A DNA stretch of 64,000 nucleotides from Nitrosomonas sp. (GTDB lineage: Bacteria; Pseudomonadota; Gammaproteobacteria; Burkholderiales; Nitrosomonadaceae): NCBI GenBank assembly GCA_024281995.1, contig JAMWZW010000012.1, positions 1 through 64,000 on the forward strand, given 5' to 3'. Both the position numbers and the translations under genes were made by a program. Of this stretch, positions 1-64,000 are shown in pieces. Numbering within the stretch: position 1 is the first letter of the stretch; every line of letters starts with the position of its first letter. The notes beneath the pieces were generated by a model. That model was not told where the DNA came from. It saw nothing but the letters and a program-made list of their open reading frames with translations, and did not search any database.

Positions 1-1361
1 AAATCAAAACGTTCGTCTCTGTCATCAAATTCCCTGGTGTTAATCAAAGGTCCAGGCGAAAGCCCATACTCTTGCGCAGTCGTTGCTAAAAATTGCCATG
101 CCCCTTTGGCAATACCAAAGCGGGTCTCAGGACCGATGGCATGCGCATCATAATTGCTTTCTTGGAGTGGCAAATACAAAAAATACAAGGGCAAACCTTC
201 TTTCTCCAATGCTTCAATAATTACTGGCGCATAAAGATTTTTTTCGAGGCGCGCGATGGCTTGTTGCATCCGGGTGGAATCCTGCCAGTACCGCGTATAC
301 TTTCTGACTTCCGCCACAAAGCCTTCGGGGAGTTCCAATTCACTCTCACCAAACCCTCTGGCAACCTTGGCAATTAACTCTTCTTCATATTGCGCATCAC
401 TAGGAAATCGAATTCTTAACGATTTGACTTCATCGACGTATTGCTGATATTTCAGTCTCATACCCGATAATTTCTGTCTTTCCAACGATATACGCTGCCT
501 TTCGTTAGCAAGTTTCTGTCGTTCAGACTTGATTCTTTCTTGATCAATTCCCAATTTCTGATCGACGATTACTTTTAAAGTGAGGTCGAGTACCTCAGCA
601 CTTTCATCCAATCTGATCTCGGCTCGCGACAAACTCACTTCAAGCGCTTTTATGTCATAAAACATATCAATCGCAAGAGCTCGCACATTCATTAGTGTCA
701 TTTGCTGATAAGTAACCAGGCCCGCAAATACAAGAAACAAGCCAGCTAGCCAGATAATTATTTTTTTATAACCTTTGATCTGACTCGTTCGATCTTCATG
801 AATAATCTTGCGAATCATGCGTGTGTAGTCACCCAGATCATCTGCTTCAGTATTAGCTAGCAAACGAGCTTTCAATTCATCTTTTGATAAGTCCCGGTTG
901 GATTGAGTATTTTTTGTGAGCGGCTCATTTTCTGATTTGCCATGAATTTTATTCAATTGCGACGATATCTCGTGGCTCTGCTGAATTTCCTCAACTGCAA
1001 AAGAAATATTGGCGGCACCCAAGGAGATGAGGTCGGATGATTCTAGCGGCGATTTTTTCTGGATTAACTGATGATTAAGATAAACACCATTTGCGCTATC
1101 CAAATCATAAATCCACCAATGGCCATTTTCCCATTCAATTTTGAAATGGTAACGACTTACTAATGGATTGGGAATAACGGCATCGTTATCCGGTGAGCGT
1201 CCTACGGTAAATTTTTTTGTCAATAAAAACTGTTTTGACGGTTTCCCAGAATCATCCAGCAAGCTAATCTTTAACCTTGGGTATGATGATGCAGCCTGAT
1301 TTGCATCAAACTTGTCAGAAAGGGTATCCGACGAATGCATTACCGTTTTATCTTCATCCAT
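1..1361 (-). CDS. FHA-domain membrane lytic transglycosylase (3' end outside the window)
   Basis: I translated this frame by hand because it runs off the left edge. The ATG at 1361 follows a GGAGAG ribosome site. An FHA fold occupies about residues 31-110, with GRSPDND, SRYH and NGVYLN motifs, so a phosphothreonine-peptide reader is likely. A membrane helix follows at about 200-218, then a charged coiled coil at about 240-310. From about residue 390 the sequence matches an SLT-type lytic transglycosylase, with probable catalytic Glu401 in LQESNY and a downstream GAWQF. The likely role is cleavage of periplasmic peptidoglycan under control of a cytoplasmic FHA sensor. The end of the enzyme domain is missing, so full length is unknown. 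Confidence 0.82.
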   Translation of the reverse strand, partial: MDEDKTVMHSSDTLSDKFDANQAASSYPRLKISLLDDSGKPSKQFLLTKKFTVGRSPDNDAVIPNPLVSRYHFKIEWENGHWWIYDLDSANGVYLNHQLIQKKSPLESSDLISLGAANISFAVEEIQQSHEISSQLNKIHGKSENEPLTKNTQSNRDLSKDELKARLLANTEADDLGDYTRMIRKIIHEDRTSQIKGYKKIIIWLAGLFLVFAGLVTYQQMTLMNVRALAIDMFYDIKALEVSLSRAEIRLDESAEVLDLTLKVIVDQKLGIDQERIKSERQKLANERQRISLERQKLSGMRLKYQQYVDEVKSLRIRFPSDAQYEEELIAKVARGFGESELELPEGFVAEVRKYTRYWQDSTRMQQAIARLEKNLYAPVIIEALEKEGLPLYFLYLPLQESNYDAHAIGPETRFGIAKGAWQFLATTAQEYGLSPGPLINTREFDDRDERFD

Positions 1362-1466
1362 AAACCCCAACTCTCCAAAAATACTACTTACTTTAGTTCA
1401 GGAGATTTATACAATAAATAAACGATATGAAACAATAAGATTTTAATTCTTTCCCATAAAATATTT

Positions 1467-2514
1467 GGCTCTGTAGCAATTAATTGTTGAATTGCAAGTC
1501 AAAGATGCATCGGAATGTAGAAAGAGGTATGCATCATGAAAGCAGCTGAATTCAAAGATTGGATAAAATCGATTGAACGGATGAGCCACAGTCAGCGAGA
1601 CAAGCTTCGAGAAAGATTAGAAAGAAAAGCCGGTGCTGATACGATCATAGAATTGATTGAGCAAAGGCAAAATGATGAACGAATTTGTCCCTATTGTCAG
1701 GGAACAGAGCTGTATCGGTGGGGCAAAGCAAGTGAGTTACAGCGCTATCGATGCCGCCACTGTAATCGCACGTTTAACGCCCTGACAGGCACGGCATTGG
1801 CCCGAATACGCCACAAAGACAAATGGTTTGATTATGAACAAGCGATGGTTCAAGGAGTAAGTGTACGTAAAGCAGCGGTCAGCTGCGGAGTAACCAAGAA
1901 CACGAGCTTTAAATGGCGTCACCGTTTTCTGCGAGTGCCTGCAATCCATCAATCTAATAAAATGAATGGTATTGTTGAAGCTGACGAAATGTATTTTCTG
2001 GAATCTTTTAAGGGACAACATCATTTACCGAGAGCCGCACGCAAACGAGGCGGCAAAGCTGCCAAGCGAGGCACATCAAAAGAACAGAATACCGTGTTAG
2101 TGATACGTGATCGTCACGGTGAAACTGATGATCGTATACTGCGCGACACAAGTGCAGAGCAAATCGGAACGGTATTATCCCTTTGTTAAGCAAAGATGTC
2201 ATTCTCTACAGATGGGAATGCCCGCTTTACAGACAAATCACCAGGGAATGCAAAAATTGTTCATCGCCCAGTCAACATTGCTGCAGGCCAACGAGTTATC
2301 AACGATGTTTACCACATTCAGAATGTTAATGCTTATGGCAGTCGGCTCAGGCAATGGATGGCGAAGTTCCATGGTGTCGCAACACGCTATCTTGCTAGTT
2401 ATCTGGGGTGGCATAGAATGATTGACCGTCTCGGTCAAAACGTTACACCAACGCTTTGTTTCCAAATGTCACTGGAAAAACAAGACAATTTCAACAGTTA
2501 ATTACTACATAGCC
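1467..2514 (+). mobile_element. IS1595-family insertion sequence, inactive copy
   Basis: The element is 1048 bp. Its ends are imperfect inverted repeats: GGCTCTGTAGCAATTAATTG at the left and, on the opposite strand at the right, GGCTATGTAGTAATTAACTG. Both are flanked by the 8-bp direct repeat AAATATTT (1459-1466 and 2515-2522). An 8-bp duplication fits the IS1595 family. It carries one transposase gene, which is broken. The right-hand repeat directly abuts a MITE-like element that begins at 2523. Confidence 0.88.
1536..2501 (+). pseudogene. IS1595-family transposase, frameshifted
   Basis: The ATG at 1536 follows AGAGG. The N-terminal part has a zinc ribbon (CPYC near residue 51 and CRHC near 73), then the start of the DDE domain (VEADEMYFLES). 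The frame stops at 2187-2189. The expected continuation, PLLSKDVIL, is in the +1 frame around 2176-2203, and the original frame resumes at TDGNARF and runs to 2501. One base appears lost before the stop and one gained about 30 bases later, so the downstream part is back in frame but the protein is interrupted in the catalytic core. The family transposes by a DDE mechanism; this copy should be inactive. Confidence 0.85.
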
Positions 2515-2522
2515 AAATATTT

Positions 2523-2640
2523 CTAAGAAAACTCTGAATTTTTGTCATTTCGAGCAAAGCGAGAAATCTATGGCATTGATTGCCAAAGATTCCTTACTCT
2601 GTTCGGAATGACGTTGAGGGTGATTCAGAGTTTCCCTAAG
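2523..2640. repeat. MITE-like element with terminal inverted repeats
   Basis: This segment of about 118 bp has matching ends: CTAAGAAAACTCTGAAT on the left and CTTAGGGAAACTCTGAAT on the opposite strand at the right. Inside lies a second inverted pair built on GTCATTTCGAG and CTCGGAATGAC-like sequence. There is no reading frame of its own. The structure fits a small non-autonomous element or an extragenic palindromic repeat family. Confidence 0.6.
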
Positions 2641-2752
2641 TGGTGCTATATGTCAGCAAGATTTACAAAAAATGACTTTGGGAAATCATTACTTTTTGCC
2701 AAAAGCAAACTGACACGAAATGAAAAAAGCGAATTGAATAATTTGATAGCTA

Positions 2753-3757
2753 CTACAATTGCCTGGTGGCCATTTGTTTTTTTTCTAATAAATCCTGTAA
2801 TTTCCTTGCAGTTACATTGGTATGCTTATGAGTTTTAGTTTTTTCAATGATTTCATTAAGATAGGGATATATTAACCACGCTTGCTTAAAAAAATTTTCA
2901 GCCTCATCTCGTTTTGTTGGATTATCGAGCGAAAGAGCCCATTTTGTATAAAGTGCACAAGCCAAAACCAGTTTCCCCATTTCATAATCCATGATTTCTA
3001 ATGCTTTTTTGCTATTTTTAATTGCTTCATCGATATCACCATAAGAAAATAGCAAAAAACTAGCATAATTACCTAAAATCCATGCAGATCCTGGCTCATA
3101 CTCGATTTGTTTGATGAAATACGTTCTTGTGTTCTCATAATCCCCTGACATTTCATAGAATTTAGTCAATCCACTCAATGCCGTGATGTATGCTTTTTTA
3201 TCTGATGTTTGTCCCATAAGCACATTTATATATTGCTGCAAGGCCTTGTTATATTGTGCTTGTTCAACGAATAGGCTCGCCCAGTTCAGATTCAACCAGG
3301 GGCTTTTTGTTCCTATTGATTCTGCTTTTTCCAGTGCAACTTGGGCTTCTTTATATTTTTTCATCTGCGTATAAAGATGACCCAATAGCACGTAGGCATC
3401 GGCATATTCGGGTTCAATTTCTATGGATTTAAGAATAAACTTCTCAGATAAATCTAAACTGCCTTCTTTAAATCTGCTTGAATTGATATAGCCATTCATA
3501 ATATGGATTCTTCCATATTCACGATATGCTGGCGCATATTCGGAATCTTCCTCCAATATTTCTTTCAGAATTTTATCTGCGGCAACAAGTTTCCCGCTTT
3601 GTCCGCGCCAGGAATTAACAAGATCTCGCGCCGAGTTGAATTTATTAAAAAGATCCTGATTTTTCGTTTGATACTTAACATCGGTAGGAGAAATCCATTC
3701 CGCTGAAAAAACGAAGGAACTGATGCTCATCAAGAATAAGAATAATGCTATTTTCAT
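2753..3757 (-). CDS. Exported tetratricopeptide-repeat protein
   Basis: I chose the ATG at 3757 rather than an upstream start at 3817. It has an AGGAAG site and begins directly with a signal peptide (MKIALFLFLMSISSFVFSA). The 334-residue product has successive TPR-like helical repeats, for example EPEYADAYVLLGHLYTQMKK and EPGSAWILGNYASFLL. Such proteins act as periplasmic protein-protein scaffolds; no partner is evident here. The gene stands alone between mobile-element debris on both sides. I do not recognise a specific family. Confidence 0.8.
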   Translation of the reverse strand: MKIALFLFLMSISSFVFSAEWISPTDVKYQTKNQDLFNKFNSARDLVNSWRGQSGKLVAADKILKEILEEDSEYAPAYREYGRIHIMNGYINSSRFKEGSLDLSEKFILKSIEIEPEYADAYVLLGHLYTQMKKYKEAQVALEKAESIGTKSPWLNLNWASLFVEQAQYNKALQQYINVLMGQTSDKKAYITALSGLTKFYEMSGDYENTRTYFIKQIEYEPGSAWILGNYASFLLFSYGDIDEAIKNSKKALEIMDYEMGKLVLACALYTKWALSLDNPTKRDEAENFFKQAWLIYPYLNEIIEKTKTHKHTNVTARKLQDLLEKKQMATRQL

Positions 3758-3945
3758 ATAACTTCCTAAGTTCACTCTCATTGTAAAAAACTGAATTAAG
3801 CGATAAGAATCAATCAATTCCTGGCCATAAAGTAGTTTGCGGCAAACTTGGAATTACCTTTAGTACGTAGACATGAAAAAATTAACTGCTCCCTTGAGAA
3901 ATTCATGCAATCAAGCTCGAACGAATCGCTCGGGGTTTTCAAAAG

Positions 3946-4218
3946 ATGAAGAACCAAATCAGTTATTCACTGGCAGTACGAGAACAAACGGTACGGTTAA
4001 TATTTGAGCAGCAAAAGTTGTAGGAATCGCAATGCTCGGTAATCAGATTGATCACGTCAAAGAATGACTGTACAGCAGAGATGTTACGCACTTGGATAAG
4101 ACAAACAGAAACAGAGGCTAATCAGGAAATTCGAAGCGACATGCGGGTACGGATCGTGAGCGGCTCAAGGAATTGGAACGAGAGAATCGTGAATTAAAGC
4201 AGTCAGCTCATGCAACTT
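3946..4218 (+). pseudogene. IS3-family OrfA remnant
   Basis: Broken frames read MKNQISYSLAVREQTVRLIF, then GCTAEMLRTWIRQTE equivalents, and finally ERDRLKELERENRELKQ. Together these are the helix-turn-helix and leucine-zipper parts of an IS3-family OrfA. Several frameshifts separate the pieces and no OrfB follows. It is a scar of an old insertion, about 350 bp before the hydrogenase maturation genes. Confidence 0.72.
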
Positions 4219-4229
4219 GACTCAAACCA

Positions 4230-4265
4230 AATCGCCTCCGGAAAAACCGGCGCGATTCAGTTTTC
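4230..4265. terminator. Hairpin, possible terminator
   Basis: AATCGCCTCCGG pairs with CCGGCGCGATT across an AAAAA loop. On the plus strand it is followed by CAGTTTTC. It lies about 75 bases beyond the stop of the leftward DUF2905 gene and just after the IS3 scar, so it could serve either strand. The T tract is short. Confidence 0.5.
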
Positions 4266-4340
4266 TCATTTTTGTTAGGTCAAATTATCTCCAGCAGAGC
4301 TGTGGGTTTGCCGGTTAATTCACCCATACATACATCGGCT

Positions 4341-4541
4341 TTACTTACGCATCCACCACAATATTAACGTCAATACGATAGAAATCAGCAAACCCGTCAT
4401 CAGCGGAAAATAAAAGCTAAAATTCTCACGTTCGATATGAATATCTCCAGGTAAACGGCCAAACGGTAATTGCGACAACCAAGGCCATATAATACCAAGT
4501 ACCAGAAATATAATCCCTAGCGTAATCAGTAATTGCTGCAT
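4341..4541 (-). CDS. DUF2905-family small membrane protein
   Basis: The 66-residue protein has two hydrophobic helices, at about residues 4-24 and 46-64. The linker carries the family's PFGRLPGDI-like segment (LPFGRLPGDIHIERENFSFYFPL). The length is normal for DUF2905. The function is unknown. It is divergent from the hydrogenase maturation cluster, with a shared upstream region of under 80 bases. Confidence 0.85.
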   Translation of the reverse strand: MQQLLITLGIIFLVLGIIWPWLSQLPFGRLPGDIHIERENFSFYFPLMTGLLISIVLTLILWWMRK

Positions 4542-4614
4542 AATATTTTCAAGTAAAAACAGTCAACTATATTTTATGCCTTATACTAGCAAAGAGGGAT
4601 GCTGTATTCAATCG

Positions 4615-5088
4615 ATGTCTAATTTACTACTATTTGGTTATGGAAATCCGGGGCGAGGCGATGATGCCTTAGGGTTACTATTGACTGAATGGGCAAACCA
4701 GTTAGGATTGAGCGGTGTAACTTGCCTCACCGATATGCAATTATTAATCGAGCATACCTGCGACTTAATCCAATTCCAACGGATTCTGTTTGTAGATGCG
4801 GATATGTCATGTAATGGCCCATTTCAATTTACCAATGTATATGCCGAAAAAGATACCAGCTATACCAGCCATGCACTGACTCCAGCCGCATTACTGTTTA
4901 TCTTTGAAAAAATTTACCAACGTAAGCCCCCCAATAGTTTTTTGTTACGTATTCGCGGATATGATTTTGAGCTGGGTAATACTTTGAGTAAACAAGCGGA
5001 TATTAATCTAAAAGCAGCCATAAAATACGTGCAGCACTGGCATTTAGATTATCTTGGAAAAATTTGCGGAAACCGGAATAATGCATGA
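4615..5088 (+). CDS. hoxW: Hydrogenase maturation protease (HoxW/HyaD type)
   Basis: The product belongs to the peptidases that remove the C-terminal tail of the [NiFe]-hydrogenase large subunit after nickel insertion. The N-terminal GYGNPGRGDDALG is the signature; its Asp, the later FVDAD segment and SHALTP supply the expected metal-binding positions. I chose ATG 4615 because it places the signature about eight residues in; an in-frame ATG at 4576 would add 13 residues. Neither start has a well-spaced ribosome site. The stop overlaps the hypA start by eight bases. The order protease-hypA-hypB-hypF resembles the end of soluble hydrogenase operons such as that of Cupriavidus, hence the tentative symbol. 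Confidence 0.82.
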   Translation: MSNLLLFGYGNPGRGDDALGLLLTEWANQLGLSGVTCLTDMQLLIEHTCDLIQFQRILFVDADMSCNGPFQFTNVYAEKDTSYTSHALTPAALLFIFEKIYQRKPPNSFLLRIRGYDFELGNTLSKQADINLKAAIKYVQHWHLDYLGKICGNRNNA

Positions 5089-5422
5089 AATATCGCTAGC
5101 GGAAAATATCTTACAACTCATTGAAGATGCTTCCCTCGAGCAATCATTCACGCAAGTCAAAACCGTATGGCTGGAAATCGGACAACTGGCTTGTGTAGAG
5201 CAAGAATCATTGCGCTTTTATTTTAACGTGGTGACACAGGACAGTATCGCTCAGCAAGCTAGACTTGAAATCATTGAAATAGCAGGACAAGCTATTTGCA
5301 ATCAATGTAATCGCGAGATTTTTGTTGCTTCTTACTATGAAGCCTGCCCTCATTGCGGCAATTCCGCATTGCAAGTTATCCAGGGCAATGGCATGCGAAT
5401 TAAGGAAATGGAAGTGGAATAA
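5081..5422 (+). CDS. hypA: Hydrogenase nickel incorporation protein HypA
   Basis: HypA delivers nickel to the hydrogenase large subunit together with HypB. The start at 5081 gives the obligatory N-terminal Met-His-Glu nickel site ([10 protein letters not shown]). Two CxxC pairs, CNQC and CPHC, form the structural zinc site. At 113 residues the length is normal. The start overlaps the end of the protease gene (ATGCATGA), and hypB follows after ten bases, so translation is probably coupled. Confidence 0.93.
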
Positions 5423-5432
5423 GGAGAAAATT

Positions 5433-6341
5433 ATGTGTACGACTTGTGGATGTCACACTGGTAAAGCACGCATTAATGGCAAATCAATATCGCATCACCA
5501 ACATTCAGATAAACCCATGTATTATCAATTAGTTGATTCGTCACGTTCACATCCCCATGCTGCAATGCCTGCTGCTCAATTACCCAATACTTTCTATTTT
5601 GGGACAAATACTACCGATACGCATGATCCGGCAATGGATCAAACAAAAATGATCAAAATTGAACGTGATATTCTGGTCAAAAATAATCAATATGCCGCTA
5701 AAAATCGTCATTACTTTATGAAGCATGGCATTTTTGTACTTAATATGGTTTCCAGTCCGGGGTCCGGAAAAACTTCCTTGCTTATTAAAACTATTCAAAT
5801 GTTATGTGACAAATTGCCTATCGCAGTAATCGAAGGTGATCAACAAACTGATCATGATGCTGCGCGTATTCGTGCAACCGGCGTCCCTGCAATACAAATC
5901 AATACCGGTAAGGGCTGTCATTTGAATGCCCATATGGTGAATCATGCCATACAACAATTACCCCTGGAGGATGACAGCCTGTTGTTCATCGAAAATGTTG
6001 GAAACCTGGTCTGTCCATCGGCTTTTGATTTAGGTGAAGCCCATAAGGTTGTAGTTCTGTCGGTTACTGAAGGCGAAGATAAGCCGCTCAAATACCCTGA
6101 CATGTTTCATGCCGCTGATTTGATGCTGTTAAATAAATGCGATTTATTACCACACCTCACTTTTGATACTGATCTGGCGATTGAATATGCACAACGTATC
6201 CATCCAGAAATACCTGTAATTCAGTTATCTGCCACACAAGGTAACGGTATATCTGCATGGTTGGATTGGATTAAAACTGGCCACCACTCCGCTGTATTAA
6301 AAAAACAATCTTTACTGCATAACAATATTACACTTGATTAA
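5433..6341 (+). CDS. hypB: Hydrogenase nickel incorporation GTPase HypB
   Basis: I chose the ATG at 5433, which has AAGGAG eight bases upstream and gives 302 residues. The N-terminus carries CTTCGCHTG, the CxxCGC high-affinity nickel motif, followed by a short His-rich linker. The G domain includes the P-loop SSPGSGKTS, the switch region [13 protein letters not shown], the metal-binding [10 protein letters not shown] and the NKCDLLP guanine-binding motif. It should power nickel transfer to HypA and the large subunit. It overlaps the next gene by eight bases. Confidence 0.94.
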
Positions 6342-7452
6342 TTTGAGCGATGTCGTATTACCGTTAGCAATTAGCGGACCTACAGTTCTGGCTTGCGGCG
6401 CTTGGTTAAAAAATACCATCTGCCTGACGCAGAGAAATAGCGCCTATCTTTCGGCTATTGGCGATCTTACGACTGCAGAAGCTCGCTATAGGCTCGAGAA
6501 AACTGCTTTACATATGTGTAAAAGCAACTTTCTTCAACCGGAAATAGTGACACACGATTTACATCCAGATTTTTATAGTACGCAGTTTGCTGAGTTTTTT
6601 GCTGAACAACATCAAATTCCAACTTTAGCTGTTCAGCATCATCATGCTCATATTGCCGCAGTATGTGCCGAACACCAATTGATTGAACCGGTACTGGGAT
6701 TAGCTCTGGATGGTGTTGGATTGGGTACGGATAATACGCCGTGGGGTGGCGAACTGTTATTAGTGGACGGTGCTCGCTTTCACCGTCTAGGCCATTTGGC
6801 CACACTAGCGCTCCCCGGTGGTGATCGGGCTGCTCAAGAACCGTGGCGCATGGCAGCCTCCGCCTTGGCAAAACTCAACCGTAAGGACGAAATTCTGCGA
6901 CGATTTGCAAGTCAGCCGGCAGTCGAGACGATTGTTGCGATGTTAACTAACGATTTAAATTGTCCACAAACATCTAGTATGGGAAGATTATTTGATGCCG
7001 CTGCTGGTCTATTAAGCATCACATTATTTCAATCTCATGAAGCCCAAGCTGCCATACAATTACAGCAATTGGCTCAAAATCATGGTTCCGTACCTGCTCT
7101 AACAAAAGGCTATCTCATAACTGCTGACAACAATCTTGATTTTTCACCGTTACTTGAGACATTACTTGAATATCAAGATGCAAAAAATGAAATTCCCTAT
7201 GCTGCTGCATTGTTCCATGCTACTCTGATCGCAGGATTAGCAGTGTGGGTAAAGGAGGCAGCTACACAATATAATATTTCAAAACTAGTTATTGGTGGCG
7301 GTTGCTTTCACAATGCTATTTTGACAAATGGATTAAAACAATGCTTAACTCAATCCTCTGTTCAACTCATTTGTGCTCACCAAATGCAGCCCGATGATAG
7401 CGCTATCGCATTAGGACAAGCGTGGATAGCATTACAAAGCAATCACCTATAA
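6334..7452 (+). CDS. hypF: Short HypF-like carbamoyltransferase (Kae1-like domain only)
   Basis: HypF makes the carbamoyl group that becomes the cyanide ligands of the NiFe site. Full-size HypF has acylphosphatase, zinc-finger, YrdC-like and Kae1-like domains in about 750 residues. This 372-residue product has only the last: [44 protein letters not shown] and [11 protein letters not shown]. The start is uncertain: TTG 6334 overlaps the hypB stop, and TTG 6343 is also possible. The short form either needs a YrdC domain from elsewhere or is a remodelled accessory copy. Truncated HypF proteins occur in Cupriavidus. Confidence 0.85.
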
Positions 7453-7501
7453 TATACACTTCCATGTAAAAAATTATTAATCAAAGCAAAGGCTTTAAAA
7501 A

Positions 7502-8356
7502 ATGAGCGACTGTGTACAACGTTTTCTTCTAGAAAATCTAGATATACGTGGTGCTATTGTGCGTCTAGATACGGTATGGCAGCAAATGTTATCAGGGCGT
7601 CATTACCCTCACAGGGTTGCGCAATTGCTCGGAGAAATGAGTGCAACCACATTGCTCCTCAGAAATAATCTGAAGCAAGCTGGCCGCTTAACCATTCAGC
7701 TCATGGGTGATGGCCCAATTTCAATGTTAGTTATTGATTGCAATGAAAGTTTGCATATTCGTAGTATGGCAAAGTGTTTACAACAAATTGAATCCCAGTC
7801 GGTTTCCGATTTACTCGGACGCGGCCAATTACTTTTAACATTGGATATGCCGGCCATTCATGAAACTTATCAAAGTATTGTTCCGATGGATGGTCACAAT
7901 ATCGCGGAAATTTTTGAGCACTATTTCAAACAATCTGAACAATTACCTTCGCGTCTTTTTTTGATCACCACTGAACAATTCATTTTCGGCCTGATGTTAC
8001 AGAAATTACCTGCGGCGGACAGGCTCGATCCCGATGGATGGACTCGTATCGAAGCAATGACAGCCACCCTATATGACCAAACTTTATTAGAACTTGCTAC
8101 TGAAGAGATTTTAATCCGTCTGTTCCATGAAGAAACTATACGCATTTTTGATGCGCATACTGTCCATTATGGATGTCAAAAAAATCCTGCAAAAATTTAT
8201 GCTATGCTGCGTTTGTTAGGACGCAAGGAGGTTGATTCGATTTTAAAAGAATTCGGAGAAGTTATTGTTAATGACGAAATGTGTAATCACCAATATCGCT
8301 TGGATGCATTGGCAGTTGATGCCCTATTTCGTGAAGCTGAATCGACGCTTCACTAG
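7502..8356 (+). CDS. hslO: Hsp33 redox chaperone with altered zinc site
   Basis: The 284-residue length and the sequence (AQLLGEMSATTLLL, RLTIQLMGDGP, LGRKEVDSILKE, GEV then the C-terminal CNHQY) identify Hsp33, the oxidation-activated holdase. The normal C-terminal zinc centre is CxC then CxxC. Here the four positions read Cys225, Lys227, Asp258 and Cys261, with the usual 33-residue spacing kept. Two ligands are therefore lost, and redox activation is probably changed or absent. It follows hypF on the same strand after 49 bases and may be part of that operon. Confidence 0.9.
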   Translation: MSDCVQRFLLENLDIRGAIVRLDTVWQQMLSGRHYPHRVAQLLGEMSATTLLLRNNLKQAGRLTIQLMGDGPISMLVIDCNESLHIRSMAKCLQQIESQSVSDLLGRGQLLLTLDMPAIHETYQSIVPMDGHNIAEIFEHYFKQSEQLPSRLFLITTEQFIFGLMLQKLPAADRLDPDGWTRIEAMTATLYDQTLLELATEEILIRLFHEETIRIFDAHTVHYGCQKNPAKIYAMLRLLGRKEVDSILKEFGEVIVNDEMCNHQYRLDALAVDALFREAESTLH

Positions 8357-8600
8357 AAATTGATACAAGCAGAAACAACTACTTAACCGCCATCTGATAA
8401 ACATTGAAACTAAAGCTATCAAAGTTATTTGATAACGATCGATACATCTATTTTTTTGTTTTATTGCCGTTAGCTTAATTTCACATATTATTCACATTCA
8501 TTAGGCTAAGATCCATTGAATAATAACCCCGATAAAAAAATGGTATCTACTAAAACTCAATTTTATCGAACTAATTCACAAGAAAGGAAGATTAATTATT

Positions 8601-8990
8601 ATGGCACCACGAATTGCACATGTTGACGATGATTCAGATATTCGCGAGTCAGTATCGCGTATTTTAAAAAAACAAGGATACGAAGTTGACAGTTATCTGT
8701 CCATGCAAGATTTTATTGAATCACTCCAGGATGAATCCAACTTACCAGATTTGGCAATCCTTGATGTTATGGTTGAATCAATGGATGCAGGCTTAACGAC
8801 TTATGCACAAATTCACAAACGTTACCCTAAATTACAAACTATTTTTCTAACATCTCTGGGCGACATGATTCGCCCGTATTTTGAAGATGGCTCGCATGAG
8901 TGGGTTTGTATTATGGAAAAACCAGTCGAACCAGTAAGTTTATTGGCAACAATTAATGATCGCTTAAGAAATACAGGAGCGGCGGCTTAG
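8601..8990 (+). CDS. Single-domain response regulator receiver
   Basis: The 129-residue product is a lone receiver. It has the acidic HVDDDSD cluster near the N-terminus, a phosphoacceptor Asp in LAILDVM, the conserved Thr in FLTSLGD, and Lys in MEKPVEP. There is no output domain, so it would act through protein contact, as CheY does. An AGAAAGGAAG site precedes the ATG. The kinase gene starts 15 bases downstream, so the two are a cognate pair. Confidence 0.88.
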   Translation: MAPRIAHVDDDSDIRESVSRILKKQGYEVDSYLSMQDFIESLQDESNLPDLAILDVMVESMDAGLTTYAQIHKRYPKLQTIFLTSLGDMIRPYFEDGSHEWVCIMEKPVEPVSLLATINDRLRNTGAAA

Positions 8991-9005
8991 TTAGGCTAAA
9001 TAGCG

Positions 9006-10430
9006 ATGACAATTACAGAGTTTTCTTGGGGTAAGCCAGGCGACCAAAGCTTATTTGGAATGAATGGAGAAAAACTAAAACTTAGCGATGATGTATTAAT
9101 CACCAACATTCGCTGGTTTATCACCTTTCGGTGGATACTGATAGCAATATTGGTTTTTTTTGAAATTTTAATGCTGTCGGCATCAGATATTCTTGCCAAG
9201 GTAGGAATTACTGAACAGCAGAAATGGCCAATTGCTATCATTATCGTATTGATTATTGCAAATATTGCTTACCTCTTTGCTTTAGACTATTGCAAATCAG
9301 GCAAATACAACTCACCTACGATCAATTTATGGGCTCAAATCATAGTTGATTTGATCTGCCTCTCGGTTGTAGTTCATTATATTGGCAGTACATCTACACC
9401 GATTTCTTTCTTTTATGTTCTGCACATCGCGCTAGCTTGTATTTTTTTCTCGACCCGGGAAAGCCTGTATGTAACGATACTAGTATGCGTGATGGATGCA
9501 ATTGTCATTGCAATTGATAATTTCCTTATTAATCAGGCGCCATTGTCAGCTCTAGTAAAGGGCGACTACATTTTGTCTGAAAGTGCACGCAGGGACGGTG
9601 CGATAATTTGGATGCTTTTTCTTGATATCCTTTTTCTTGTAGTTTGGTATGTCGTTTCAAGGCTCTCATTAATCGTTCGCAATCACGAGCGTCATCTCTC
9701 CCATGCTTACAAGCAAATCAAGCAAGCCCAAGTAGAGAAAGATCAATATGCTTTATTGATAACACACCAACTTAAATCACCACTTGATGCTATCCGGAGT
9801 AAGATCAATCTCATTAAAGAAGGTTATTTGGGAGAAATGACGCCTGAAATCAGTGAAGCATTAGATCAAATGGATTTTCGAGCTAAAAATATGTCTGGCT
9901 TAATTCTTGATCTACTCAGATTGGAACGTTTGAAAACCAATTGCCTTGACACAGCAAAATCTGAGTCTATTGCTATCAAAACGGTCTTGAAAAAATGTAT
10001 TGATAAGCTAACTCCTCTCATAAATACAAAGAAAATTTCACTACATGTATCAGTCGAAAATTTTTCTTGCCAATGCATACCGGATCAATTAGAAATCCTT
10101 TTCGAAAATATTATTTCCAACGCAATAACCTATTCTCATGAAGGTACGTCTGTTGAAATTATTTCTGAAATCATATCGAATCATCAGGCAAACATTATTA
10201 TTACTGACCATGGTATTGGAATTGAAAGCAAGGAATTGCCGAATATATTTAATGAATACTTTTATTCTCCTAGAGCAGCCTTACATAATAAAGCAACAAG
10301 CGGTATCGGTTTATCTATTGTTAAGATTGCAGCAGAAAATAATAAATTAAAAATTAAAGTCGCTAGTGAGCCTGGAGTTGGCACCTCATTCACTGTAGTA
10401 TTTGATAATATTCAATTACTTAAAGAATAA
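9006..10430 (+). CDS. Membrane sensor histidine kinase
   Basis: About six hydrophobic segments occupy residues 38-220 (for example ITFRWILIAILVFFEILML), with little periplasmic loop, which suggests a membrane or intracellular signal. The kinase core follows: an H box THQLKSPLDAI, an N box ENIISNAITYS, a G1 box DHGIGI and a G2 box SGIGLSIVKIA. It probably phosphorylates the receiver encoded just upstream. The signal is unknown. Confidence 0.9.
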   Translation: MTITEFSWGKPGDQSLFGMNGEKLKLSDDVLITNIRWFITFRWILIAILVFFEILMLSASDILAKVGITEQQKWPIAIIIVLIIANIAYLFALDYCKSGKYNSPTINLWAQIIVDLICLSVVVHYIGSTSTPISFFYVLHIALACIFFSTRESLYVTILVCVMDAIVIAIDNFLINQAPLSALVKGDYILSESARRDGAIIWMLFLDILFLVVWYVVSRLSLIVRNHERHLSHAYKQIKQAQVEKDQYALLITHQLKSPLDAIRSKINLIKEGYLGEMTPEISEALDQMDFRAKNMSGLILDLLRLERLKTNCLDTAKSESIAIKTVLKKCIDKLTPLINTKKISLHVSVENFSCQCIPDQLEILFENIISNAITYSHEGTSVEIISEIISNHQANIIITDHGIGIESKELPNIFNEYFYSPRAALHNKATSGIGLSIVKIAAENNKLKIKVASEPGVGTSFTVVFDNIQLLKE

Positions 10431-10464
10431 ACTTGCATTGTGTAAAACATTCACAAATGAATAA

Positions 10465-10484
10465 CCTCGTCCCTTGGGGCGAGG
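10465..10484. terminator. Short GC-rich hairpin after the kinase gene
   Basis: CCTCGTCCC pairs with GGGGCGAGG around a two-base TT centre, so the innermost pairs must open. It lies 35 bases after the kinase stop codon. No clear T tract follows, so termination is only probable. Confidence 0.45.
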
Positions 10485-10493
10485 GTCGTTCAT

Positions 10494-10709
10494 TTAAAGC
10501 AGGACATATACAACAGTAAATGGCAAAGTTAATAAGCCAGATCGGCATCGACGATAAGCCGGGAGCAGAAACGCAATAGTAGCAAGTGAAATTACCGGCC
10601 GAAGCAAACCCATTAACTGGCCATTGAACATCACTACAGTATTGCGAGGCGCGCAAGAAAATAGTTGAAATTTTGCAATGGCTAATACGATTGATCCACC
10701 AACATCCAA
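10494..10709 (-). pseudogene. Unrecognised membrane-protein fragment
   Basis: A 71-residue frame (MDVGGSIVLAIAKFQLF, then NTVVMFNGQLMGLLRP and a second hydrophobic stretch) looks like coding sequence for a membrane protein. The frame stays open upstream to about 10743 without a good start. I do not recognise the family. Its position between a kinase gene and IS30 debris suggests a broken gene end. Confidence 0.3.
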
Positions 10710-10785
10710 GTCCGCAGTAAGTATCTTGTACTTGAGGCCTCATAAAGAATCTATTGCTACACCATGAAACGATTTATCAATTGAT

Positions 10786-10980
10786 ATTTATGCGAATGAG
10801 GCACACGGTGGAGATTTGCATAAGTATCTGAGGAAAGCCTCAACGACCTATCTAAAAGATATGGTGATTATGACAGGCGAGACAAAATAAAAGACAACGC
10901 CAACATTGAAAAATGCCTGAAATAATAGATAGAAGGAGCCGTATTGGCGATTGGAAAGACGATGCCATAATGGCTTGTGT
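10786..10980 (+). pseudogene. IS30-family transposase remnant
   Basis: Frames joined by one shift read IYANEAHGGDLHKYLRK, then RYGDYDRRDKIKDN and IIDRRSRIGDWKDDAIM. These align with IYADKRNGG, RYGKTDRRG and VDARSRIGDWEADTI of the intact IS30 transposase at 34760-35698, but are strongly diverged. It is the middle of an old IS30-type copy; neither end is recognisable. Confidence 0.7.
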
Positions 10981-11054
10981 GTTTTTCTATTGGTTGCCCG
11001 CACACTTTGATAGTATGCCTTCAAGTCCCTGCTATTAATAAATTCCGCAGCTAT

Positions 11055-11930
11055 CTATAAAACCGATTTCAACAACTTACCCATTTCCGCTGGATTCCGC
11101 GTGATTTTAATACCGCAAGATTCCATCACTTCCAGCTTCTCCTGTGCCGTTCCTTTACCGCCAGATATAATTGCTCCCGCGTGTCCCATACGTTTACCGG
11201 GTGGCGCAGTAACGCCAGCAATAAATCCAACCACCGGTTTCCGCATATTTTCCTTCATCCAGCGCGCACAATCCTCCTCGTCGCTACCGCCAATCTCACC
11301 CACCATCAATACCGCATCGGTTTCATCATCATTATTGAATAATTGCATAACATCCAGGTGTTTCAAACCATTCACTGGGTCACCACCAATACCGATACAC
11401 GTTGATTGCCCCAATCCGAATGCCATCAATTGCGCCACTGCTTCATAAGTTAGAGTGCCTGAACGGGAAACGACGCCAATGCGTCCTTTTTTATGGATAT
11501 AGCCGGGCATAATACCGATTTTGATCTCATCCGGCGTGATAATCCCTGGACAATTCGGTCCGATCAAGCGGGTTTTCTTATCCTGCATTTTGTAGCGTGA
11601 ACGGATCATATCACGCACCGGAATACCTTCAGTGATACAAATCACCAAATCCAGTTCGGCTTCTACAGCTTCGTCTATAGCTGCCGCAGCAAAAGGCGGT
11701 GGCACATAAATAACCGAAACATTAGCGCCAGTTTGTTGTTTCGCTTCTTTTACCGTCGCATAAACCGGGATACCTTCAAAATCTTCACCGGGTTTACGCG
11801 GATTAACGCCTGCAACGAAACAAGCTTTACCGTTCGCATAATCACGACACATACGCGTATGAAATTGCCCAGTTTTACCGGTAATGCCTTGCGTCATAAC
11901 ACGGCTGTTACGGTCGATCAGAATGGACAT
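11055..11930 (-). CDS. sucD: Succinyl-CoA synthetase, alpha subunit
   Basis: The 291-residue protein has the N-terminal nucleotide fold ([12 protein letters not shown]), the central [11 protein letters not shown] motif, and the phosphohistidine segment [11 protein letters not shown]. With SucC it interconverts succinyl-CoA and succinate with substrate-level phosphorylation in the TCA cycle. It follows sucC by 37 bases, with a GGAGAG site upstream of the start, and the two form a normal operon. Confidence 0.97.
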
Positions 11931-11967
11931 AACGGACTACTCTCCTCGTAGATGTGGATATTCATTC

Positions 11968-13134
11968 TTAGTGAATCCTGGCGGCATTTACCACTTTCTG
12001 AGCAGCATCGGCCATGTTATCTGCGGAAATGATTGGCAGACCGGAATCCGTCAGAATTTTTTTCCCAAGATCGACATTAGTGCCTTCCAGTCGCACCACC
12101 AACGGCACGGTCAATTGTACCTCACGTGCTGCGGCTACTACACCCTGCGCAATGACATCACATTTCATAATGCCGCCAAAAATATTAACCAGAATTGCTT
12201 GTAACTTGGAATTACGCAGCATTAATTTAAACGCCTCGGTTACTTTCTCCACTGTTGCTCCTCCACCAACATCGAGAAAATTAGCTGGATTTCCACCGTA
12301 TAATTTAATGATATCCATCGTTGCCATCGCCAAACCTGCACCATTGACCAAGCAACCAATATTGCCATCCAGTGGAATATATGATAACTCATGTTTTGAG
12401 GCTTCGATTTCGACCGGATCTTCTTCATCCAGATCACGCAGTGCAACAATTTCGGGGTGGCGAAACAATGCATTGTCATCAAAATTCAGTTTTGCATCAA
12501 GCGCCATCACTTGATCTCCGGCAACTAATCCCAGTGGATTGATTTCCAGCAATGATGCATCAGTGTCATCGAAAGCCCGGTATAACCCTTGCAGCAGCGC
12601 TACCGCTTGCGACATACACTGCATTGGAATACCGATTTTTTTCGCGATGTTCTCCGCTTGCTGCAAGCTCAGCCCGGTAATTGGATCGATAAACACCTTA
12701 TAAATCTTATCCGGTGTTTCTGCCGCTACTTTCTCGATATCCATTCCACCTTCAGAACTTGCCATCAAACATACGCGTTGCTGACGGCGATCAACCACCA
12801 TACCCACATAAAATTCTTTCTCGATTTTTACACCCTGTTCGATAAACAGTCGGTGTACTACCTGCCCTTCCGGTCCGGTCTGGTGTGTCACCAATCGCAT
12901 GCCTAGAATATCACCTGCTTGTTGCCGTACTTCGTCCAATGATCGTGCCACCTTCACACCACCACCTTTACCACGCCCACCGGCATAAATTTGTGCTTTC
13001 ACCGCCCACAACTCACCACCTAATTGTTTCGCAGCATTTACTGCCTCATCAACGCTAAAACTGACGATACCTTTGGGTGTAACTACTCCGTATTTTTGTA
13101 GAATTGCTTTGGCTTGATATTCGTGGATTTTCAT
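11968..13134 (-). CDS. sucC: Succinyl-CoA synthetase, beta subunit
   Basis: At 388 residues it has the family length. [17 protein letters not shown] begins the ATP-grasp domain, with [12 protein letters not shown] for nucleotide binding, and the C-terminal domain has [17 protein letters not shown] and [14 protein letters not shown]. It is the first gene of the sucCD operon. The leader is AT-rich, with no clear regulatory hairpin. Confidence 0.97.
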
Positions 13135-13616
13135 TGTTGTAACTCCATTTTTTAGCTTCTGCTAGCATTGTACAATATAAAAAAACAAACCACTTTACAT
13201 CCGATGATCTCATTCGACATGATCGTAAATTATTCTGAATATTTCAGAGATTAAGTAGTTTGGATGAAGCAATCCAATCCAACACTTTTTGTTATCCATA
13301 ATGCGATTTTTTCGATTCCTTCTGTCAGTGGAATGTTACTAATCGTTTCTAACAATCGACAATATGATTCGATCCCTGTCGCTAGTTTGGCGTTCAAGAT
13401 AACAAATTGATGCAGTGTGGCTACCGCAGAATACATGCATATTTTAGCAATTCAACTACTTAAGAAAAATTTTCAAGATTATTTAGTAATATTAAAGGGC
13501 CAAATGTATCGTTAATTATTGCTTATCTATCAATATATCTATGATTAAATTGACTCTGTTCAATTTTATTATCAGGAAAAAACTTCAATTAATTAATGAT
13601 ATAACAGGTGAATCCA
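13135..13616. other. Gap between sucC and a hypothetical gene
   Basis: This stretch of about 480 bases is AT-rich and should contain the sucC promoter on the minus strand. A 61-codon minus-strand frame at 13251-13436 (MYSAVATLHQFVILNAKLAT at its start) has plausible composition and faintly resembles a phasin helix, but has no clear ribosome site. I do not call it a gene. Confidence 0.4.
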
Positions 13617-14111
13617 ATGAAAACAGACAAACAAGTAGGCGCAGAGTGTTATTCAGTATTTAATCATTTGCAGCGACTTACGGATTCACATATCCCAACA
13701 ATGGATTATGAAGCTGCGATTCAGATTCCTGAAAACCCTTTGCAAATTCATGCAGTCGCATTTTTCTATAATTTACGCTTGGCTGCACTGGAAAATAATT
13801 TTGTAGCGCTTTTAACAAATTGTTACTTTGAATCTGAAGACATTGAACAGTTTAAGCGATTAACACCTTTCTTATGTTCGGCTAGCCACTTATTGTGTAG
13901 TCAAACATTACACCCATTTCATGCAATAGATGAAGAGAAAGTTATCGATTTTTTTATGCGTTTTGTCGCTAATTTTTCCATGAACGAAAATATAGCTGAA
14001 TTCATCCAATTTAAAGTAATTCCTTTTATGCACAATTTTAAAATCCGCAATGAAGAAATAACACACTTACTTTCGCTATTTCAGCGACCAGCGAACCAAT
14101 CACTCCATTGA
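13617..14111 (+). CDS. Hypothetical protein
   Basis: The 164-residue product is mostly helical and slightly acidic. It has no signal peptide, membrane segment or metal motif. I chose ATG 13617, which has AGGTG six bases upstream; that GTG (13608) is an alternative in-frame start. I do not recognise the family. Its 3' end overlaps the antisense end of the integrase remnant, so it lies at the edge of the decayed integration region. Confidence 0.55.
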   Translation: MKTDKQVGAECYSVFNHLQRLTDSHIPTMDYEAAIQIPENPLQIHAVAFFYNLRLAALENNFVALLTNCYFESEDIEQFKRLTPFLCSASHLLCSQTLHPFHAIDEEKVIDFFMRFVANFSMNENIAEFIQFKVIPFMHNFKIRNEEITHLLSLFQRPANQSLH

Positions 14112-14299
14112 TTCAACGCCGTGGAAGCAACCGTCCGGTAGCCATGTACGGCCATCTTGTCTTTATATTCAAGGCAGTAAAGCGCAAAAAGGTAAGTGCT
14201 ATTGCTGATGAGTTGGTTAGGATGTAAGCGTCCAACGCTACCATCTAAAATATTTTAAAAAATGCCATTATTCTCAAACATTTTTCATGAGGATAACAA

Positions 14300-14596
14300 A
14301 TGGCGTTGTCTACACATCAGCAGAAACATATAGAAACTTGGCAAGAAAGTGGATTAACACAGGTGGCATATTGTCGTCATTGTAAGCTGAATTCCAAAAC
14401 ATTTTCGAACTGGTTGCGGTTTTATCGTTCCGAGCAAGTAGCCACAACTACGCCGACTTTGATTCCAGTTGAGATCAAATCAATAGCTTCCTCGTCTGGC
14501 ACATTGTGTTTACGTTGTCCGCAAGGACATGCACTGGAACTGCCAGCAGGTGTATCACCGCAATGGTTAGGCGAATTATTGAGATGTCTGGACTGA
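14300..14596 (+). CDS. tnpA: IS66 accessory protein TnpA
   Basis: The 98-residue product has a helix-turn-helix (HIETWQESGLTQVAYCRHCK, then LNSKTFSNW) and the C-terminal strand region typical of IS66 TnpA. It appears intact. It is followed immediately by the truncated tnpB, so the segment that normally holds the tnpB start has been lost. Confidence 0.88.
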   Translation: MALSTHQQKHIETWQESGLTQVAYCRHCKLNSKTFSNWLRFYRSEQVATTTPTLIPVEIKSIASSSGTLCLRCPQGHALELPAGVSPQWLGELLRCLD

Positions 14597-14854
14597 TTGC
14601 AAGCACTGGGACAATCACCCTGCGCGGGATCGGCTTTTGTATTTTGCAATCGCGCTAGGAATCGTATCAAAGTATTGTTATGGGATGGTACAGGTGTATG
14701 GCTGTGCCAGCGCCGATTGCATCAGGGTAAATTTATTTGGCCGAAGTTAAATGAATGTTGTTTTGCACTGACGCAAGCACAATGGGAGTGGCTGACATCT
14801 GGTGTGGATTGGCGGCGTTTATCAGCTTTGCCGCCAGCGCATTTTCGGGCATGA
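14597..14854 (+). pseudogene. tnpB: IS66 TnpB, N-terminus deleted
   Basis: The frame starts inside the family sequence at LQALGQSP and continues with AFVFCNRARNRIKVLLWDG, RRLHQGKFIWP and VDWRRLSALPPAH. Intact IS66 TnpB proteins have about 30 more residues before this point. The deletion joins the stop codon of tnpA directly to internal tnpB sequence, so a good start codon and ribosome site are missing. Confidence 0.82.
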
Positions 14855-15380
14855 AAAGGCTACAATAACTTCCTATTAACAGTGAGTTATTCAAATTTGC
14901 ATTAGAAACTGAAATAATAATACCATGATTTATGAGGGAGGAAAATCATGGCGAGAAAAGCGAGTGGGGCAGATCAATTAGCGTCGGCGCGAGAATTATT
15001 AAGAACGGCCGATGAGCTAAGGAAGGCACAAGCAGTATTACTTCCTCTGGAATTGGGAATGTCGCTAGAGGAAACGGCAAAAGCTATTGGGCGTTCAATT
15101 AGATCGACATGTAGTATGCGCACGCGTTACTGTAGAGTAGCTCGTTGCGAAGAGGAAGCGCCACAAACGAAACGGGCGCTTCGTAACCGTGCGATTGCGA
15201 CGCCTGAACGAGAAGCGCAGATTCTTGATCAGGTTTTGGAGGAAGCAGCTCAAGGCGGAGTTGTAGTTGTTCCCCCACTCAAGGAGAAAATCGAGGAACG
15301 GCTAGGCAAGCGAGTGGCATTATCGACGATTTATCGGATGCTGGCGCGTAATGGCTGGCGTAAACTGGTGCCTGATACTA

Positions 15381-16500
15381 TTGACACGGAACGAATTATC
15401 CGCGAACTTTAAGGGGCGAAATGTGTCATATTGGCCATGGAAAAAGAAGACGCCCGCAAGCAGTCGCGAGAAGTACTGCACGAGAGACGCAAACAAGTTA
15501 TTCGTCTGTACCGGAAAGGGATGCGAGTGATGCAAATTGTTGAGCACAGTGGTCTCAGTTGGTACGCGGTAAACACTGCGATCAACTGCTATCGAACTGC
15601 TGGCACAGCAGCGCTCAAGCCTGCGGCGCGCGGCAAGAAGGCAGGCGGTGGGCGCATGCTGAGCGAAGCGCAAGAACGTACAGTCCAGCAAATGATCTGC
15701 GACAAGCGCCCCGAACAATTGAAGATGGAGTTTGCCTTGTGGAACCGCGCTGCGGTTATGCAATTGATTGAACGCGAATATGGAATCAAGCTGACGGTTC
15801 GCGGTGTTGGCAACTATCTCAAACGCTGGGGATTCACCCCACAAAAGCCGATCCGGCGCGCCTACGAGCAAAGCTCGGAAGCCGTGCAAGCATGGTTAGA
15901 CAAGATATATCCCGAAATAGAACATCGCGCCAAATTGGAAGGCGCCGAGATTCATTGGGGCGATGAAACGGCGGTGGTGAATACCGATGTGCGAGGTCGG
16001 TGTTATGCGCCTGCAGGTAAAACGCCCGTAACGTTTGCTGTGGGCGGCACACGGCACAAGCTGTCGATGATCGCCACCGTAACCAATCAGGGCAAGACAC
16101 GCTGGATGATCATTGATGAGGGATTCAACGCTGACAAGCTGATTGAATTCCTTGATGCACTGATCAAGGATGCGGGAAGAAAAGTGTTCCTGATTCTCGA
16201 TAACTTGCGCGTGCATCACAGCAAGCCAGTCAAAACGTGGGTTGAAGAGCATAAGGAAAAAATCGAGTTGTTCTATCTACCCAGCTACAGCCCGGAACTC
16301 AACCCCGAAGAGAGACTTAACGCTGACTTGAAGCAAGCACTTTATACGAAGGTTCCGGTACGCACCAAGGCCAAGCTGAAAGCCGCGACAACCGAGCACA
16401 TGCAGGTTCTGGAAAAATCACCCGAACGCGTGAAAAAATTCTTCCAGGATGCACGCGTCAGGTATGCAGCCTGATTCACGGATAAATCAGGCCGGATCAA
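15381..16500 (+). mobile_element. IS630-family element B (inner), apparently intact
   Basis: The 1120-bp element is flanked by TA at 15379-15380 and 16501-16502, the usual IS630 target duplication. The ends are imperfect inverted repeats: TTGACACGGAACGAATTATC at left, and TTGATCCGGCCTGATTTATC on the opposite strand at right. Its single gene is open throughout. It is the youngest of the three nested elements, and its GC content is visibly higher than the flanking chromosome. Confidence 0.9.
15437..16474 (+). CDS. IS630-family transposase B
   Basis: The product of about 345 residues is a full-length IS630 DDE transposase. It has an N-terminal helix-turn-helix (MRVMQIVEHSGLSWYAVNT), then EIHWGDETAV, FLILDNLRVHHSK and YSPELNPEERLN with the three acidic catalytic residues. 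I chose ATG 15437; an upstream in-frame TTG at 15431 is possible. No frameshift is visible, so it may be active. Confidence 0.93.
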   Translation: MEKEDARKQSREVLHERRKQVIRLYRKGMRVMQIVEHSGLSWYAVNTAINCYRTAGTAALKPAARGKKAGGGRMLSEAQERTVQQMICDKRPEQLKMEFALWNRAAVMQLIEREYGIKLTVRGVGNYLKRWGFTPQKPIRRAYEQSSEAVQAWLDKIYPEIEHRAKLEGAEIHWGDETAVVNTDVRGRCYAPAGKTPVTFAVGGTRHKLSMIATVTNQGKTRWMIIDEGFNADKLIEFLDALIKDAGRKVFLILDNLRVHHSKPVKTWVEEHKEKIELFYLPSYSPELNPEERLNADLKQALYTKVPVRTKAKLKAATTEHMQVLEKSPERVKKFFQDARVRYAA

Positions 16501-17146
16501 TAGTCACCCGCAAGGAGATGCGGCAATGCGCGAGGATTGGAAAAAAAACTTAAGGAACGAGTAGATGAAATTGTAACCCTGTGGGGAAATCATCGGCCAT
16601 TACGTTTGATGTTTCAGGATGAAGCCCGCTTCGGGCGATTGCAGACACGGTATTGTTGGTGCCGTCGCCAGATCGACCAATGGTTAGTGCCATGGTAACG
16701 CAGCAATATACTTATGCTTATGGCGCGGTAAGTCCGTTGGATGGCGCTTTTGACAGTTTGGTGTTGCCTCATGTCAATACCTATTGTATGCAGATTTTCA
16801 TCAATGAAATCGCTGAGCGTTATCCCAACGATAATATAGTCATGATTCTTGATGGCGCAGGCTGGCATAAAAGCAAGGATTTTCACCTGCCTGATAATAT
16901 CCGTTTGTTGTTCCTGCCACCCTATTCACCTGAATTGAATCCGCAGGAACATCTGTGGGACGAACTGCGAGAAAAATACTTTCACAACCGAGTATTTGAC
17001 AGTATCGATGCTCTCGAGAATCATTTGGTTACTGCGCTACACAATCTCGAAAATACTCCAGCTTTGATCAAAAGTATTACTGGGTGGAATTGGATTATTA
17101 ATGCAGTTTCTAGTGAGAATTAGAATTATAAGTATTTTGTAGTACA

Positions 17147-18721
17147 ATGGCCAGGATGAAATCGCTTGCACAGTTAGACCAATTGAATCTTGATAGGGAT
17201 ACCAAAATACAGGTGTGCGGCATTGTTCAGACGCTACTTGATCAAGCGCAGCAAGAAATTCGTGTACAGGAACTTAAAATCCAGGCACTCACCATAGAGC
17301 TGGGGCATTTACGCCACATCCGCTTCGGCAAAAAGAGCGAATCACTAACTTCGGTGCAGCCCAGCTTGTTTGAAGAATCGGTGCTGGCTGATATTGCGGC
17401 TGTTGATGCGGAAATCGAGCAGATTGATGCAACTGCAAAAACCACAGCAACCAAACTGCAGCGTGCACGCGCAGGCCGTCAACCGTTGCCGGATCATCTG
17501 CCACGCATTGAATACCGTCATGAGCCAGAATCATACCAATGCAATCAGTGCGGCCGTAATCTGATCAAAATCGGTGAAGACGTGACTGAACAACTCGACG
17601 TGGAGCCAGCCCGGTTCTTCGTTCATCGCCACATTCGCCCGCAGTATGCGTGCAAATCCTGTGAAACTATCACAGCTGAACCGGTGCCACCGGCAATCAT
17701 TGACGGCGGCATGGCTGCACCCGGTCTTTTAACCTGGGTGATGACAAACAAGTACCTGAATCACTTACCGCTCTACCGTCTTGAGCAAATAGCCGCACGT
17801 GAACAGGTTGCACTTTCCCGCTCTACACTGGCAGAATGAGTGGGCCGCGCTGGCGTAGCTTTGCAACCTTTGGTCGATCGTCTAACCTGGCTTCTTCTGC
17901 AGGGTAACACGCTTCACGCCGATGAAACACCGGTGGCGCAGCTGGAGCCCGGCAACGACAAAACCCACAAGGCCTATCTATGGGCCTATTGCAGTAACGA
18001 CCTCGAACCGGGCCCGCGTATCATCATCTTCGACTATCAAGGCGGCCGCAGCGGCCGGTATGTGCAAAGCTTCCTGGAAAACTGGCAAGGGCACCTGCTG
18101 GTTGACGACTATGGCAGCTACAAAGCATTGTTCTCCCGAGCGGAATCACCTTGTGCCGAATTAGCGTGTTGGGCACACGCACGGCGTAAATTCTTCGATC
18201 TGTATCAAGCGAACGACAGCCCGATGGCATTCGAAGCATTACAGCGTATCGCCAACTTATACGCTATTGAGTCAGAAGGCAAACAGCTGACCATCGAAGC
18301 GCGTCAACAACTGCGCGCCGAAAATAGCTTGCCGGTACTCGACGCATTACATGGTTGGCTAATACAAACCCGCATGCAAACCGCAAACGGTGGTGCATCC
18401 GCCAAAGCGCTGGATTACACAATCAAACGCTGGACGAGTCTGGTGCATTATGCGTACACCGGTCATCTGCCAATCGACAACAACCCGGTAGAAAATGCAA
18501 TCCGTCCCATAGCCATCGGCAAGAAAAATTGGATGTTCACAGGCTCCAAACGTGCCGGACAACGTGCTGCAGCCATTCAAACCCTATTTGGCACCGCTCA
18601 GCTCAACAATCTCGATCCTGCCGCATGGCTCAAAGACACGCTCACCAAACTCCCCGCCTGGCCTAATAGCCGCATTGATGAGTTGCTGCCGTTAACACCG
18701 GAATTTATTGAATCACTATAA
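17147..18721 (+). pseudogene. tnpC: IS66 transposase TnpC with one internal stop
   Basis: The full gene would encode about 524 residues: an N-terminal coiled coil, the IS66 zinc-binding region (CNQCGR and CKSC), and the DDE domain (HADETPVAQLEPG, VDDYGSYKALF, CWAHARRKF, NNPVENAIRPIAIGKKNW). The only defect seen is TGA at 17837-17839, where the family has Trp (STLAE-W-VGRAGV). The two halves are in the same frame. A TGG to TGA point mutation explains it. The second half could start at GTG 17840, but would lack the N-terminal domain. Confidence 0.9.
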
Positions 18722-19587
18722 TTGAATCAATGACAGGTGGTGGCGCTGAACGCTTACGTTAGGATTTGTTCCATGCAGCAAGTAACGGATATCACCGGCT
18801 AAGGTTTTGAGTTCAGACTGTATGTTCACTGTTTGGTTTGAGTGCGCCTCGCAAATCAATAGTAGGGTCGTGAACACAACGGCCAATCGATACGCTATAG
18901 CGCAATACTTGCCCGCATACTCCGAGTACCCGATTGCAAGCACCCGATGCACTAGATCATCAGCCCCTTCTGTTTAATGATGTGCATCATATTGAGCAAT
19001 TGCGCAGTGCTTCGATTGCACTGATGGGATACATGCCACGATAGAGTGAAATACATCTACTTCAAGCTGACGGAGTACACACTTAGCATAGTCTTTTGTC
19101 CATGCGTGCTCTTTGTATGCCACTCAACATGTACAACCTTGAAACTATTAGCGACAGCTTCTTTTGATTTTTGCTTATTGTGATCTGACGATCAGAGGAG
19201 AAATCAATATTACGTGCAAGCTTCACACATTCAGCTTGAACGAGACTTACTTCAAACTCACAACAGGGTAAGCGCCCAAAGATATATGGATTTTTCTTTG
19301 TCATGGATTTATAGCGTAGCTGCCAATACTTGCGGCTATCTTCATGTACTCATGAGATATAAACCTTGGGCATCATGAAGCTTGCGGATTTTGACGCCTT
19401 CCGCCGTTGCAGTCTCACAAGAAATGTCAGTTAACAATTCTTTGATAGCCATAATGTGGTAACTTTTTATATGGTGAAAATAGTAGCCACATTTGTTAAT
19501 AGCTTCTGCGGGACATTCTAGACTACTAACTTCTCGTCAAGTAGCTTGTTCATTGTGTTTCGTGGATTGTCTTGGATTTCTATGGAA

Positions 19588-19661
19588 TGGAGGCGGGGGT
19601 CGGAATCGAACCGGCGTAGACGGCTTTGCAGGCCGCTGCATGACCACTCTGCCACCCCGCC
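19588..19661 (-). tRNA. tRNA-Cys (GCA)
   Basis: The minus strand folds into a full cloverleaf with acceptor GGCGGGG, anticodon loop CTGCAAA (anticodon GCA), T arm GGTTCGATTCC and an encoded CCA at 19588-19590. Its 3' end faces the integrase remnant, so it is the likely attachment site. It lies 107 bases downstream of tRNA-Gly and is probably co-transcribed with it. Confidence 0.95.
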
Positions 19662-19768
19662 ATGTAGATATACAACACTAACTTGTTGTATGTTCACGGA
19701 AAAAAGTATGTGATAAGTTACTCGATTTCCGGCAATAAAAACTCATAAAAACCATTTTCCCAGGAAAA

Positions 19769-19843
19769 TGGAGCGGGAAACGAGGCTCGAACTCGCGACC
19801 CCAACCTTGGCAAGGTTGTGCTCTACCACTGAGCTATTCCCGC
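19769..19843 (-). tRNA. tRNA-Gly (GCC)
   Basis: The minus strand gives acceptor GCGGGAA, D arm AGCTCAGTGGTAGAGC, anticodon loop TTGCCAA (anticodon GCC), T arm GAGTTCGAGCC and an encoded CCA at 19769-19771. It is the first of two tRNA genes on this strand. Confidence 0.96.
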
Positions 19844-20641
19844 AATATGAAACTCTTGTGTGAATTAGACCACTACAGAAACAAAGGGTGGATTATAGTG
19901 ATGCTATATCTTTTGTCAAGAAATGCGATTTTATATTTATTGATATTATAAATGGTTACATTGGATTAAAAAAATAAGCATTCACAATACACCAGGAGTA
20001 AGTATTAGATCGAGATCTTCAATAGCCTCAACTGCTTATCTTTATAAAGCTTTATTGTACGAGTCTATTTACTTATCTACTCGCTTATAGTGTAAATCAA
20101 ATATATGTCAGTAGCACCCGTCTAGTTTTCAATAATAAATTGCTTCGCTCTACGCTAATAACTGTTGATTTTTTCAACACCAGCAAAAACCACAATCATT
20201 TGCGCTAATATTCAAAATACGAGCACAATCTCATGTAGAGATATTCAAACGACTAATCACCTGTTTCTATAAATTTCACCCACCTTATTTAGTTGCACTG
20301 AGAAATCCCGCCCTTGTCTGAAACAACCAGGTAAATTAACCAAAGCTGACAGCGAAAACCTTTTTCACTCAACATTTCTGTGCGAGTGACTATACGGAAA
20401 TTTCTTTTGTTTTATAATGCCTTTGCCATTCCATGGTTTCGTAACCAAGGAAATCAGTAAAAGAAATATCCTACAGGTTTTTAAGAATTTGCTTATTCAT
20501 TTGTCAAATTAATAATCGCAATATTAGTATCTTCAAATCAGAATACAAAAAAAATCGATCAATAAGTATCTGTTTTTTTAGATCGGGTGTATTCTATATT
20601 TTCGAACGTATGGTATTAACGAGTTGTGAGGAGAAATTCAA
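19844..20641. other. AT-rich intergenic region
   Basis: About 800 bases hold no reading frame I can support and no recognisable transposase or RNA fold. The tRNA promoter should be near 19850-19900 on the minus strand. The last 20 bases carry the GAGGAG ribosome site of the next gene. Confidence 0.5.
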
Positions 20642-20971
20642 ATGGAACAGTCTGAAATTCAAATCAATCGTAAAATTAGCCAATCTCAATCTTTAAGTAA
20701 GCAAAAAAATATCTATCCATTTTATGAAGCAGGTCATTTAAGACGTGCAAAAATGCATGCAGCACGTTACATAGATTCAATCGACAATAAACAATTTTTA
20801 AATTCAACTTTATACCAATTGCTAGAAGCTAGTTTGATGTTGGAGACTACAGATTGCGATGTTCTTGCTGCTTACCTTAGACACTCACCTGCTGTTATCC
20901 GTACTGAGCTTCAAAAAATACATCGTTTTCTTAATCATCCAGAAAAATCTCTAAGAATGTTTACAAAATAA
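20642..20971 (+). CDS. Hypothetical protein with a possible helix-turn-helix
   Basis: The 109-residue product starts at an ATG with GAGGAG upstream. The C-terminal half (LLEASLMLETTDCDVLAAYL followed by RHSPAVIRTELQKIHRFL) resembles a LuxR-type DNA-binding helix-turn-helix in spacing. There is no receiver or sensor domain. I do not recognise the family. A small regulator is a guess. Confidence 0.55.
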   Translation: MEQSEIQINRKISQSQSLSKQKNIYPFYEAGHLRRAKMHAARYIDSIDNKQFLNSTLYQLLEASLMLETTDCDVLAAYLRHSPAVIRTELQKIHRFLNHPEKSLRMFTK

Positions 20972-21005
20972 CATTGAAAGAAGCATTATATTTGCTGGAG
21001 AGTAT

Positions 21006-21632
21006 TTACAAGTGCTTTAAGAACCAATCCCCTGCATACTCGGCAGCTTGTTCCAAAGTACCTTGTTCTTCGAATAAATGCGTTGCCCCAGGTACGAGAA
21101 CAAGTTTTTTTTCGCATTTCATCCATGCAAATGCTTGCTCATTCAGTTCAATCACTGTGTAATCTTCACTACCTACAATAAGCAAGGTTGGCGAAGCTAC
21201 CTGTACTAATGCGGTTTCACCAGCCAAATCAGGACGCCCTCCTCGGGATACCACAGCAGCGATAGTATTACCTATTTCTGCTGCTGCGCGCAGCGCTGCG
21301 GCCGCGCCTGTGCTAGCACCAAAATAACCGATTCGTAGCGTCTTAGTTTCAGGATTTTCCCGCAACCAGGCTGTTGCGGCAAGCAAGCGTTGTGTTAGCA
21401 AATCTATATCAAAACGTACTGCATAGTCCCGTTCTTCACTCGTTGTTAATAAATCGAACAATAGCGTGCCAATACCTTGTTGCTGCAATACTTGCGCTAC
21501 AAAAATATTGCGTGGACTCAAGCGGCTGCTGCCGCTACCGTGAGCAAACAACACTACACTTTTTGTGTCTGCTGGCAATACCAGCTCGCCATTGAGTCTA
21601 ACGGGACCGGCCGGTATTTTGACAGTAGCCAT
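21006..21632 (-). CDS. Alpha/beta hydrolase, dienelactone-hydrolase-like
   Basis: The 208-residue product has the alpha/beta hydrolase order: oxyanion region LFAHGSGSSR, nucleophile elbow GYFGASTGAAAAL (Ser), acid in LLIVGSEDYTV, and His in GATHLF. No substrate can be deduced. Its ATG overlaps the stop of the radical SAM gene (TAATG), so it is the last gene of the AmmeMemoRadiSam operon and probably translated by coupling. Confidence 0.85.
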   Translation of the reverse strand: MATVKIPAGPVRLNGELVLPADTKSVVLFAHGSGSSRLSPRNIFVAQVLQQQGIGTLLFDLLTTSEERDYAVRFDIDLLTQRLLAATAWLRENPETKTLRIGYFGASTGAAAALRAAAEIGNTIAAVVSRGGRPDLAGETALVQVASPTLLIVGSEDYTVIELNEQAFAWMKCEKKLVLVPGATHLFEEQGTLEQAAEYAGDWFLKHL

Positions 21633-22729
21633 TACACGCTCACTCCGATCCGAACTGGAATGCGCTGCCTGCCAAATTGCCCGGTAAATTGCTCAAAGCG
21701 GCCCGCAATTGGCATTTGGCAATATTTACAGCAACCATCCGCAGTCAATTGGTAATTTTTTATTTCATACCAATCACGCACAACCAGTTCACTCGCGCAT
21801 GCCGGACAGTAGGTGGTATCGCCTTCAAGATTATGCACGTTACCCGTATAGACAAATTGTAAACCGGCATCCAATGCGATTTTTCGCGCCTGAATCAGCG
21901 TACCGGCAGGTGTGGAAGGAATATCATTGAGCTTATAATCCGGATGAAATGCACTAAAATGCAACGGCACATCAACACCCAGTTCCTTGACAATCCATTG
22001 GCTCATTGCGCTGATTTCTTGTTTGGAATCATTAAGGCCTGGAATTAATAATGTTGTCAGTTCGACCCATACATTGGTTTCGTGCTTCAGGTACTGTAAT
22101 GTTTCGAGCACGGGCTGCAGATGCGATCCTGTTTGCTTGACATAGAATTCTTCAGTAAATGCCTTGAGATCAACATTTGCTGCATCCATTTTGCTAAAAA
22201 AATCGCGCCGTGGTTGCGGATGAATATATCCCGCCGTTACAGCAACCGTTTTAATGCCTCGAACATGACAAGCATCTGCGACATCCATGGCGTATTCAGC
22301 GAAAATTACTGGATCGTTATAAGTGAAAGCAACACTCCTGCAGCCCAATTCATCTGCCTTACGAGCAATATCTTCGGGGCTTGCCTGATCAAGCAATTTA
22401 TCAAAACTGCGTGACTTGGAAATATCCCAATTCTGGCAAAACTTACACGCAAGGTTACAACCGGCCGTTCCAAATGATAAAACGCTACTACCGGGATAAA
22501 AGTGATTTAATGGTTTTTTTTCAATCGGATCGATACAAAAACCGGATGAGCGTCCATAAGTCGTCAAAACCATAATATCCCCGACTCGACCGCGAACAAA
22601 ACAAGCCCCTCGCTGCCCATCATGCAACTTGCAATCACGCGGACACAAGTCACACTGAATCCGCCCGTCTTCTAATAGGTGCCAATATTTGGCAGGATGC
22701 TGCTGAATGGCACTAATAGGTTCATCCAT
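21632..22729 (-). CDS. amrS: AmmeMemoRadiSam system radical SAM enzyme
   Basis: I chose ATG 22729, which overlaps the stop of the AMMECR1 gene and has GAGGAG upstream; a longer frame reaches 22804. The radical SAM cluster motif is CNLACKFCQNW. An N-terminal Cys cluster (CDLCPRDC) and a C-terminal pair of CxxC motifs (YCPAC, CKYC) suggest extra metal sites. The reaction of this family in bacteria is not established to my knowledge. The conserved grouping with AMMECR1 and Memo proteins defines the system name. Confidence 0.92.
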   Translation of the reverse strand: MDEPISAIQQHPAKYWHLLEDGRIQCDLCPRDCKLHDGQRGACFVRGRVGDIMVLTTYGRSSGFCIDPIEKKPLNHFYPGSSVLSFGTAGCNLACKFCQNWDISKSRSFDKLLDQASPEDIARKADELGCRSVAFTYNDPVIFAEYAMDVADACHVRGIKTVAVTAGYIHPQPRRDFFSKMDAANVDLKAFTEEFYVKQTGSHLQPVLETLQYLKHETNVWVELTTLLIPGLNDSKQEISAMSQWIVKELGVDVPLHFSAFHPDYKLNDIPSTPAGTLIQARKIALDAGLQFVYTGNVHNLEGDTTYCPACASELVVRDWYEIKNYQLTADGCCKYCQMPIAGRFEQFTGQFGRQRIPVRIGVSV

Positions 22730-23315
22730 ACAAATGCTCCTCATTAAAATAGTCAGTTTCGCGCCACTTAGTGGCTGTATAGTAAGAAAGTTTGATACCG
22801 TCACTCCAGAAATATTCAGATAATCCAGCTTTAGACTTCAACTTGGCAAGAAACTGCCGGGGTTGTGGAAGCATTTCCCAAACTTGAGGTAAGAATGTGC
22901 TGCGATAGTGTTTATACTCGAACACAACGCCATCAATGTTTGGCCGTAATTGCGCTAATGCTTCCACTTCATTGTTAAAACTAAGTGGCTGAAGCTCGGA
23001 AAGCAACGACACTTCAACATCGACAGCATCCAGCTCATCGGCCGCTACGGGTTTGAAGCGAGGATCATACAACGCTGCCGATATGGCATTGTTTCTTACA
23101 TCTTCAATCAACGGATTTGAAGCGTACAAAGAGCCGATACAACCGCGTAGCATGCCTTCTTGTGTCAAAGTAACAAATGTAGCTCCCGGCTTCAAAAGCC
23201 AAGGCATATTTTCGTCGATTGCCATAGGCACGTGAGATATACGCAATGTACGTGAAATCGCGCCACGTGCAATGTTAAGCAATATTTTCCCTTGTTCATT
23301 TCCTTCAAGTATCAT
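22722..23315 (-). CDS. amrA: AmmeMemoRadiSam system protein A (AMMECR1 domain)
   Basis: The 197-residue product is an AMMECR1-family protein. The signature LRGCIGSLYA and the later VDVEVSLLSELQPL segment are present, and the length fits one domain. It sits between the Memo-like and radical SAM genes, 15 bases after the former and overlapping the latter by eight. Its biochemical role is unknown. Confidence 0.92.
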   Translation of the reverse strand: MILEGNEQGKILLNIARGAISRTLRISHVPMAIDENMPWLLKPGATFVTLTQEGMLRGCIGSLYASNPLIEDVRNNAISAALYDPRFKPVAADELDAVDVEVSLLSELQPLSFNNEVEALAQLRPNIDGVVFEYKHYRSTFLPQVWEMLPQPRQFLAKLKSKAGLSEYFWSDGIKLSYYTATKWRETDYFNEEHLYG

Positions 23316-23330
23316 AGCGATTATCCTTTC

Positions 23331-24116
23331 TCAATCAAATGCAATTGCAGCATAACCAACGACTTGATCCCGCGAACCCGCAGTATCCCCGGAATTTCTC
23401 AAATCCAACAAATGCGGCGTCAAATGATATTTCCAGGCAGCTTTGATCAAGCCATTGACAGGAATACATCCACACGCGCGATCACTATCACTCAATTGCC
23501 TTAATTGCACTATCGATCGAACTGTTTCATCGTCGAAATGCTGCGCCGTCGTATACGGTAGATAATGCGAAAGGTCTGAGCTGATTACGACTAATGTTTC
23601 ATCCCCCCCCCATACACAATCCAAGACTTCCGCAACCGCGTCGGCTGATACCATGCCTACCGCCAATGGTAATAAAGTAAATTCACCTAACACGCTCTGC
23701 AAAAAAGGCAATTGCACTTCTAAAGAATGCTCCAGCGCATGCGCTTCGTTACTGACAATTATTTGCGGCAAATGCACAATCGTCTTCACAAGAGCAGCAT
23801 CCAGTTTTATATTACCCAATGGTGTAGCAAAAGCGTCTGCTTTGGGCAAAGCCAATCCATGGATAGCAACACGATGCGCAGGACCGAGCAAAACGACCTT
23901 TTGAATCCTAGCCGAAACAGATCTCAAATTAGCATACGCCGTTGCAGCAATAGCTCCGGAATAGATATATCCAGCATGCGGTACAATTAATGCTTTTGGT
24001 TTGACATCACACGATTTCGCTTTTGTAAGCAAATCTTGTATATCATGGTGTAATCGACTTGCATCGGCAGAATAAAACATACCTGCAACTGCAGCCGAAC
24101 GAATCGTGGTTATCAT
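23331..24116 (-). CDS. amrB: AmmeMemoRadiSam system protein B (Memo family)
   Basis: The 261-residue protein belongs to the Memo family, related in fold to class III extradiol dioxygenases. Putative metal and active-site residues are visible in VPHAGYIYSG, LGPAHRVAIHG, SSDLSHYLPY and ACGCIPVNG. It is the first gene of the four-gene leftward operon. Human MEMO1 is linked to metal handling; the bacterial role is open. Confidence 0.92.
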   Translation of the reverse strand: MITTIRSAAVAGMFYSADASRLHHDIQDLLTKAKSCDVKPKALIVPHAGYIYSGAIAATAYANLRSVSARIQKVVLLGPAHRVAIHGLALPKADAFATPLGNIKLDAALVKTIVHLPQIIVSNEAHALEHSLEVQLPFLQSVLGEFTLLPLAVGMVSADAVAEVLDCVWGGDETLVVISSDLSHYLPYTTAQHFDDETVRSIVQLRQLSDSDRACGCIPVNGLIKAAWKYHLTPHLLDLRNSGDTAGSRDQVVGYAAIAFD

Positions 24117-24550
24117 ATTCCCTCTTTCACTTATCTTTGATTACATATTACATAAGACAAATAACTAAGAAAAAGATTGCAACGACTGAATCATACTTAG
24201 CGCAGCAAACTGTAAAATTTATCCCAATAAATCATTTAGATAAGAAAAGCTCGAGATATAAAATTCTACACTCAAAACAATATACTCATAGATACGTAGA
24301 TTTCGATAATAACGTGAAGTAAGCAGCCATAATCTTTTGTCCGCGCGCTTAATTAACAATTAAGTACCCGCTAGTGTGCGCGCATAATTTATAACATTGC
24401 CTCACGCATGAAGAAATTTGTATTATTCTTAAAAAAAATCCTTTTGCCTTCTTTATTGTCTTTTTGCATTTATTTATGTAACTATGACATTGATTTAATA
24501 GAGAATGTATGTTAATCAGTCTAATTGTCACGCCATATAGGAATTACCCA
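24117..24550. other. Divergent promoter region
   Basis: About 430 AT-rich bases separate the AmmeMemoRadiSam operon from the next gene, so promoters for both directions should be here. A GCGCGC pair (about 24342 and 24379) flanks an AT-rich palindromic centre, TTAATTAACAATTAA. I see no gene. Confidence 0.4.
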
Positions 24551-25714
24551 ATGAAAATCAATGTTACTTATCGAACGACAAGTATTTACTGCTCTACTAA
24601 AGTCAAACAAAGTTTATTAGCAGTATTATTGCCATTAGTTTTTATGATGTGCATGGCTTGGTTATCCATTGGAATTAGCCATGCGTCCGATAAAAACACT
24701 TCAGTAACCCATGCGGTTAAATGGCATCCAGGTCATTACTATACACTTATGGGTAAAAGTAAGGATAATCCCAAACATATGACGCAGATATATCAAGAAT
24801 TGAGGAAAACACCGCTATTGCGTGGTATACAAATTCGCTATGACTGGGCAGAATTAGAACCCGAAGAAAATGTATATAATTTTTCATCAATTGAAAATCA
24901 TCTCATTCAGCTTGCTGCACAAAAAAAACGCCTAATCATTTTGTTACAATTGAAGTCATTTGATCCTTCTATGCCCAACGTGCCTGAGTACTTAAAAGAG
25001 GAGAAGTACGAAGGCGGTGTTTTTCCTTTCAGCCTTTTTGGAAAAAAAACCATCGGTGGATATAACCTTAAATTATGGAACCCATTAGTTCATGATCGCC
25101 TCGTTGCACTGATTAGTGCGCTCGGAAAGCGTTTTAATACTCACCCTTACTTTGAAGGTATAGGATTGACTGAAACAGCATTTGGGCAACCGCTTGTAGA
25201 AATCACCAATAATCAATTAGATAATTATTTTACGAGTTTGCTTAGTGTTAACAAACAGTTGCGTAAATATTTTCCAAACACAATGACTTATCAATTTACA
25301 AATTTTCCTCGCCAAAAACTCAATACATTTATCGGTAAACTTAAAGAAATGGGTACGGGTTTGGGCGGACCAGATATTTTTATGGAGGATCCGGGTCTAA
25401 CCTTCAAGCAAGCAAATTCGGCAAAAGGCGTTTACCATTACTATCCGGAATTATCAGGTATCGTACCTTTAACACCGGCAGTGATGCAAACAAATTATGT
25501 CAATACACGACAGGATAAGAAAGGCAAAACACCTTCTGTGACTGAGTTGTTTACATTTGCTCGAGACAATTTAAAAGCCAATTATATTTTCTGGACCCGA
25601 GCCCCTAATTATTTTCCTCAAGTTCTTCAAATGTTGAATGAGCTAGGTCCGGTCGGCGATGCTGGAGGATTGGATTCTACGTGCCCAAAAGCATATCCTG
25701 CTTGTACTAATTAG
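24551..25714 (+). CDS. Exported TIM-barrel-like protein (glycoside hydrolase fold)
   Basis: I chose ATG 24551, with AGGA upstream; a longer frame begins at 24509. A hydrophobic helix at about residues 24-46 of the chosen start looks like a signal peptide or anchor ending near SHAS. The rest resembles a beta/alpha barrel of the beta-galactosidase type: RGIQIRYDWAELEPEENVYNF, then LWNPLVHDRL, GIGLTETAFG and FWTRAPNYF. Candidate acid residues are Glu in ELEPEE and in LTETAF. The substrate is unknown; the sequence may act on extracellular polysaccharide. Confidence 0.65.
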   Translation: MKINVTYRTTSIYCSTKVKQSLLAVLLPLVFMMCMAWLSIGISHASDKNTSVTHAVKWHPGHYYTLMGKSKDNPKHMTQIYQELRKTPLLRGIQIRYDWAELEPEENVYNFSSIENHLIQLAAQKKRLIILLQLKSFDPSMPNVPEYLKEEKYEGGVFPFSLFGKKTIGGYNLKLWNPLVHDRLVALISALGKRFNTHPYFEGIGLTETAFGQPLVEITNNQLDNYFTSLLSVNKQLRKYFPNTMTYQFTNFPRQKLNTFIGKLKEMGTGLGGPDIFMEDPGLTFKQANSAKGVYHYYPELSGIVPLTPAVMQTNYVNTRQDKKGKTPSVTELFTFARDNLKANYIFWTRAPNYFPQVLQMLNELGPVGDAGGLDSTCPKAYPACTN

Positions 25715-25847
25715 CTTTCCAGGTAAAACATGCGCATGTTTGCGGATTGTTTTTTGCATTATTCATCTAGTCTTTTAAATAATTAATGATCGACGCATTT
25801 GAACTCATTAAGACCGAAAATTAACATAACATAAACAAGAAATCATT

Positions 25848-26378
25848 ATGGTATTTATCGCAGAATCCATAACCACTTTTTATGATAAAGAACAAGACAG
25901 GCTAAGCTTAATTTTTTGTGGTGAGGACAAAAAACAGCTATTAGGTCTTATGACACGTCAGTTTTTAAAAAACACACTGAAACAACTTCCTCATTGGCTT
26001 TCACGACAATATCCTAATTTCAAAATAAGAACAGCGGAACAGCAATGGGAAGTTAATTGTTTAGCGCATCAAATATCACAACAAAAAATAACCGTTTCTT
26101 ACGGCAAAATACAATCCAGCAATCATATTGAGTCATTTCTAATCCATACAATCAATTTATCTAATAAGTATTCCGGTAACTACAATCCGAAAATTAAACT
26201 CGAATTCCTTGATGCCAGCAGTACCATAAAAATTGGCTTAATACTAGATTTGGCACACTTGCATAAATTAATTGGAGAAATTCTCAAGCAGGTTCAAGTT
26301 TGGGATATTGATAATCCTTGGCAAAATAAAAATGTATCTTCTTTTTTATCGAATACAAATGAAAAAATTATTCACTGA
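25848..26378 (+). CDS. Hypothetical protein
   Basis: A 176-residue soluble protein with no signal peptide or motif I recognise. It contains alternating strand and helix segments and two Cys. It lies between an exported barrel protein and SmbP, on the same strand but more than 130 bases from each, so co-transcription is uncertain. Confidence 0.6.
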   Translation: MVFIAESITTFYDKEQDRLSLIFCGEDKKQLLGLMTRQFLKNTLKQLPHWLSRQYPNFKIRTAEQQWEVNCLAHQISQQKITVSYGKIQSSNHIESFLIHTINLSNKYSGNYNPKIKLEFLDASSTIKIGLILDLAHLHKLIGEILKQVQVWDIDNPWQNKNVSSFLSNTNEKIIH

Positions 26379-26595
26379 AGCCTTTTACATTGCAAAATGG
26401 CTTTCATTGACTGATTAAAAATTAAAAATTTCTTTTATATTATTTTTTTCCATAATTTGTGATATAACTAAAAAATGTACTGATAAAAGGGAAGAAATTG
26501 TTAACGACTTTACCTTTTTTGATGATGTAATTAGATCAGTACGGTTTGCTAGGTAATTACATTTTTAATATCTCAGAATAAAAGGAGTAATAGTT

Positions 26596-26940
26596 ATGCG
26601 AGCTATAACAACAACGATTGCAGCTGGAACTTTAGTTTTATTGATGGGTACCGCCGCTTGGGCATCTGATGCCGGACATACGTCAGAAGCAATGGAACAT
26701 GCAGGAAAAGCTCAAGCGCATGGAGAAATGGGGCATGCCAAAGAAGCATTACAACATGCAAAAGATAGCTTGACACACGCTAAAGCGGCTGGAAAAGAGC
26801 ACGCTGATGCACACAAGCATATGGATGAAGCGATTAAACACCTGGAAGAAGCCATTAAGCATGCTGAGATGGGTCATGGAGACGAATCTGCCAAGCATTC
26901 CGAAGAAGCGATGAAACATATGCGTCAATCTGGTCATTAA
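26596..26940 (+). CDS. smbP: Small metal-binding protein SmbP
   Basis: The 114-residue precursor has a signal peptide of about 23 residues ending in AWA. The mature part consists of His-rich amphipathic repeats of about seven residues with a recurring EAxxHA or EAxKHx pattern (EAMEHAGKAQAH, EAIKHLEEAIKH, EAMKHM). This is SmbP, the periplasmic copper-binding four-helix protein described from Nitrosomonas europaea. It probably buffers copper, which ammonia oxidisers need for their monooxygenase. AAAGGAG precedes the ATG and a good terminator follows. Confidence 0.92.
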   Translation: MRAITTTIAAGTLVLLMGTAAWASDAGHTSEAMEHAGKAQAHGEMGHAKEALQHAKDSLTHAKAAGKEHADAHKHMDEAIKHLEEAIKHAEMGHGDESAKHSEEAMKHMRQSGH

Positions 26941-26951
26941 TTGCCAAACAA

Positions 26952-26981
26952 AACCCTCGGCTTCACCGGGGGTTAATTTTT
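26952..26981 (+). terminator. Rho-independent terminator of smbP
   Basis: AACCCTCGG pairs with CCGGGGGTT around CTTCA, followed by AATTTTTCC. It lies 11 bases after the smbP stop. Confidence 0.8.
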
Positions 26982-27048
26982 CCTTCGTACCACAATTATC
27001 AACGCCCATTATCTCTTCAGTAACTTAATTGCTGGTTCTGAAGGACGT

Positions 27049-27831
27049 TTATGCTTTATGAAATAAAATACTAGGTTTATGCAATCTGAATTCAGCCAAT
27101 AATGGAATATGATCAGACAGGCGACGCCATGGTTTATCTTGCAAATAATTACAATCGACGACATCAAGACCACGGAAATAGATACGATCCATTGATAAAA
27201 AGGGCAGCCACGAAGGAAATGTACGCGCATAAGAACCATGAATATTTTTAAAAACTTCCTTAACACCAAGATCTTGATGTAAATAGCGTTCAACGCGACC
27301 ACGCCAATCATTAAAATCACCCGCAATAATCAGCGGCTCATCAGCGGGAACATGAGATGCAATTCTTTTTGCCAGCATTGAAATTTGACGTTCTCTTTCA
27401 AGTTCAAATAATCCCAAATGAACACAAATAATATGGATTTTTTGATTAAACCCAGGAATTAGTATCGCCCCATGCAATAGGCTGCGGCTGGCTGAGCGTA
27501 ACATCGAAACATTGATATTTTCCCATTCGACAAAAGGATATTTGCTCAAGATAGCATTCCCATGATGTCCTGATTTATAAATCGCGTTTTTTCCATAGGC
27601 ATGGTGATGCCATACCTGATCGGCCAGAAATTCAAATTGCCGATTATTTGGCCAATCAGCAAAACGGTTTTTGGATATATTGCACTCTCCATGTACTTCT
27701 TGTAAGAAAACGATATCAGCATTTATATGCCGTAATAAGTTTCTGATTTCATGCAAAACAAAGCGCAAATTAGTTGCGCTAAATCCTTTATGAATATTGT
27801 AAGTTAAAACTTTTATTGATTTGTTAGGCAT
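27049..27831 (-). CDS. Endonuclease/exonuclease/phosphatase-family protein (YbhP-like)
   Basis: The 260-residue product has the EEP fold motifs in order: LTYNIHKG, FLQEVHGE, HVPADEPLIIAGDFNDWRG with the central Asp and Asn, and the C-terminal SDHIPLLAEF. It has no signal peptide. EEP proteins hydrolyse phosphodiesters in nucleic acids or lipids. The neighbouring divergent gene encodes a CDP-alcohol phosphatidyltransferase, which makes a phospholipid-related role worth considering, but the substrate is not shown. Confidence 0.85.
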   Translation of the reverse strand: MPNKSIKVLTYNIHKGFSATNLRFVLHEIRNLLRHINADIVFLQEVHGECNISKNRFADWPNNRQFEFLADQVWHHHAYGKNAIYKSGHHGNAILSKYPFVEWENINVSMLRSASRSLLHGAILIPGFNQKIHIICVHLGLFELERERQISMLAKRIASHVPADEPLIIAGDFNDWRGRVERYLHQDLGVKEVFKNIHGSYARTFPSWLPFLSMDRIYFRGLDVVDCNYLQDKPWRRLSDHIPLLAEFRLHKPSILFHKA

Positions 27832-27939
27832 AGAATCTCAGAATTTTTGCATTGCTTACCAGTCATAATGCTAGTAAATGTCTTATTATCTAGTTCACAA
27901 CTTCTTCGTAGTCAATAATTTATATTGTGTTACTCAATT

Positions 27940-28557
27940 ATGAAGAATTATGCCAAAAGCCATGTCATCAATTTACCGAATTTAGTTAGTCTAATTCGGA
28001 TATTCACAGCACCTGCACTGTTTTACTTTGCATTTACGCAGCAACCCAATTGGTTTATCGGAACATTGCTATTTGCCGTATTTACCGATGTTCTGGATGG
28101 TTTTCTCGCGAGAATATTGCATCAAATAACTCCGCTGGGTTCACGTCTTGATAGTTGGGGTGATTTCATTATCTATGCAACAATGGCAATCTGCGCTTGG
28201 GTATTGTGGCCAGACATCATATTACGCGAAAAGCTTTATTTCATGATCATCGTGCTGAGTTTTACATTACCTGTATTCATCAGCGTGATCAAATTTCACA
28301 GTATCAGCAGTTATCATACCTGGAGTGTAAAACTTGCCGTGGCAATTACTGTAATCAGTTACGTTTTATTGTTTACGGATCTGATGGCTTGGCCTTTCCG
28401 AATAGCTGCCGTATTTTGTCTATATGCCGCCATGGAAGAAATCGCGATTACGTTACTTATTCAGCAAAAAATGGTGGATATTAGAACAGTATGGCAAGCA
28501 TTACGTTATAAAAAAGACCAATCCCTCAATAAAATTCCAGAAAAAACTGAAAAATAA
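27940..28557 (+). CDS. CDP-alcohol phosphatidyltransferase
   Basis: The family motif is complete: Asp50, Asp53-Gly54, Ala57-Arg58, Gly67, Asp71 and Asp75, counted from ATG 27940. About five membrane helices surround it. The enzyme transfers a phosphatidyl group from CDP-diacylglycerol to an alcohol at the inner membrane; the acceptor cannot be deduced, and phosphatidylglycerophosphate or cardiolipin-type products are candidates. A TTG at 27925 is an alternative start. It is divergent from the EEP gene. Confidence 0.88.
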   Translation: MKNYAKSHVINLPNLVSLIRIFTAPALFYFAFTQQPNWFIGTLLFAVFTDVLDGFLARILHQITPLGSRLDSWGDFIIYATMAICAWVLWPDIILREKLYFMIIVLSFTLPVFISVIKFHSISSYHTWSVKLAVAITVISYVLLFTDLMAWPFRIAAVFCLYAAMEEIAITLLIQQKMVDIRTVWQALRYKKDQSLNKIPEKTEK

Positions 28558-28645
28558 ATTCATTGCGTAAATATTAAAAACACAGTGTATGATCCTGACT
28601 GTACAAATCGATTAATTTTTTTTCCACCTACAATAATAAGAAATT

Positions 28646-29875
28646 ATGGATAGCGCATCCAATCCGAAGATTCTGATTCTTGATGACGATACCTTCATAC
28701 TCAAGCTCTTGACCCGAATGCTTGCCAAGCAAGGTTATACTTCCGTCATTTCCTGTGACAATGGACATGATGCCCTTAAAAAAATCGATACTGCTGAAAC
28801 CTGCCCTGATTTAATTCTACTCGATCTGAATATGCCAGATATGGATGGTATTGAGTTTGTTCGCTACTTGGTTGATCGGCAGTACCACGGTGAGCTGATT
28901 TTAGTGAGCGGTGAAGACGAACGTATGCTAAAAACTGCCGAGAAATTAGTTCATGCACATAAGATACCTATGCTCGGTTATCTGCATAAACCCGTTACAC
29001 CAGAGAAACTAGCGGAAATACTGAATACCTGGAAATCTCACTCGACTGACAATTCATTAAAAACTGACAAGAAAAGTTATAGTGCGGAAGAATTGCGCGC
29101 TGCAATTTCCAATCACGAATTGGTGAACTACTACCAGCCAAAGGTGTCTGTGGAAACAGGCGAAGTTATTGGTGTAGAAACGCTGGTGCGCTGGCACCAC
29201 CCAGCCGATGGTTTAGTATTTCCTGACCGGTTCATCGCGATTGCAGAGCAGTATCATTTGATCAATGAGTTGACTACCTGTGTTCTGACTAATGCATTAA
29301 ATCAAGCCAAAATATGGCAGCAAAACGGACTCTCGTTGCGCGTAGCGATCAATGTTTCAATGGATAATCTAGCCTCATTGGATTTTCAAGATTTGGTAGT
29401 CAATTTAGTAACACAAGCGGGCGTATCGCCACAAAAAATCGTGCTGGAAGTGACAGAAAGCCAAGTCATGGGGGCTGATGCCCGGGTTCCGCTTGAAATT
29501 CTGACACGATTACGCCTTAAGCGTTTCCATTTATCAATCGATGATTTTGGTACCGGACATTCATCTTTGGCGCAGTTGCGCGATATTCCTTTTGATGAAC
29601 TCAAGATTGATCAAGGATTTGTTCATCGCGCATGGACTGACGATACCCTGCGCGCTATATACGACGCCAGCCTATCTATGGCAAAACAACTGAATATGGA
29701 AACAGTGGCCGAAGGCGTTGAAGATCAGAATGATTGGGAGTTACTCCGCCAAACCGGCTGTGATTTAGCGCAAGGCAATTTTGTGTCAAAACCATTGCAA
29801 GCAGCAGATTTTCCCGCGTGGCTTGAAGCCTGGCAAAACAGGGTACGTAATGGATTAATCGCTGATTCGGCATAG
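28646..29875 (+). CDS. Response regulator with EAL domain
   Basis: The N-terminal receiver (about residues 8-125) has LDDDTF, phosphoacceptor LLDLNMP and LHKPVTP. A c-di-GMP phosphodiesterase domain follows from about 150. Its motifs are ETLVRW (in place of EAL, with the metal-binding Glu kept), NVSMDNL, EVTESQVM, IDDFGTGHSSL, LKIDQ and AEGVED, so activity is likely. It converges on the large hybrid kinase gene with only 26 bases between stop codons. Confidence 0.92.
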   Translation: MDSASNPKILILDDDTFILKLLTRMLAKQGYTSVISCDNGHDALKKIDTAETCPDLILLDLNMPDMDGIEFVRYLVDRQYHGELILVSGEDERMLKTAEKLVHAHKIPMLGYLHKPVTPEKLAEILNTWKSHSTDNSLKTDKKSYSAEELRAAISNHELVNYYQPKVSVETGEVIGVETLVRWHHPADGLVFPDRFIAIAEQYHLINELTTCVLTNALNQAKIWQQNGLSLRVAINVSMDNLASLDFQDLVVNLVTQAGVSPQKIVLEVTESQVMGADARVPLEILTRLRLKRFHLSIDDFGTGHSSLAQLRDIPFDELKIDQGFVHRAWTDDTLRAIYDASLSMAKQLNMETVAEGVEDQNDWELLRQTGCDLAQGNFVSKPLQAADFPAWLEAWQNRVRNGLIADSA

Positions 29876-29901
29876 CCGGATCGTAGTATATCGCATTGCT
29901 T

Positions 29902-32900
29902 TTAGTTATCTTTCTTGCTAAACGAAGCCAAATACGCTTCAACTTTATTCATTTCTGCATCAAAACTTGGCAACAAAACGGCCAACGCCTGCGCATTATT
30001 CTCCTTGCCCGCTTGCTCGATTTGCGCGCACAAATCACCGAGTACAAGTGCACCTACTGAACGTGATGATGATTTAAGCTTATGCGCGATTGAACCAACT
30101 GTTGCCAATTGCCCCGCTTGATACGCAATTCGTAATTCTGTAGCGGTTTTTTTTGCACTGACACGATAATCCTGCAACATTTCTTGAATTGTCTCAGAAT
30201 CGTCACCCACTAATTCTTCTAGCACATGAATATCAACCGGAATTAATATAGATTCCGGTGCAGGTGCAAGTTCAGTGGCAGATGCAGTAGATCGAGATGT
30301 TGATTCGATATGGGCAACAGATTTGCTAGTGGTTAGATATTTCTCCAAGACCAGCCGCAAATCCTCAAGTTGTGCGGGTTTGCTCAAATAATCATCCATC
30401 CCAATGTTCAGACAATGTTCTCTTTCTCCTTTCAGGGCATTGGCAGTGAGTGCAACGATGGGAATATGCTTCCCTGCTCTCTCTTGCGTACGAATTTCTT
30501 TGGTCAATTCAAAACCATCCATCTCCGGCATATGCAGATCAGAAAGTAGTAAAGCATAATCACCGCTCTGCCAGCGCTTTAGCGCTTCGCTGCCATCGCT
30601 TGCAATATCGGCGGCATAGCCAAGCAAAGTGAGTTGTTGTCGAATAACTTTTTGATTGATATCGTTATCTTCCGCTACTAATATCAATTTACCCTGTAGC
30701 AGCGCCTGCTCGCGTGAAACTGCAACGGGCGCTGTTTTTGTTTCAATGAGTGGTATTTTTTCTTCAACCGTATCAATTCTGCCTGCAGCAAGTGCCATTG
30801 CTCGCAGCAAAGATTGGCGATACATCACATCTCCATCAATCGTGACAATATCGATATCTTCAATCCGTGCCTGGCGGCGCCGGCCACGCTTGATAATAAC
30901 AAAATGAGGCTCGATATCCGTTTGTAAGGTATTCGGTCCTGCTTTCACGCTGACGCCGTGCTTCAATACATTGGAACGAACGGTAAACACCGCACGCAAT
31001 TCATCAATGGTTGGGGCCTGCTGACCTGCATCGATTACCACTAACCACAAACCGGGAACAAGACTTTGAACGAGCTGGTGTAATGAATCAAGATCAGACG
31101 CGTGTTCGACCGTGGCACCGGCGCTTTTCAAATAAACGGCCAAATCGTCACTCAACCCGCCGTTATCACCCAGTATGAGGCAATTCAATCCACTGAGATC
31201 ATCCAATTGAGCGCCAGGAATTGCGGTATCAGGCAGCGGTTTAAACGGCATCTGGATGGAAAATGTAGAACCCTGTTGTGGCTCACTTTGCACCGCAATT
31301 TCGGCATCCATCAATTCCGCAAGATGATGCGAGATAGCCAATCCAAGTCCGGTTCCCCCAAATCGTCGCGTGGTTGAAGCATCTCCTTGCGAGAAAGATT
31401 TAAAGAGTTTTTCCTGTGTCTCCTTATTCATACCGATACCATTGTCGGTTACCTGAAATGTAACGACGATTCGATCCGGATTGAATTCAGTCAACAGTAC
31501 CCTTACCGATACCTTGCCACCCTTTGCGGATCTGCTGGAGAATTTGATGGCATTATTGACGATATTGACAATGATCTGACGCAGACGCAACGGATCACCG
31601 AGCACGTTTCCGGGAATCGCAGGATCAATAAACAAAGTCAGTTCCACATTTTTACTGAGCGCCACATGTGCCAGCATGCCGCAGGCATTTTCCACAACAT
31701 TGGCCAAGCGCATTGGAATTTTTTCTATTTCCAATTTACCGGCTTCAATTTTGGAAAAATCAAGAATATCTTCAATAATAGCAAGTAACGCGTATGCCGA
31801 ATCGCGAATCAAATTGGCCATTTCCATTTGATAGCCGCTGAGGCTGGTTTGCCTCAGTACGTCAATCATGCCGATTACACCATTCATCGGTGTACGAATT
31901 TCATGGCTCATTGCTGCAAGAAATGCCGATTTGGCTTTACTTGCCTGCTCAGCTTCGATTCTGGCTTGCTTCAAATCTTTCATGATGCGCACATGTTCAC
32001 GGATGTCGCGCATTACACCGGTAAAATGCCGCTTGCCGCCAACAAAATATTCGCTGACAGCCAAATATAACTCAATATGCTTGCCATCTTTGCATTCACC
32101 AACCACTTCACGGCCAAGGCCAATGCCGTGCGAACCCGATAAATAAGGACGGCCGACATACTCCTGGCCATGCCCGGTACGGCAATAATTCTCCATATAA
32201 CCCACATGCCTGCTGCGATCCGGTTCCGGCACGATTATCAAAATATTTTGACCCAGCATTTCATCACGATCATAACCGAATAATTTCTCCATCACCGGAT
32301 TGGCCGAAAGAATCGTACCGATTTCATCGGTTGTAACTACGCAATCCACCATATGCTCAACTACTGAACGAACTTCTTCCTCTTTGATGATTAAAGCTTC
32401 ATTCGCTCGTTGCAAGTCAGCGGTACGCTCTTCCACTCTTTGTTCCAATTGCTGGTTAAGCTGTCGTAGGCTTTCTTCTGCTTCGTTACGTTGCAGATTA
32501 CTGGCATTCAGTCGCTCTACCATGACATTGAAGGTTTGCGCCAATTGACTCATTTCATCCCAACCTGCAATCGCAACACGCTGATGCAGATTACCCGTCG
32601 AGATTTGCAAAGCGCTTTGATTCAATTGTTTTAAAGGATTGACGACACGGCGGTTAAACAGTATGGCCCCAACCAGAGCAGCCAGCAATGTCAAAACCAG
32701 AAGCGCCAAACCGACAAAATGCAATGTATATAACGAGGCGAATGCTTCGTCCACATCCACATGCACCACGATGCCCCATTTCATACGTGGCAGGTAACGC
32801 CATGCGGCCACCACTTCCTTTTGATGATGACCAACCGTAATGCCATCCCCGGAATTGCCATTCAGCGCATGTTGTATGGCTTCCGAAAAAGGCAGTTGAT

Positions 32901-33666
32901 TGAGAGGAATTCTACGTTCTAACGCAGCTTCAGGATCAAACTTCAAAGGCGCCATAACCAACGCAGTGTGTTCGTCTTCAAGGCGTGCCACCAGTGTTTC
33001 GCCGCTGTCCATAAGCCCAACGTTATTGGCTATCACAGCAAATACCCGTTCACTATAGATTTGTAGCGCTAATACCCCTTTAATTTCATCGTTAATTATT
33101 ATTGGAACCGCTACAAATGCAGCAATCGCACCTTTCGATGGCCCATAATGCTCAAAATCGGAAATTGCGCTTTTTGAGTGTTCCAATGCATAGCGGGCGG
33201 CAATTCCCAGACCTGAGTTACTGTAGGGACCGGTAAATAAATTTGTTGCAAAATCAGCTTCGTGTGCATCTGAGTAAACGATGTCTCCTTTCAGAGAAAT
33301 CAAAAACAGATCGTAATAGCCTGCTTCTTCCACAAAACGCCGGAAATTTTCACGATAACTCGCATCCAGTTGACGATATTCAGATGAATTTACACCGCTT
33401 TCTTCAAAAATCCGAGAAAACTCCACGATGGCATCGTAAGTAGTACTGGCATCGCGCAGCAAACTTGCATCAAGTAAGCGTTCCTTGAGATAGCTATCGA
33501 TCTGTTCGACCTTCTTATCAGCAATTGCTGAGACATTGCGAATGGCGGATTTTTTTATTTCGTTTTCAAACGTATGGAGTAAGCTATTGCCAATCAGTAA
33601 TATGGGCAAAAGAGAAACTAATGTAAACCAAACGGCGAATCGTTGTGTAAGCGACGTAAATTTCAT
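29902..33666 (-). CDS. Hybrid sensor histidine kinase with receiver and HPt domains
   Basis: The 1254-residue protein has a membrane helix at about 10-30, a large periplasmic Cache-like sensor, a second helix at about 320-340 and HAMP to about 395. After a coiled coil comes a PAS domain, a kinase core (MSHEIRTPMNGVIGM, NIVNNAIKFSS, DNGIGM, GTGLGLAISHHLAEL), a degenerate receiver, an active receiver (AEDNDINQ, LLLSDLHMPEMDG, SKPAQ) and a C-terminal HPt (IAHKLKSSSRSVG). It is a complete phosphorelay in one chain, of the BarA type. The final response regulator is not identified; the REC-EAL neighbour is a candidate. Confidence 0.93.
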   Translation of the reverse strand: MKFTSLTQRFAVWFTLVSLLPILLIGNSLLHTFENEIKKSAIRNVSAIADKKVEQIDSYLKERLLDASLLRDASTTYDAIVEFSRIFEESGVNSSEYRQLDASYRENFRRFVEEAGYYDLFLISLKGDIVYSDAHEADFATNLFTGPYSNSGLGIAARYALEHSKSAISDFEHYGPSKGAIAAFVAVPIIINDEIKGVLALQIYSERVFAVIANNVGLMDSGETLVARLEDEHTALVMAPLKFDPEAALERRIPLNQLPFSEAIQHALNGNSGDGITVGHHQKEVVAAWRYLPRMKWGIVVHVDVDEAFASLYTLHFVGLALLVLTLLAALVGAILFNRRVVNPLKQLNQSALQISTGNLHQRVAIAGWDEMSQLAQTFNVMVERLNASNLQRNEAEESLRQLNQQLEQRVEERTADLQRANEALIIKEEEVRSVVEHMVDCVVTTDEIGTILSANPVMEKLFGYDRDEMLGQNILIIVPEPDRSRHVGYMENYCRTGHGQEYVGRPYLSGSHGIGLGREVVGECKDGKHIELYLAVSEYFVGGKRHFTGVMRDIREHVRIMKDLKQARIEAEQASKAKSAFLAAMSHEIRTPMNGVIGMIDVLRQTSLSGYQMEMANLIRDSAYALLAIIEDILDFSKIEAGKLEIEKIPMRLANVVENACGMLAHVALSKNVELTLFIDPAIPGNVLGDPLRLRQIIVNIVNNAIKFSSRSAKGGKVSVRVLLTEFNPDRIVVTFQVTDNGIGMNKETQEKLFKSFSQGDASTTRRFGGTGLGLAISHHLAELMDAEIAVQSEPQQGSTFSIQMPFKPLPDTAIPGAQLDDLSGLNCLILGDNGGLSDDLAVYLKSAGATVEHASDLDSLHQLVQSLVPGLWLVVIDAGQQAPTIDELRAVFTVRSNVLKHGVSVKAGPNTLQTDIEPHFVIIKRGRRRQARIEDIDIVTIDGDVMYRQSLLRAMALAAGRIDTVEEKIPLIETKTAPVAVSREQALLQGKLILVAEDNDINQKVIRQQLTLLGYAADIASDGSEALKRWQSGDYALLLSDLHMPEMDGFELTKEIRTQERAGKHIPIVALTANALKGEREHCLNIGMDDYLSKPAQLEDLRLVLEKYLTTSKSVAHIESTSRSTASATELAPAPESILIPVDIHVLEELVGDDSETIQEMLQDYRVSAKKTATELRIAYQAGQLATVGSIAHKLKSSSRSVGALVLGDLCAQIEQAGKENNAQALAVLLPSFDAEMNKVEAYLASFSKKDN

Positions 33667-33758
33667 CGGTCCCTCTCATTCGATAATTTTAAACATGCAC
33701 GACGAACATATAGTGGACGGTAATTTCGATCACATCGTTGCATGTTAACATTAAAAAT

Positions 33759-34667
33759 CTATTGACTGGATTGCGCCATCTGAATTACCGGTTGCGCCCC
33801 ATTTTCCGATAATAATACGGTCATCATATTGGTTACGAGAACCGCCCGTTGATCAGGAGTGAGTGAAACAATTTTCTTGTCTTCGAGGTTTTTTAATGCC
33901 ACCTCGACCATCCCGACAGCACCATCAACCAGCTTCTGCCGAGCCATTACAACCGCTTCCGCCTGTTGGCGTCGTAACATTGCATTGGCGATTTCTGGTG
34001 CATAGGCAAGATGTGCGATTTTTGCTTCTTCAACGACGACACCTGCAACGTCGACATGCTGCTGAATGGATTCGCGTAACAATCCGGCGATCGCATCCAG
34101 ATCAGTGCGCAGGCTTTTCTTGCCCCCGCCTGCGGTTGCTTCGGTATCATCGTATGCATGACTACTGGCAACTTGACGAATAGCCGATTCACTCTGGATT
34201 TGAAGGTAATTCAGCGCACTTTCCACATCAAAAATCGCCCTTGCAGTATCTTGAATACGCCAAGCAATCACTGCCGCAATTTCGATTGGACTGCCGCGTT
34301 CATCATTTACTTTAAGTACCGGTGTATTCCAATTGTTAATGCGCAGCGATACACGTATTTTGTTATAAAATGGATTAACCCAAAAAAAACCACTTTCACA
34401 TACCGTTCCAGCGTAACTGCCGAAAAAAATCATTACTGCAGCTTGATTGGGTTCAAGCGTAAATAGACCTTTACAACAAAATAACGTTACTGTAAGTAAT
34501 AATACACCGCCAATTAATTTGATTGGGCCACCTGGCGTAGCAATCAAAAAAACTGCCAATAATAGGATTGGTACTAGCACCATCAACACTAGCCAGCCAT
34601 TGCTAGCGGAAATGATCTGCTCGTCTGTTCCAATGGCATTGCTACCCGATCTACTATTCACAATCAT
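33759..34667 (-). CDS. SPFH/band 7 membrane protein
   Basis: Two hydrophobic segments lie within residues 25-70, followed by an SPFH domain (EPNQAAVMIFFGSYAGTV, then GFFWVNPFYNKIRVSLR) and a helical C-terminal part with ANAMLRRQQAEAVVMARQKL. Such stomatin-like proteins form membrane microdomain scaffolds. ATG 34667 is very close to its GGAG site; GTG 34661 has better spacing and may be the true start. No NfeD partner is adjacent. Confidence 0.87.
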   Translation of the reverse strand: MIVNSRSGSNAIGTDEQIISASNGWLVLMVLVPILLLAVFLIATPGGPIKLIGGVLLLTVTLFCCKGLFTLEPNQAAVMIFFGSYAGTVCESGFFWVNPFYNKIRVSLRINNWNTPVLKVNDERGSPIEIAAVIAWRIQDTARAIFDVESALNYLQIQSESAIRQVASSHAYDDTEATAGGGKKSLRTDLDAIAGLLRESIQQHVDVAGVVVEEAKIAHLAYAPEIANAMLRRQQAEAVVMARQKLVDGAVGMVEVALKNLEDKKIVSLTPDQRAVLVTNMMTVLLSENGAQPVIQMAQSSQ

Positions 34668-34759
34668 TCTCCTTTTTAATTGGCAATATCAATATTAATC
34701 ACTGAGAAAATAATTACACTTCATTTATAAAATTATTAGTCATTTATAAGCTTGCCGAT

Positions 34760-35698
34760 TCAAATATGAAGTGCAACGCCTGATTTGAAGAATACCTGAT
34801 TAGGTGTTTGGTATCCAAGTCGTTTTCTAGGTCGATTGTTCAATCTTTCCATTGCTGTATCCATCTCCTGTTGTGTAATCGTGGTGAAGTCCCTGTTTTT
34901 GGGGAAGTACTGCCGAATCAGTCCATTGGTATTTTCGTTCGTCCCTCGTTCCCATGAGGCGTAAGGGTGGGCGAAATAGAAGTCCGCGTCCAGTTGTTTG
35001 CTGATCTCCTCGTGTCCGGCGAATTCCCGCCCGTTGTCGGAAGTAATCGTATGCACCCGTCTTCGGTGTGGCTTGAGCAGGTGGGTGGTTGCTTTTGTCA
35101 CTGCCTCGGCGGTCTTCCGCTCCACCTTGCGAATCAGTGTGTATCCCGTCTTTCGCTCGACCAGGCTGACGATGGCCTGCCGGTGATTCTTGCCGATGAT
35201 GGTATCTGCCTCCCAGTCGCCGATACGACTTCTAGCATCGACGATAGCCGGACGTTGCTCAATGGACTGGCGGTTGGGGATGATGCCACGCCGATCTGTC
35301 TTGCCATAACGCTTCCGGCGCTGCTTTTGACAGCGCAGATTCTTCCAAAGAATGCCACCGTTTCGTTTGTCGGCATAAACCCTCTGGTACACCGTCTCAA
35401 TGCTGATGTCCGCATAATTGCTGATCTGGTCTGGGCTCCATTGCAGCATGAGTTTCTCTTGCGCAAATTGCCAGGTTGCATCGTCTATCGCCCGCGCATT
35501 GATGGCTTTGCGCTCGACTGCTTTGTTATGCGCCTGTCTGGGGCGATAGCCACGTGCCCCGCGGTTACGGGCCAACTCTCGGCTGATAGTTGATACGCTT
35601 CGGTCGATGATGGTGGCGATCTCGCTTTGTGTGTGTCCCGCTTTCTTCAAGGCGTATATCTGATATCGTTCTTCTCGGGTTAGGTGTGTGTAGTTCAT
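34760..35698 (-). CDS. IS30-family transposase
   Basis: The 312-residue product starts with the N-terminal helix-turn-helix (YTHLTREERYQIYALKKAGH) and has the DDE core: DWEADTIIGKNHRQAIV, ITSDNGREFAGHEEI and WERGTNENTNGLIRQYFPK. No frameshift is visible, so it should be functional. It is clearly related to the old remnant at 10786-10980. Confidence 0.95.
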   Translation of the reverse strand: MNYTHLTREERYQIYALKKAGHTQSEIATIIDRSVSTISRELARNRGARGYRPRQAHNKAVERKAINARAIDDATWQFAQEKLMLQWSPDQISNYADISIETVYQRVYADKRNGGILWKNLRCQKQRRKRYGKTDRRGIIPNRQSIEQRPAIVDARSRIGDWEADTIIGKNHRQAIVSLVERKTGYTLIRKVERKTAEAVTKATTHLLKPHRRRVHTITSDNGREFAGHEEISKQLDADFYFAHPYASWERGTNENTNGLIRQYFPKNRDFTTITQQEMDTAMERLNNRPRKRLGYQTPNQVFFKSGVALHI

Positions 35699-35786
35699 CT
35701 TTGCAATTTCGACTGGCTGGTCAAAAAGGCTCAGATGCTACCGCATCCAACCCTCCTGATCTGCGTTACTCAAAATTGCACTTCAA
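34766..35786 (-). mobile_element. IS30-family insertion sequence, intact
   Basis: An element of about 1.02 kb whose ends share TGAAGTGCAA (34767-34776, and inverted at 35776-35785). The exact ends and a 2-3 bp target duplication are not certain. The transposase frame is complete and its last codons lie within the left repeat. It sits between the SPFH gene and the exported propeller gene, about 120 bases upstream of the latter. Confidence 0.85.
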
Positions 35787-35859
35787 ACTTGAATCCGCCG
35801 CTGCTTTATCCCAATCACTTCATATAAAACGCTATAGATACAGGCTGACAGAGCCCTGT

Positions 35860-35865
35860 TATAAT
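35860..35865 (+). promoter_or_regulatory. Possible -10 box of the propeller gene
   Basis: TATAAT lies 41 bases before the start codon at 35907, outside the IS30 copy. A matching -35 box at normal spacing is poor. A GGAGG ribosome site follows before the ATG. Confidence 0.4.
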
Positions 35866-35906
35866 TTCTGCAGATAAAAAATAATTACAAGCTGGAGGAA
35901 ATAATA

Positions 35907-38012
35907 ATGCAAAATCTCATAATCCGACGAATTATCGGTATTTATATGCTAGTCATGCTAACAGTAATTATCAATGGCACTCATGCATATGCTCACAATC
36001 CCCATGATCCTGTATATGCAATGGGAGTTTCACCCAATTTTGCGAATGACCGGACTCTCTTTGTATCCACTGACGGAGAAATAACAGGCTGGCGTTATCC
36101 TGAAGTTCTGAGATCCACCGACGGTGGTACAACTTGGACTTTGCTGCCATGGGGTATGGATAATAGATCCTCTATATTTGCCATTCGCGTTTCCCCCGGT
36201 TATAACGTTGATCGCACAGTATTCGTTGCAACCGGCAATGGTGTTTATAAATCCTCGACTCGCGGAGACTTTTGGGAACCCTTTAATACAGGCCTAATTG
36301 CCAGTAAATATGCAACCAAATTAGAAATTGGCGGATTACAAAACAACTATACCCTTTTCTTAGCTATTGAAAACGACGGGGTTTACCGGCGCACTCATTT
36401 ACAAACTGAATGGACAAAAGTATTAGATCGGTCTGCCGGGGTAAATATAATCGCAACGTCTTCTAACTTCGCACAAGATAAAACTGTTGTAGTTGCAAAT
36501 AGTAACGGGACTATAAAAATATCCACCGATGGTGGTATTAGCTGGGTTGATAAAGGAAATCCAACGGGTGCAATAATTTATGATATCGCGATAGCGCCAG
36601 GAAGTGCGCGAGAAATTTTCTTGGCTACCGATGATGGAATCTTTGTCAGCAACAATTTGGGCAACTCATTTACGGCCAAACTAAGTAATCTACCTGCTGA
36701 GGCTGTTAACAACATCGTTTTTTCACCTAATTACCAAACCGATCGCACGGTCTTCTGTACTACGTTTACAAAAGCCATATATAAATCAACGAATAATGGT
36801 AATAGTTGGGTGTTTCATGATTCAACCGCCCATATCACAGGTCAAACAGTTGCCGCAAAGGAATTCAGTGAATTACAAGTTTCCAAAACTTTTGCAACCG
36901 ATCAAGCCCTATTTCTCTCTACATTTGATGGCGTATTTATCGCAACAAATGGCGGTAATGTATGGTCGCAAAAGCAAACTCGCGAAAACTTAATTACCGG
37001 TTTGGCATTATCGCCGAATTTTGTTAACGATCAAACCATTATGGCAACAACTTATTTTGGAGGAGGTTTTTATACTTCCACAGATAAAGGTGCAACGTGG
37101 CTCGCTAAAGCAGCCGGATGGCCAAATCAAGCAGTACTCAGTCCTTTTGATATAGATTTTGTTAAAAATCACACGGGCCCGCCACTCGCAATAGCTACTG
37201 ACAATAAGTCTTTTTTAGGATTTTCTGATGACTTTGGTGAAAACTGGGATACATTACCGATTCCACTGCTTCCCGATATTGGAGAAGGCGATATCTATCC
37301 CACTGTAATTGCATTATCCCCGATCTTTGACACTGACCAAGAAATCTATATTGGAACAAGAACACACGGAGTTCTTCAAACACTAGACGGAGGTATTAAC
37401 TGGCATAGGGCAGTAGATGTTCCACATGTGGAAAAAATTACAAGTATTGTCACTTCGCCAAATTATGCTAACGATAAAACTGTCTTTGCAGCTAATAAAT
37501 CAGGAGAAGTTTGGCGTACACAAAACGGCGGCGGTAGTTGGACTCGTATCGGGATAGATTCTATTGTTACTCAGGGAAAACTAAGTTATATGTGGATAGC
37601 TATTTCTCCACAATTTGCCACCGATCATTTGCTGCTTATCGGTACAAACAATGGTATATATCGTTCAGCCAATGGCGGTAATAGCTGGAAACCATTTCTT
37701 CACAAGCACGTTGGCCCAGCAACCGTAATCCAGCAAATTGAATTCTCCCCGACTTTTGCTCAAGATCGAACTGTCTTTGCAACAGTCCGTGGCAAAGGAT
37801 TATATCGCCTGATACTGGGCACTACAGGGTGGATTATGTCGGCACAAAATTTAGGTACTTCGCTACTCAAAAAGAACATTCAGTTCACTGAATTTCATCT
37901 GTCACCAAATTTTAGCGAGGACGCGACGATTTTAGGAGCATCCAGAAGAAATATCTACATATCAACAGATGGTGGTCTCAATTGGATTCCTATAGGGTCA
38001 CCGGGATCGTAA
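35907..38012 (+). CDS. Exported beta-propeller protein (Ycf48/BNR-like repeats)
   Basis: The 701-residue protein has a signal peptide of about 29 residues ending in AYA. It then carries roughly twelve repeats that combine an SPNFANDRTLFVST-type strand with an STDGGxxW turn. This is the pattern of Ycf48-like and sortilin-type propellers, and the number of repeats suggests two propellers. It has no membrane anchor or catalytic motif. It is probably a secreted or periplasmic binding scaffold; ligand unknown. GGAGG lies well placed before the ATG. Confidence 0.82.
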   Translation: MQNLIIRRIIGIYMLVMLTVIINGTHAYAHNPHDPVYAMGVSPNFANDRTLFVSTDGEITGWRYPEVLRSTDGGTTWTLLPWGMDNRSSIFAIRVSPGYNVDRTVFVATGNGVYKSSTRGDFWEPFNTGLIASKYATKLEIGGLQNNYTLFLAIENDGVYRRTHLQTEWTKVLDRSAGVNIIATSSNFAQDKTVVVANSNGTIKISTDGGISWVDKGNPTGAIIYDIAIAPGSAREIFLATDDGIFVSNNLGNSFTAKLSNLPAEAVNNIVFSPNYQTDRTVFCTTFTKAIYKSTNNGNSWVFHDSTAHITGQTVAAKEFSELQVSKTFATDQALFLSTFDGVFIATNGGNVWSQKQTRENLITGLALSPNFVNDQTIMATTYFGGGFYTSTDKGATWLAKAAGWPNQAVLSPFDIDFVKNHTGPPLAIATDNKSFLGFSDDFGENWDTLPIPLLPDIGEGDIYPTVIALSPIFDTDQEIYIGTRTHGVLQTLDGGINWHRAVDVPHVEKITSIVTSPNYANDKTVFAANKSGEVWRTQNGGGSWTRIGIDSIVTQGKLSYMWIAISPQFATDHLLLIGTNNGIYRSANGGNSWKPFLHKHVGPATVIQQIEFSPTFAQDRTVFATVRGKGLYRLILGTTGWIMSAQNLGTSLLKKNIQFTEFHLSPNFSEDATILGASRRNIYISTDGGLNWIPIGSPGS

Positions 38013-38083
38013 TCATTTGTCACCCCTGAAATGCACGCCAGTATTTGATATAAGCATAAATGGTGTGGGACAGAATGGTTCTA

Positions 38084-38119
38084 TAGACCAGAAATGTTGA
38101 AATAAGTACATATTTCTGG
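38084..38119. repeat. Inverted repeat downstream of the propeller gene
   Basis: GACCAGAAAT pairs with ATTTCTGGTC about 16 bases apart. There is no T tract. It lies in the 268-base convergent gap between the propeller gene and the S-layer-like gene. Confidence 0.45.
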
Positions 38120-38280
38120 TCGAAATGCTGTGATATACCGATGTTTTTTACACCTAGCAAAACTTTCCATTAACTCAGAGTTTGTTGGGAACGGATCTGC
38201 TGGAAAAACCATAAAGAATTTCAATAGGACAGCACCATCAATCGCCGCTAATGTGCAAGGCAATCTCCCCCGCGATGAAT

Positions 38281-39207
38281 TTAAACAAAATCATTGGGCA
38301 TATGAACACCCATGAGCTGTGCCAATGAATTCTGCGGATCCTGACTAGTCCATACAGTTATGGGGTACAGATCAAATATCATTTTGCTGACCCCATTATC
38401 AAGTGAATGATCTCCAATTAAAAAACCGTTATTGCCGTCAAGAGTGCCTAAGTCAATAGGAAAATTATTCAGAAGCGCATCAATCGCAGCCTTCGCTGTC
38501 GCAACAGTCGCGGCATCGTGCGAAATACTAGCCAGAATTTGTTTAACTAAACCATTCAATTCTCCCGCTTTCTCGATTGAATAGTAACGTGAGATTTCTA
38601 TTCGGTTATCAAATAAAGCGGCAGCATTACCCCAAATCGGATTACTATAATCAATACTATCAAGCGTAGTGATTGCCCATTCAATCATGTCACCAAAGGA
38701 TTGTCCGGCTGAATTCATTTGGTCGACTATATAATTAACTGCTAGCACCTTGTCATCCGACGAAACTGTGTTACCCGCTAGGTTATCCACAATTCTTGCC
38801 GCACTCTCTCTAATATAGTGCGCTGCAGCCATTCCCCAATTTGGGTGCGTCGCTGGAAAGCTGGAAAGAAGGGTAGTAATCTCTGGAATCAACTCATTTT
38901 GCGTTGCGCCATCTGATATTTTATTGACGATATATTCTGTAGCGATGGTTTTATCACTTTCCGCAGCACGATCACCAATTAAATCATTTACAAATGCCTC
39001 TGCAAATGCAAGTGGTGCCATGTCGTTTGGATAAAACCTCCCAAAAAATCCTTGATTCTTTGATATCGTTTCAGCCAGTCTCGCCAAAGAACCTCTTTCT
39101 GTAAACATTAGACTATATGATTCCAGATTTTCCGTACCTGCAATATCATTGTAAAGGGCTTGATACAGCTGCAAAATAGAAGTTTGCTGTAATTCTGTTA
39201 ATTCCAT
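38281..39207 (-). CDS. S-layer-like protein N-terminal domain, no RTX region
   Basis: The 308-residue product begins with LQLYQALYNDI and contains GSLARLAETISKNQGFFGRF, repeated helical segments with AAHYIRESAARIVDNLAG, and VSSDDKVLAVNYIV. This resembles the anchoring N-terminal region of Caulobacter RsaA-type S-layer proteins and DUF4214-related proteins. Those continue into glycine-rich RTX calcium-binding repeats and a type I secretion tail; this one stops at GVHMPNDFV. It may be a truncated form or a separate anchoring module. There is no signal peptide. Confidence 0.6.
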   Translation of the reverse strand: MELTELQQTSILQLYQALYNDIAGTENLESYSLMFTERGSLARLAETISKNQGFFGRFYPNDMAPLAFAEAFVNDLIGDRAAESDKTIATEYIVNKISDGATQNELIPEITTLLSSFPATHPNWGMAAAHYIRESAARIVDNLAGNTVSSDDKVLAVNYIVDQMNSAGQSFGDMIEWAITTLDSIDYSNPIWGNAAALFDNRIEISRYYSIEKAGELNGLVKQILASISHDAATVATAKAAIDALLNNFPIDLGTLDGNNGFLIGDHSLDNGVSKMIFDLYPITVWTSQDPQNSLAQLMGVHMPNDFV

Positions 39208-39372
39208 ATTTTTTCCTATAATTGAATCACTTCATTGCCAGAAATCTTATAGTATCGGGAACATCTCCCATAATGAATGCTATGGAATATGGCAAAAAGA
39301 AACGGATTGAACGCTCGCCAAAGTTCGTATATCAATCAAACATTACGCGTCAAATTTTGCATAAATCAATGT

Positions 39373-40014
39373 TTATTTGATTCCATATTGTGCGCGATAA
39401 CGCTCTACTGCAAATAAACGATGTTCTAACTCAGGATGACCCTGTAGATATTCAACCAAATCATCCAGAGTAATAATCGAAGTCACCGAAATGCCGTGCA
39501 ATTGCTGCACCTCCTGAACAGCCGATAACTGATCAATACCTCGCTCCATGCGATCGAGCGCAATGACTACGCCGATTGGTGCCGCACCTGCAGTCTTAAT
39601 CAAATCGACCGATTCGCGCACCGAGGTACCAGCAGAAATAACATCATCGACAATTAGCACACGGCCTTGCAGCGGCGCGCCGACAAGCATTCCACCTTCG
39701 CCGTGATCCTTTGCCTCCTTGCGATTAAAACAGAAGGGATAGTTATGCTCCATTTCTGCCAAAGCAATAGCAATCGCACTCACCAGCGGAATGCCTTTGT
39801 ACGCGGGGCCAAATAACATATCAAACGGAAGCGCTGCAGCAATGATCGCTTTGGCGTAAAATTGGCCCAGCCTGCGCAATGAATCGCCATCGTTGAACAG
39901 TCCTGCGTTAAAAAAATAAGGTGACAAGCGTCCTGCTTTGGTGATGAACTCGCCAAAGCAAAGTACTTTACGTTCAATAGCAAACTGAATAAATGCCTGC
40001 CGGAAATCTGACAT
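39373..40014 (-). CDS. pyrE: Orotate phosphoribosyltransferase
   Basis: The product of about 213 residues makes orotidine 5'-phosphate from orotate and PRPP in pyrimidine synthesis. The PRPP-binding motif [13 protein letters not shown] is clear, as are [10 protein letters not shown] and [14 protein letters not shown] chose ATG 40014 over an upstream TTG at 40026. The gene is divergent from xthA, with only 22 bases between the start codons. Confidence 0.96.
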
Positions 40015-40036
40015 AACTGTGATCAATCCTTAAAAT

Positions 40037-40810
40037 ATGCAAATTATAACGCTTAACCTCAACGGCATCCGCGCAGCGGCAAAAAAAGGTTTCTTTACCT
40101 GGTTAGCCGCGCAATCGGCTGAAATTGTATGTGTACAAGAGTTAAAAGCCCAGTTGCCCGATTTCTCCGAAGAAATGCGTTCACCGGGCGCATACCGAGG
40201 CTATTTTCATTGTGCCGCACAAAAAGGCTATAGCGGTGTCGGCATATATTGCCGCAAGCAACCCGATAAAATCATTGAAGGTATCGGTGTCCCTGCAATC
40301 GATGCGGAAGGCCGTTTTATTCAGGCAGACTTTGGCAATCTGAGTATTATTTCCATTTATTTGCCTTCCGGATCGAGCGGCGAACACCGTCAAGCCGCAA
40401 AGTTCTTTTTTATGGAACAATTCTTTCCGATGCTGAAAACATTGATAGCTTGTGGCCGCGAGATTATTTTGTGCGGCGACTGGAATATTGCGCATAAGGA
40501 AATCGATTTGAAAAACTGGCGCTCGAACCAAAAAAATTCCGGTTTTCTACCGGAAGAACGCACTTGGTTGTCGAATGTATTCGACAGCATTGGTTTTGTC
40601 GATGTTTTTCGCCGCCTCAATTCCGAGCCTGAGCAATACACCTGGTGGTCCAACCGCGGCCAAGCCTGGGCCAAGAATGTCGGCTGGCGTATCGATTATC
40701 AAATTGCCACACCGGTCATCGCGCAAACTGCGTCTGGCGCATCTATTTATAAAGCTGAGCGCTTCTCAGATCACGCGCCATTGATTATCGACTACGACTA
40801 TACTTTATGA
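40037..40810 (+). CDS. xthA: Exodeoxyribonuclease III
   Basis: The 257-residue enzyme has the ExoIII motifs LNLNGIRAAAKKGF, VCVQELKAQ, LCGDWNIAHKEIDLKNW and SDHAPLIIDY. It acts as AP endonuclease and 3' exonuclease in base-excision repair. The last four bases (ATGA) overlap the start of the permease gene. Its leader is too short for an ordinary ribosome site separate from the pyrE leader. Confidence 0.94.
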   Translation: MQIITLNLNGIRAAAKKGFFTWLAAQSAEIVCVQELKAQLPDFSEEMRSPGAYRGYFHCAAQKGYSGVGIYCRKQPDKIIEGIGVPAIDAEGRFIQADFGNLSIISIYLPSGSSGEHRQAAKFFFMEQFFPMLKTLIACGREIILCGDWNIAHKEIDLKNWRSNQKNSGFLPEERTWLSNVFDSIGFVDVFRRLNSEPEQYTWWSNRGQAWAKNVGWRIDYQIATPVIAQTASGASIYKAERFSDHAPLIIDYDYTL

Positions 40811-42186
40811 AATCCAGCGAATCTTCCGGCTGGTTGCAGGCTTGGCAAGTCTATACGCACCCGCGTGTGCTGGGCATGCTGTCATTGGGATTTTCCGCCG
40901 GATTACCTTTGTTACTGATTTTAGGCACATTGTCGTTTTGGCTGCGCGAAGCGGGCATCGACCGCGCGACCATCGGTCATTTAAGCTGGATTGGTTTAGC
41001 CTATAGTTTCAAGTGGTTATGGTCACCGCTCGTCGATCGTTTGCCACTTCCGTTGCTGACCCGGCTATTAGGACGGCGTCGGGCGTGGCTATTGCTATCG
41101 CAAATAATTATCACGGTTGCACTAGTCGGCATGGCATTGACCGATCCTGTCGTGGATTTAGCAAAATTGGTATTCTTCGCGCTTGCCGTCGCTTTTGCCT
41201 CGGCCACGCAAGATATTGCACTCGATGCTTATCGCATCGAAGCGGTTGCGGTCGAACTGCAGGGTGCCATGGCTGCTACCTATCAGGCAGGATACCGCAT
41301 CGCCATGATTCTGGCGTCGGCAGGCGTATTATGGATTGCTGCGGCAGTCGATCCTTCTGCTGCGGCTTACGAACACTTGCCCTGGCGCTTCGCTTATCTG
41401 GTCATGGCCGCAAGTATGGCTGTCGGTATCATCACCACGCTGATCATCCGCGAACCGGATGTTCCTTACAATCACCTGATCTCCGATAACGAACGCATTG
41501 CACAGCAAGCCCTCGCAACGTGGAATCTCCATCCGCGCTTCAAAAGCCTGCTGGTTTGGCTGTACGGCGCACTAATCGCCCCTTTCAGGGATTTCATTGT
41601 ACGTCATGGACGGCAAGCGTTGCTGATCCTGTCGCTCATCGCAATCTACCGCATCTCCGATGTCGTTATGGGCGTAATGAGCAATCCTTTTTACGTGGAC
41701 ATGGGTTATAGCAAAGATGAAGTTGCCACCATTTCAAAAGTGTATGGCGTTATCATGACAATTGCCGGTGCTGCGATCGGTGGTGTCCTGACGGTAAAAT
41801 TCGGCATCATGCGCACGTTATTTCTTGGCGCCGTATTATCGGCTGCTACCAATTTGCTATTTGTTTGGCTGGCAGGCCGTGGTCATGATGTCAGTGGATT
41901 GATCTTTACCATATCTGCCGACAATCTTTCAGCAGGCATTGCTTCCAGCGCATTTATCGCCTATCTATCCGGTTTAACCAATTCCGCCTATTCGGCTACC
42001 CAATACGCATTATTCAGTTCGGTCATGCTATTGCTGCCTAAATTCATTGCCGGTTTTAGCGGTCAATTTGTCGATGCCTATGGTTATGAAAACTTCTTTA
42101 TCACAACCGCACTACTCGGATTACCCGTTTTAGTATTGGTCTGGCTGGCCGGTCAAGCGAAATTTGCGCTACCTGACAGAAAGTAA
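40807..42186 (+). CDS. AmpG-like major facilitator permease
   Basis: The 459-residue protein has about twelve membrane helices and the AmpG-type start (LGMLSLGFSAGLPLLLILGT, then SYSF-like SFKWLWSPLVDRL). AmpG proteins import anhydro-muropeptides during peptidoglycan recycling. It overlaps xthA by four bases and precedes zapE by 18, so the three probably form one operon. The substrate is inferred from family only. Confidence 0.88.
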   Translation: MKSSESSGWLQAWQVYTHPRVLGMLSLGFSAGLPLLLILGTLSFWLREAGIDRATIGHLSWIGLAYSFKWLWSPLVDRLPLPLLTRLLGRRRAWLLLSQIIITVALVGMALTDPVVDLAKLVFFALAVAFASATQDIALDAYRIEAVAVELQGAMAATYQAGYRIAMILASAGVLWIAAAVDPSAAAYEHLPWRFAYLVMAASMAVGIITTLIIREPDVPYNHLISDNERIAQQALATWNLHPRFKSLLVWLYGALIAPFRDFIVRHGRQALLILSLIAIYRISDVVMGVMSNPFYVDMGYSKDEVATISKVYGVIMTIAGAAIGGVLTVKFGIMRTLFLGAVLSAATNLLFVWLAGRGHDVSGLIFTISADNLSAGIASSAFIAYLSGLTNSAYSATQYALFSSVMLLLPKFIAGFSGQFVDAYGYENFFITTALLGLPVLVLVWLAGQAKFALPDRK

Positions 42187-42204
42187 CCGTGCACATCGTT
42201 AACC

Positions 42205-43407
42205 ATGTCACAATCATTACAAAAAACCGGCCCTGAAAGCGAGTACCAGGTTCTGATACAGGCCGGAGAACTGAAACCGGATACCGATCAGGCGAAAGCG
42301 GTTGCCGCGCTTGAGCGCTTACACCGCGAATTAATCGATTATCCCGTAATAAAAAATATTCATGAGGGTTTTCATTTCAGGTGGCCCGCTGGCTTATTCC
42401 GCTGGCTGAACAGTCGTACATCGACCCCGCAAGGCATCTATCTCTATGGCGGCGTAGGACGCGGCAAGTCGATGCTGATGGATCTGTTTTATACCACTGC
42501 CACCATTGCATCGAAGCGGCGTGTGCATTTCCACGAATTCATGCTGGATATTCATGTCCGACTCAAACAGTGGCATGATTTCTCAAAGCAAGAGCGAGCA
42601 CGGCATGGCGGGCGTAATAGTGATGAGGATCCTATCCCCTCTGTCGCACGGAAAATAGCCAATGAAGCAACGTTACTATGCTTCGATGAACTACACGTCA
42701 CCGATATCGCCGATGCTATGGTGCTAACCCGATTGTTCAAGGAATTGTTTGCGCAAGGCGTAATTGTCGTGGCCACATCCAATCGGCCGCCGGATGATCT
42801 CTATAAGAATGGCTTAAATCGCCAGAGATTTTTGCCTTTTATCGAACAAATCAAGGAAAAACTCGAAATTATTCCACTCGAAGGCCCTGTGGATTACCGC
42901 TATAACCGCTTGAAGGGCGCACAAACCTACTATTTTCCAGTCAATGAAGAGACAACTGCGCAATTAGTGGCAATTTTCTTCCGTCTGACCGATCGCAGTA
43001 TCGCGGATCGCGCCAAAGTCCCCAGCGAAGAATTGACTGTACAAGGCCGCACATTGTTTGTGCCCAAAGCGGCACGCGGCGTCGCCGTATTTTCGTTTAA
43101 GCGCTTATGTGCAAACCCGTTGGGTTCAGCGGATTATTTGACCATCGCCAGAACCTATCACACCGTCATCATGGTCGCAATTCCGCAATTTAATAATGGA
43201 AACAACGATGAAGCCAAACGATTCATCACCTTTATCGATGCCCTCTATGAGCATGGCGTCAAATTCCTTTGCTCAGCCGCTGTGCCGCTGCATTTGCTAT
43301 ATAACGGCGGGGATGTCAGCTTTGAATTTGAGCGCACACGCTCACGATTGATGGAAATGCAATCTGAAGATTATTTGGCCAGAGGTCATGGCAGCAACTT
43401 GCGTTAA
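42205..43407 (+). CDS. zapE: Cell-division ATPase ZapE (AFG1 family)
   Basis: The 400-residue AAA-type ATPase has Walker A GGVGRGKSMLMD, Walker B LLCFDELHVTD, the sensor motif VVATSNRPPDDLYKNGLNR, and ends with FIDALYEHGVKF. ZapE interacts with FtsZ at late division in E. coli. It is the last gene of the xthA-permease-zapE run. Confidence 0.93.
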   Translation: MSQSLQKTGPESEYQVLIQAGELKPDTDQAKAVAALERLHRELIDYPVIKNIHEGFHFRWPAGLFRWLNSRTSTPQGIYLYGGVGRGKSMLMDLFYTTATIASKRRVHFHEFMLDIHVRLKQWHDFSKQERARHGGRNSDEDPIPSVARKIANEATLLCFDELHVTDIADAMVLTRLFKELFAQGVIVVATSNRPPDDLYKNGLNRQRFLPFIEQIKEKLEIIPLEGPVDYRYNRLKGAQTYYFPVNEETTAQLVAIFFRLTDRSIADRAKVPSEELTVQGRTLFVPKAARGVAVFSFKRLCANPLGSADYLTIARTYHTVIMVAIPQFNNGNNDEAKRFITFIDALYEHGVKFLCSAAVPLHLLYNGGDVSFEFERTRSRLMEMQSEDYLARGHGSNLR

Positions 43408-43455
43408 TCAACTCACACCCGGGAATCTGTCAGACTTATCCACTGCTTGCGCTAC

Positions 43456-44310
43456 TCAGGCTGACTTCAGATTCAATGAATTATCCAGGTTGGGAATAAT
43501 GAGCTTCTCAGAGAAAAATAGGGTTTCAACGCTTTTGTAACGATCTCGCGCATTTTGATAGACCAGGAACGGGTAACTTTTATACACTTCCATAGTTTGG
43601 GGAGTATAGTCAAAGGAAGCTATCCAATACTGCGTAATATGCGCCTTGATCAGATGGGCAATGTTCAAATGAGTAGTCTGCAGAACGTGCTTTTCTAAAT
43701 GCCATTGCTTCTCATAGCCGGAATAAAAATCAAGATACATCAGTGTGTTATCGGGCAGTGACGACAATACGGTTTTGATTACGTCTGCCGTTTCTAAATT
43801 ATAAAGACGAATGCTTGAGCGATGCAGTGCAATCCACTCAATCCTGCGTATCAAGTCAATCTTGTTAAAACGTGCATCCGTTCTCCAGTGTCCGCTCTGG
43901 CTTTTTCCGTTATCAGTTACTCCCCACAAGATTCCTGAGGGATTAATTCGAGTTAAGAAAAAGATTGAAAAACCGACTTCAAGTAAGCTGTGATTTTCAG
44001 GAAAATTTAAGATATTGTTTTGTCGCTGCCATTCTTCCCTTGTTATTTTTACATCGTGAATAGCTTTGCAAAGTGCTTCAGGCTGATCGACAACGCTACT
44101 CCAGAAAGCATATACCGCAGGATTTGCATCGTTCAAATGAATGCAGGATACGTAACCGTGAGTAAGTAAATTAAGCGCGATTGCCGCGCCACCTGTGGAT
44201 GACTCAACATAATGCCCGCCTAATAGATTATTTTTCTCAAAAACCATCTTCATGAAGCCCGCTAATTTGTCTCTTCCTCCTTGGTAACGCAAAGGTGTAT
44301 TGAATTTCAT
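43456..44310 (-). CDS. D12-class DNA adenine methylase-like protein, motif IV altered
   Basis: I chose ATG 44310, with GGAG six bases upstream. The protein has RYQGGRDKLAGFMK (family PYxGGK), a glycine-rich motif ESSTGGAAIALNL and NDANPAVYAFW, which define the Dam-like fold. The catalytic DPPY, normally in a YLDPPYY context, reads YLDFYSGYEKQW here, about two residues shorter. Both prolines are lost, so methylation is unlikely. No restriction partner is nearby. It may be a decaying orphan methylase or a DNA-binding derivative. Confidence 0.8.
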   Translation of the reverse strand: MKFNTPLRYQGGRDKLAGFMKMVFEKNNLLGGHYVESSTGGAAIALNLLTHGYVSCIHLNDANPAVYAFWSSVVDQPEALCKAIHDVKITREEWQRQNNILNFPENHSLLEVGFSIFFLTRINPSGILWGVTDNGKSQSGHWRTDARFNKIDLIRRIEWIALHRSSIRLYNLETADVIKTVLSSLPDNTLMYLDFYSGYEKQWHLEKHVLQTTHLNIAHLIKAHITQYWIASFDYTPQTMEVYKSYPFLVYQNARDRYKSVETLFFSEKLIIPNLDNSLNLKSA

Positions 44311-44682
44311 TGAAAACTCCACGATGGTGAATTTGACGCAATACGCGTAATGCGACGATCAAGCAAAATTGAGATTAACTTCTTTACATGATCCATGATA
44401 CGAGGAACCTATACGAAAACCAAGGCATTATTTCAAATATTGGTTATCAGTCTGTATCAACTCTTCAGTTAGAATAATTTCCAACTAAGTTTGTTGCTCA
44501 GCTTTTTGCAGTCCGCAGGATTTAAATTTTCAAATCAATAAAATTATTGCGACTTGACATATTCCTGCAATCGAACTCAAGCAAGCTAATTTTCCATAAT
44601 TTATTCGGTTTATTTCCGAATCCCCGAAGTTTGTTAGGATTATGTTGAAACATCAACACCCGGTTCATGCAGATCTGAAGAA
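44311..44682. other. Gap before the pyruvate-kinase fragment
   Basis: About 370 AT-rich bases with no supportable gene. The minus-strand methylase promoter should lie at the left end. I see no insertion-sequence ends that would explain the damaged genes on both sides. Confidence 0.4.
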
Positions 44683-45090
44683 ATGCATCCATACGCCCGT
44701 TTGCTGCATGAGCTTGTGGAGCTACGCGACGAGCTGTTGGCGCTCGAACACGCATATTACAGTCTATTCATCCTTCACATCTATCCAGCCACTATTGATT
44801 TGATTCATTACTTGGGTTTGAGACGGCGGGATTTTCATCCCCTGCAAGAAAGGTTGGCGGCAGTGGGTCTTTCATCACTAGGCCGGATGGAATCCCATGT
44901 CTTTTCTAATCTCAATGCCATCATCGATTTTCTAAGTTGCGCACTGGGTAAGAAATTACCAGAAGACATATCGCTCCCTCCAGATACGACGGGAATGCCT
45001 CTGCTTGAAAGCCATACCAATCATTTATTCGGCAGACCGCCCACGCATCGCCGGGTACGAATCATGGTCACGATGTCAAGTGAAGTGGCA
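44683..45090 (+). pseudogene. Pyruvate kinase, N-terminal stump
   Basis: The first 135 or so residues match the helical N-terminal extension of large proteobacterial pyruvate-kinase-like proteins (LHELVELRDELLALEHAYYS, LHYLGLRRRDFHPLQERLAA-like, GLSSLGRMESHV) and reach the first barrel strand at RRVRIMVTMSSEVA. Homology then ends abruptly near 45085 and the frame closes at 45171. The whole catalytic barrel is missing. A deletion or rearrangement joined this stump to the parA gene end. Confidence 0.75.
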
Positions 45091-45111
45091 ATTCAGGTTT
45101 CTGATTGCCAT

Positions 45112-45852
45112 TCATTCTATTTTCGATACTTCTTCCCAAAGCTGGCGATAGGCGTGGTTAGCTTGTTTTGATTTGGCAAAAACATCGACTGGCGCTTTGT
45201 GTATACCCATTTTTTCGATGTCTGATGAATAAGGAATAGTCGTTTTCAAAAATATTTTATATCGTGCAGACATCGCACGCATGGTTTCCTTGTGCAGCGA
45301 CTTTTGGTTTTGAACCATAGAAAAGAAAGGAACAATCTTATTTTGTGGATAGTCATTTTCCTTGAAAAAAATCATCAATTGCTCAAAAGTACGTTCTGAA
45401 AGCGTGGTGGGTATGACGGGTACCAGTAGCACATCGGATGCAATAAATATGGACTCGGATAGATGACTAATCGATGGCGGACAATCCAATATCACCAGGT
45501 CATACTCCTTATCAAAACCTTTCAATACGCGCCTCAACCGATTTTTGCGTTTCTTAAAGCCCGCCAGTAATGAATCGAAGTTACGAAAACTCAAATGTGC
45601 CGGGATAACATCCAGATTCTCAAAATCGCTTGCCTTAATGTGTGTAACCAAATTTTCGTAGGCTTTAAAAAAGCGCTTAGCCCATTTTTTTGTGGATGGC
45701 CTAACTCTGAAGTAATAGGATGAAGCACCTTGAGGATCCAGGTCAATGAGTAGTGTTTTTGATCCGGATTTGGCAGCCCAATAAGCAAGATTGACCGACG
45801 TAGCCGTTTTTCCGACCCCACCTTTCATACTGTAAGAAGCGATCACTCTCAT
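45112..45852 (-). CDS. ParA/MinD-family ATPase
   Basis: The 246-residue protein has the deviant Walker A motif MKGGVGKTATS, LLIDLDPQGASS, and Walker B LVILDCPPS. It has no N-terminal DNA-binding domain and no ParB gene beside it, like the cargo-positioning ParA proteins. Its ATG overlaps the stop of the CHAD gene (GGATGA), so the two are translationally coupled. CHAD proteins bind polyphosphate, so polyphosphate granules are the obvious candidate cargo. That link is inference. Confidence 0.9.
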   Translation of the reverse strand: MRVIASYSMKGGVGKTATSVNLAYWAAKSGSKTLLIDLDPQGASSYYFRVRPSTKKWAKRFFKAYENLVTHIKASDFENLDVIPAHLSFRNFDSLLAGFKKRKNRLRRVLKGFDKEYDLVILDCPPSISHLSESIFIASDVLLVPVIPTTLSERTFEQLMIFFKENDYPQNKIVPFFSMVQNQKSLHKETMRAMSARYKIFLKTTIPYSSDIEKMGIHKAPVDVFAKSKQANHAYRQLWEEVSKIE

Positions 45853-47129
45853 CCCAAACCCTTTGTTTTCCTAATCCCAAATACCAAATTAAATTCATTG
45901 GTCATATTTTCTGTAAAAAAATCAGCGATCGCGCTCTCAACTTTCGAGCGCTTCTCTATTTTCTTTTGGTGCAAAATGGCTATCAAGCCACTCAAAGAGT
46001 TGGACATATCAACCAGGGCGTCGTCAACGTAACCGTTTAAGATTCCAATTTGCACACCATAATCATTATAGTCACCCAATATTGTTTGTATTTTTTTAAT
46101 TTCGCCAACTATTTTTACAATACGTTTTTTTGGCAGCAAATCCACAAAAAATTCGATCAAATAACGCAGTTTTTTAAACTCAATACGTAACGCGTGAATG
46201 TTTTGATCGGGTGACTGACAGCTAATCCCCTGGCACATCGCCAGCATTTTATGGTAACGCTTTAATATTAATTTTTTCACAACGCGTGCTATTGATTTTG
46301 ATGCCATAGCAGTTTCAAAAACAGAATTCAGCGAGAATTCCGCAGCACAACTAGCAATAGTGGCTTTGTAATCTTTAGAAGACAAATACCTAGCCACTTT
46401 GTTTTTTTCCTGCTTACGCTGTTTCTCAATTAAGCCATATAACTTATTTAATCCGCTTTCAAAATTTGCTGGGAGCATCGTACGGTAGCTTTCATGAGCC
46501 AATATCAATACATCCAAATCGCGTAACTTGTTTGTTTTACCAGCAATTAGGGATAATTTAGGCTTCAGCGTATCAATCAATGTTGTTGGCAGCGCTTTTT
46601 TTAACAAACTGATTAAAGATCTTAGTTTGCGTACATTCACTCGAAATTGATGCAAAAATTCCGTATCAGTGTCCGCAATGACACCTCTTACATGACGTTC
46701 TGCCTGATCAAGCATCGCAAGTGCTATAGATCGTACCGCCGGTTCCGCTTGCATAGCCACAGTCAAAAGAAGAACCGAGTTGCCTTGTTTCGATTTGAAA
46801 ACTTCAAGATCTTGAGCTTCTAACAAGCACTTCAACCCAAAATCCTTAATTTTTGCCTTAATAAGAGGCTCAAGTATTTGCGCTGCTCTGGTATGAAATT
46901 TTGAATAGCCGCGCAGCGCCCGGAGAGTACAATAACAAGTTGGTTGATCGCCACCCATCGATTGTGTTAGGTGCCCTTTCACGACTATTTTTTGATCGCT
47001 GTCGCGCAGCGAAAAGTCAGTCTCAAGTAATCGTAAGGTTGCGACCGGTAATATTGCACGCAAACCGATTAATTTTTGCAATTTGGCTTTAACTATCACT
47101 TTCCCGAAACTCCCACCAAAATCTGGCAT
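45849..47129 (-). CDS. CHAD-domain protein, C-terminal part of a frameshifted CYTH-CHAD gene
   Basis: The 426-residue frame contains a CHAD domain (EFLHQFRVNVRKLRSLISLL, then HALRIEFKKLRYLIEFFVDL and ILGDYNDYGVQIGIL) with the conserved His and basic residues thought to bind polyphosphate. The first 40 or so residues (LQKLIGLRAILPVATLRLLE) are the usual linker of CYTH-CHAD proteins. The N-terminal half lies in another frame just upstream and overlaps by 41 bases. Joining the two needs a shift of +1 at about 47100. The stop overlaps the parA start. Confidence 0.85.
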   Translation of the reverse strand: MPDFGGSFGKVIVKAKLQKLIGLRAILPVATLRLLETDFSLRDSDQKIVVKGHLTQSMGGDQPTCYCTLRALRGYSKFHTRAAQILEPLIKAKIKDFGLKCLLEAQDLEVFKSKQGNSVLLLTVAMQAEPAVRSIALAMLDQAERHVRGVIADTDTEFLHQFRVNVRKLRSLISLLKKALPTTLIDTLKPKLSLIAGKTNKLRDLDVLILAHESYRTMLPANFESGLNKLYGLIEKQRKQEKNKVARYLSSKDYKATIASCAAEFSLNSVFETAMASKSIARVVKKLILKRYHKMLAMCQGISCQSPDQNIHALRIEFKKLRYLIEFFVDLLPKKRIVKIVGEIKKIQTILGDYNDYGVQIGILNGYVDDALVDMSNSLSGLIAILHQKKIEKRSKVESAIADFFTENMTNEFNLVFGIRKTKGLG

Positions 47130-47373
47130 CGCCTGGTGCGCTCACCGTATCGATACAACCGGAATGGGCGATAAGCTGGAATTTTTGCTTATCCGCATTG
47201 CAAAGCAAATAATTCGCTTGCCAAAGATGCGCGTCAAAATCATCGTAAAATCGCAGTGTAGATGATATGGCTGGCTTGATTTCTATCTCAAACTCGGATG
47301 ACAATCCGGAGAAAATATCGGCGTGCTGGACTGTCTCGCTTAATTCCCAAGTAATGACTGGCAAAGAATTCAT
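47089..47373 (-). CDS. CYTH-like N-terminal part of the CHAD protein
   Basis: The 94-residue frame has FEIEIK, matching the ExExK signature of triphosphate-tunnel enzymes, then TLRFYDDFDAHLWQANYLL and DARFWWEF. In related proteins this region runs directly into the sequence found at the start of the CHAD frame. It ends early because of an apparent one-base insertion near GGGAAAG. Either the gene is damaged, or the two parts are made separately or by frameshifting. Confidence 0.7.
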   Translation of the reverse strand: MNSLPVITWELSETVQHADIFSGLSSEFEIEIKPAISSTLRFYDDFDAHLWQANYLLCNADKQKFQLIAHSGCIDTVSAPGDARFWWEFRESDS

Positions 47374-47496
47374 TGATCGATTTTAATTTGATACCGTCAG
47401 TATGACTGCTATGATCATGCCGCAACTTAACTGAAAAAATATCGCAAATAGTAATAGTGTGCCAGCATTATTTCCAATCACTCCAGAGGACATGAC

Positions 47497-48561
47497 TTGC
47501 AATATCAAAATTCTCAGCACGAATGGTCGATAGAGCTGCTTCGCGGCATAGCAGCACTGATGGTGGTATTTGCGCACTATTATCCGTTAGCGGGTATCGA
47601 GCCTGGTCTGCTGAAATTTTTCTTCTCCGGCGTCGATTTGTTTTTTGTAATCAGTGGATTTGTATTTGCACCTTATCTATTTGGCAAACAATTCGCCGTC
47701 GTGCCTTTTATGATACGCCGCATATTCCGTATTTATCCGCTTTACTTGGCGGCGTTATTCGCTTACATCGCTTTGCATCTTTATCAGAACCTTGCAATCG
47801 AGCATATTGCGGCACATCTGTTTTTTCTGCATACCCTGGAATCAAAAGCAATCGCTTTTTATTACAATCCTGCTTTCTGGAGTTTGCCTCCTGAAGTTGA
47901 ATTTTACCTCTTCCTGCCTTTGTGGCTGCTCATTGTCAATCGAATCCGGCACTATGCCATCATTTTCCCCATCGCACTGATCGCACATTTAGTCATTGCG
48001 TTCTTGTCTCCGGCCAATGCAGGAGAAATTAATTTCTGGGCAATACTGGCCATTCATTTGCCCGGAATGCTCATCGAATTTTTATTAGGAGCAATTGTTT
48101 GGCGAGTCATTACACAATCGAAAAACTTATCCTTGCGCCTAATCCTGTTGTTGATCGGATTTATTTTCTGGATAACCCTTGCACAGATTTTCTCGTCGCG
48201 GGGTGACGGTGTAATCGCTTCCGATCCCATACTCCGCGGCAATATGGGTTTGTTCGCCGCACTGACGTACAGCATAATACTGTGCGGATGGATAGGATTG
48301 ATCAAACAATGTCCCCAGTGGCTTAGGCAGTGTTCTATCATCCTTGGTAATTTGAGTTATGGTATCTATCTGTTTCACAATGCCATGCCCATTGCTCTCC
48401 AAAAATTATCGAGCCACATTTCGGACACCTCCTTCGCAGTAATCTGCTTCGTATGCACCTTGCTGATAGCTACCCTTGCGCATATTGTCGTTGAAGCGCC
48501 TTTACGAAAATTGGGACGGCAGTGGGCTGCAAACATTCAAACCTCTTCAGCTCAAAAATAG
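47497..48561 (+). CDS. Acyltransferase 3 family membrane protein
   Basis: The 354-residue protein has about ten membrane helices and the family signature IELLRGIAALMVVFAHY near the N-terminus, with the conserved His, then FFVISGFVFAP and RRIFRIYPLY. These enzymes O-acetylate or O-acylate surface sugars at the inner membrane. The start is TTG 47497, with GAGGA six bases upstream; a nearby ATG is out of frame. It stands alone between the CYTH-CHAD gene and the DsrE-like gene. Confidence 0.88.
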   Translation: MQYQNSQHEWSIELLRGIAALMVVFAHYYPLAGIEPGLLKFFFSGVDLFFVISGFVFAPYLFGKQFAVVPFMIRRIFRIYPLYLAALFAYIALHLYQNLAIEHIAAHLFFLHTLESKAIAFYYNPAFWSLPPEVEFYLFLPLWLLIVNRIRHYAIIFPIALIAHLVIAFLSPANAGEINFWAILAIHLPGMLIEFLLGAIVWRVITQSKNLSLRLILLLIGFIFWITLAQIFSSRGDGVIASDPILRGNMGLFAALTYSIILCGWIGLIKQCPQWLRQCSIILGNLSYGIYLFHNAMPIALQKLSSHISDTSFAVICFVCTLLIATLAHIVVEAPLRKLGRQWAANIQTSSAQK

Positions 48562-48848
48562 CTATTAAATCATGTTTCGTTTCTGAAACTCAGCTTCTAT
48601 TCAATCTCATTTTTATTTCAAAGGATGGGGTAGAACCGATTGTCCTCCAGGCTAATCCATTTCTGTCTTTTTCCGGGAAATTGATATAACGGGCATTAAT
48701 TTTATGTCCATTTTTTGTCCACTTTACATTATTGCCTAGCCATCGCCAGCAAGGGATTATCTTTATCGTGCTTGGTTATTTTTTTCTGCACTTTAACAGG
48801 GATAACAATCATTTTTACATTCAAATTTTTAAGAATAATGAGGATATT

Positions 48849-49322
48849 ATGATGAAATCAAATGTTTTGCGATCTTGGCTAACCCTTATCGTTGCAATGT
48901 TAACGCTCATCCTGGGCCCGATCGCAGCCAGTCACGCTGAAGATGGGTCAGATAAGAGCAAAGCCCAGAATATTGTGGTGCATCTAGGGCAAGCAACCAA
49001 CGATTTGCATTCTGCACACATGGCGCTCAGGATTGGTACCAATCTGTTGCAACACCGCGCCAAAGTTACGTTATTTCTTGATCGCGAAGGTGTTCGCTTG
49101 GCTGACAGCAGAATTCCATGGGAGAATCTGACTTGGGCTGGTAATAATATTGCAGACGAATTTGATGAATTCGTTAATACAGGCGGAAAAGTTTTGGTTT
49201 GTCCGGGTTGTGCTGCTGACGCAGGCATTACTGCAAGTGATTTACGTCCTGGCGCAACCATGGGGAATCCCGATTCAATTGCAAAAACCTTGTTGCGTGC
49301 CGACAAAATTATTGACTATTAA
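48849..49322 (+). CDS. Exported DsrE-family protein
   Basis: I chose ATG 48849, with GAGGAT upstream, because a signal peptide starts there (MMKSNVLRSWL to ASHA, about 29 residues). The mature part has the DsrE fold: NIVVHLGQATNDLHSAHMAL, VTLFLDREGVRLA and VLVCPGCAADAGI with two Cys. DsrE-like proteins take part in sulfur transfer, but a periplasmic location makes that unclear. No sulfur genes are nearby. Confidence 0.82.
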   Translation: MMKSNVLRSWLTLIVAMLTLILGPIAASHAEDGSDKSKAQNIVVHLGQATNDLHSAHMALRIGTNLLQHRAKVTLFLDREGVRLADSRIPWENLTWAGNNIADEFDEFVNTGGKVLVCPGCAADAGITASDLRPGATMGNPDSIAKTLLRADKIIDY

Positions 49323-49380
49323 TTGCTTTGAACTTGTGACAATAATCTGAAAAAGTGTAAAAAGTAATCTGCATGCGCTT

Positions 49381-49414
49381 TAATACCTGCCGAGTATCGA
49401 TTCGGCAGGTATTA
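49381..49414. terminator. Perfect 13-bp hairpin in a convergent gap
   Basis: TAATACCTGCCGA pairs perfectly with TCGGCAGGTATTA around an eight-base loop. It lies 58 bases after the DsrE-like gene and 91 bases before the end of the convergent NlpC gene. Neither side has a strong T tract. A bidirectional terminator or a repeat is likely. Confidence 0.55.
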
Positions 49415-49505
49415 GTTGTAGGAGTTCAAATGTAAAATGTCAACAGACCCTAGCAGGAAGTTTTTCATCAAACCGTCGCAAATACTCTATTTTTCTGTAG
49501 TTTCT

Positions 49506-50003
49506 TTATATCCTGACCGATTTCCAATAATTAAATTTCCAATAAGCATGGTCTAATTTAGATATTGTTACTCCCTTTTTCTCAGATGCGTGAAGGAATT
49601 TATTTTTTTCCAGATAAATTCCTACATGACTTGAGGTAATACCAGTTTTAAAAAAAACAAGATCCCCAGATCTTAGATCACTCTTTTTAATCTCTTTACC
49701 GAGTTTTGCCTGCATCCAAGTTGTTCGTGGCAAATCCAAACCAAGTCTGGATTTAAACGTCAAATATACAAATCCTGAGCAGTCAATCCCATGCTGACTT
49801 AAACCACCCCGTTGATAACGCACGCCTTGCCAGTCATTAAATTGAGAATAAAGTGCTTCTTTGATAGCACTGGTATCTGTTAATCTATCTGCAGGAGCAT
49901 GGAAATTAAACTTTGTCGAATTGTTTTTCTGAAACAATCCACAGCTCACTAGTACACTACAAATAGTAACTAAATAAACTAACCGTAAGACATTTCTTCG
50001 CAT
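49506..50003 (-). CDS. NlpC/P60-family lipoprotein
   Basis: The 165-residue product begins with a lipoprotein signal ending in LVSCG, so Cys21 or so is probably lipidated. The NlpC/P60 catalytic triad is visible: Cys in GIDCSGFVYL, His in SSHVGIYL and a later His in FLHASEK. It should be a peptidoglycan endopeptidase of the cell envelope. It follows cheB on the same strand by 47 bases but is probably functionally separate. Confidence 0.9.
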   Translation of the reverse strand: MRRNVLRLVYLVTICSVLVSCGLFQKNNSTKFNFHAPADRLTDTSAIKEALYSQFNDWQGVRYQRGGLSQHGIDCSGFVYLTFKSRLGLDLPRTTWMQAKLGKEIKKSDLRSGDLVFFKTGITSSHVGIYLEKNKFLHASEKKGVTISKLDHAYWKFNYWKSVRI

Positions 50004-50050
50004 TGATATTGTTTTACTTTACACAAATCAATAGTACATACTGATAAACC

Positions 50051-51130
50051 CTAAATTCGGCTGCTACGTGCCCCCATACTTGACAGTTTAAATAATACGC
50101 ATTTCGCCATATCCTTCAACGACACAATTTCGTCTACTCCGCCAGCTGCAATCGCTTCTTTTGGCATCCCAAAAACAACACAACTTGCTTCATCCTGTGC
50201 AAAATTGTAGGCACCTGCTTTATGCATTTCTAACATACCCGCTGCACCATCTTTACCCATGCCGGTGAGAATAACACCTACTGCATTCTTACCCGCGCAG
50301 TTAGCTGCTGAACGAAATAGTACATCAACCGAAGGACGATGTCGACTAACCGGTTCTCCTTGATTTAATTCAGTCATGTAATTTGCGCCACTGCGTTTTA
50401 GCAATAAATGCGAATGCCCCGGTGCAATAAAGGCATGGCCTGGTAAAACTCTTTCGCCACCTTTTGCTTCAATTACAGATATTTTACATATACTATTCAA
50501 TCGATTAGCAAATGACTTAGTAAAACCTTCTGGCATGTGCTGAGTCACTAAAATACCTGGAGAATCAGGAGGCATTTGAATCAAAAATTCTTTAATTGCT
50601 TCTGTACCACCAGTTGAAGCACCTACAATTATCAGTTTCTCAGTTGAAGCAACTCGATTGGAAATCGCTGGTAAAACGGCATCTGCTGTTGCACTTTTCA
50701 TTATTGTCATAGGCGCAGAGCGCTTTAGTCTCGCCGACTTTGCAATACGAATTTTATTTGCAATATTTTTACCGTACTCTTTCAATCCCGATGCGATATC
50801 AATTTTAGGCTTAGCTACAAAATCAACTGCACCCAACTCCAGCGCACGAAACGTTATATCCGAACCTTTTTCAGTAAGTGTTGAAACCATGACTACTGGC
50901 ATTGGCCTCAAACGCATTAATTTTTCCAGAAAATCTAATCCATCCATTTTCGGCATCTCAACGTCCAATGTCAGCACATCAGGATTTTTTTCTCGAATCA
51001 TTTCTCGTGCCACTAAAGGATCAGTGGCGGTGCCAATAACTTCCATATCAGGTTGATCATTGATGATCTCAGTTAACAATTTACGAATTAAAGCTGAATC
51101 ATCAACAACTAAGACTGTGATTTTTTTCAT
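50051..51130 (-). CDS. cheB: Chemotaxis methylesterase/deamidase CheB
   Basis: I chose ATG 51130; a TTG at 51142 is an alternative. The receiver domain has LVVDDSALI and phosphoacceptor Asp56 in [12 protein letters not shown]. The effector domain has the catalytic Ser in [10 protein letters not shown], His in TQHMPEGFT and Asp in GMGKDGAAG. CheB removes methyl groups from chemoreceptors when phosphorylated by CheA. It is the last of cheR-cheD-cheB, with 12 bases to cheD. Confidence 0.96.
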
Positions 51131-51142
51131 GATCAAGCTCAA

Positions 51143-51754
51143 TTAAGAAAATAATTCTATCTCACCGCCACTATCAGCTTTTTGTAACTGCTGTTTATAA
51201 TCTTTTTCACGCTGAGAAATAGTTGTGTTATGTACATTACGTAATTTCTTTACCAACACTTTGTTATTTTTGGGAAAAAAATAGACTTTCCGTGGATAAA
51301 TATCTACTAAATCTTGTGCAACAATTCGTATCTTTTCTGTTTGTAGGAACTTCAAAACGAAATCAGCATTTCGTTGCCCTACATTTGCAACTGTCAAGCC
51401 ATCTAACACATTTCCACCACCGAATACTTTTGCTTCTAGATTACACCGGCGGGCTCCCAATTTTAGTAATTGATTAATAAGTATTTCCATTGCATAAGTA
51501 CCATAGCGTGCCGACGCATTTAATGGATTAGCAATATCTCCGCTTCCATCTGGCAGCATGAAATGATTCATGCCCCCAATGCCACTATAACAATCACGTA
51601 TGCAGGCCGAAACACATGAACCTAATACCGTTACAAGCAATATATTTTTGTCTGTTACATAATATTCACCTGGAAGCAATTTAACAGCTTCACTATTAAA
51701 GCTCTTGTCAAAATAAAAGTTGCTCGCAACTTGCTCATCGACAATTTCAGCCAT
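51143..51754 (-). CDS. cheD: Chemoreceptor glutamine deamidase CheD
   Basis: The 203-residue protein has the CheD core LGSCVSACIRD with the catalytic Cys, GGMNHFMLPDG with His, and AKVFGGGNVLDGL. It deamidates receptor glutamines. It is packed between cheR (4 bases) and cheB. Its C-terminal tail, GGEIELFS, resembles the tail of the CheZ-like protein encoded at 55670-56248. Confidence 0.95.
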   Translation of the reverse strand: MAEIVDEQVASNFYFDKSFNSEAVKLLPGEYYVTDKNILLVTVLGSCVSACIRDCYSGIGGMNHFMLPDGSGDIANPLNASARYGTYAMEILINQLLKLGARRCNLEAKVFGGGNVLDGLTVANVGQRNADFVLKFLQTEKIRIVAQDLVDIYPRKVYFFPKNNKVLVKKLRNVHNTTISQREKDYKQQLQKADSGGEIELFS

Positions 51755-51758
51755 ACTG

Positions 51759-52622
51759 TCACCTTTGCTTGTTTGCTAACTCATATACAGTTTTCTCGCG
51801 CAATTTGAATAAATCAGCCGCATGCTGAAAACTCTCAGAGTGGCCCGCAAACAATAGTCCGTCAGGAGCCAACAATGGTACAAATTTATTTAGAATTTTG
51901 TATTGAGTAGGTTTATCAAAATATATCATTACGTTACGGCAAAATATTGCATCAAAAGGACCTCGTACTGGCCAATTCTCATCCAGCAAATTTAGTTGCC
52001 GAAAAGTAATCATATTCCGCAACTCAGGACGGACTCTTGCCGATCCTGCATGATGCCCCTTACCTTTCAAAAAAAATTGCCGGAGTTTGTCCTTTGGTAC
52101 TTTTTCTAACTTATCGAGTGGATAAATTCCCAACTGGGCTTTTGCAAGTACATTCGTATCTAGATCAGTCGCCAAAATATGTACTGGCGGTGTAAATGAC
52201 TTGAACGCCTGCACCATCGCCATTGCCATAGAATAAGGTTCCTCACCAGTAGAAGATGCACTACACCATAGTTGAATTTTTTTTTGATTCTTGCGTTGCT
52301 CGATGTGCTTCTCAAGGATAGGAAAGTGATGTTGCTCACGAAAAAAAGCAGTAAGATTGGTAGTTAGCGCGTTTGTGAATGCTTCTAGTTCATTCGCATC
52401 TCCACTTTCAAGGAAATTTAGATAATCATGGAAGCTATTTAAGCTATTAGCACGTACTCGTCGAGCAAGACGACTGTAAACCATATTTTGTTTACTAGAA
52501 GAAAGCGAAATGCCAGCATGTTTGTAAATCAGCTTCTTAATACGCTCAAAATCAGCTTCAGTAAAAGCATATTCACGTGATTTATTATCATAAATCTTTT
52601 CAAAATCTGAAGCTCTGTCCAT
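51759..52622 (-). CDS. cheR: Chemoreceptor methyltransferase CheR
   Basis: The 287-residue protein has the N-terminal helical domain (IKKLIYKHAGISLSSSKQNM) and the SAM-binding domain (LWCSASSTGEEPYSMAMAM, ILATDLDTNVLAKA, FDAIFCRNVMIYFDKPTQ). It methylates receptor glutamates. It is the first gene of cheR-cheD-cheB and lies 308 bases after cheA. Confidence 0.95.
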   Translation of the reverse strand: MDRASDFEKIYDNKSREYAFTEADFERIKKLIYKHAGISLSSSKQNMVYSRLARRVRANSLNSFHDYLNFLESGDANELEAFTNALTTNLTAFFREQHHFPILEKHIEQRKNQKKIQLWCSASSTGEEPYSMAMAMVQAFKSFTPPVHILATDLDTNVLAKAQLGIYPLDKLEKVPKDKLRQFFLKGKGHHAGSARVRPELRNMITFRQLNLLDENWPVRGPFDAIFCRNVMIYFDKPTQYKILNKFVPLLAPDGLLFAGHSESFQHAADLFKLREKTVYELANKQR

Positions 52623-52930
52623 AATATCGCACTCATTAGAATTAGATAATTTTTTAACACGAAGTTCTATTCAATAATTAATTGAATAGAATAAAATTAT
52701 TATGCTTAAATAAGCATTCTTAGTAAGAATCAAGAACTGCTTTTGTTGAATAAATTTCCTATTTAGGTTTTGGTTTCTACATTAAATGTACACGCTTTTC
52801 TATCTTTTGAATCAAGCAAAATCAGCGACCTACATACAACTGACTCAGTTTCAGTAATTTTGCTATTTCAGGTATGCTGGATTCCGTAACTCAATATAAT
52901 TTTTGCCTATACAAAAAAGGCGAAAATTAA
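52623..52930. other. Gap between cheA and cheR
   Basis: About 308 AT-rich bases. In many betaproteobacteria cheW and a chemoreceptor gene lie at this point; no trace of either is visible here. It presumably holds a promoter for cheR-cheD-cheB. Confidence 0.5.
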
Positions 52931-55117
52931 TTAAACGATCTCTTGCTGAGAGGCTAGTACTAATGCTGCTGCATCAAGTATTAGCGCTACCTTTCCATCG
53001 CCCATAATTGTTGCTCCTGAAACACCCTGCACTCTTCGATAATTACTCTCAAGACTTTTAATAACGACTTGGTGCTGTCCAATCAAATCATCCACAAATA
53101 ATGCAGCTTTATGACCTTCAGCTTCCAAAATAACAAGAATTCCTTCATTAACAGCGGTCACATTTGAACGTAAATTAAAGATTTCATGCAAGGCAATTAC
53201 CGGCAAATACTCCCCGCGAACCTGTACAACACGACCTCGACCACTTACACTCTTTACATCGGAAATACTGGGTTGTAATGATTCGGTAATATAATTAAGT
53301 GGCACTATGAACATTTGATTACCAACAGCAACTGACAATCCATCAAGGATAGCGAGTGTTAATGGCAAACGAATAGAAATACGCGTCTCAACCCCAAATT
53401 TTGATTCGATATCAATACGTCCGCCGATACTTTGGATATTACGTTTTACTACATCCATTCCAACACCTCGCCCAGAGACATCTGTGATTGCCTCTGCTGT
53501 GGAAAAACCTGCTTCAAATATCAGTAACCAAACTTCCTGATCTGTCATGCCATCATGTACTGACAAACCACGTTCCTTGGCTTTTTCAAGAATCTTGTCT
53601 CGATTTAAACCGGCACCATCATCGCTGACTTCGATAACAATGCTACCCCCTTGATGAAATGCGCGTAAAGTGATCGTACCCTGTGTTGGCTTACCCGCTG
53701 CAATTCTTTTCTCAGGCATTTCTATACCATGATCCAAGCTATTTCTTACTAAATGTGTTAAGGGATCAGCAATTTTCTCAATTAATCCTTTGTCTAATTC
53801 CGTATTCTCACCAACCGTTTTAAGTTCAACACGCTTATTTAATTTTGACGCCAAATCACGTACAACTCGTGGATATCGACTAAATACAAAACTTATCGGC
53901 ATCATTCGAATCGACATAACGGATTCCTGCAAATCTCGAGTATTCCTTTCTAATTGATTCATTCCACTATGAAGTTTCTCAAAAACTACCGGATCAAATT
54001 GTGAAGCTGTCTGAGCAAGCATCGCTTGAGTAATCACTAGCTCACCAACCAAATTAATCATTTGATCAACTTTCTCAATACTTACTCGTATTGATGAAGC
54101 TTCACCTGAAGTAGAAACGACATTAGTTTTACTTGAAGATTTATTGGATGCAATTTGCTCTTCACGATTATTATTACTAATCTTTTGTAGTTGCAAATTC
54201 TCATTGATTTCGTGATCGCCCATTTCTTTCGGCGCTGCTGGAGCTTCAGGAAAAAAACCGTAGTCCGGAGTAGTTACTATCTTAGGAATCCTTGTTCCAT
54301 CTTGATCAATCAAAAATTTCTCATCAGTATTAATTGCATCTAGAGTCTTATCTTCTATCTTCGGAATACTGGTACTATCAGAAGAAATTTCTTCAATCGT
54401 TAGCTTTGCGGGATCGACTACGAAAGCCAATGTTTCCCAAACATCCTCTTCGCAATTACTCGTAACGAGTTTCAGTCTACATATTTCTTTCTCATTCTTT
54501 AGTGTATTAACCTCCAAAACTCCCAATTGCTTCAAATTGGCAAATAAATTTTGTATTGCTGTATCACTCATTCCATAATCAGAAAACTCTATACTGTATG
54601 TATGGGAAGGCTTCAATGAATCGACAGACTCTAATGGAGGAGTATTGTTTGTATCATTCACTTTTTTCTGCGAAATGACGTTTGTTTCAGTATGGCTGAC
54701 AACCTTAATCGCCTGAGTTGATACTTGAGTATCATCACTTAAACGCTTAAGTTCTTCACAAATCGCCGTTGCCGTTGCTGGATCAGCCTGACCTTCTCCA
54801 CGATGTGCTGCTAACTGCTCTTTAATTACATCACCAGCTTTTAAAAAAGCATCAATCATCTCAATTCGTACTTCCAGTTCTCCTTTGCGCAACTTATCTA
54901 ATAATGTTTCCAACATGTGCGTAGTCTCCGTCATATCTGTAAAACCAAATGTACCTGCTCCGCCTTTAATAGAATGTGCTGCCCGAAATATGGCATTTAA
55001 ATCTTCTAAGTCTGGTGAATTCACATCAAGCCTTAGCAAACATGCCTCCATATCTGCCAATAGTTCCGAAGATTCTTCAAAAAAAATCTCATAAAATTGT
55101 TCAAGATCAGCACTCAT
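52931..55117 (-). CDS. cheA: Chemotaxis histidine kinase CheA
   Basis: The 728-residue protein has all CheA parts. P1 carries phosphorylated His48 in AHSIKGGAGTFGF. A P2-like region lies at about 170-250. P3 dimerises (VEKVDQMINLVGELVITQAM), P4 is the ATPase (HLVRNSLDHGIE, VSDDGAGL, GRGVGMDVVKRN), and P5 is CheW-like. It should phosphorylate CheY and CheB under control of receptors. It lies 119 bases after cheY. Confidence 0.96.
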   Translation of the reverse strand: MSADLEQFYEIFFEESSELLADMEACLLRLDVNSPDLEDLNAIFRAAHSIKGGAGTFGFTDMTETTHMLETLLDKLRKGELEVRIEMIDAFLKAGDVIKEQLAAHRGEGQADPATATAICEELKRLSDDTQVSTQAIKVVSHTETNVISQKKVNDTNNTPPLESVDSLKPSHTYSIEFSDYGMSDTAIQNLFANLKQLGVLEVNTLKNEKEICRLKLVTSNCEEDVWETLAFVVDPAKLTIEEISSDSTSIPKIEDKTLDAINTDEKFLIDQDGTRIPKIVTTPDYGFFPEAPAAPKEMGDHEINENLQLQKISNNNREEQIASNKSSSKTNVVSTSGEASSIRVSIEKVDQMINLVGELVITQAMLAQTASQFDPVVFEKLHSGMNQLERNTRDLQESVMSIRMMPISFVFSRYPRVVRDLASKLNKRVELKTVGENTELDKGLIEKIADPLTHLVRNSLDHGIEMPEKRIAAGKPTQGTITLRAFHQGGSIVIEVSDDGAGLNRDKILEKAKERGLSVHDGMTDQEVWLLIFEAGFSTAEAITDVSGRGVGMDVVKRNIQSIGGRIDIESKFGVETRISIRLPLTLAILDGLSVAVGNQMFIVPLNYITESLQPSISDVKSVSGRGRVVQVRGEYLPVIALHEIFNLRSNVTAVNEGILVILEAEGHKAALFVDDLIGQHQVVIKSLESNYRRVQGVSGATIMGDGKVALILDAAALVLASQQEIV

Positions 55118-55236
55118 GGGTCTTCCTATTTACAGTTATGTTGATAGCCAAGCATTTTATTAATTGATTAAATTTAGAAACTGAAGCATAAAGAAACTTA
55201 TCAATTGATTCCTACAAATTCGTACTATCAGATAAG

Positions 55237-55602
55237 TTAACCAATCACCTTATTGATCACTTCTAATAAACGTTTGGGATCAAACGGCTTGACTAACCAA
55301 CCTGTTGCACCAGCTGCTCTGCCTTTTGCCTTAATTTCATCGCCAGACTCAGTAGTCAGCATTAAAATCGGGATAGATTTGTAGTCAGCTAATTTACGTA
55401 ATAATTCAAGTAGCTTAAGTCCGTCCATTCGTGGCATATTGATATCAGTTAATACCAAATTTACTTTATGAATATTTGCCTTATCTAATGCATCTTGACC
55501 ATCAACTGCCTCAATGACTTCATAACCTGCACCTTTTAGGGTAAAGGAAACCATTTGCCGAATTGACGCAGAATCATCTACCGCAAGTATCGTTTTAGCC
55601 AT
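55237..55602 (-). CDS. cheY: Chemotaxis response regulator CheY
   Basis: The 121-residue receiver has AVDDSASIRQMV, phosphoacceptor LVLTDINMPRMDGL, the switch Thr in LMLTTESG and Lys in LVKPFDPK. It carries the flagellar-motor signal from CheA. It lies between the CheZ-like gene (67 bases) and cheA, on the same strand. Confidence 0.94.
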   Translation of the reverse strand: MAKTILAVDDSASIRQMVSFTLKGAGYEVIEAVDGQDALDKANIHKVNLVLTDINMPRMDGLKLLELLRKLADYKSIPILMLTTESGDEIKAKGRAAGATGWLVKPFDPKRLLEVINKVIG

Positions 55603-55669
55603 CTATCCCACTCCTCATAATCATATAAATAATTTCCAAATAAACAGCTTTCTAGCCAGCATACTTTCC

Positions 55670-56248
55670 CTAAAAAAGTTCGACATCACCCATTTGCATA
55701 CCTTGCTGTACGACAGGTTTTTCTTTATTTTTTGTTTTCGCCATGTTTACAGCATTTGAGAGCCCTTCATGAATCGCCTCTAAAGTTGTTGCTCCGGTCT
55801 TCCAGTTGCTCTGCCGATCAATGCGCTGCAATTCCATGTTTAGAATTTCAATTTGCTTTGCAGTATGTGCAAGTAATTGAGTCACCAAATCTCCAAATTG
55901 TAACGAAGTAATTGCCATTTCAAGTTCTTGCTCAATTTTGTCTGCAATAACCATTTGTTTCTCTAATAACTCTAGAATAGGCCTGGTACCTTCTGGGGCA
56001 GCCATTTTCTCGATAGCCAAGACCATTTCGTGATGAGATTTTGTTAATTTACTTATGTATTTAAAATTAATAACTAGATTATTAACTGCATCACTAACCA
56101 AACGATCAATTTGACCAAGCCCCATCTTGATATTCATAAAGTATTCATCGGCTTCGACGCTACACAAAACTTCATTCAGACTAACTGTTGGTGATTGATT
56201 TAAATATTGATTACCAGTCTTATCGTTGTCAGAATGTATCTCAGCCAT
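55670..56248 (-). CDS. CheZ-like CheY phosphatase
   Basis: The 192-residue protein is all helical, with a long hairpin. Asp120 and Gln124 in LQFGDLVTQLLAH match the catalytic Asp-x3-Gln of CheZ (Asp143 and Gln147 in E. coli). The N-terminal half is not close to CheZ, so it may be a shorter relative. The last residues, GDVELF, could be the CheY-docking tail that CheZ also carries at its C-terminus. Its place directly before cheY supports the role. Confidence 0.75.
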   Translation of the reverse strand: MAEIHSDNDKTGNQYLNQSPTVSLNEVLCSVEADEYFMNIKMGLGQIDRLVSDAVNNLVINFKYISKLTKSHHEMVLAIEKMAAPEGTRPILELLEKQMVIADKIEQELEMAITSLQFGDLVTQLLAHTAKQIEILNMELQRIDRQSNWKTGATTLEAIHEGLSNAVNMAKTKNKEKPVVQQGMQMGDVELF

Positions 56249-56472
56249 ACATTTCTCCTCATCTTAATAAGGGTATAAAAATGTCATATATACTCAATTA
56301 GTTAACGACATAATCAGAAATAACTTTAACTCAAAAAACGTATAAAATTATTCAAAAAAAGCAGAATTTCTCGGCATCAATTTAAATATTTCCATTACTT
56401 TTATTCTATGGAAAAAAGAGGATTTAGTTAGTAACCTATTACTTTTATTCAGAAATCAAATAAGTTCCAAAC

Positions 56473-57711
56473 TTAGTTAGTAACTTCACCAATTCGATTT
56501 GCCCATCCAATGGATTGCATTTCCATATCTGCCAATTCACCTAAACCGAGAAAACCTAATTGACTTAATATCGTCTGAATTACAGCAATTTCACCTTTTT
56601 CATTTGCTTCGATTAATTTTAATTCTAAGCCTAGGCGCCCATCCCGAGTCAATAATGCTTGACTCATGTCGTCAGGAATACCCAGTTTGTCTACTATTTG
56701 CTGCATATCTATGCCTATTAAAGTATCGAGTAGCGACAAAATTCCAACCATAAATGCTCTTTCATGGTGATTTTTATCATGGGGACGTTCAGCTATGGCG
56801 ATTAATTCCATTAATTTTCCTCGTGTTGCAGCCGTTTGCATTAATGCATTTGACATACTATCGTCTGATTGGTTAGCGCTATATAGCAATAACTGTATCC
56901 ATCTTTGTAGTTGCTTACGACCTAGTATCATAATTGCATGCTTGATAGAGTTAATTTTTTGCGGCAAGCCATTAGCAACTGAATTAACCATGCGCATAAG
57001 GTTGTAGCTTAAACCTGGTTGATGTTTGAATTCTTTCTCGATTTCCTCGATCTCACTATCACCCATAACTAAAGTTAATAACTTCAATAGTGACAGTTTG
57101 CCTGGATCAGCACGTTTTACAGTCATTACTTCGGGCTTTGCAAAATAGTATCCCTGAAACATTTGAAAACCCAATTGCATGCAATAAGCCTCTTGCTCTC
57201 GATTTTCCACCTTTAATGCTAGAAGCAAAACTGGCCAACGATTTAACTTACTTACTAGTTCTACGAGTTGGGCTTTCTCAAGTGCTAGAATATCTACTTT
57301 TACTACACTAACGATTGGCAACAATTGCTCAATTGTGCTGTTGATTGCAATGACGTTATCAAGTGCAAATTGATACCCTTTTTGCCTTAATTCATCACAC
57401 CGTTTCATAAATTCTGCACTAACTGATGCAGGCTCTCTCACTTCTAGCACAACGTGTTTACACGGCAATAAACTAATAATGTCACTCATAATCAGGTCAG
57501 GATCTGCATTAATAAAACCCCGCTGTCGACCCAGCACGTTCTGAATGCCTAGCTGACCATATGCATTAACAATCACATTAGCTGACGCAGATAAGTCATC
57601 AGTGATATTTACCGCTTCCTCAGCCTCATCTTGTCGAAAAAGTAATTCAAATGCCACTAAGTTACGATTGCGATCAAGAATCGGCTGTCGGCCAAGAAAG
57701 AAACCTTCCAT
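56473..57711 (-). CDS. EAL-HDOD domain protein
   Basis: The first 200 residues form an EAL-like domain that has lost the key motifs: AFELLFRQ replaces EAL, and FALDNVIAI replaces the DDFGTG loop, so it is not a phosphodiesterase. An HDOD domain follows (LSLLKLLTLVMGDSEIEEIE, SLSYNLMRMVNSVANGL-like, SIKHAIMILGRKQLQRW). YuxH/CdgJ-type proteins of this kind influence motility. It stands between the che genes and the GGDEF genes, in the same direction. Confidence 0.9.
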   Translation of the reverse strand: MEGFFLGRQPILDRNRNLVAFELLFRQDEAEEAVNITDDLSASANVIVNAYGQLGIQNVLGRQRGFINADPDLIMSDIISLLPCKHVVLEVREPASVSAEFMKRCDELRQKGYQFALDNVIAINSTIEQLLPIVSVVKVDILALEKAQLVELVSKLNRWPVLLLALKVENREQEAYCMQLGFQMFQGYYFAKPEVMTVKRADPGKLSLLKLLTLVMGDSEIEEIEKEFKHQPGLSYNLMRMVNSVANGLPQKINSIKHAIMILGRKQLQRWIQLLLYSANQSDDSMSNALMQTAATRGKLMELIAIAERPHDKNHHERAFMVGILSLLDTLIGIDMQQIVDKLGIPDDMSQALLTRDGRLGLELKLIEANEKGEIAVIQTILSQLGFLGLGELADMEMQSIGWANRIGEVTN

Positions 57712-57841
57712 CTACCCTCCCGCTAAAAGATATTGTTCCAATAAAAATGTTCTAACATCATCGACTTAATGTAAATTTATAATAATTTGACTGTTTAATT
57801 TTTAGAGCCTATTCTTTAAGAAAACTAGGAATCGATATCAA

Positions 57842-57872
57842 TAAAAAAATGAGTCACTAAAAGTGACTCATC
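57842..57872 (-). terminator. Rho-independent terminator of the first GGDEF gene
   Basis: On the minus strand, ATGAGTCACT and AGTGACTCAT form a perfect stem around TTT, followed by TTTTTTTATTG. It lies about 40 bases after the stop at 57909 and separates this gene from the EAL-HDOD gene. Confidence 0.85.
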
Positions 57873-57908
57873 TGACAATGCCTCTCATTGGTAACAAACG
57901 ATTTGTTA

Positions 57909-58706
57909 TTACAATGCTGGAATTGCGCGATTCTTTCCTGTACCTTTGGCTTGATATAGTGCTTGATCAGCACGATTTAATACCGAATGCTGAGGTTCAC
58001 CAAATGTACGGAGTGCAACACCGGCACTAAATGTTATTGAAGTTAATTGATTATTTAGCTGTAGCAAACTACTCTTCGTCAGGTTATTTTGCAGTCGATG
58101 AATAATAGTTAAAGCTTCTTCCATTTCAACATCGGGCAGTAAGATTACAAATTCCTCACCACCCAAACGCGCAACAACGTCTGTAGGGCGTAATGTTTCC
58201 TTGGCAATCGTTACCAAATTGACAAGTACACTATCTCCATACGAATGACCTAAATTATCATTGATCTGTTTAAAATCATCCAGATCTATCATAACCACCC
58301 CTAAAGACTGTGCATTTCGATCTGCACGTGCCGCCTCACGCTTAAACGCCTCCTCTAAACCACGACGATTGAATGCACCAGTCATTTGGTCAGTTTGAAC
58401 TAAACCTCTAAGTTGCTCCAATTCACTTTTTAATAATTCAATTTTGTGCTCTGCACGCTTTACTTGCTCTTGAGCAGCAAATATTTCATCATTAAACTTT
58501 AAGCTTCTAGTCTCAGATAAAACAATGTCAAGGATTCTAATGATTTCATCTGCACTATGTGTTCTTCGAATCTGTTCCGCATAATGCTCTACTTGCTTAT
58601 AGTAATTATCGCAATCATCCATAGGTTTCAGCTCACTTTTGACCGTACCTGATGATTTAACTAACCTCAGCATCCCTTTCCGTTTTTGTTTAATAGCTTC
58701 TTGCAT
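57909..58706 (-). CDS. Diguanylate cyclase (GGDEF), soluble
   Basis: I chose ATG 58706, with GAGGAGG six bases upstream. The product of about 265 residues has a short helical N-terminus and coiled coil, then a GGDEF domain with the active RLGGEEFVILLPD. The inhibitory I-site Arg-Pro-Thr-Asp lies exactly five residues before GGEEF, so product inhibition by c-di-GMP is expected. It has no membrane segment. Confidence 0.93.
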   Translation of the reverse strand: MQEAIKQKRKGMLRLVKSSGTVKSELKPMDDCDNYYKQVEHYAEQIRRTHSADEIIRILDIVLSETRSLKFNDEIFAAQEQVKRAEHKIELLKSELEQLRGLVQTDQMTGAFNRRGLEEAFKREAARADRNAQSLGVVMIDLDDFKQINDNLGHSYGDSVLVNLVTIAKETLRPTDVVARLGGEEFVILLPDVEMEEALTIIHRLQNNLTKSSLLQLNNQLTSITFSAGVALRTFGEPQHSVLNRADQALYQAKGTGKNRAIPAL

Positions 58707-58918
58707 TGCTATCCTCCTCATTTCATGGCGTAAAATGCCAGTTAATGCCAGCTCTGGGAGAATTCGTTGGATTGCGAAGGAGAACCCATCCCGGCATATC
58801 CTGCCATGAAGACAACGTTAACAGAACAAATCTGAAATGAATTTAAGAAATAAAGAGGGAAATCGGTACTATTTACCGAGAATAAGAATAAGGGTTAACT
58901 AACAGACAGTTAGATTAA

Positions 58919-60769
58919 TTATTCAGAAGTGAGTACTTGATTCTTACCAGCTTTTTTTGCTCGATATAGTGCTTCGTCCGCACGTTTGAAAATGCTCTCT
59001 TGCGCTTCTCCTGGCTGCAATTGGGCAACACCTGCGCTAAAAGTAATTAACAAGCGATTGTTGTCATGCAAGAAAAACTTTTTTGTTAAATTACGCCGTA
59101 CTCTAGATAAAATTTGAACTGCCTCTCCAAGTTCAGTATTAGGTAACAAAATTACAAACTCTTCACCACCATAACGCGATACAACATCTTCCGGTCTCGT
59201 TGTCTCTTTTATGGATTCAACCAGATATACCAAAGCATCATCACCTACTTTATGACCATGTGTATCGTTCAGTTGCTTAAAATTATCAATATCGAGTAGC
59301 GCAAAACACAAGGGTGCTTGATGGCGCGCTGAGCGTGAAGTTTCTCGCTCAAAAGCTTCATCTAGACCGCGTCTATTAAGAATGCCGGTCAAATGATCTT
59401 CATGAACTTTCTCACCCATTTCCTGCAACTCTGCTTCAAGTTGATTAATTTTATTTTGTGCCAAGCTAACTTCCGCGCGGGCCGCGAGAAAATCATCGCG
59501 ATAATTCAATGCATTTTTTTGCATTTGCTTGGTCTCTGCCATAATTTCCACCACGAATTGATTGAGCACTTCAATATCATCTGTTTGATTAATTTTCTCG
59601 GAATAATATCCAAGCTTGTCGTGATATTCTCCTGTAGAATCTGATAGTTCCTCAATATTACTAATCAGAGAAGTTACCATCTGCTTCATAATCAGCTTAG
59701 CTTCACTCAAACGCTGCTTTATCTCTTCTTGGCGCTGAATAATTTCCTCCAAGTAATGTTCGGCTTGAACAATATTTTGTAAATCCAATGGCTTAGATAT
59801 TGATTCTTGCAACATGGTGATTTTATTATTAACCCATTGATCTTCCGATAACAAATAACCGGTACTATTTATCAGCAAGTTCAATAATCTTAATAAACCT
59901 TGTTGTAACTTAATTCCATTCACGCCTTGCAAATCAAATTTGGAGTAGATCTGCTCCAAACTCGATACGCATTGCTCCATTTCATGCTCATTTCTCACCG
60001 TCCTTAATTTCTCTGCTAGTGATTTAGCCTCCTTGGATAGTGCATCATCATCTATCCAAGGAGCCACTAAACTTTCTAACATTTGCACCTGTACTTTCAG
60101 CAATCGATCGATGTAATGCGAAGATAGTTGCGGCTTACCCGTCTCATTGTTGACTACGTCTCTATCCTGAGGGAGTAAATTATTTTGTGGAGCTGATGAG
60201 GAAAACGCTTCAAGATTATCAACTTGATCTTGAGAAGGTATTGGGCCCTTTTGCCATGAGTCTATTAAAGCTTCCAGTTTGAAATATAACTGATCTGGGT
60301 CTTGAGAAAATTTTGTAAGCACGCGATTAAGCGCTGCTCGTTTTTTTGCGATAGTTAATGCACCGTGCCCTGTTTCCAGTTGTTTAAATAAAGTTTCTAT
60401 TACTCTTGCCCATGAAACTATTACTCCATGTGCATTCTTATAGTCAGAAAGCTTACTTCTTAAAGCCACTTCAGTCTCGATAAATTTGACAAATGCAGCT
60501 TTATATTTACCCCAATCTTTAGTTTCTATTGCTTGTTCAAGTACAGTTTTATATTCAAATAAATTTGGCGTAGGTTGAGAAAATAATATAGACATTAATT
60601 CCTTCAAAATTCTTGATGTATCTTCAGAAATAATATCTTCTGTATTACCTGCAATTTGGTTATATACCCTGTGATAATTGTCAGGTGTAGGAGGGATTTT
60701 TTGTGATGAAAGCTTCTGCAATGTCTCGCGAGCAAGCATCAAAGGTGTAAGATTTCTATCTCGATTCAT
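58919..60769 (-). CDS. Diguanylate cyclase (GGDEF) with long helical N-terminus
   Basis: The 616-residue protein has about 440 residues of mostly helical sequence, with coiled coils in the second half (for example QRQEEIKQRLSEAKLIMKQM). The GGDEF domain follows, with RYGGEEFVILLPN and an I-site Arg-Pro-Glu-Asp five residues before it. The N-terminus lacks a receiver, PAS or membrane helix. Its C-terminal domain is close to that of the neighbouring cyclase, suggesting a duplication. Confidence 0.93.
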   Translation of the reverse strand: MNRDRNLTPLMLARETLQKLSSQKIPPTPDNYHRVYNQIAGNTEDIISEDTSRILKELMSILFSQPTPNLFEYKTVLEQAIETKDWGKYKAAFVKFIETEVALRSKLSDYKNAHGVIVSWARVIETLFKQLETGHGALTIAKKRAALNRVLTKFSQDPDQLYFKLEALIDSWQKGPIPSQDQVDNLEAFSSSAPQNNLLPQDRDVVNNETGKPQLSSHYIDRLLKVQVQMLESLVAPWIDDDALSKEAKSLAEKLRTVRNEHEMEQCVSSLEQIYSKFDLQGVNGIKLQQGLLRLLNLLINSTGYLLSEDQWVNNKITMLQESISKPLDLQNIVQAEHYLEEIIQRQEEIKQRLSEAKLIMKQMVTSLISNIEELSDSTGEYHDKLGYYSEKINQTDDIEVLNQFVVEIMAETKQMQKNALNYRDDFLAARAEVSLAQNKINQLEAELQEMGEKVHEDHLTGILNRRGLDEAFERETSRSARHQAPLCFALLDIDNFKQLNDTHGHKVGDDALVYLVESIKETTRPEDVVSRYGGEEFVILLPNTELGEAVQILSRVRRNLTKKFFLHDNNRLLITFSAGVAQLQPGEAQESIFKRADEALYRAKKAGKNQVLTSE

Positions 60770-60800
60770 AGATATATTGAAAAAAATTTAACATAACATT

Positions 60801-61433
60801 TCAATCGACTAACTTATTTTTAATCGCATAACGAATTAATTCTGAATTGTTAGTAAGCTTAAGCTTTTCCAATAATCGTGCACGATAAACGCTAACAGTT
60901 TTAGGGCTCAAAAACATTTCTGACGATATTTCTGACAATGTCTTACCTGCGGCAATAAAACATAATGTCTGGTATTCTCTGTCAGACAAAGTCGTATGAA
61001 GTGGCTTATCTGAATCAGTATTGATAATATTCGCCAGTTCTTGTGCGACAGCAGAACTTACATACTTATCCCCTTTTGCTACCTGACGAATTGCTGTCAC
61101 TAATTGTGCAGGCGCGCTCTGTTTGTTGAGGTACCCTGCCGCACCAGCTTTTAGTGCACGAATTGCAAATTCGTGTTCATTGTGCATACTTAGCATTAAT
61201 ACAGCAAGTTCAGGCTTATCTTTTTTAATTTGTTTTAGAATTTCAATACCGTTTCTATCAGGCAAAGAAATATCCAATAACATTACATCAAAATTGTACT
61301 GGCGGGCAATTTTGATCGCCTGGAATCCCGTCTCTGCTTCGCCACTCACCTTAATATCATCAGTTTCACTGAGAATTTGCTTTAAGCCCTGGCGAACAAT
61401 CGCATGATCGTCAGCAATCATCACACTAATCAT
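60801..61433 (-). CDS. NarL/LuxR-type response regulator
   Basis: I chose ATG 61433, with GGGGA upstream. The receiver has MIADDHAIVRQGL, phosphoacceptor MLLDISLPDRNG, LMLSMHNEHE and YLNKQSAP. The C-terminal LuxR helix-turn-helix is SDREYQTLCFIAAGKTLSEI, followed by LSPKTVSVYRARLLEKL. It is probably activated by the kinase encoded 50 bases upstream. The pair may regulate genes in this motility block. Confidence 0.94.
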   Translation of the reverse strand: MISVMIADDHAIVRQGLKQILSETDDIKVSGEAETGFQAIKIARQYNFDVMLLDISLPDRNGIEILKQIKKDKPELAVLMLSMHNEHEFAIRALKAGAAGYLNKQSAPAQLVTAIRQVAKGDKYVSSAVAQELANIINTDSDKPLHTTLSDREYQTLCFIAAGKTLSEISSEMFLSPKTVSVYRARLLEKLKLTNNSELIRYAIKNKLVD

Positions 61434-61483
61434 GTAGATCCCCAACTATTCAGAATCATTAGATTCGATTTTATATCGAATAC

Positions 61484-63016
61484 TTAACTCGTATTCTTTT
61501 TTAACTTATTATTTAAGTCCGTCTCATGCTTAATTTGTTTCTCAAAATTACCTGTGGGAATAAGAATAGTTACTTTTGTACCTTTTTCGGAATCTCCGGT
61601 AATATGAAAATTTCCTTTTAACTGTTGACAACGCTCACGCATCCCTATGATTCCAAATGAATTATGTTTCTCCATATCTCCACTGGTAATCCCACACCCA
61701 TTGTCAATTACTTCCAGAAGTATCAATTTATCCAATTCTACGAGTTTAACCTGAACACGAGAAGCATGTGCATGCTTTGAAATATTTGTAAGCGTTTCCT
61801 GAAAAACACGAAAAATCGCTATCGACAAGTCTGAGTCTAAAGGTATTTCTTCATTTATACAGGATACTCTACAAGCAATACCTGTGCGATCACTAAATTC
61901 TTTTGCTTGCCACTGAACAGCGGCAACAATGCCACAATCAAGAATACCTGGTCGCAAATCCAAAGAAATTCGACGTGTACTATCAATTACACGATCTACC
62001 AAACATTCAATCGATTTTGCTTTTTGCTGATAGAATTCTATCTTTCTTTGCGACGAGTCTAAGCAAGGCAACAACTCACATTTTATTGCAGTTAACGTTC
62101 CTCCAATGTCATCATGAATCTCACGTGCAATCCGGGCACGTTCTTGTTCTTTGATTCTCTGCAAATAAGAAGATAATTCAGCCAGTTGCTCGCGGGAACG
62201 TACAATTTCACGTTCAACTAATTTATTTCGTGTAATGTTGATCATGATACCATCCCAAATTGTTGTACGGTCGGGCGTCCGTCTAGGTGTTGCACGCAAA
62301 CTAATCCACTTTATATCGTTATCTCCTTTTGCTTGAATGCAACCCTCCCAATTCCAAGTTGAAAGCTGTTCAGCTGAGGTAATCAATAACTGATGATAAG
62401 ATTGCCTGTCATCCGGCAAAATCAGATCCGGAAATAATTCCGGATTATCTATTAGTTCTTGAGGTGATAATCCCAGTAATGTCTCGCTTGCATCACTTGC
62501 GTACAAAAAACTCGTTTCATTCTTAGTGGTTAATAAAAATTGAAAAACAACGCCAGGAAGATTGGAAGTTATGGCTTGAAAAAGTGTTTCACTTTTTTGC
62601 AACGCATTCTGTATGACAATAAGACGTTGATAATTATCCACCTCATGCAAGCTACGTCGTATTACGGGCACCAACCTTGCAAGATTTTTCTTCATCATAA
62701 AGTCATAGGCACCTAATGCCATGATATGTGCAGCTGCTTCTTCATCTACACGGCCGGACACAACGATTAAAGGTATATCTAAATTCTGCTCTTTAATGAT
62801 ACACAATACTTCTTCAACATGCAGTTGTGGCAAATGGTAATCAGATAAAATCACATCCCAATTTCTAACTAAGAGTGCATCATGCAATTCAACGATAGTA
62901 GAAACACGAATGTAATCCAATTGGAATCCACTTTGAACAAGCAACTGCAATATCTTTTCTGCATCCGCTTCGGAATGTTCCACCATTAATATTTTCAATT
63001 TCTCTTCGTTGAACAT
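61484..63016 (-). CDS. NarX-type sensor kinase with receiver and PAS domains
   Basis: The 510-residue soluble protein has a receiver-like domain (residues 8-125, ILSDYHLPQ with the acceptor Asp), a PAS domain at about 145-265, and a HisKA_3 kinase core: the His in ERARIAREIHDDIGGTLTAI, then EVIDNGCGI and GIIGMRERCQQLKG. No membrane helix is present, so the signal is internal. It is divergent from fliC and in line with the NarL-type regulator. Confidence 0.92.
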   Translation of the reverse strand: MFNEEKLKILMVEHSEADAEKILQLLVQSGFQLDYIRVSTIVELHDALLVRNWDVILSDYHLPQLHVEEVLCIIKEQNLDIPLIVVSGRVDEEAAAHIMALGAYDFMMKKNLARLVPVIRRSLHEVDNYQRLIVIQNALQKSETLFQAITSNLPGVVFQFLLTTKNETSFLYASDASETLLGLSPQELIDNPELFPDLILPDDRQSYHQLLITSAEQLSTWNWEGCIQAKGDNDIKWISLRATPRRTPDRTTIWDGIMINITRNKLVEREIVRSREQLAELSSYLQRIKEQERARIAREIHDDIGGTLTAIKCELLPCLDSSQRKIEFYQQKAKSIECLVDRVIDSTRRISLDLRPGILDCGIVAAVQWQAKEFSDRTGIACRVSCINEEIPLDSDLSIAIFRVFQETLTNISKHAHASRVQVKLVELDKLILLEVIDNGCGITSGDMEKHNSFGIIGMRERCQQLKGNFHITGDSEKGTKVTILIPTGNFEKQIKHETDLNNKLKKNTS

Positions 63017-63196
63017 TTAAGTCTCTTGCAAATTGAAACCGATAAGCCACTATTTATAAAAGTCGATTCTAATCTATTAACTTACTGAATTATTATTGCA
63101 TTTTACAAGAAAATTTAGTTATAAAGAAATAAATTTCTATCGCAAATAAATGTGGCAAACCAATTCCTTAGGCAAAAAACATGAAACATTCACTCC

Positions 63197-63223
63197 TAAA
63201 CTTTTCAAAATGATATCCGATAA
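63197..63223 (+). promoter_or_regulatory. Sigma-28 (FliA) promoter of fliC
   Basis: TAAA at 63197-63200 and TCCGATAA at 63216-63223 are separated by 15 bases. This matches the FliA consensus TAAA-N15-GCCGATAA at 11 of 12 positions. It lies about 100 bases before the flagellin start. Confidence 0.88.
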
Positions 63224-63323
63224 CTGCAATCAACGGCGGTTACATACCTTCTTGGATTGCAGGGAAAACCAACGGAACTGGCAATTACGCCAAAATAGAT
63301 AGTTATCAAAAAGGAGAACCCAA

Positions 63324-64000
63324 ATGCCACAAATTATTAACTCAAACGTAGCTTCATTAAATGCTCAACGTAATTTAAATACATCGCAAAACTCATTAAA
63401 TACATCGTTAACACGTTTGTCATCGGGATTGCGTATTAATAGTGCTAAAGATGATGCTGCTGGTCTGGCAATTTCAGAAAGAATGAGTTCACAAATACGC
63501 GGCTTAAACCAAGCTGTACGCAATGCAAATGACGGTATCTCACTGGCACAAACTGCAGAAGGTGCACTTGGTGAAATTGGTAATAATTTGCAACGTATTC
63601 GTGAACTTGCTGTTCAATCTGCTAACGCGTCAAATAGTGCAAGTGACCGTGCTTCACTTCAGAAAGAGGTTACACAATTAACTGCTGAAATTACTCGAGT
63701 GGCTAGCCAAACGCAATTCAACGGTTTGAATTTACTAAACGGCTCTTTCCAGAATCAGAGTTTTCAAGTTGGTGCTAATGCCAATCAAACTATTGATATC
63801 TCATCAATACTTGATGCTCGTTCAACCGGATTAGGCAGCCACAAACTTACAACAGGCGGCTCAGTTGTAGGAACAGTTGTTTCCGGCGCTACTGCTAATG
63901 GTATCGCTCAAGAGACTGATCTCGCCTTAACTACTAATAAAGGTACTGTAGGTAGTATTGCGTATGCAGCTGATGCTGGTGCTGATGCCATTGCAACTGC
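63324..64000 (+). CDS. fliC: Flagellin (3' end outside the window)
   Basis: ATG 63324 follows AAGGAG. The N-terminal 140 residues are typical flagellin D0/D1: [54 protein letters not shown] and [11 protein letters not shown]. The frame then enters the variable Ala/Gly/Thr-rich domain and is cut by the window edge. It is exported by the flagellar system and polymerises into the filament. It is preceded by a FliA promoter. Confidence 0.96.

Follow-up and report, generated by a model that had tools for sequence, protein, structure and literature searches.

A gene for a ParA-type ATPase and the gene for a CHAD-domain protein directly upstream of it, found in the window (the whole 64,000-nucleotide stretch of Nitrosomonas sp. 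DNA analysed here), form a pair whose link to polyphosphate is well supported by gene neighbourhoods and homology. Bacteria use ParA-type ATPases to spread cargo along their DNA, and the pair is probably a module for distributing polyphosphate granules, with the CHAD protein as its cargo adaptor. More broadly, we lean towards an ATP-driven system for partitioning such granules that would span archaea and several phyla of bacteria; its adaptor, equivalent to ParB or McdB, would be a CHAD phosin, and the motor gene would often be accompanied by polyphosphate kinase or other genes of phosphate chemistry. The gene pair names a candidate motor (ParA) and a candidate adaptor (CHAD) for these granules; if the reading is correct, ParA/MinD ATPases would count an inorganic polymer granule among their cargos, both in bacteria and in some archaea, and an inorganic storage body would have a dedicated positioning machine. 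The question of granule placement becomes directly testable, because the pair is tied by gene order to PPK1 in several lineages and to a CHAD with a solved polyphosphate complex. The excerpted text of a 2025 review leaves open the placement, inheritance and energy cost of polyphosphate granules, and its table lists only AlgP as a positioner of polyphosphate (PMC13052382).

Table 1 The CHAD-ParA gene pair and its accompanying reading frame in the window
Feature	Position	Strand	Description	Basis
parA	45112..45852	(-)	246-aa ParA-type ATPase without an N-terminal HTH	ORF, Pfam, predicted fold
CHAD ORF	45849..47129	(-)	426 aa, with the remainder of the N-terminal domain ahead of a CHAD domain at residues 136-364	
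N-terminal part of that CHAD protein	47089..47373	(-)	94-aa ORF in another frame	
Overlap of CHAD stop and parA start	45849..45852	(-)	ATGA, 4 bases	

The original prediction assigned the span 45112..47373 to a ParA-CHAD pair. The pair itself is present, while the stretch up to 47373 proved to be a separate ORF that had gone unremarked (Table 1). As had been noted, the parA start lies within the CHAD stop, the two sharing ATGA in the sequence GGATGA; this overlap suggests translational coupling. The same overlap is found in several relatives, the remaining ones having a short gap or a different overlap, and scanning the region for promoters and terminators gave no more than shuffled sequence did. 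The reported lack of an adjacent parB was also borne out, in that ParB was absent among the Pfam-scanned neighbours (47089-47373, 47497-48558, 43459-44322 and 44683-45168); the CHAD ORF gave a single sub-threshold match to the Pfam ParB CE domain (E 0.024, 15 bits with a cut-off of 23).

The ATPase matches Pfam AAA_31 (3.8e-37) and carries a deviant Walker A motif with its signature lysine, a Walker A' and a Walker B motif (KGGVGKT at 10, DLDPQG at 37 and DCPP at 123). Its P-loop lies at the very start of the protein, in keeping with the description of a ParA lacking an N-terminal DNA-binding domain. Residues K10, G11, G12, G14, K15, T16, D37, D39, D123, P125 and P126 are invariant in a 15-row ParA alignment. 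The predicted fold (pLDDT 85.4, pTM 0.87) has Soj/ParA proteins as its ten best Foldseek matches (TM 0.79-0.83), and by sequence the protein is nearer to Soj (2.8e-27) than to McdA (5.1e-13).

The CHAD ORF matches the Pfam CHAD domain (2.4e-46), and the claim that CHAD domains bind polyphosphate holds for this partner by homology to a binder of solved structure that is itself a neighbour of ParA. This is CtCHAD from Chlorobium tepidum, for which the accessible part of the published report gives a polyphosphate complex and describes the binding residues (PMC6537752). One genome in our set (G820), which must be Chlorobium tepidum, encodes CtCHAD (310 residues of 6QV7 verbatim) directly upstream of ParA, in the cluster PPK1-X-CHAD-ParA. 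CtCHAD matches the profile of the CHAD subfamily with an E-value of 4.9e-99. Its residues H253, R256, R260, R296, R418 and Y419 are kept in the window CHAD, and R438, R385 and K389 are not; the six core residues are kept in all 50 linked CHADs, one row of the alignment being without the stretch that holds four of them.

The N-terminal domain of the CHAD protein is perhaps a divergent CYTH, as a full-length alignment to a CYTH-CHAD protein continues into it. Pfam CYTH gave no match in P0002, in the window's N-terminal ORF (P0003) or in three full-length ParA-linked CHADs (L025, L031 and L049), and hhalign of the N-terminal domain alone to a CYTH profile returned a probability of 0.2%. The ExExK motif was found in one of 32 ParA-linked CHADs (L025, from a near-identical relative of the window) and also in P0003. 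Structure prediction for the CHAD protein from its single sequence produced an unusable model (pLDDT 36).

A search for conserved parA-CHAD adjacency, proposed as a check on the original prediction, left it standing: the pair recurs far outside close relatives, in loci labelled Pseudomonadota, Thermodesulfobacteriota, Myxococcota, Kiritimatiellota and Ignavibacteriota and, within the archaea, Methanobacteriota. Adjacency was counted by searching with ParA alone and scoring a CHAD gene directly upstream on the same strand. Such a gene was present in 16/32 loci of the first search and in all six ParA matches in the window's own family. Four samples (11, 30, 3 and 11 loci), each containing a centre genome already known from the first search, gave 9/11 in a second ParA-only sample (8/10 without the centre genome), 24 of the 30 loci examined out of 69 ParA matches (23/29), 3/3 in a search of an archaeal phylum (2/2) and 10/11 in the last ParA-only sample (9/10). 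Five further loci, hand-picked from the same 69 matches, had CHAD directly upstream in three cases, and the six genomes of that sample with a detached parA all retain this CHAD subfamily, beside PPK1 in five of them. Chance adjacency was rejected on the recovery of CHAD directly upstream, in several phyla, by searches using ParA alone. The pair is also more than a chance arrangement because parA is under purifying selection (dN/dS 0.05-0.10 in seven pairs). Gene fusion was considered and set aside, as G734 and G887 have long open frames that are not CHAD-ParA fusions.

Polyphosphate genes accompany several of these loci. PPK1 is found in 7/32 CHAD-ParA loci, a polyphosphate enzyme gene of any kind (PPK1, PPK2 or Ppx-type) in 8/32, rising to 23/32 when NUDIX, CYTH and SixA-like genes are counted as well, with Pfam used to call neighbours in representatives; the same gene types had no match in 18 ParA loci without CHAD (183,063 bases). 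Three archaeal loci have the order PPK1-CHAD-ParA-Ppx-type, a Paracoccus plasmid carries pstA-pstB-phoU-phoB near CHAD-ParA-CYTH-NUDIX-CYTH, and PPK1 is present in 18 of 20 CHAD-ParA genomes. Phosphate-chemistry neighbours are absent from nine CHAD-ParA loci (L010, L021 and seven more) and from the window, which has the gene content of L021.

The spread of the pair is limited. This ParA occurs in only 5/22 genomes of the genus, and in a 398-genome sample of the phylum only 8 of the 74 ParA matches at E<=1e-40 adjoin CHAD. CHAD is likewise missing beside a ParA of 75% identity (L030), beside two ParAs of the 69-match sample (L178 and L179) and, at 44-50% identity, beside Bacteroidota ParAs in 13 loci with a visible upstream side. 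This patchiness within the genus and the existence of related ParAs without CHAD count against the granule-distribution reading, as do the CHAD-ParA loci that have no phosphate-chemistry neighbours, the lack of a PPK1 match in the window assembly, the breaks in both of its CHAD genes and the rarity of a basic N-terminal peptide on the CHAD proteins.

For the proposal that the pair places or segregates polyphosphate granules, then, the polyphosphate part is upheld, and it is granule positioning or segregation, direct contact between ParA and CHAD and DNA binding by ParA that we infer. The CHAD protein would coat granules through its CHAD domain, as the published binding of its homologue suggests, and ParA, as an ATP dimer, would bind the nucleoid nonspecifically. 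Granule-bound CHAD protein would stimulate the ATPase and so release ParA, and granules following the resulting ParA gradient would become spaced along the nucleoid and be inherited by both daughters, as carboxysomes are with McdA/McdB. Our guess for the region that contacts ParA is the N-terminal ~200 residues of the ParA-linked CHADs.

An alternative is that ParA is a regulator linked to polyphosphate, an ATPase switch acting through CHAD on PPK or exopolyphosphatase activity or on granule growth. Such a role would parallel that of BcsQ or NifH-like ATPases in other machines, and BcsQ is among the relatives of the window ParA by both sequence and fold; some clusters combine genes for polyphosphate synthesis and breakdown, and the CHAD partners do not have the usual basic N-terminal peptide. 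Soj/ParA segregation ATPases nevertheless rank ahead of BcsQ as sequence and fold neighbours, and we regard a regulator as unlikely. We give far less credence to a ParA of plasmid or chromosome partition that has strayed next to CHAD by chance, as the gene's name in print for Acidithiobacillus would imply. The closest NCBIfam model is indeed the ParA partition family (87 bits, with a cut-off of 180), PHROGs calls the protein a ParA-like partition protein (1.3e-51) and relatives occur in 11 plasmid records; in phage records the matches were distant ParAs only (28-31% identical in the ten rows listed). Against this stand the recurrence of the CHAD adjacency across phyla, the lack of ParB among the scanned neighbours and the two Paracoccus plasmids examined, where the gene sits within CHAD-ParA-CYTH-NUDIX. 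A ParA-ParB pair also lies elsewhere in the genome, on contig C3 (L012), its ParB having all three ParB domains, and of three among the genome's four other ParA-type matches (the fourth being L009), one accompanies ParB, one accompanies MinC/MinE and one adjoins an FlhF-like GTPase. Slighter still is the prospect that this ParA positions chemoreceptor arrays in the manner of ParC. ORFs resembling cheB, cheD, cheR and cheA (cheA called by Pfam, the others by eye) occupy 50051-55117 on the same strand, beginning 2.7 kb upstream of the CHAD gene, but an acyltransferase gene on the opposite strand intervenes, and cheD/R/A-type neighbours are common only to the window and L021 among 26 stretches compared, being shared neither by the Nitrosomonas stretches L022, L028 and L029 nor by the second copy of the pair (L010).

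That second copy, on contig C11, encodes a ParA 95% identical to that of the window, and it raises the possibility, doubtful in our view and compatible with granule distribution, that the window pair is a duplicate in decay with a CHAD partner that has lost its function, the module failing in this strain. Both CHAD genes carry a break ahead of the part encoding the CHAD domain: compared with L021, L026 and L010, the window has a 1-bp insertion that splits by frameshift what is a single 507-aa protein in L021/L025 and L026, and L010 is damaged at another place by a 152-bp deletion. PPK1 was not found with two profiles in the window assembly, which is rated 97.6% complete. Conversely, both parA genes are intact (dN/dS 0.085 between them), the part encoding the CHAD domain is still open (dN/dS 0.33), and the window frameshift may be an assembly error, because the gene is intact in a relative 99.5% identical over 16 kb. 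PPK1 is present in G047, a relative of that same identity and span. The third CHAD of the genome (L011) is a YgiF-type CYTH-CHAD protein that adjoins PPK2; like the ParA-linked CHADs it has a C-terminal CHAD domain, and it differs from those scanned in that they gave no Pfam CYTH match.

Distributing polyphosphate granules, the role we favour for the pair, has precedents in part. In the literature covered, which did not extend to subscription papers or bioRxiv, parA was placed beside CHAD only in work on Acidithiobacillus, and the available text of PMC11271474, PMC11604172, PMC10483234 and PMC11326607 does not set the two together. The accessible portions of the Acidithiobacillus papers describe a folD-ppk-parA-CHAD cluster as highly conserved in the genus; they class parA as a partition gene of plasmids or the chromosome and raise no idea of positioning (PMC10892726, PMC6416229). 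The comparison of that cluster with ours is one of gene content, which is of the same kind and includes ppk. CtCHAD, studied for polyphosphate binding, belongs to the same CHAD subfamily as the ParA-linked CHADs, next to ParA and near PPK1. As far as the sections seen describe it, carboxysome positioning by McdA/McdB likewise employs a ParA-type ATPase and a partner that bridges to an intracellular body (PMC13052382, PMC12204374), and the recurrent CHAD adjacency here resembles the linkage of ATPase gene and cargo-associated partner gene in systems of that kind. The difference is that the partner here is a CHAD protein for an inorganic polymer and is without a basic N-terminal peptide: a positively charged N-terminus is described as typical of ParA/MinD partners in the part of PMC12204374 available, and the first 20 residues have a net charge of at least +3 in only 3/32 ParA-linked CHADs. 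In Pseudomonas aeruginosa, the excerpts report, AlgP uses the nucleoid as a scaffold to space polyphosphate granules (PMC13052382, PMC9239181), and the review's table marks the ATP dependence of polyphosphate positioning as unknown (PMC13052382). AlgP is histone H1-like, with no ATPase known, whereas the candidate motor here is a ParA-type ATPase.

The parA start codon lies within the stop codon of the CHAD gene (ATGA overlap), as originally noted, and the accompanying claims that the ParA lacks an N-terminal DNA-binding domain and a parB partner were also upheld: there is no N-terminal domain, the deviant Walker A motif KGGVGKT already beginning at residue 10, with DLDPQG and DCPP downstream, and none of four neighbouring ORFs scanned encodes a ParB. 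A ParB CE domain match of the CHAD ORF was sub-threshold (E 0.024). The predicted ParA structure (pLDDT 85.4, pTM 0.87) has Soj/ParA proteins as its nearest structures, and these are also nearest by profile comparison. Nearby, a 162-aa ORF (44683-45171) clusters with a pyruvate kinase-like protein of 624 aa that two other loci (L010 and L029) carry intact close to parA; on the Marinobacter plasmid pMAQU02, a pyruvate kinase gene adjoins a ParA relative, near phbB. A chemotaxis cluster occupies 50051-55117 on parA's strand (cheB, cheD and cheR by eye, cheA by Pfam).

Coordinates and assignments of the parA-CHAD genes in the window
Feature	Position	Strand	Evidence
parA, 246-aa ParA-type ATPase	45112-45852	-	ORF; Pfam AAA_31 3.8e-37
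CHAD ORF	45849-47129	-	Pfam CHAD 2.4e-46
N-terminal piece of the same CHAD protein, separate ORF	47089-47373		

The predicted conservation of parA-CHAD adjacency extends beyond close relatives. Using ParA as the sole query and looking for CHAD afterwards, a close-relative search of 84,980 species genomes gave 32 loci, of which 16 were linked, with a same-strand CHAD gene immediately before parA. These belong to Nitrosomonas and near kin (L025-L029), Malonomonas, Zooshikella, a Desulfobulbaceae, Pontiella, two gammaproteobacterial MAGs, Motiliproteus, Paracoccus, a MAG titled Deltaproteobacteria, an Ignavibacteria MAG and the archaeon Candidatus Argoarchaeum. The unlinked 16 comprise L030 (75% identical ParA), 14 Bacteroidota loci (44-50%) and a fragment, L056; one Bacteroidota locus, L055, is uninformative because its contig starts at ParA. 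In the Bacteroidota relatives L041, L042, L045, L046, L048 and L052, a 243-aa gene, esterase-like by eye, stands just after parA instead of CHAD. In L047 (4657-5753), the Paludibacter ParA is preceded, with a 4-base overlap, by a highly charged 115-aa ORF, possibly a different partner for a related ParA.

Within its own family, the ParA was found in 5/61 genomes (5/22 of the genus), all six matches being CHAD-linked. Four further samples each contain their centre genome, already known from the large search: linkage was seen in 9/11 ParA matches among 247 genomes (8/10 without the centre), 10/11 among 194 (9/10), 3/3 in an archaeal phylum sample of 196 (2/2), and 24 of 30 examined loci (23/29) from the 69 matches in 296 genomes. 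Five more loci hand-picked from those 69 gave three linked and two unlinked (L178, L179). At two linked loci, L103 and L135, a contig end truncates CHAD. Across 398 genomes of the window's own phylum, 74 ParA matches reached E<=1e-40 and only 8 were linked, namely all six above 330 bits and two lower-scoring ones; the others represent different groups within the same ParA family, several adjoining truA-like genes (by eye).

On a quick tree of 97 ParAs (53 linked, 44 unlinked), the linkage label needs 7 changes, against a mean of 32.1 when shuffled, and 0 of 500 shuffles reached 7 or fewer. For this tree L038 and L094, where the predicted ParA ORF was overlong, were assigned manually to the linked class; L062, L048, L051, L055, near-copies, matches without a locus and 17 of the 30 examined loci of the 296-genome sample were omitted. 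Early branches also include CHAD-linked ParAs, so the association could be ancestral and later lost in places, or could have several origins. Across 50 pairs, distances between CHADs correlate with those between their ParAs (0.53; largest of 500 permutations, 0.18), to which common species history can contribute. Where parA is detached, in six genomes of the 296-genome sample, this CHAD subfamily is kept elsewhere in all six, adjoining PPK1 in five. Among nine other unlinked-ParA genomes, searched with G820 as positive control, only G271 gave a match, limited to the CHAD part.

The profile of ParA-linked CHADs matched the structures 6QV7/6QVA (4.9e-99) and 3E0S (3.5e-99), the sole further chain being far weaker (2.2e-33). 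One linked protein, a 522-aa CHAD in G820 (L114) encoded immediately before ParA, with PPK1 one gene away, contains 310 residues of 6QV7 verbatim, and its residue numbering fits CtCHAD of Chlorobium tepidum. Passages of PMC6537752 report that CtCHAD mutations at H253, R256, R260, R296 and R418/Y419 lower polyphosphate binding. These core residues are kept in every linked CHAD covering the stretch (49 or 50 of 50) and in the window's CHAD; the R438, R385 and K389 positions vary. By homology, the ParA-linked CHAD partner probably binds polyphosphate.

We surveyed gene neighbourhoods in 33 stretches (6-18 kb each), comprising 32 CHAD-ParA loci (15 hand-picked from genome samples, five from Nitrosomonas) and one locus without CHAD, L145; the survey omitted short loci, the near-copies L025-L027, and L049, which is at the same site as L144. 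PPK1 lies within 7/32 (L033, L039, L141, L142, L143, L144, L155), PPK2 within 4/32 and Ppx/GppA or Ppx-domain-III proteins within 4/32, so that 8/32 hold at least one polyphosphate enzyme. NUDIX (12/32), CYTH (8/32) and SixA-like (4/32) genes were counted as phosphate-chemistry families, whose members here may or may not act on polyphosphate, and raise the total to 23/32; Ddp1-type Nudix enzymes are named as polyphosphatases in part of PMC6537752. The same queries, which came from linked loci and from L011 of the window's genome, gave no match in 18 CHAD-less ParA loci (183,063 bases); in G808 and G859, which lie outside that control, PPK1 is 6-10 kb from a detached parA. Representative neighbours were confirmed by Pfam. 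Gene orders include PPK1-CHAD-ParA-HD/Ppx III-Ppx/GppA (L049/L144), PPK1-CHAD-ParA-SixA-like (L039) and, in both Paracoccus plasmids examined, CHAD-ParA-CYTH-NUDIX, with pstA-pstB-phoU-phoB nearby in P. marcusii; the last gene of L142 encodes a metallophosphatase-Ppx III protein. PPK1 was present in 18 of 20 CHAD-ParA genomes searched and was not found in the window's genome (G000) or G462; it is present in G047 and G055.

In this assembly the CHAD gene is split, its N-terminal piece being shifted out of frame by a 1-bp insertion relative to L021, L026 and L010; L021 (genome G047, 99.5% identical to the window over 16 kb) and L026 each encode a single 507-aa CHAD protein. L010, on contig C11 of G000, is a duplicated block matching 39886-48539 in pieces at 85-92% identity, flanks included, and contains another CHAD-ParA pair, in which CHAD has a different lesion, a deletion of 152 bp. 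The two parA copies of G000 are intact (dN/dS 0.085 between them); dN/dS was 0.05-0.10 for parA (7 pairs tested) and 0.13-0.33 for the CHAD domain. A third CHAD of G000 (L011 6444-8858), a CYTH-CHAD protein by Pfam, directly adjoins a PPK2 gene.

The motif ExExK is characteristic of CYTH domains. Among the sequences scanned, the N-terminal ~200 residues of linked CHADs gave no Pfam CYTH match, and ExExK occurs in 1/32 linked CHADs (L025, which is nearly identical to the window). It is also present in the N-terminal ORF of the window itself, so the motif counts do not point to a loss of catalysis in this organism.

The gene linkage, the motifs and the polyphosphate-binding residues are directly observed, and the remainder of the mechanism is an inference: most likely, ParA would form a gradient on the nucleoid and granule-bound CHAD would stimulate its ATPase. 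A term search of the main text of a survey of multiple ParA/MinD systems (PMC10241942) returned neither polyphosphate nor CHAD. Parts of two reports (PMC10892726, PMC6416229) describe ppk-parA-CHAD in Acidithiobacillus and call the ParA a partition protein, for plasmids or for chromosomes; beyond these, none of the papers examined in a search of the open-access journal literature ties ParA to polyphosphate. Some green sulfur bacteria carry up to three polyphosphate granules per cell, according to a section of PMC11269200. A net charge of at least +3 at the N-terminus was seen in 3/32 linked CHADs, a rarity that counts against the proposed mechanism: partners of ParA/MinD ATPases, as described in part of PMC12204374, usually have a basic N-terminus, whereas linked CHADs mostly do not.
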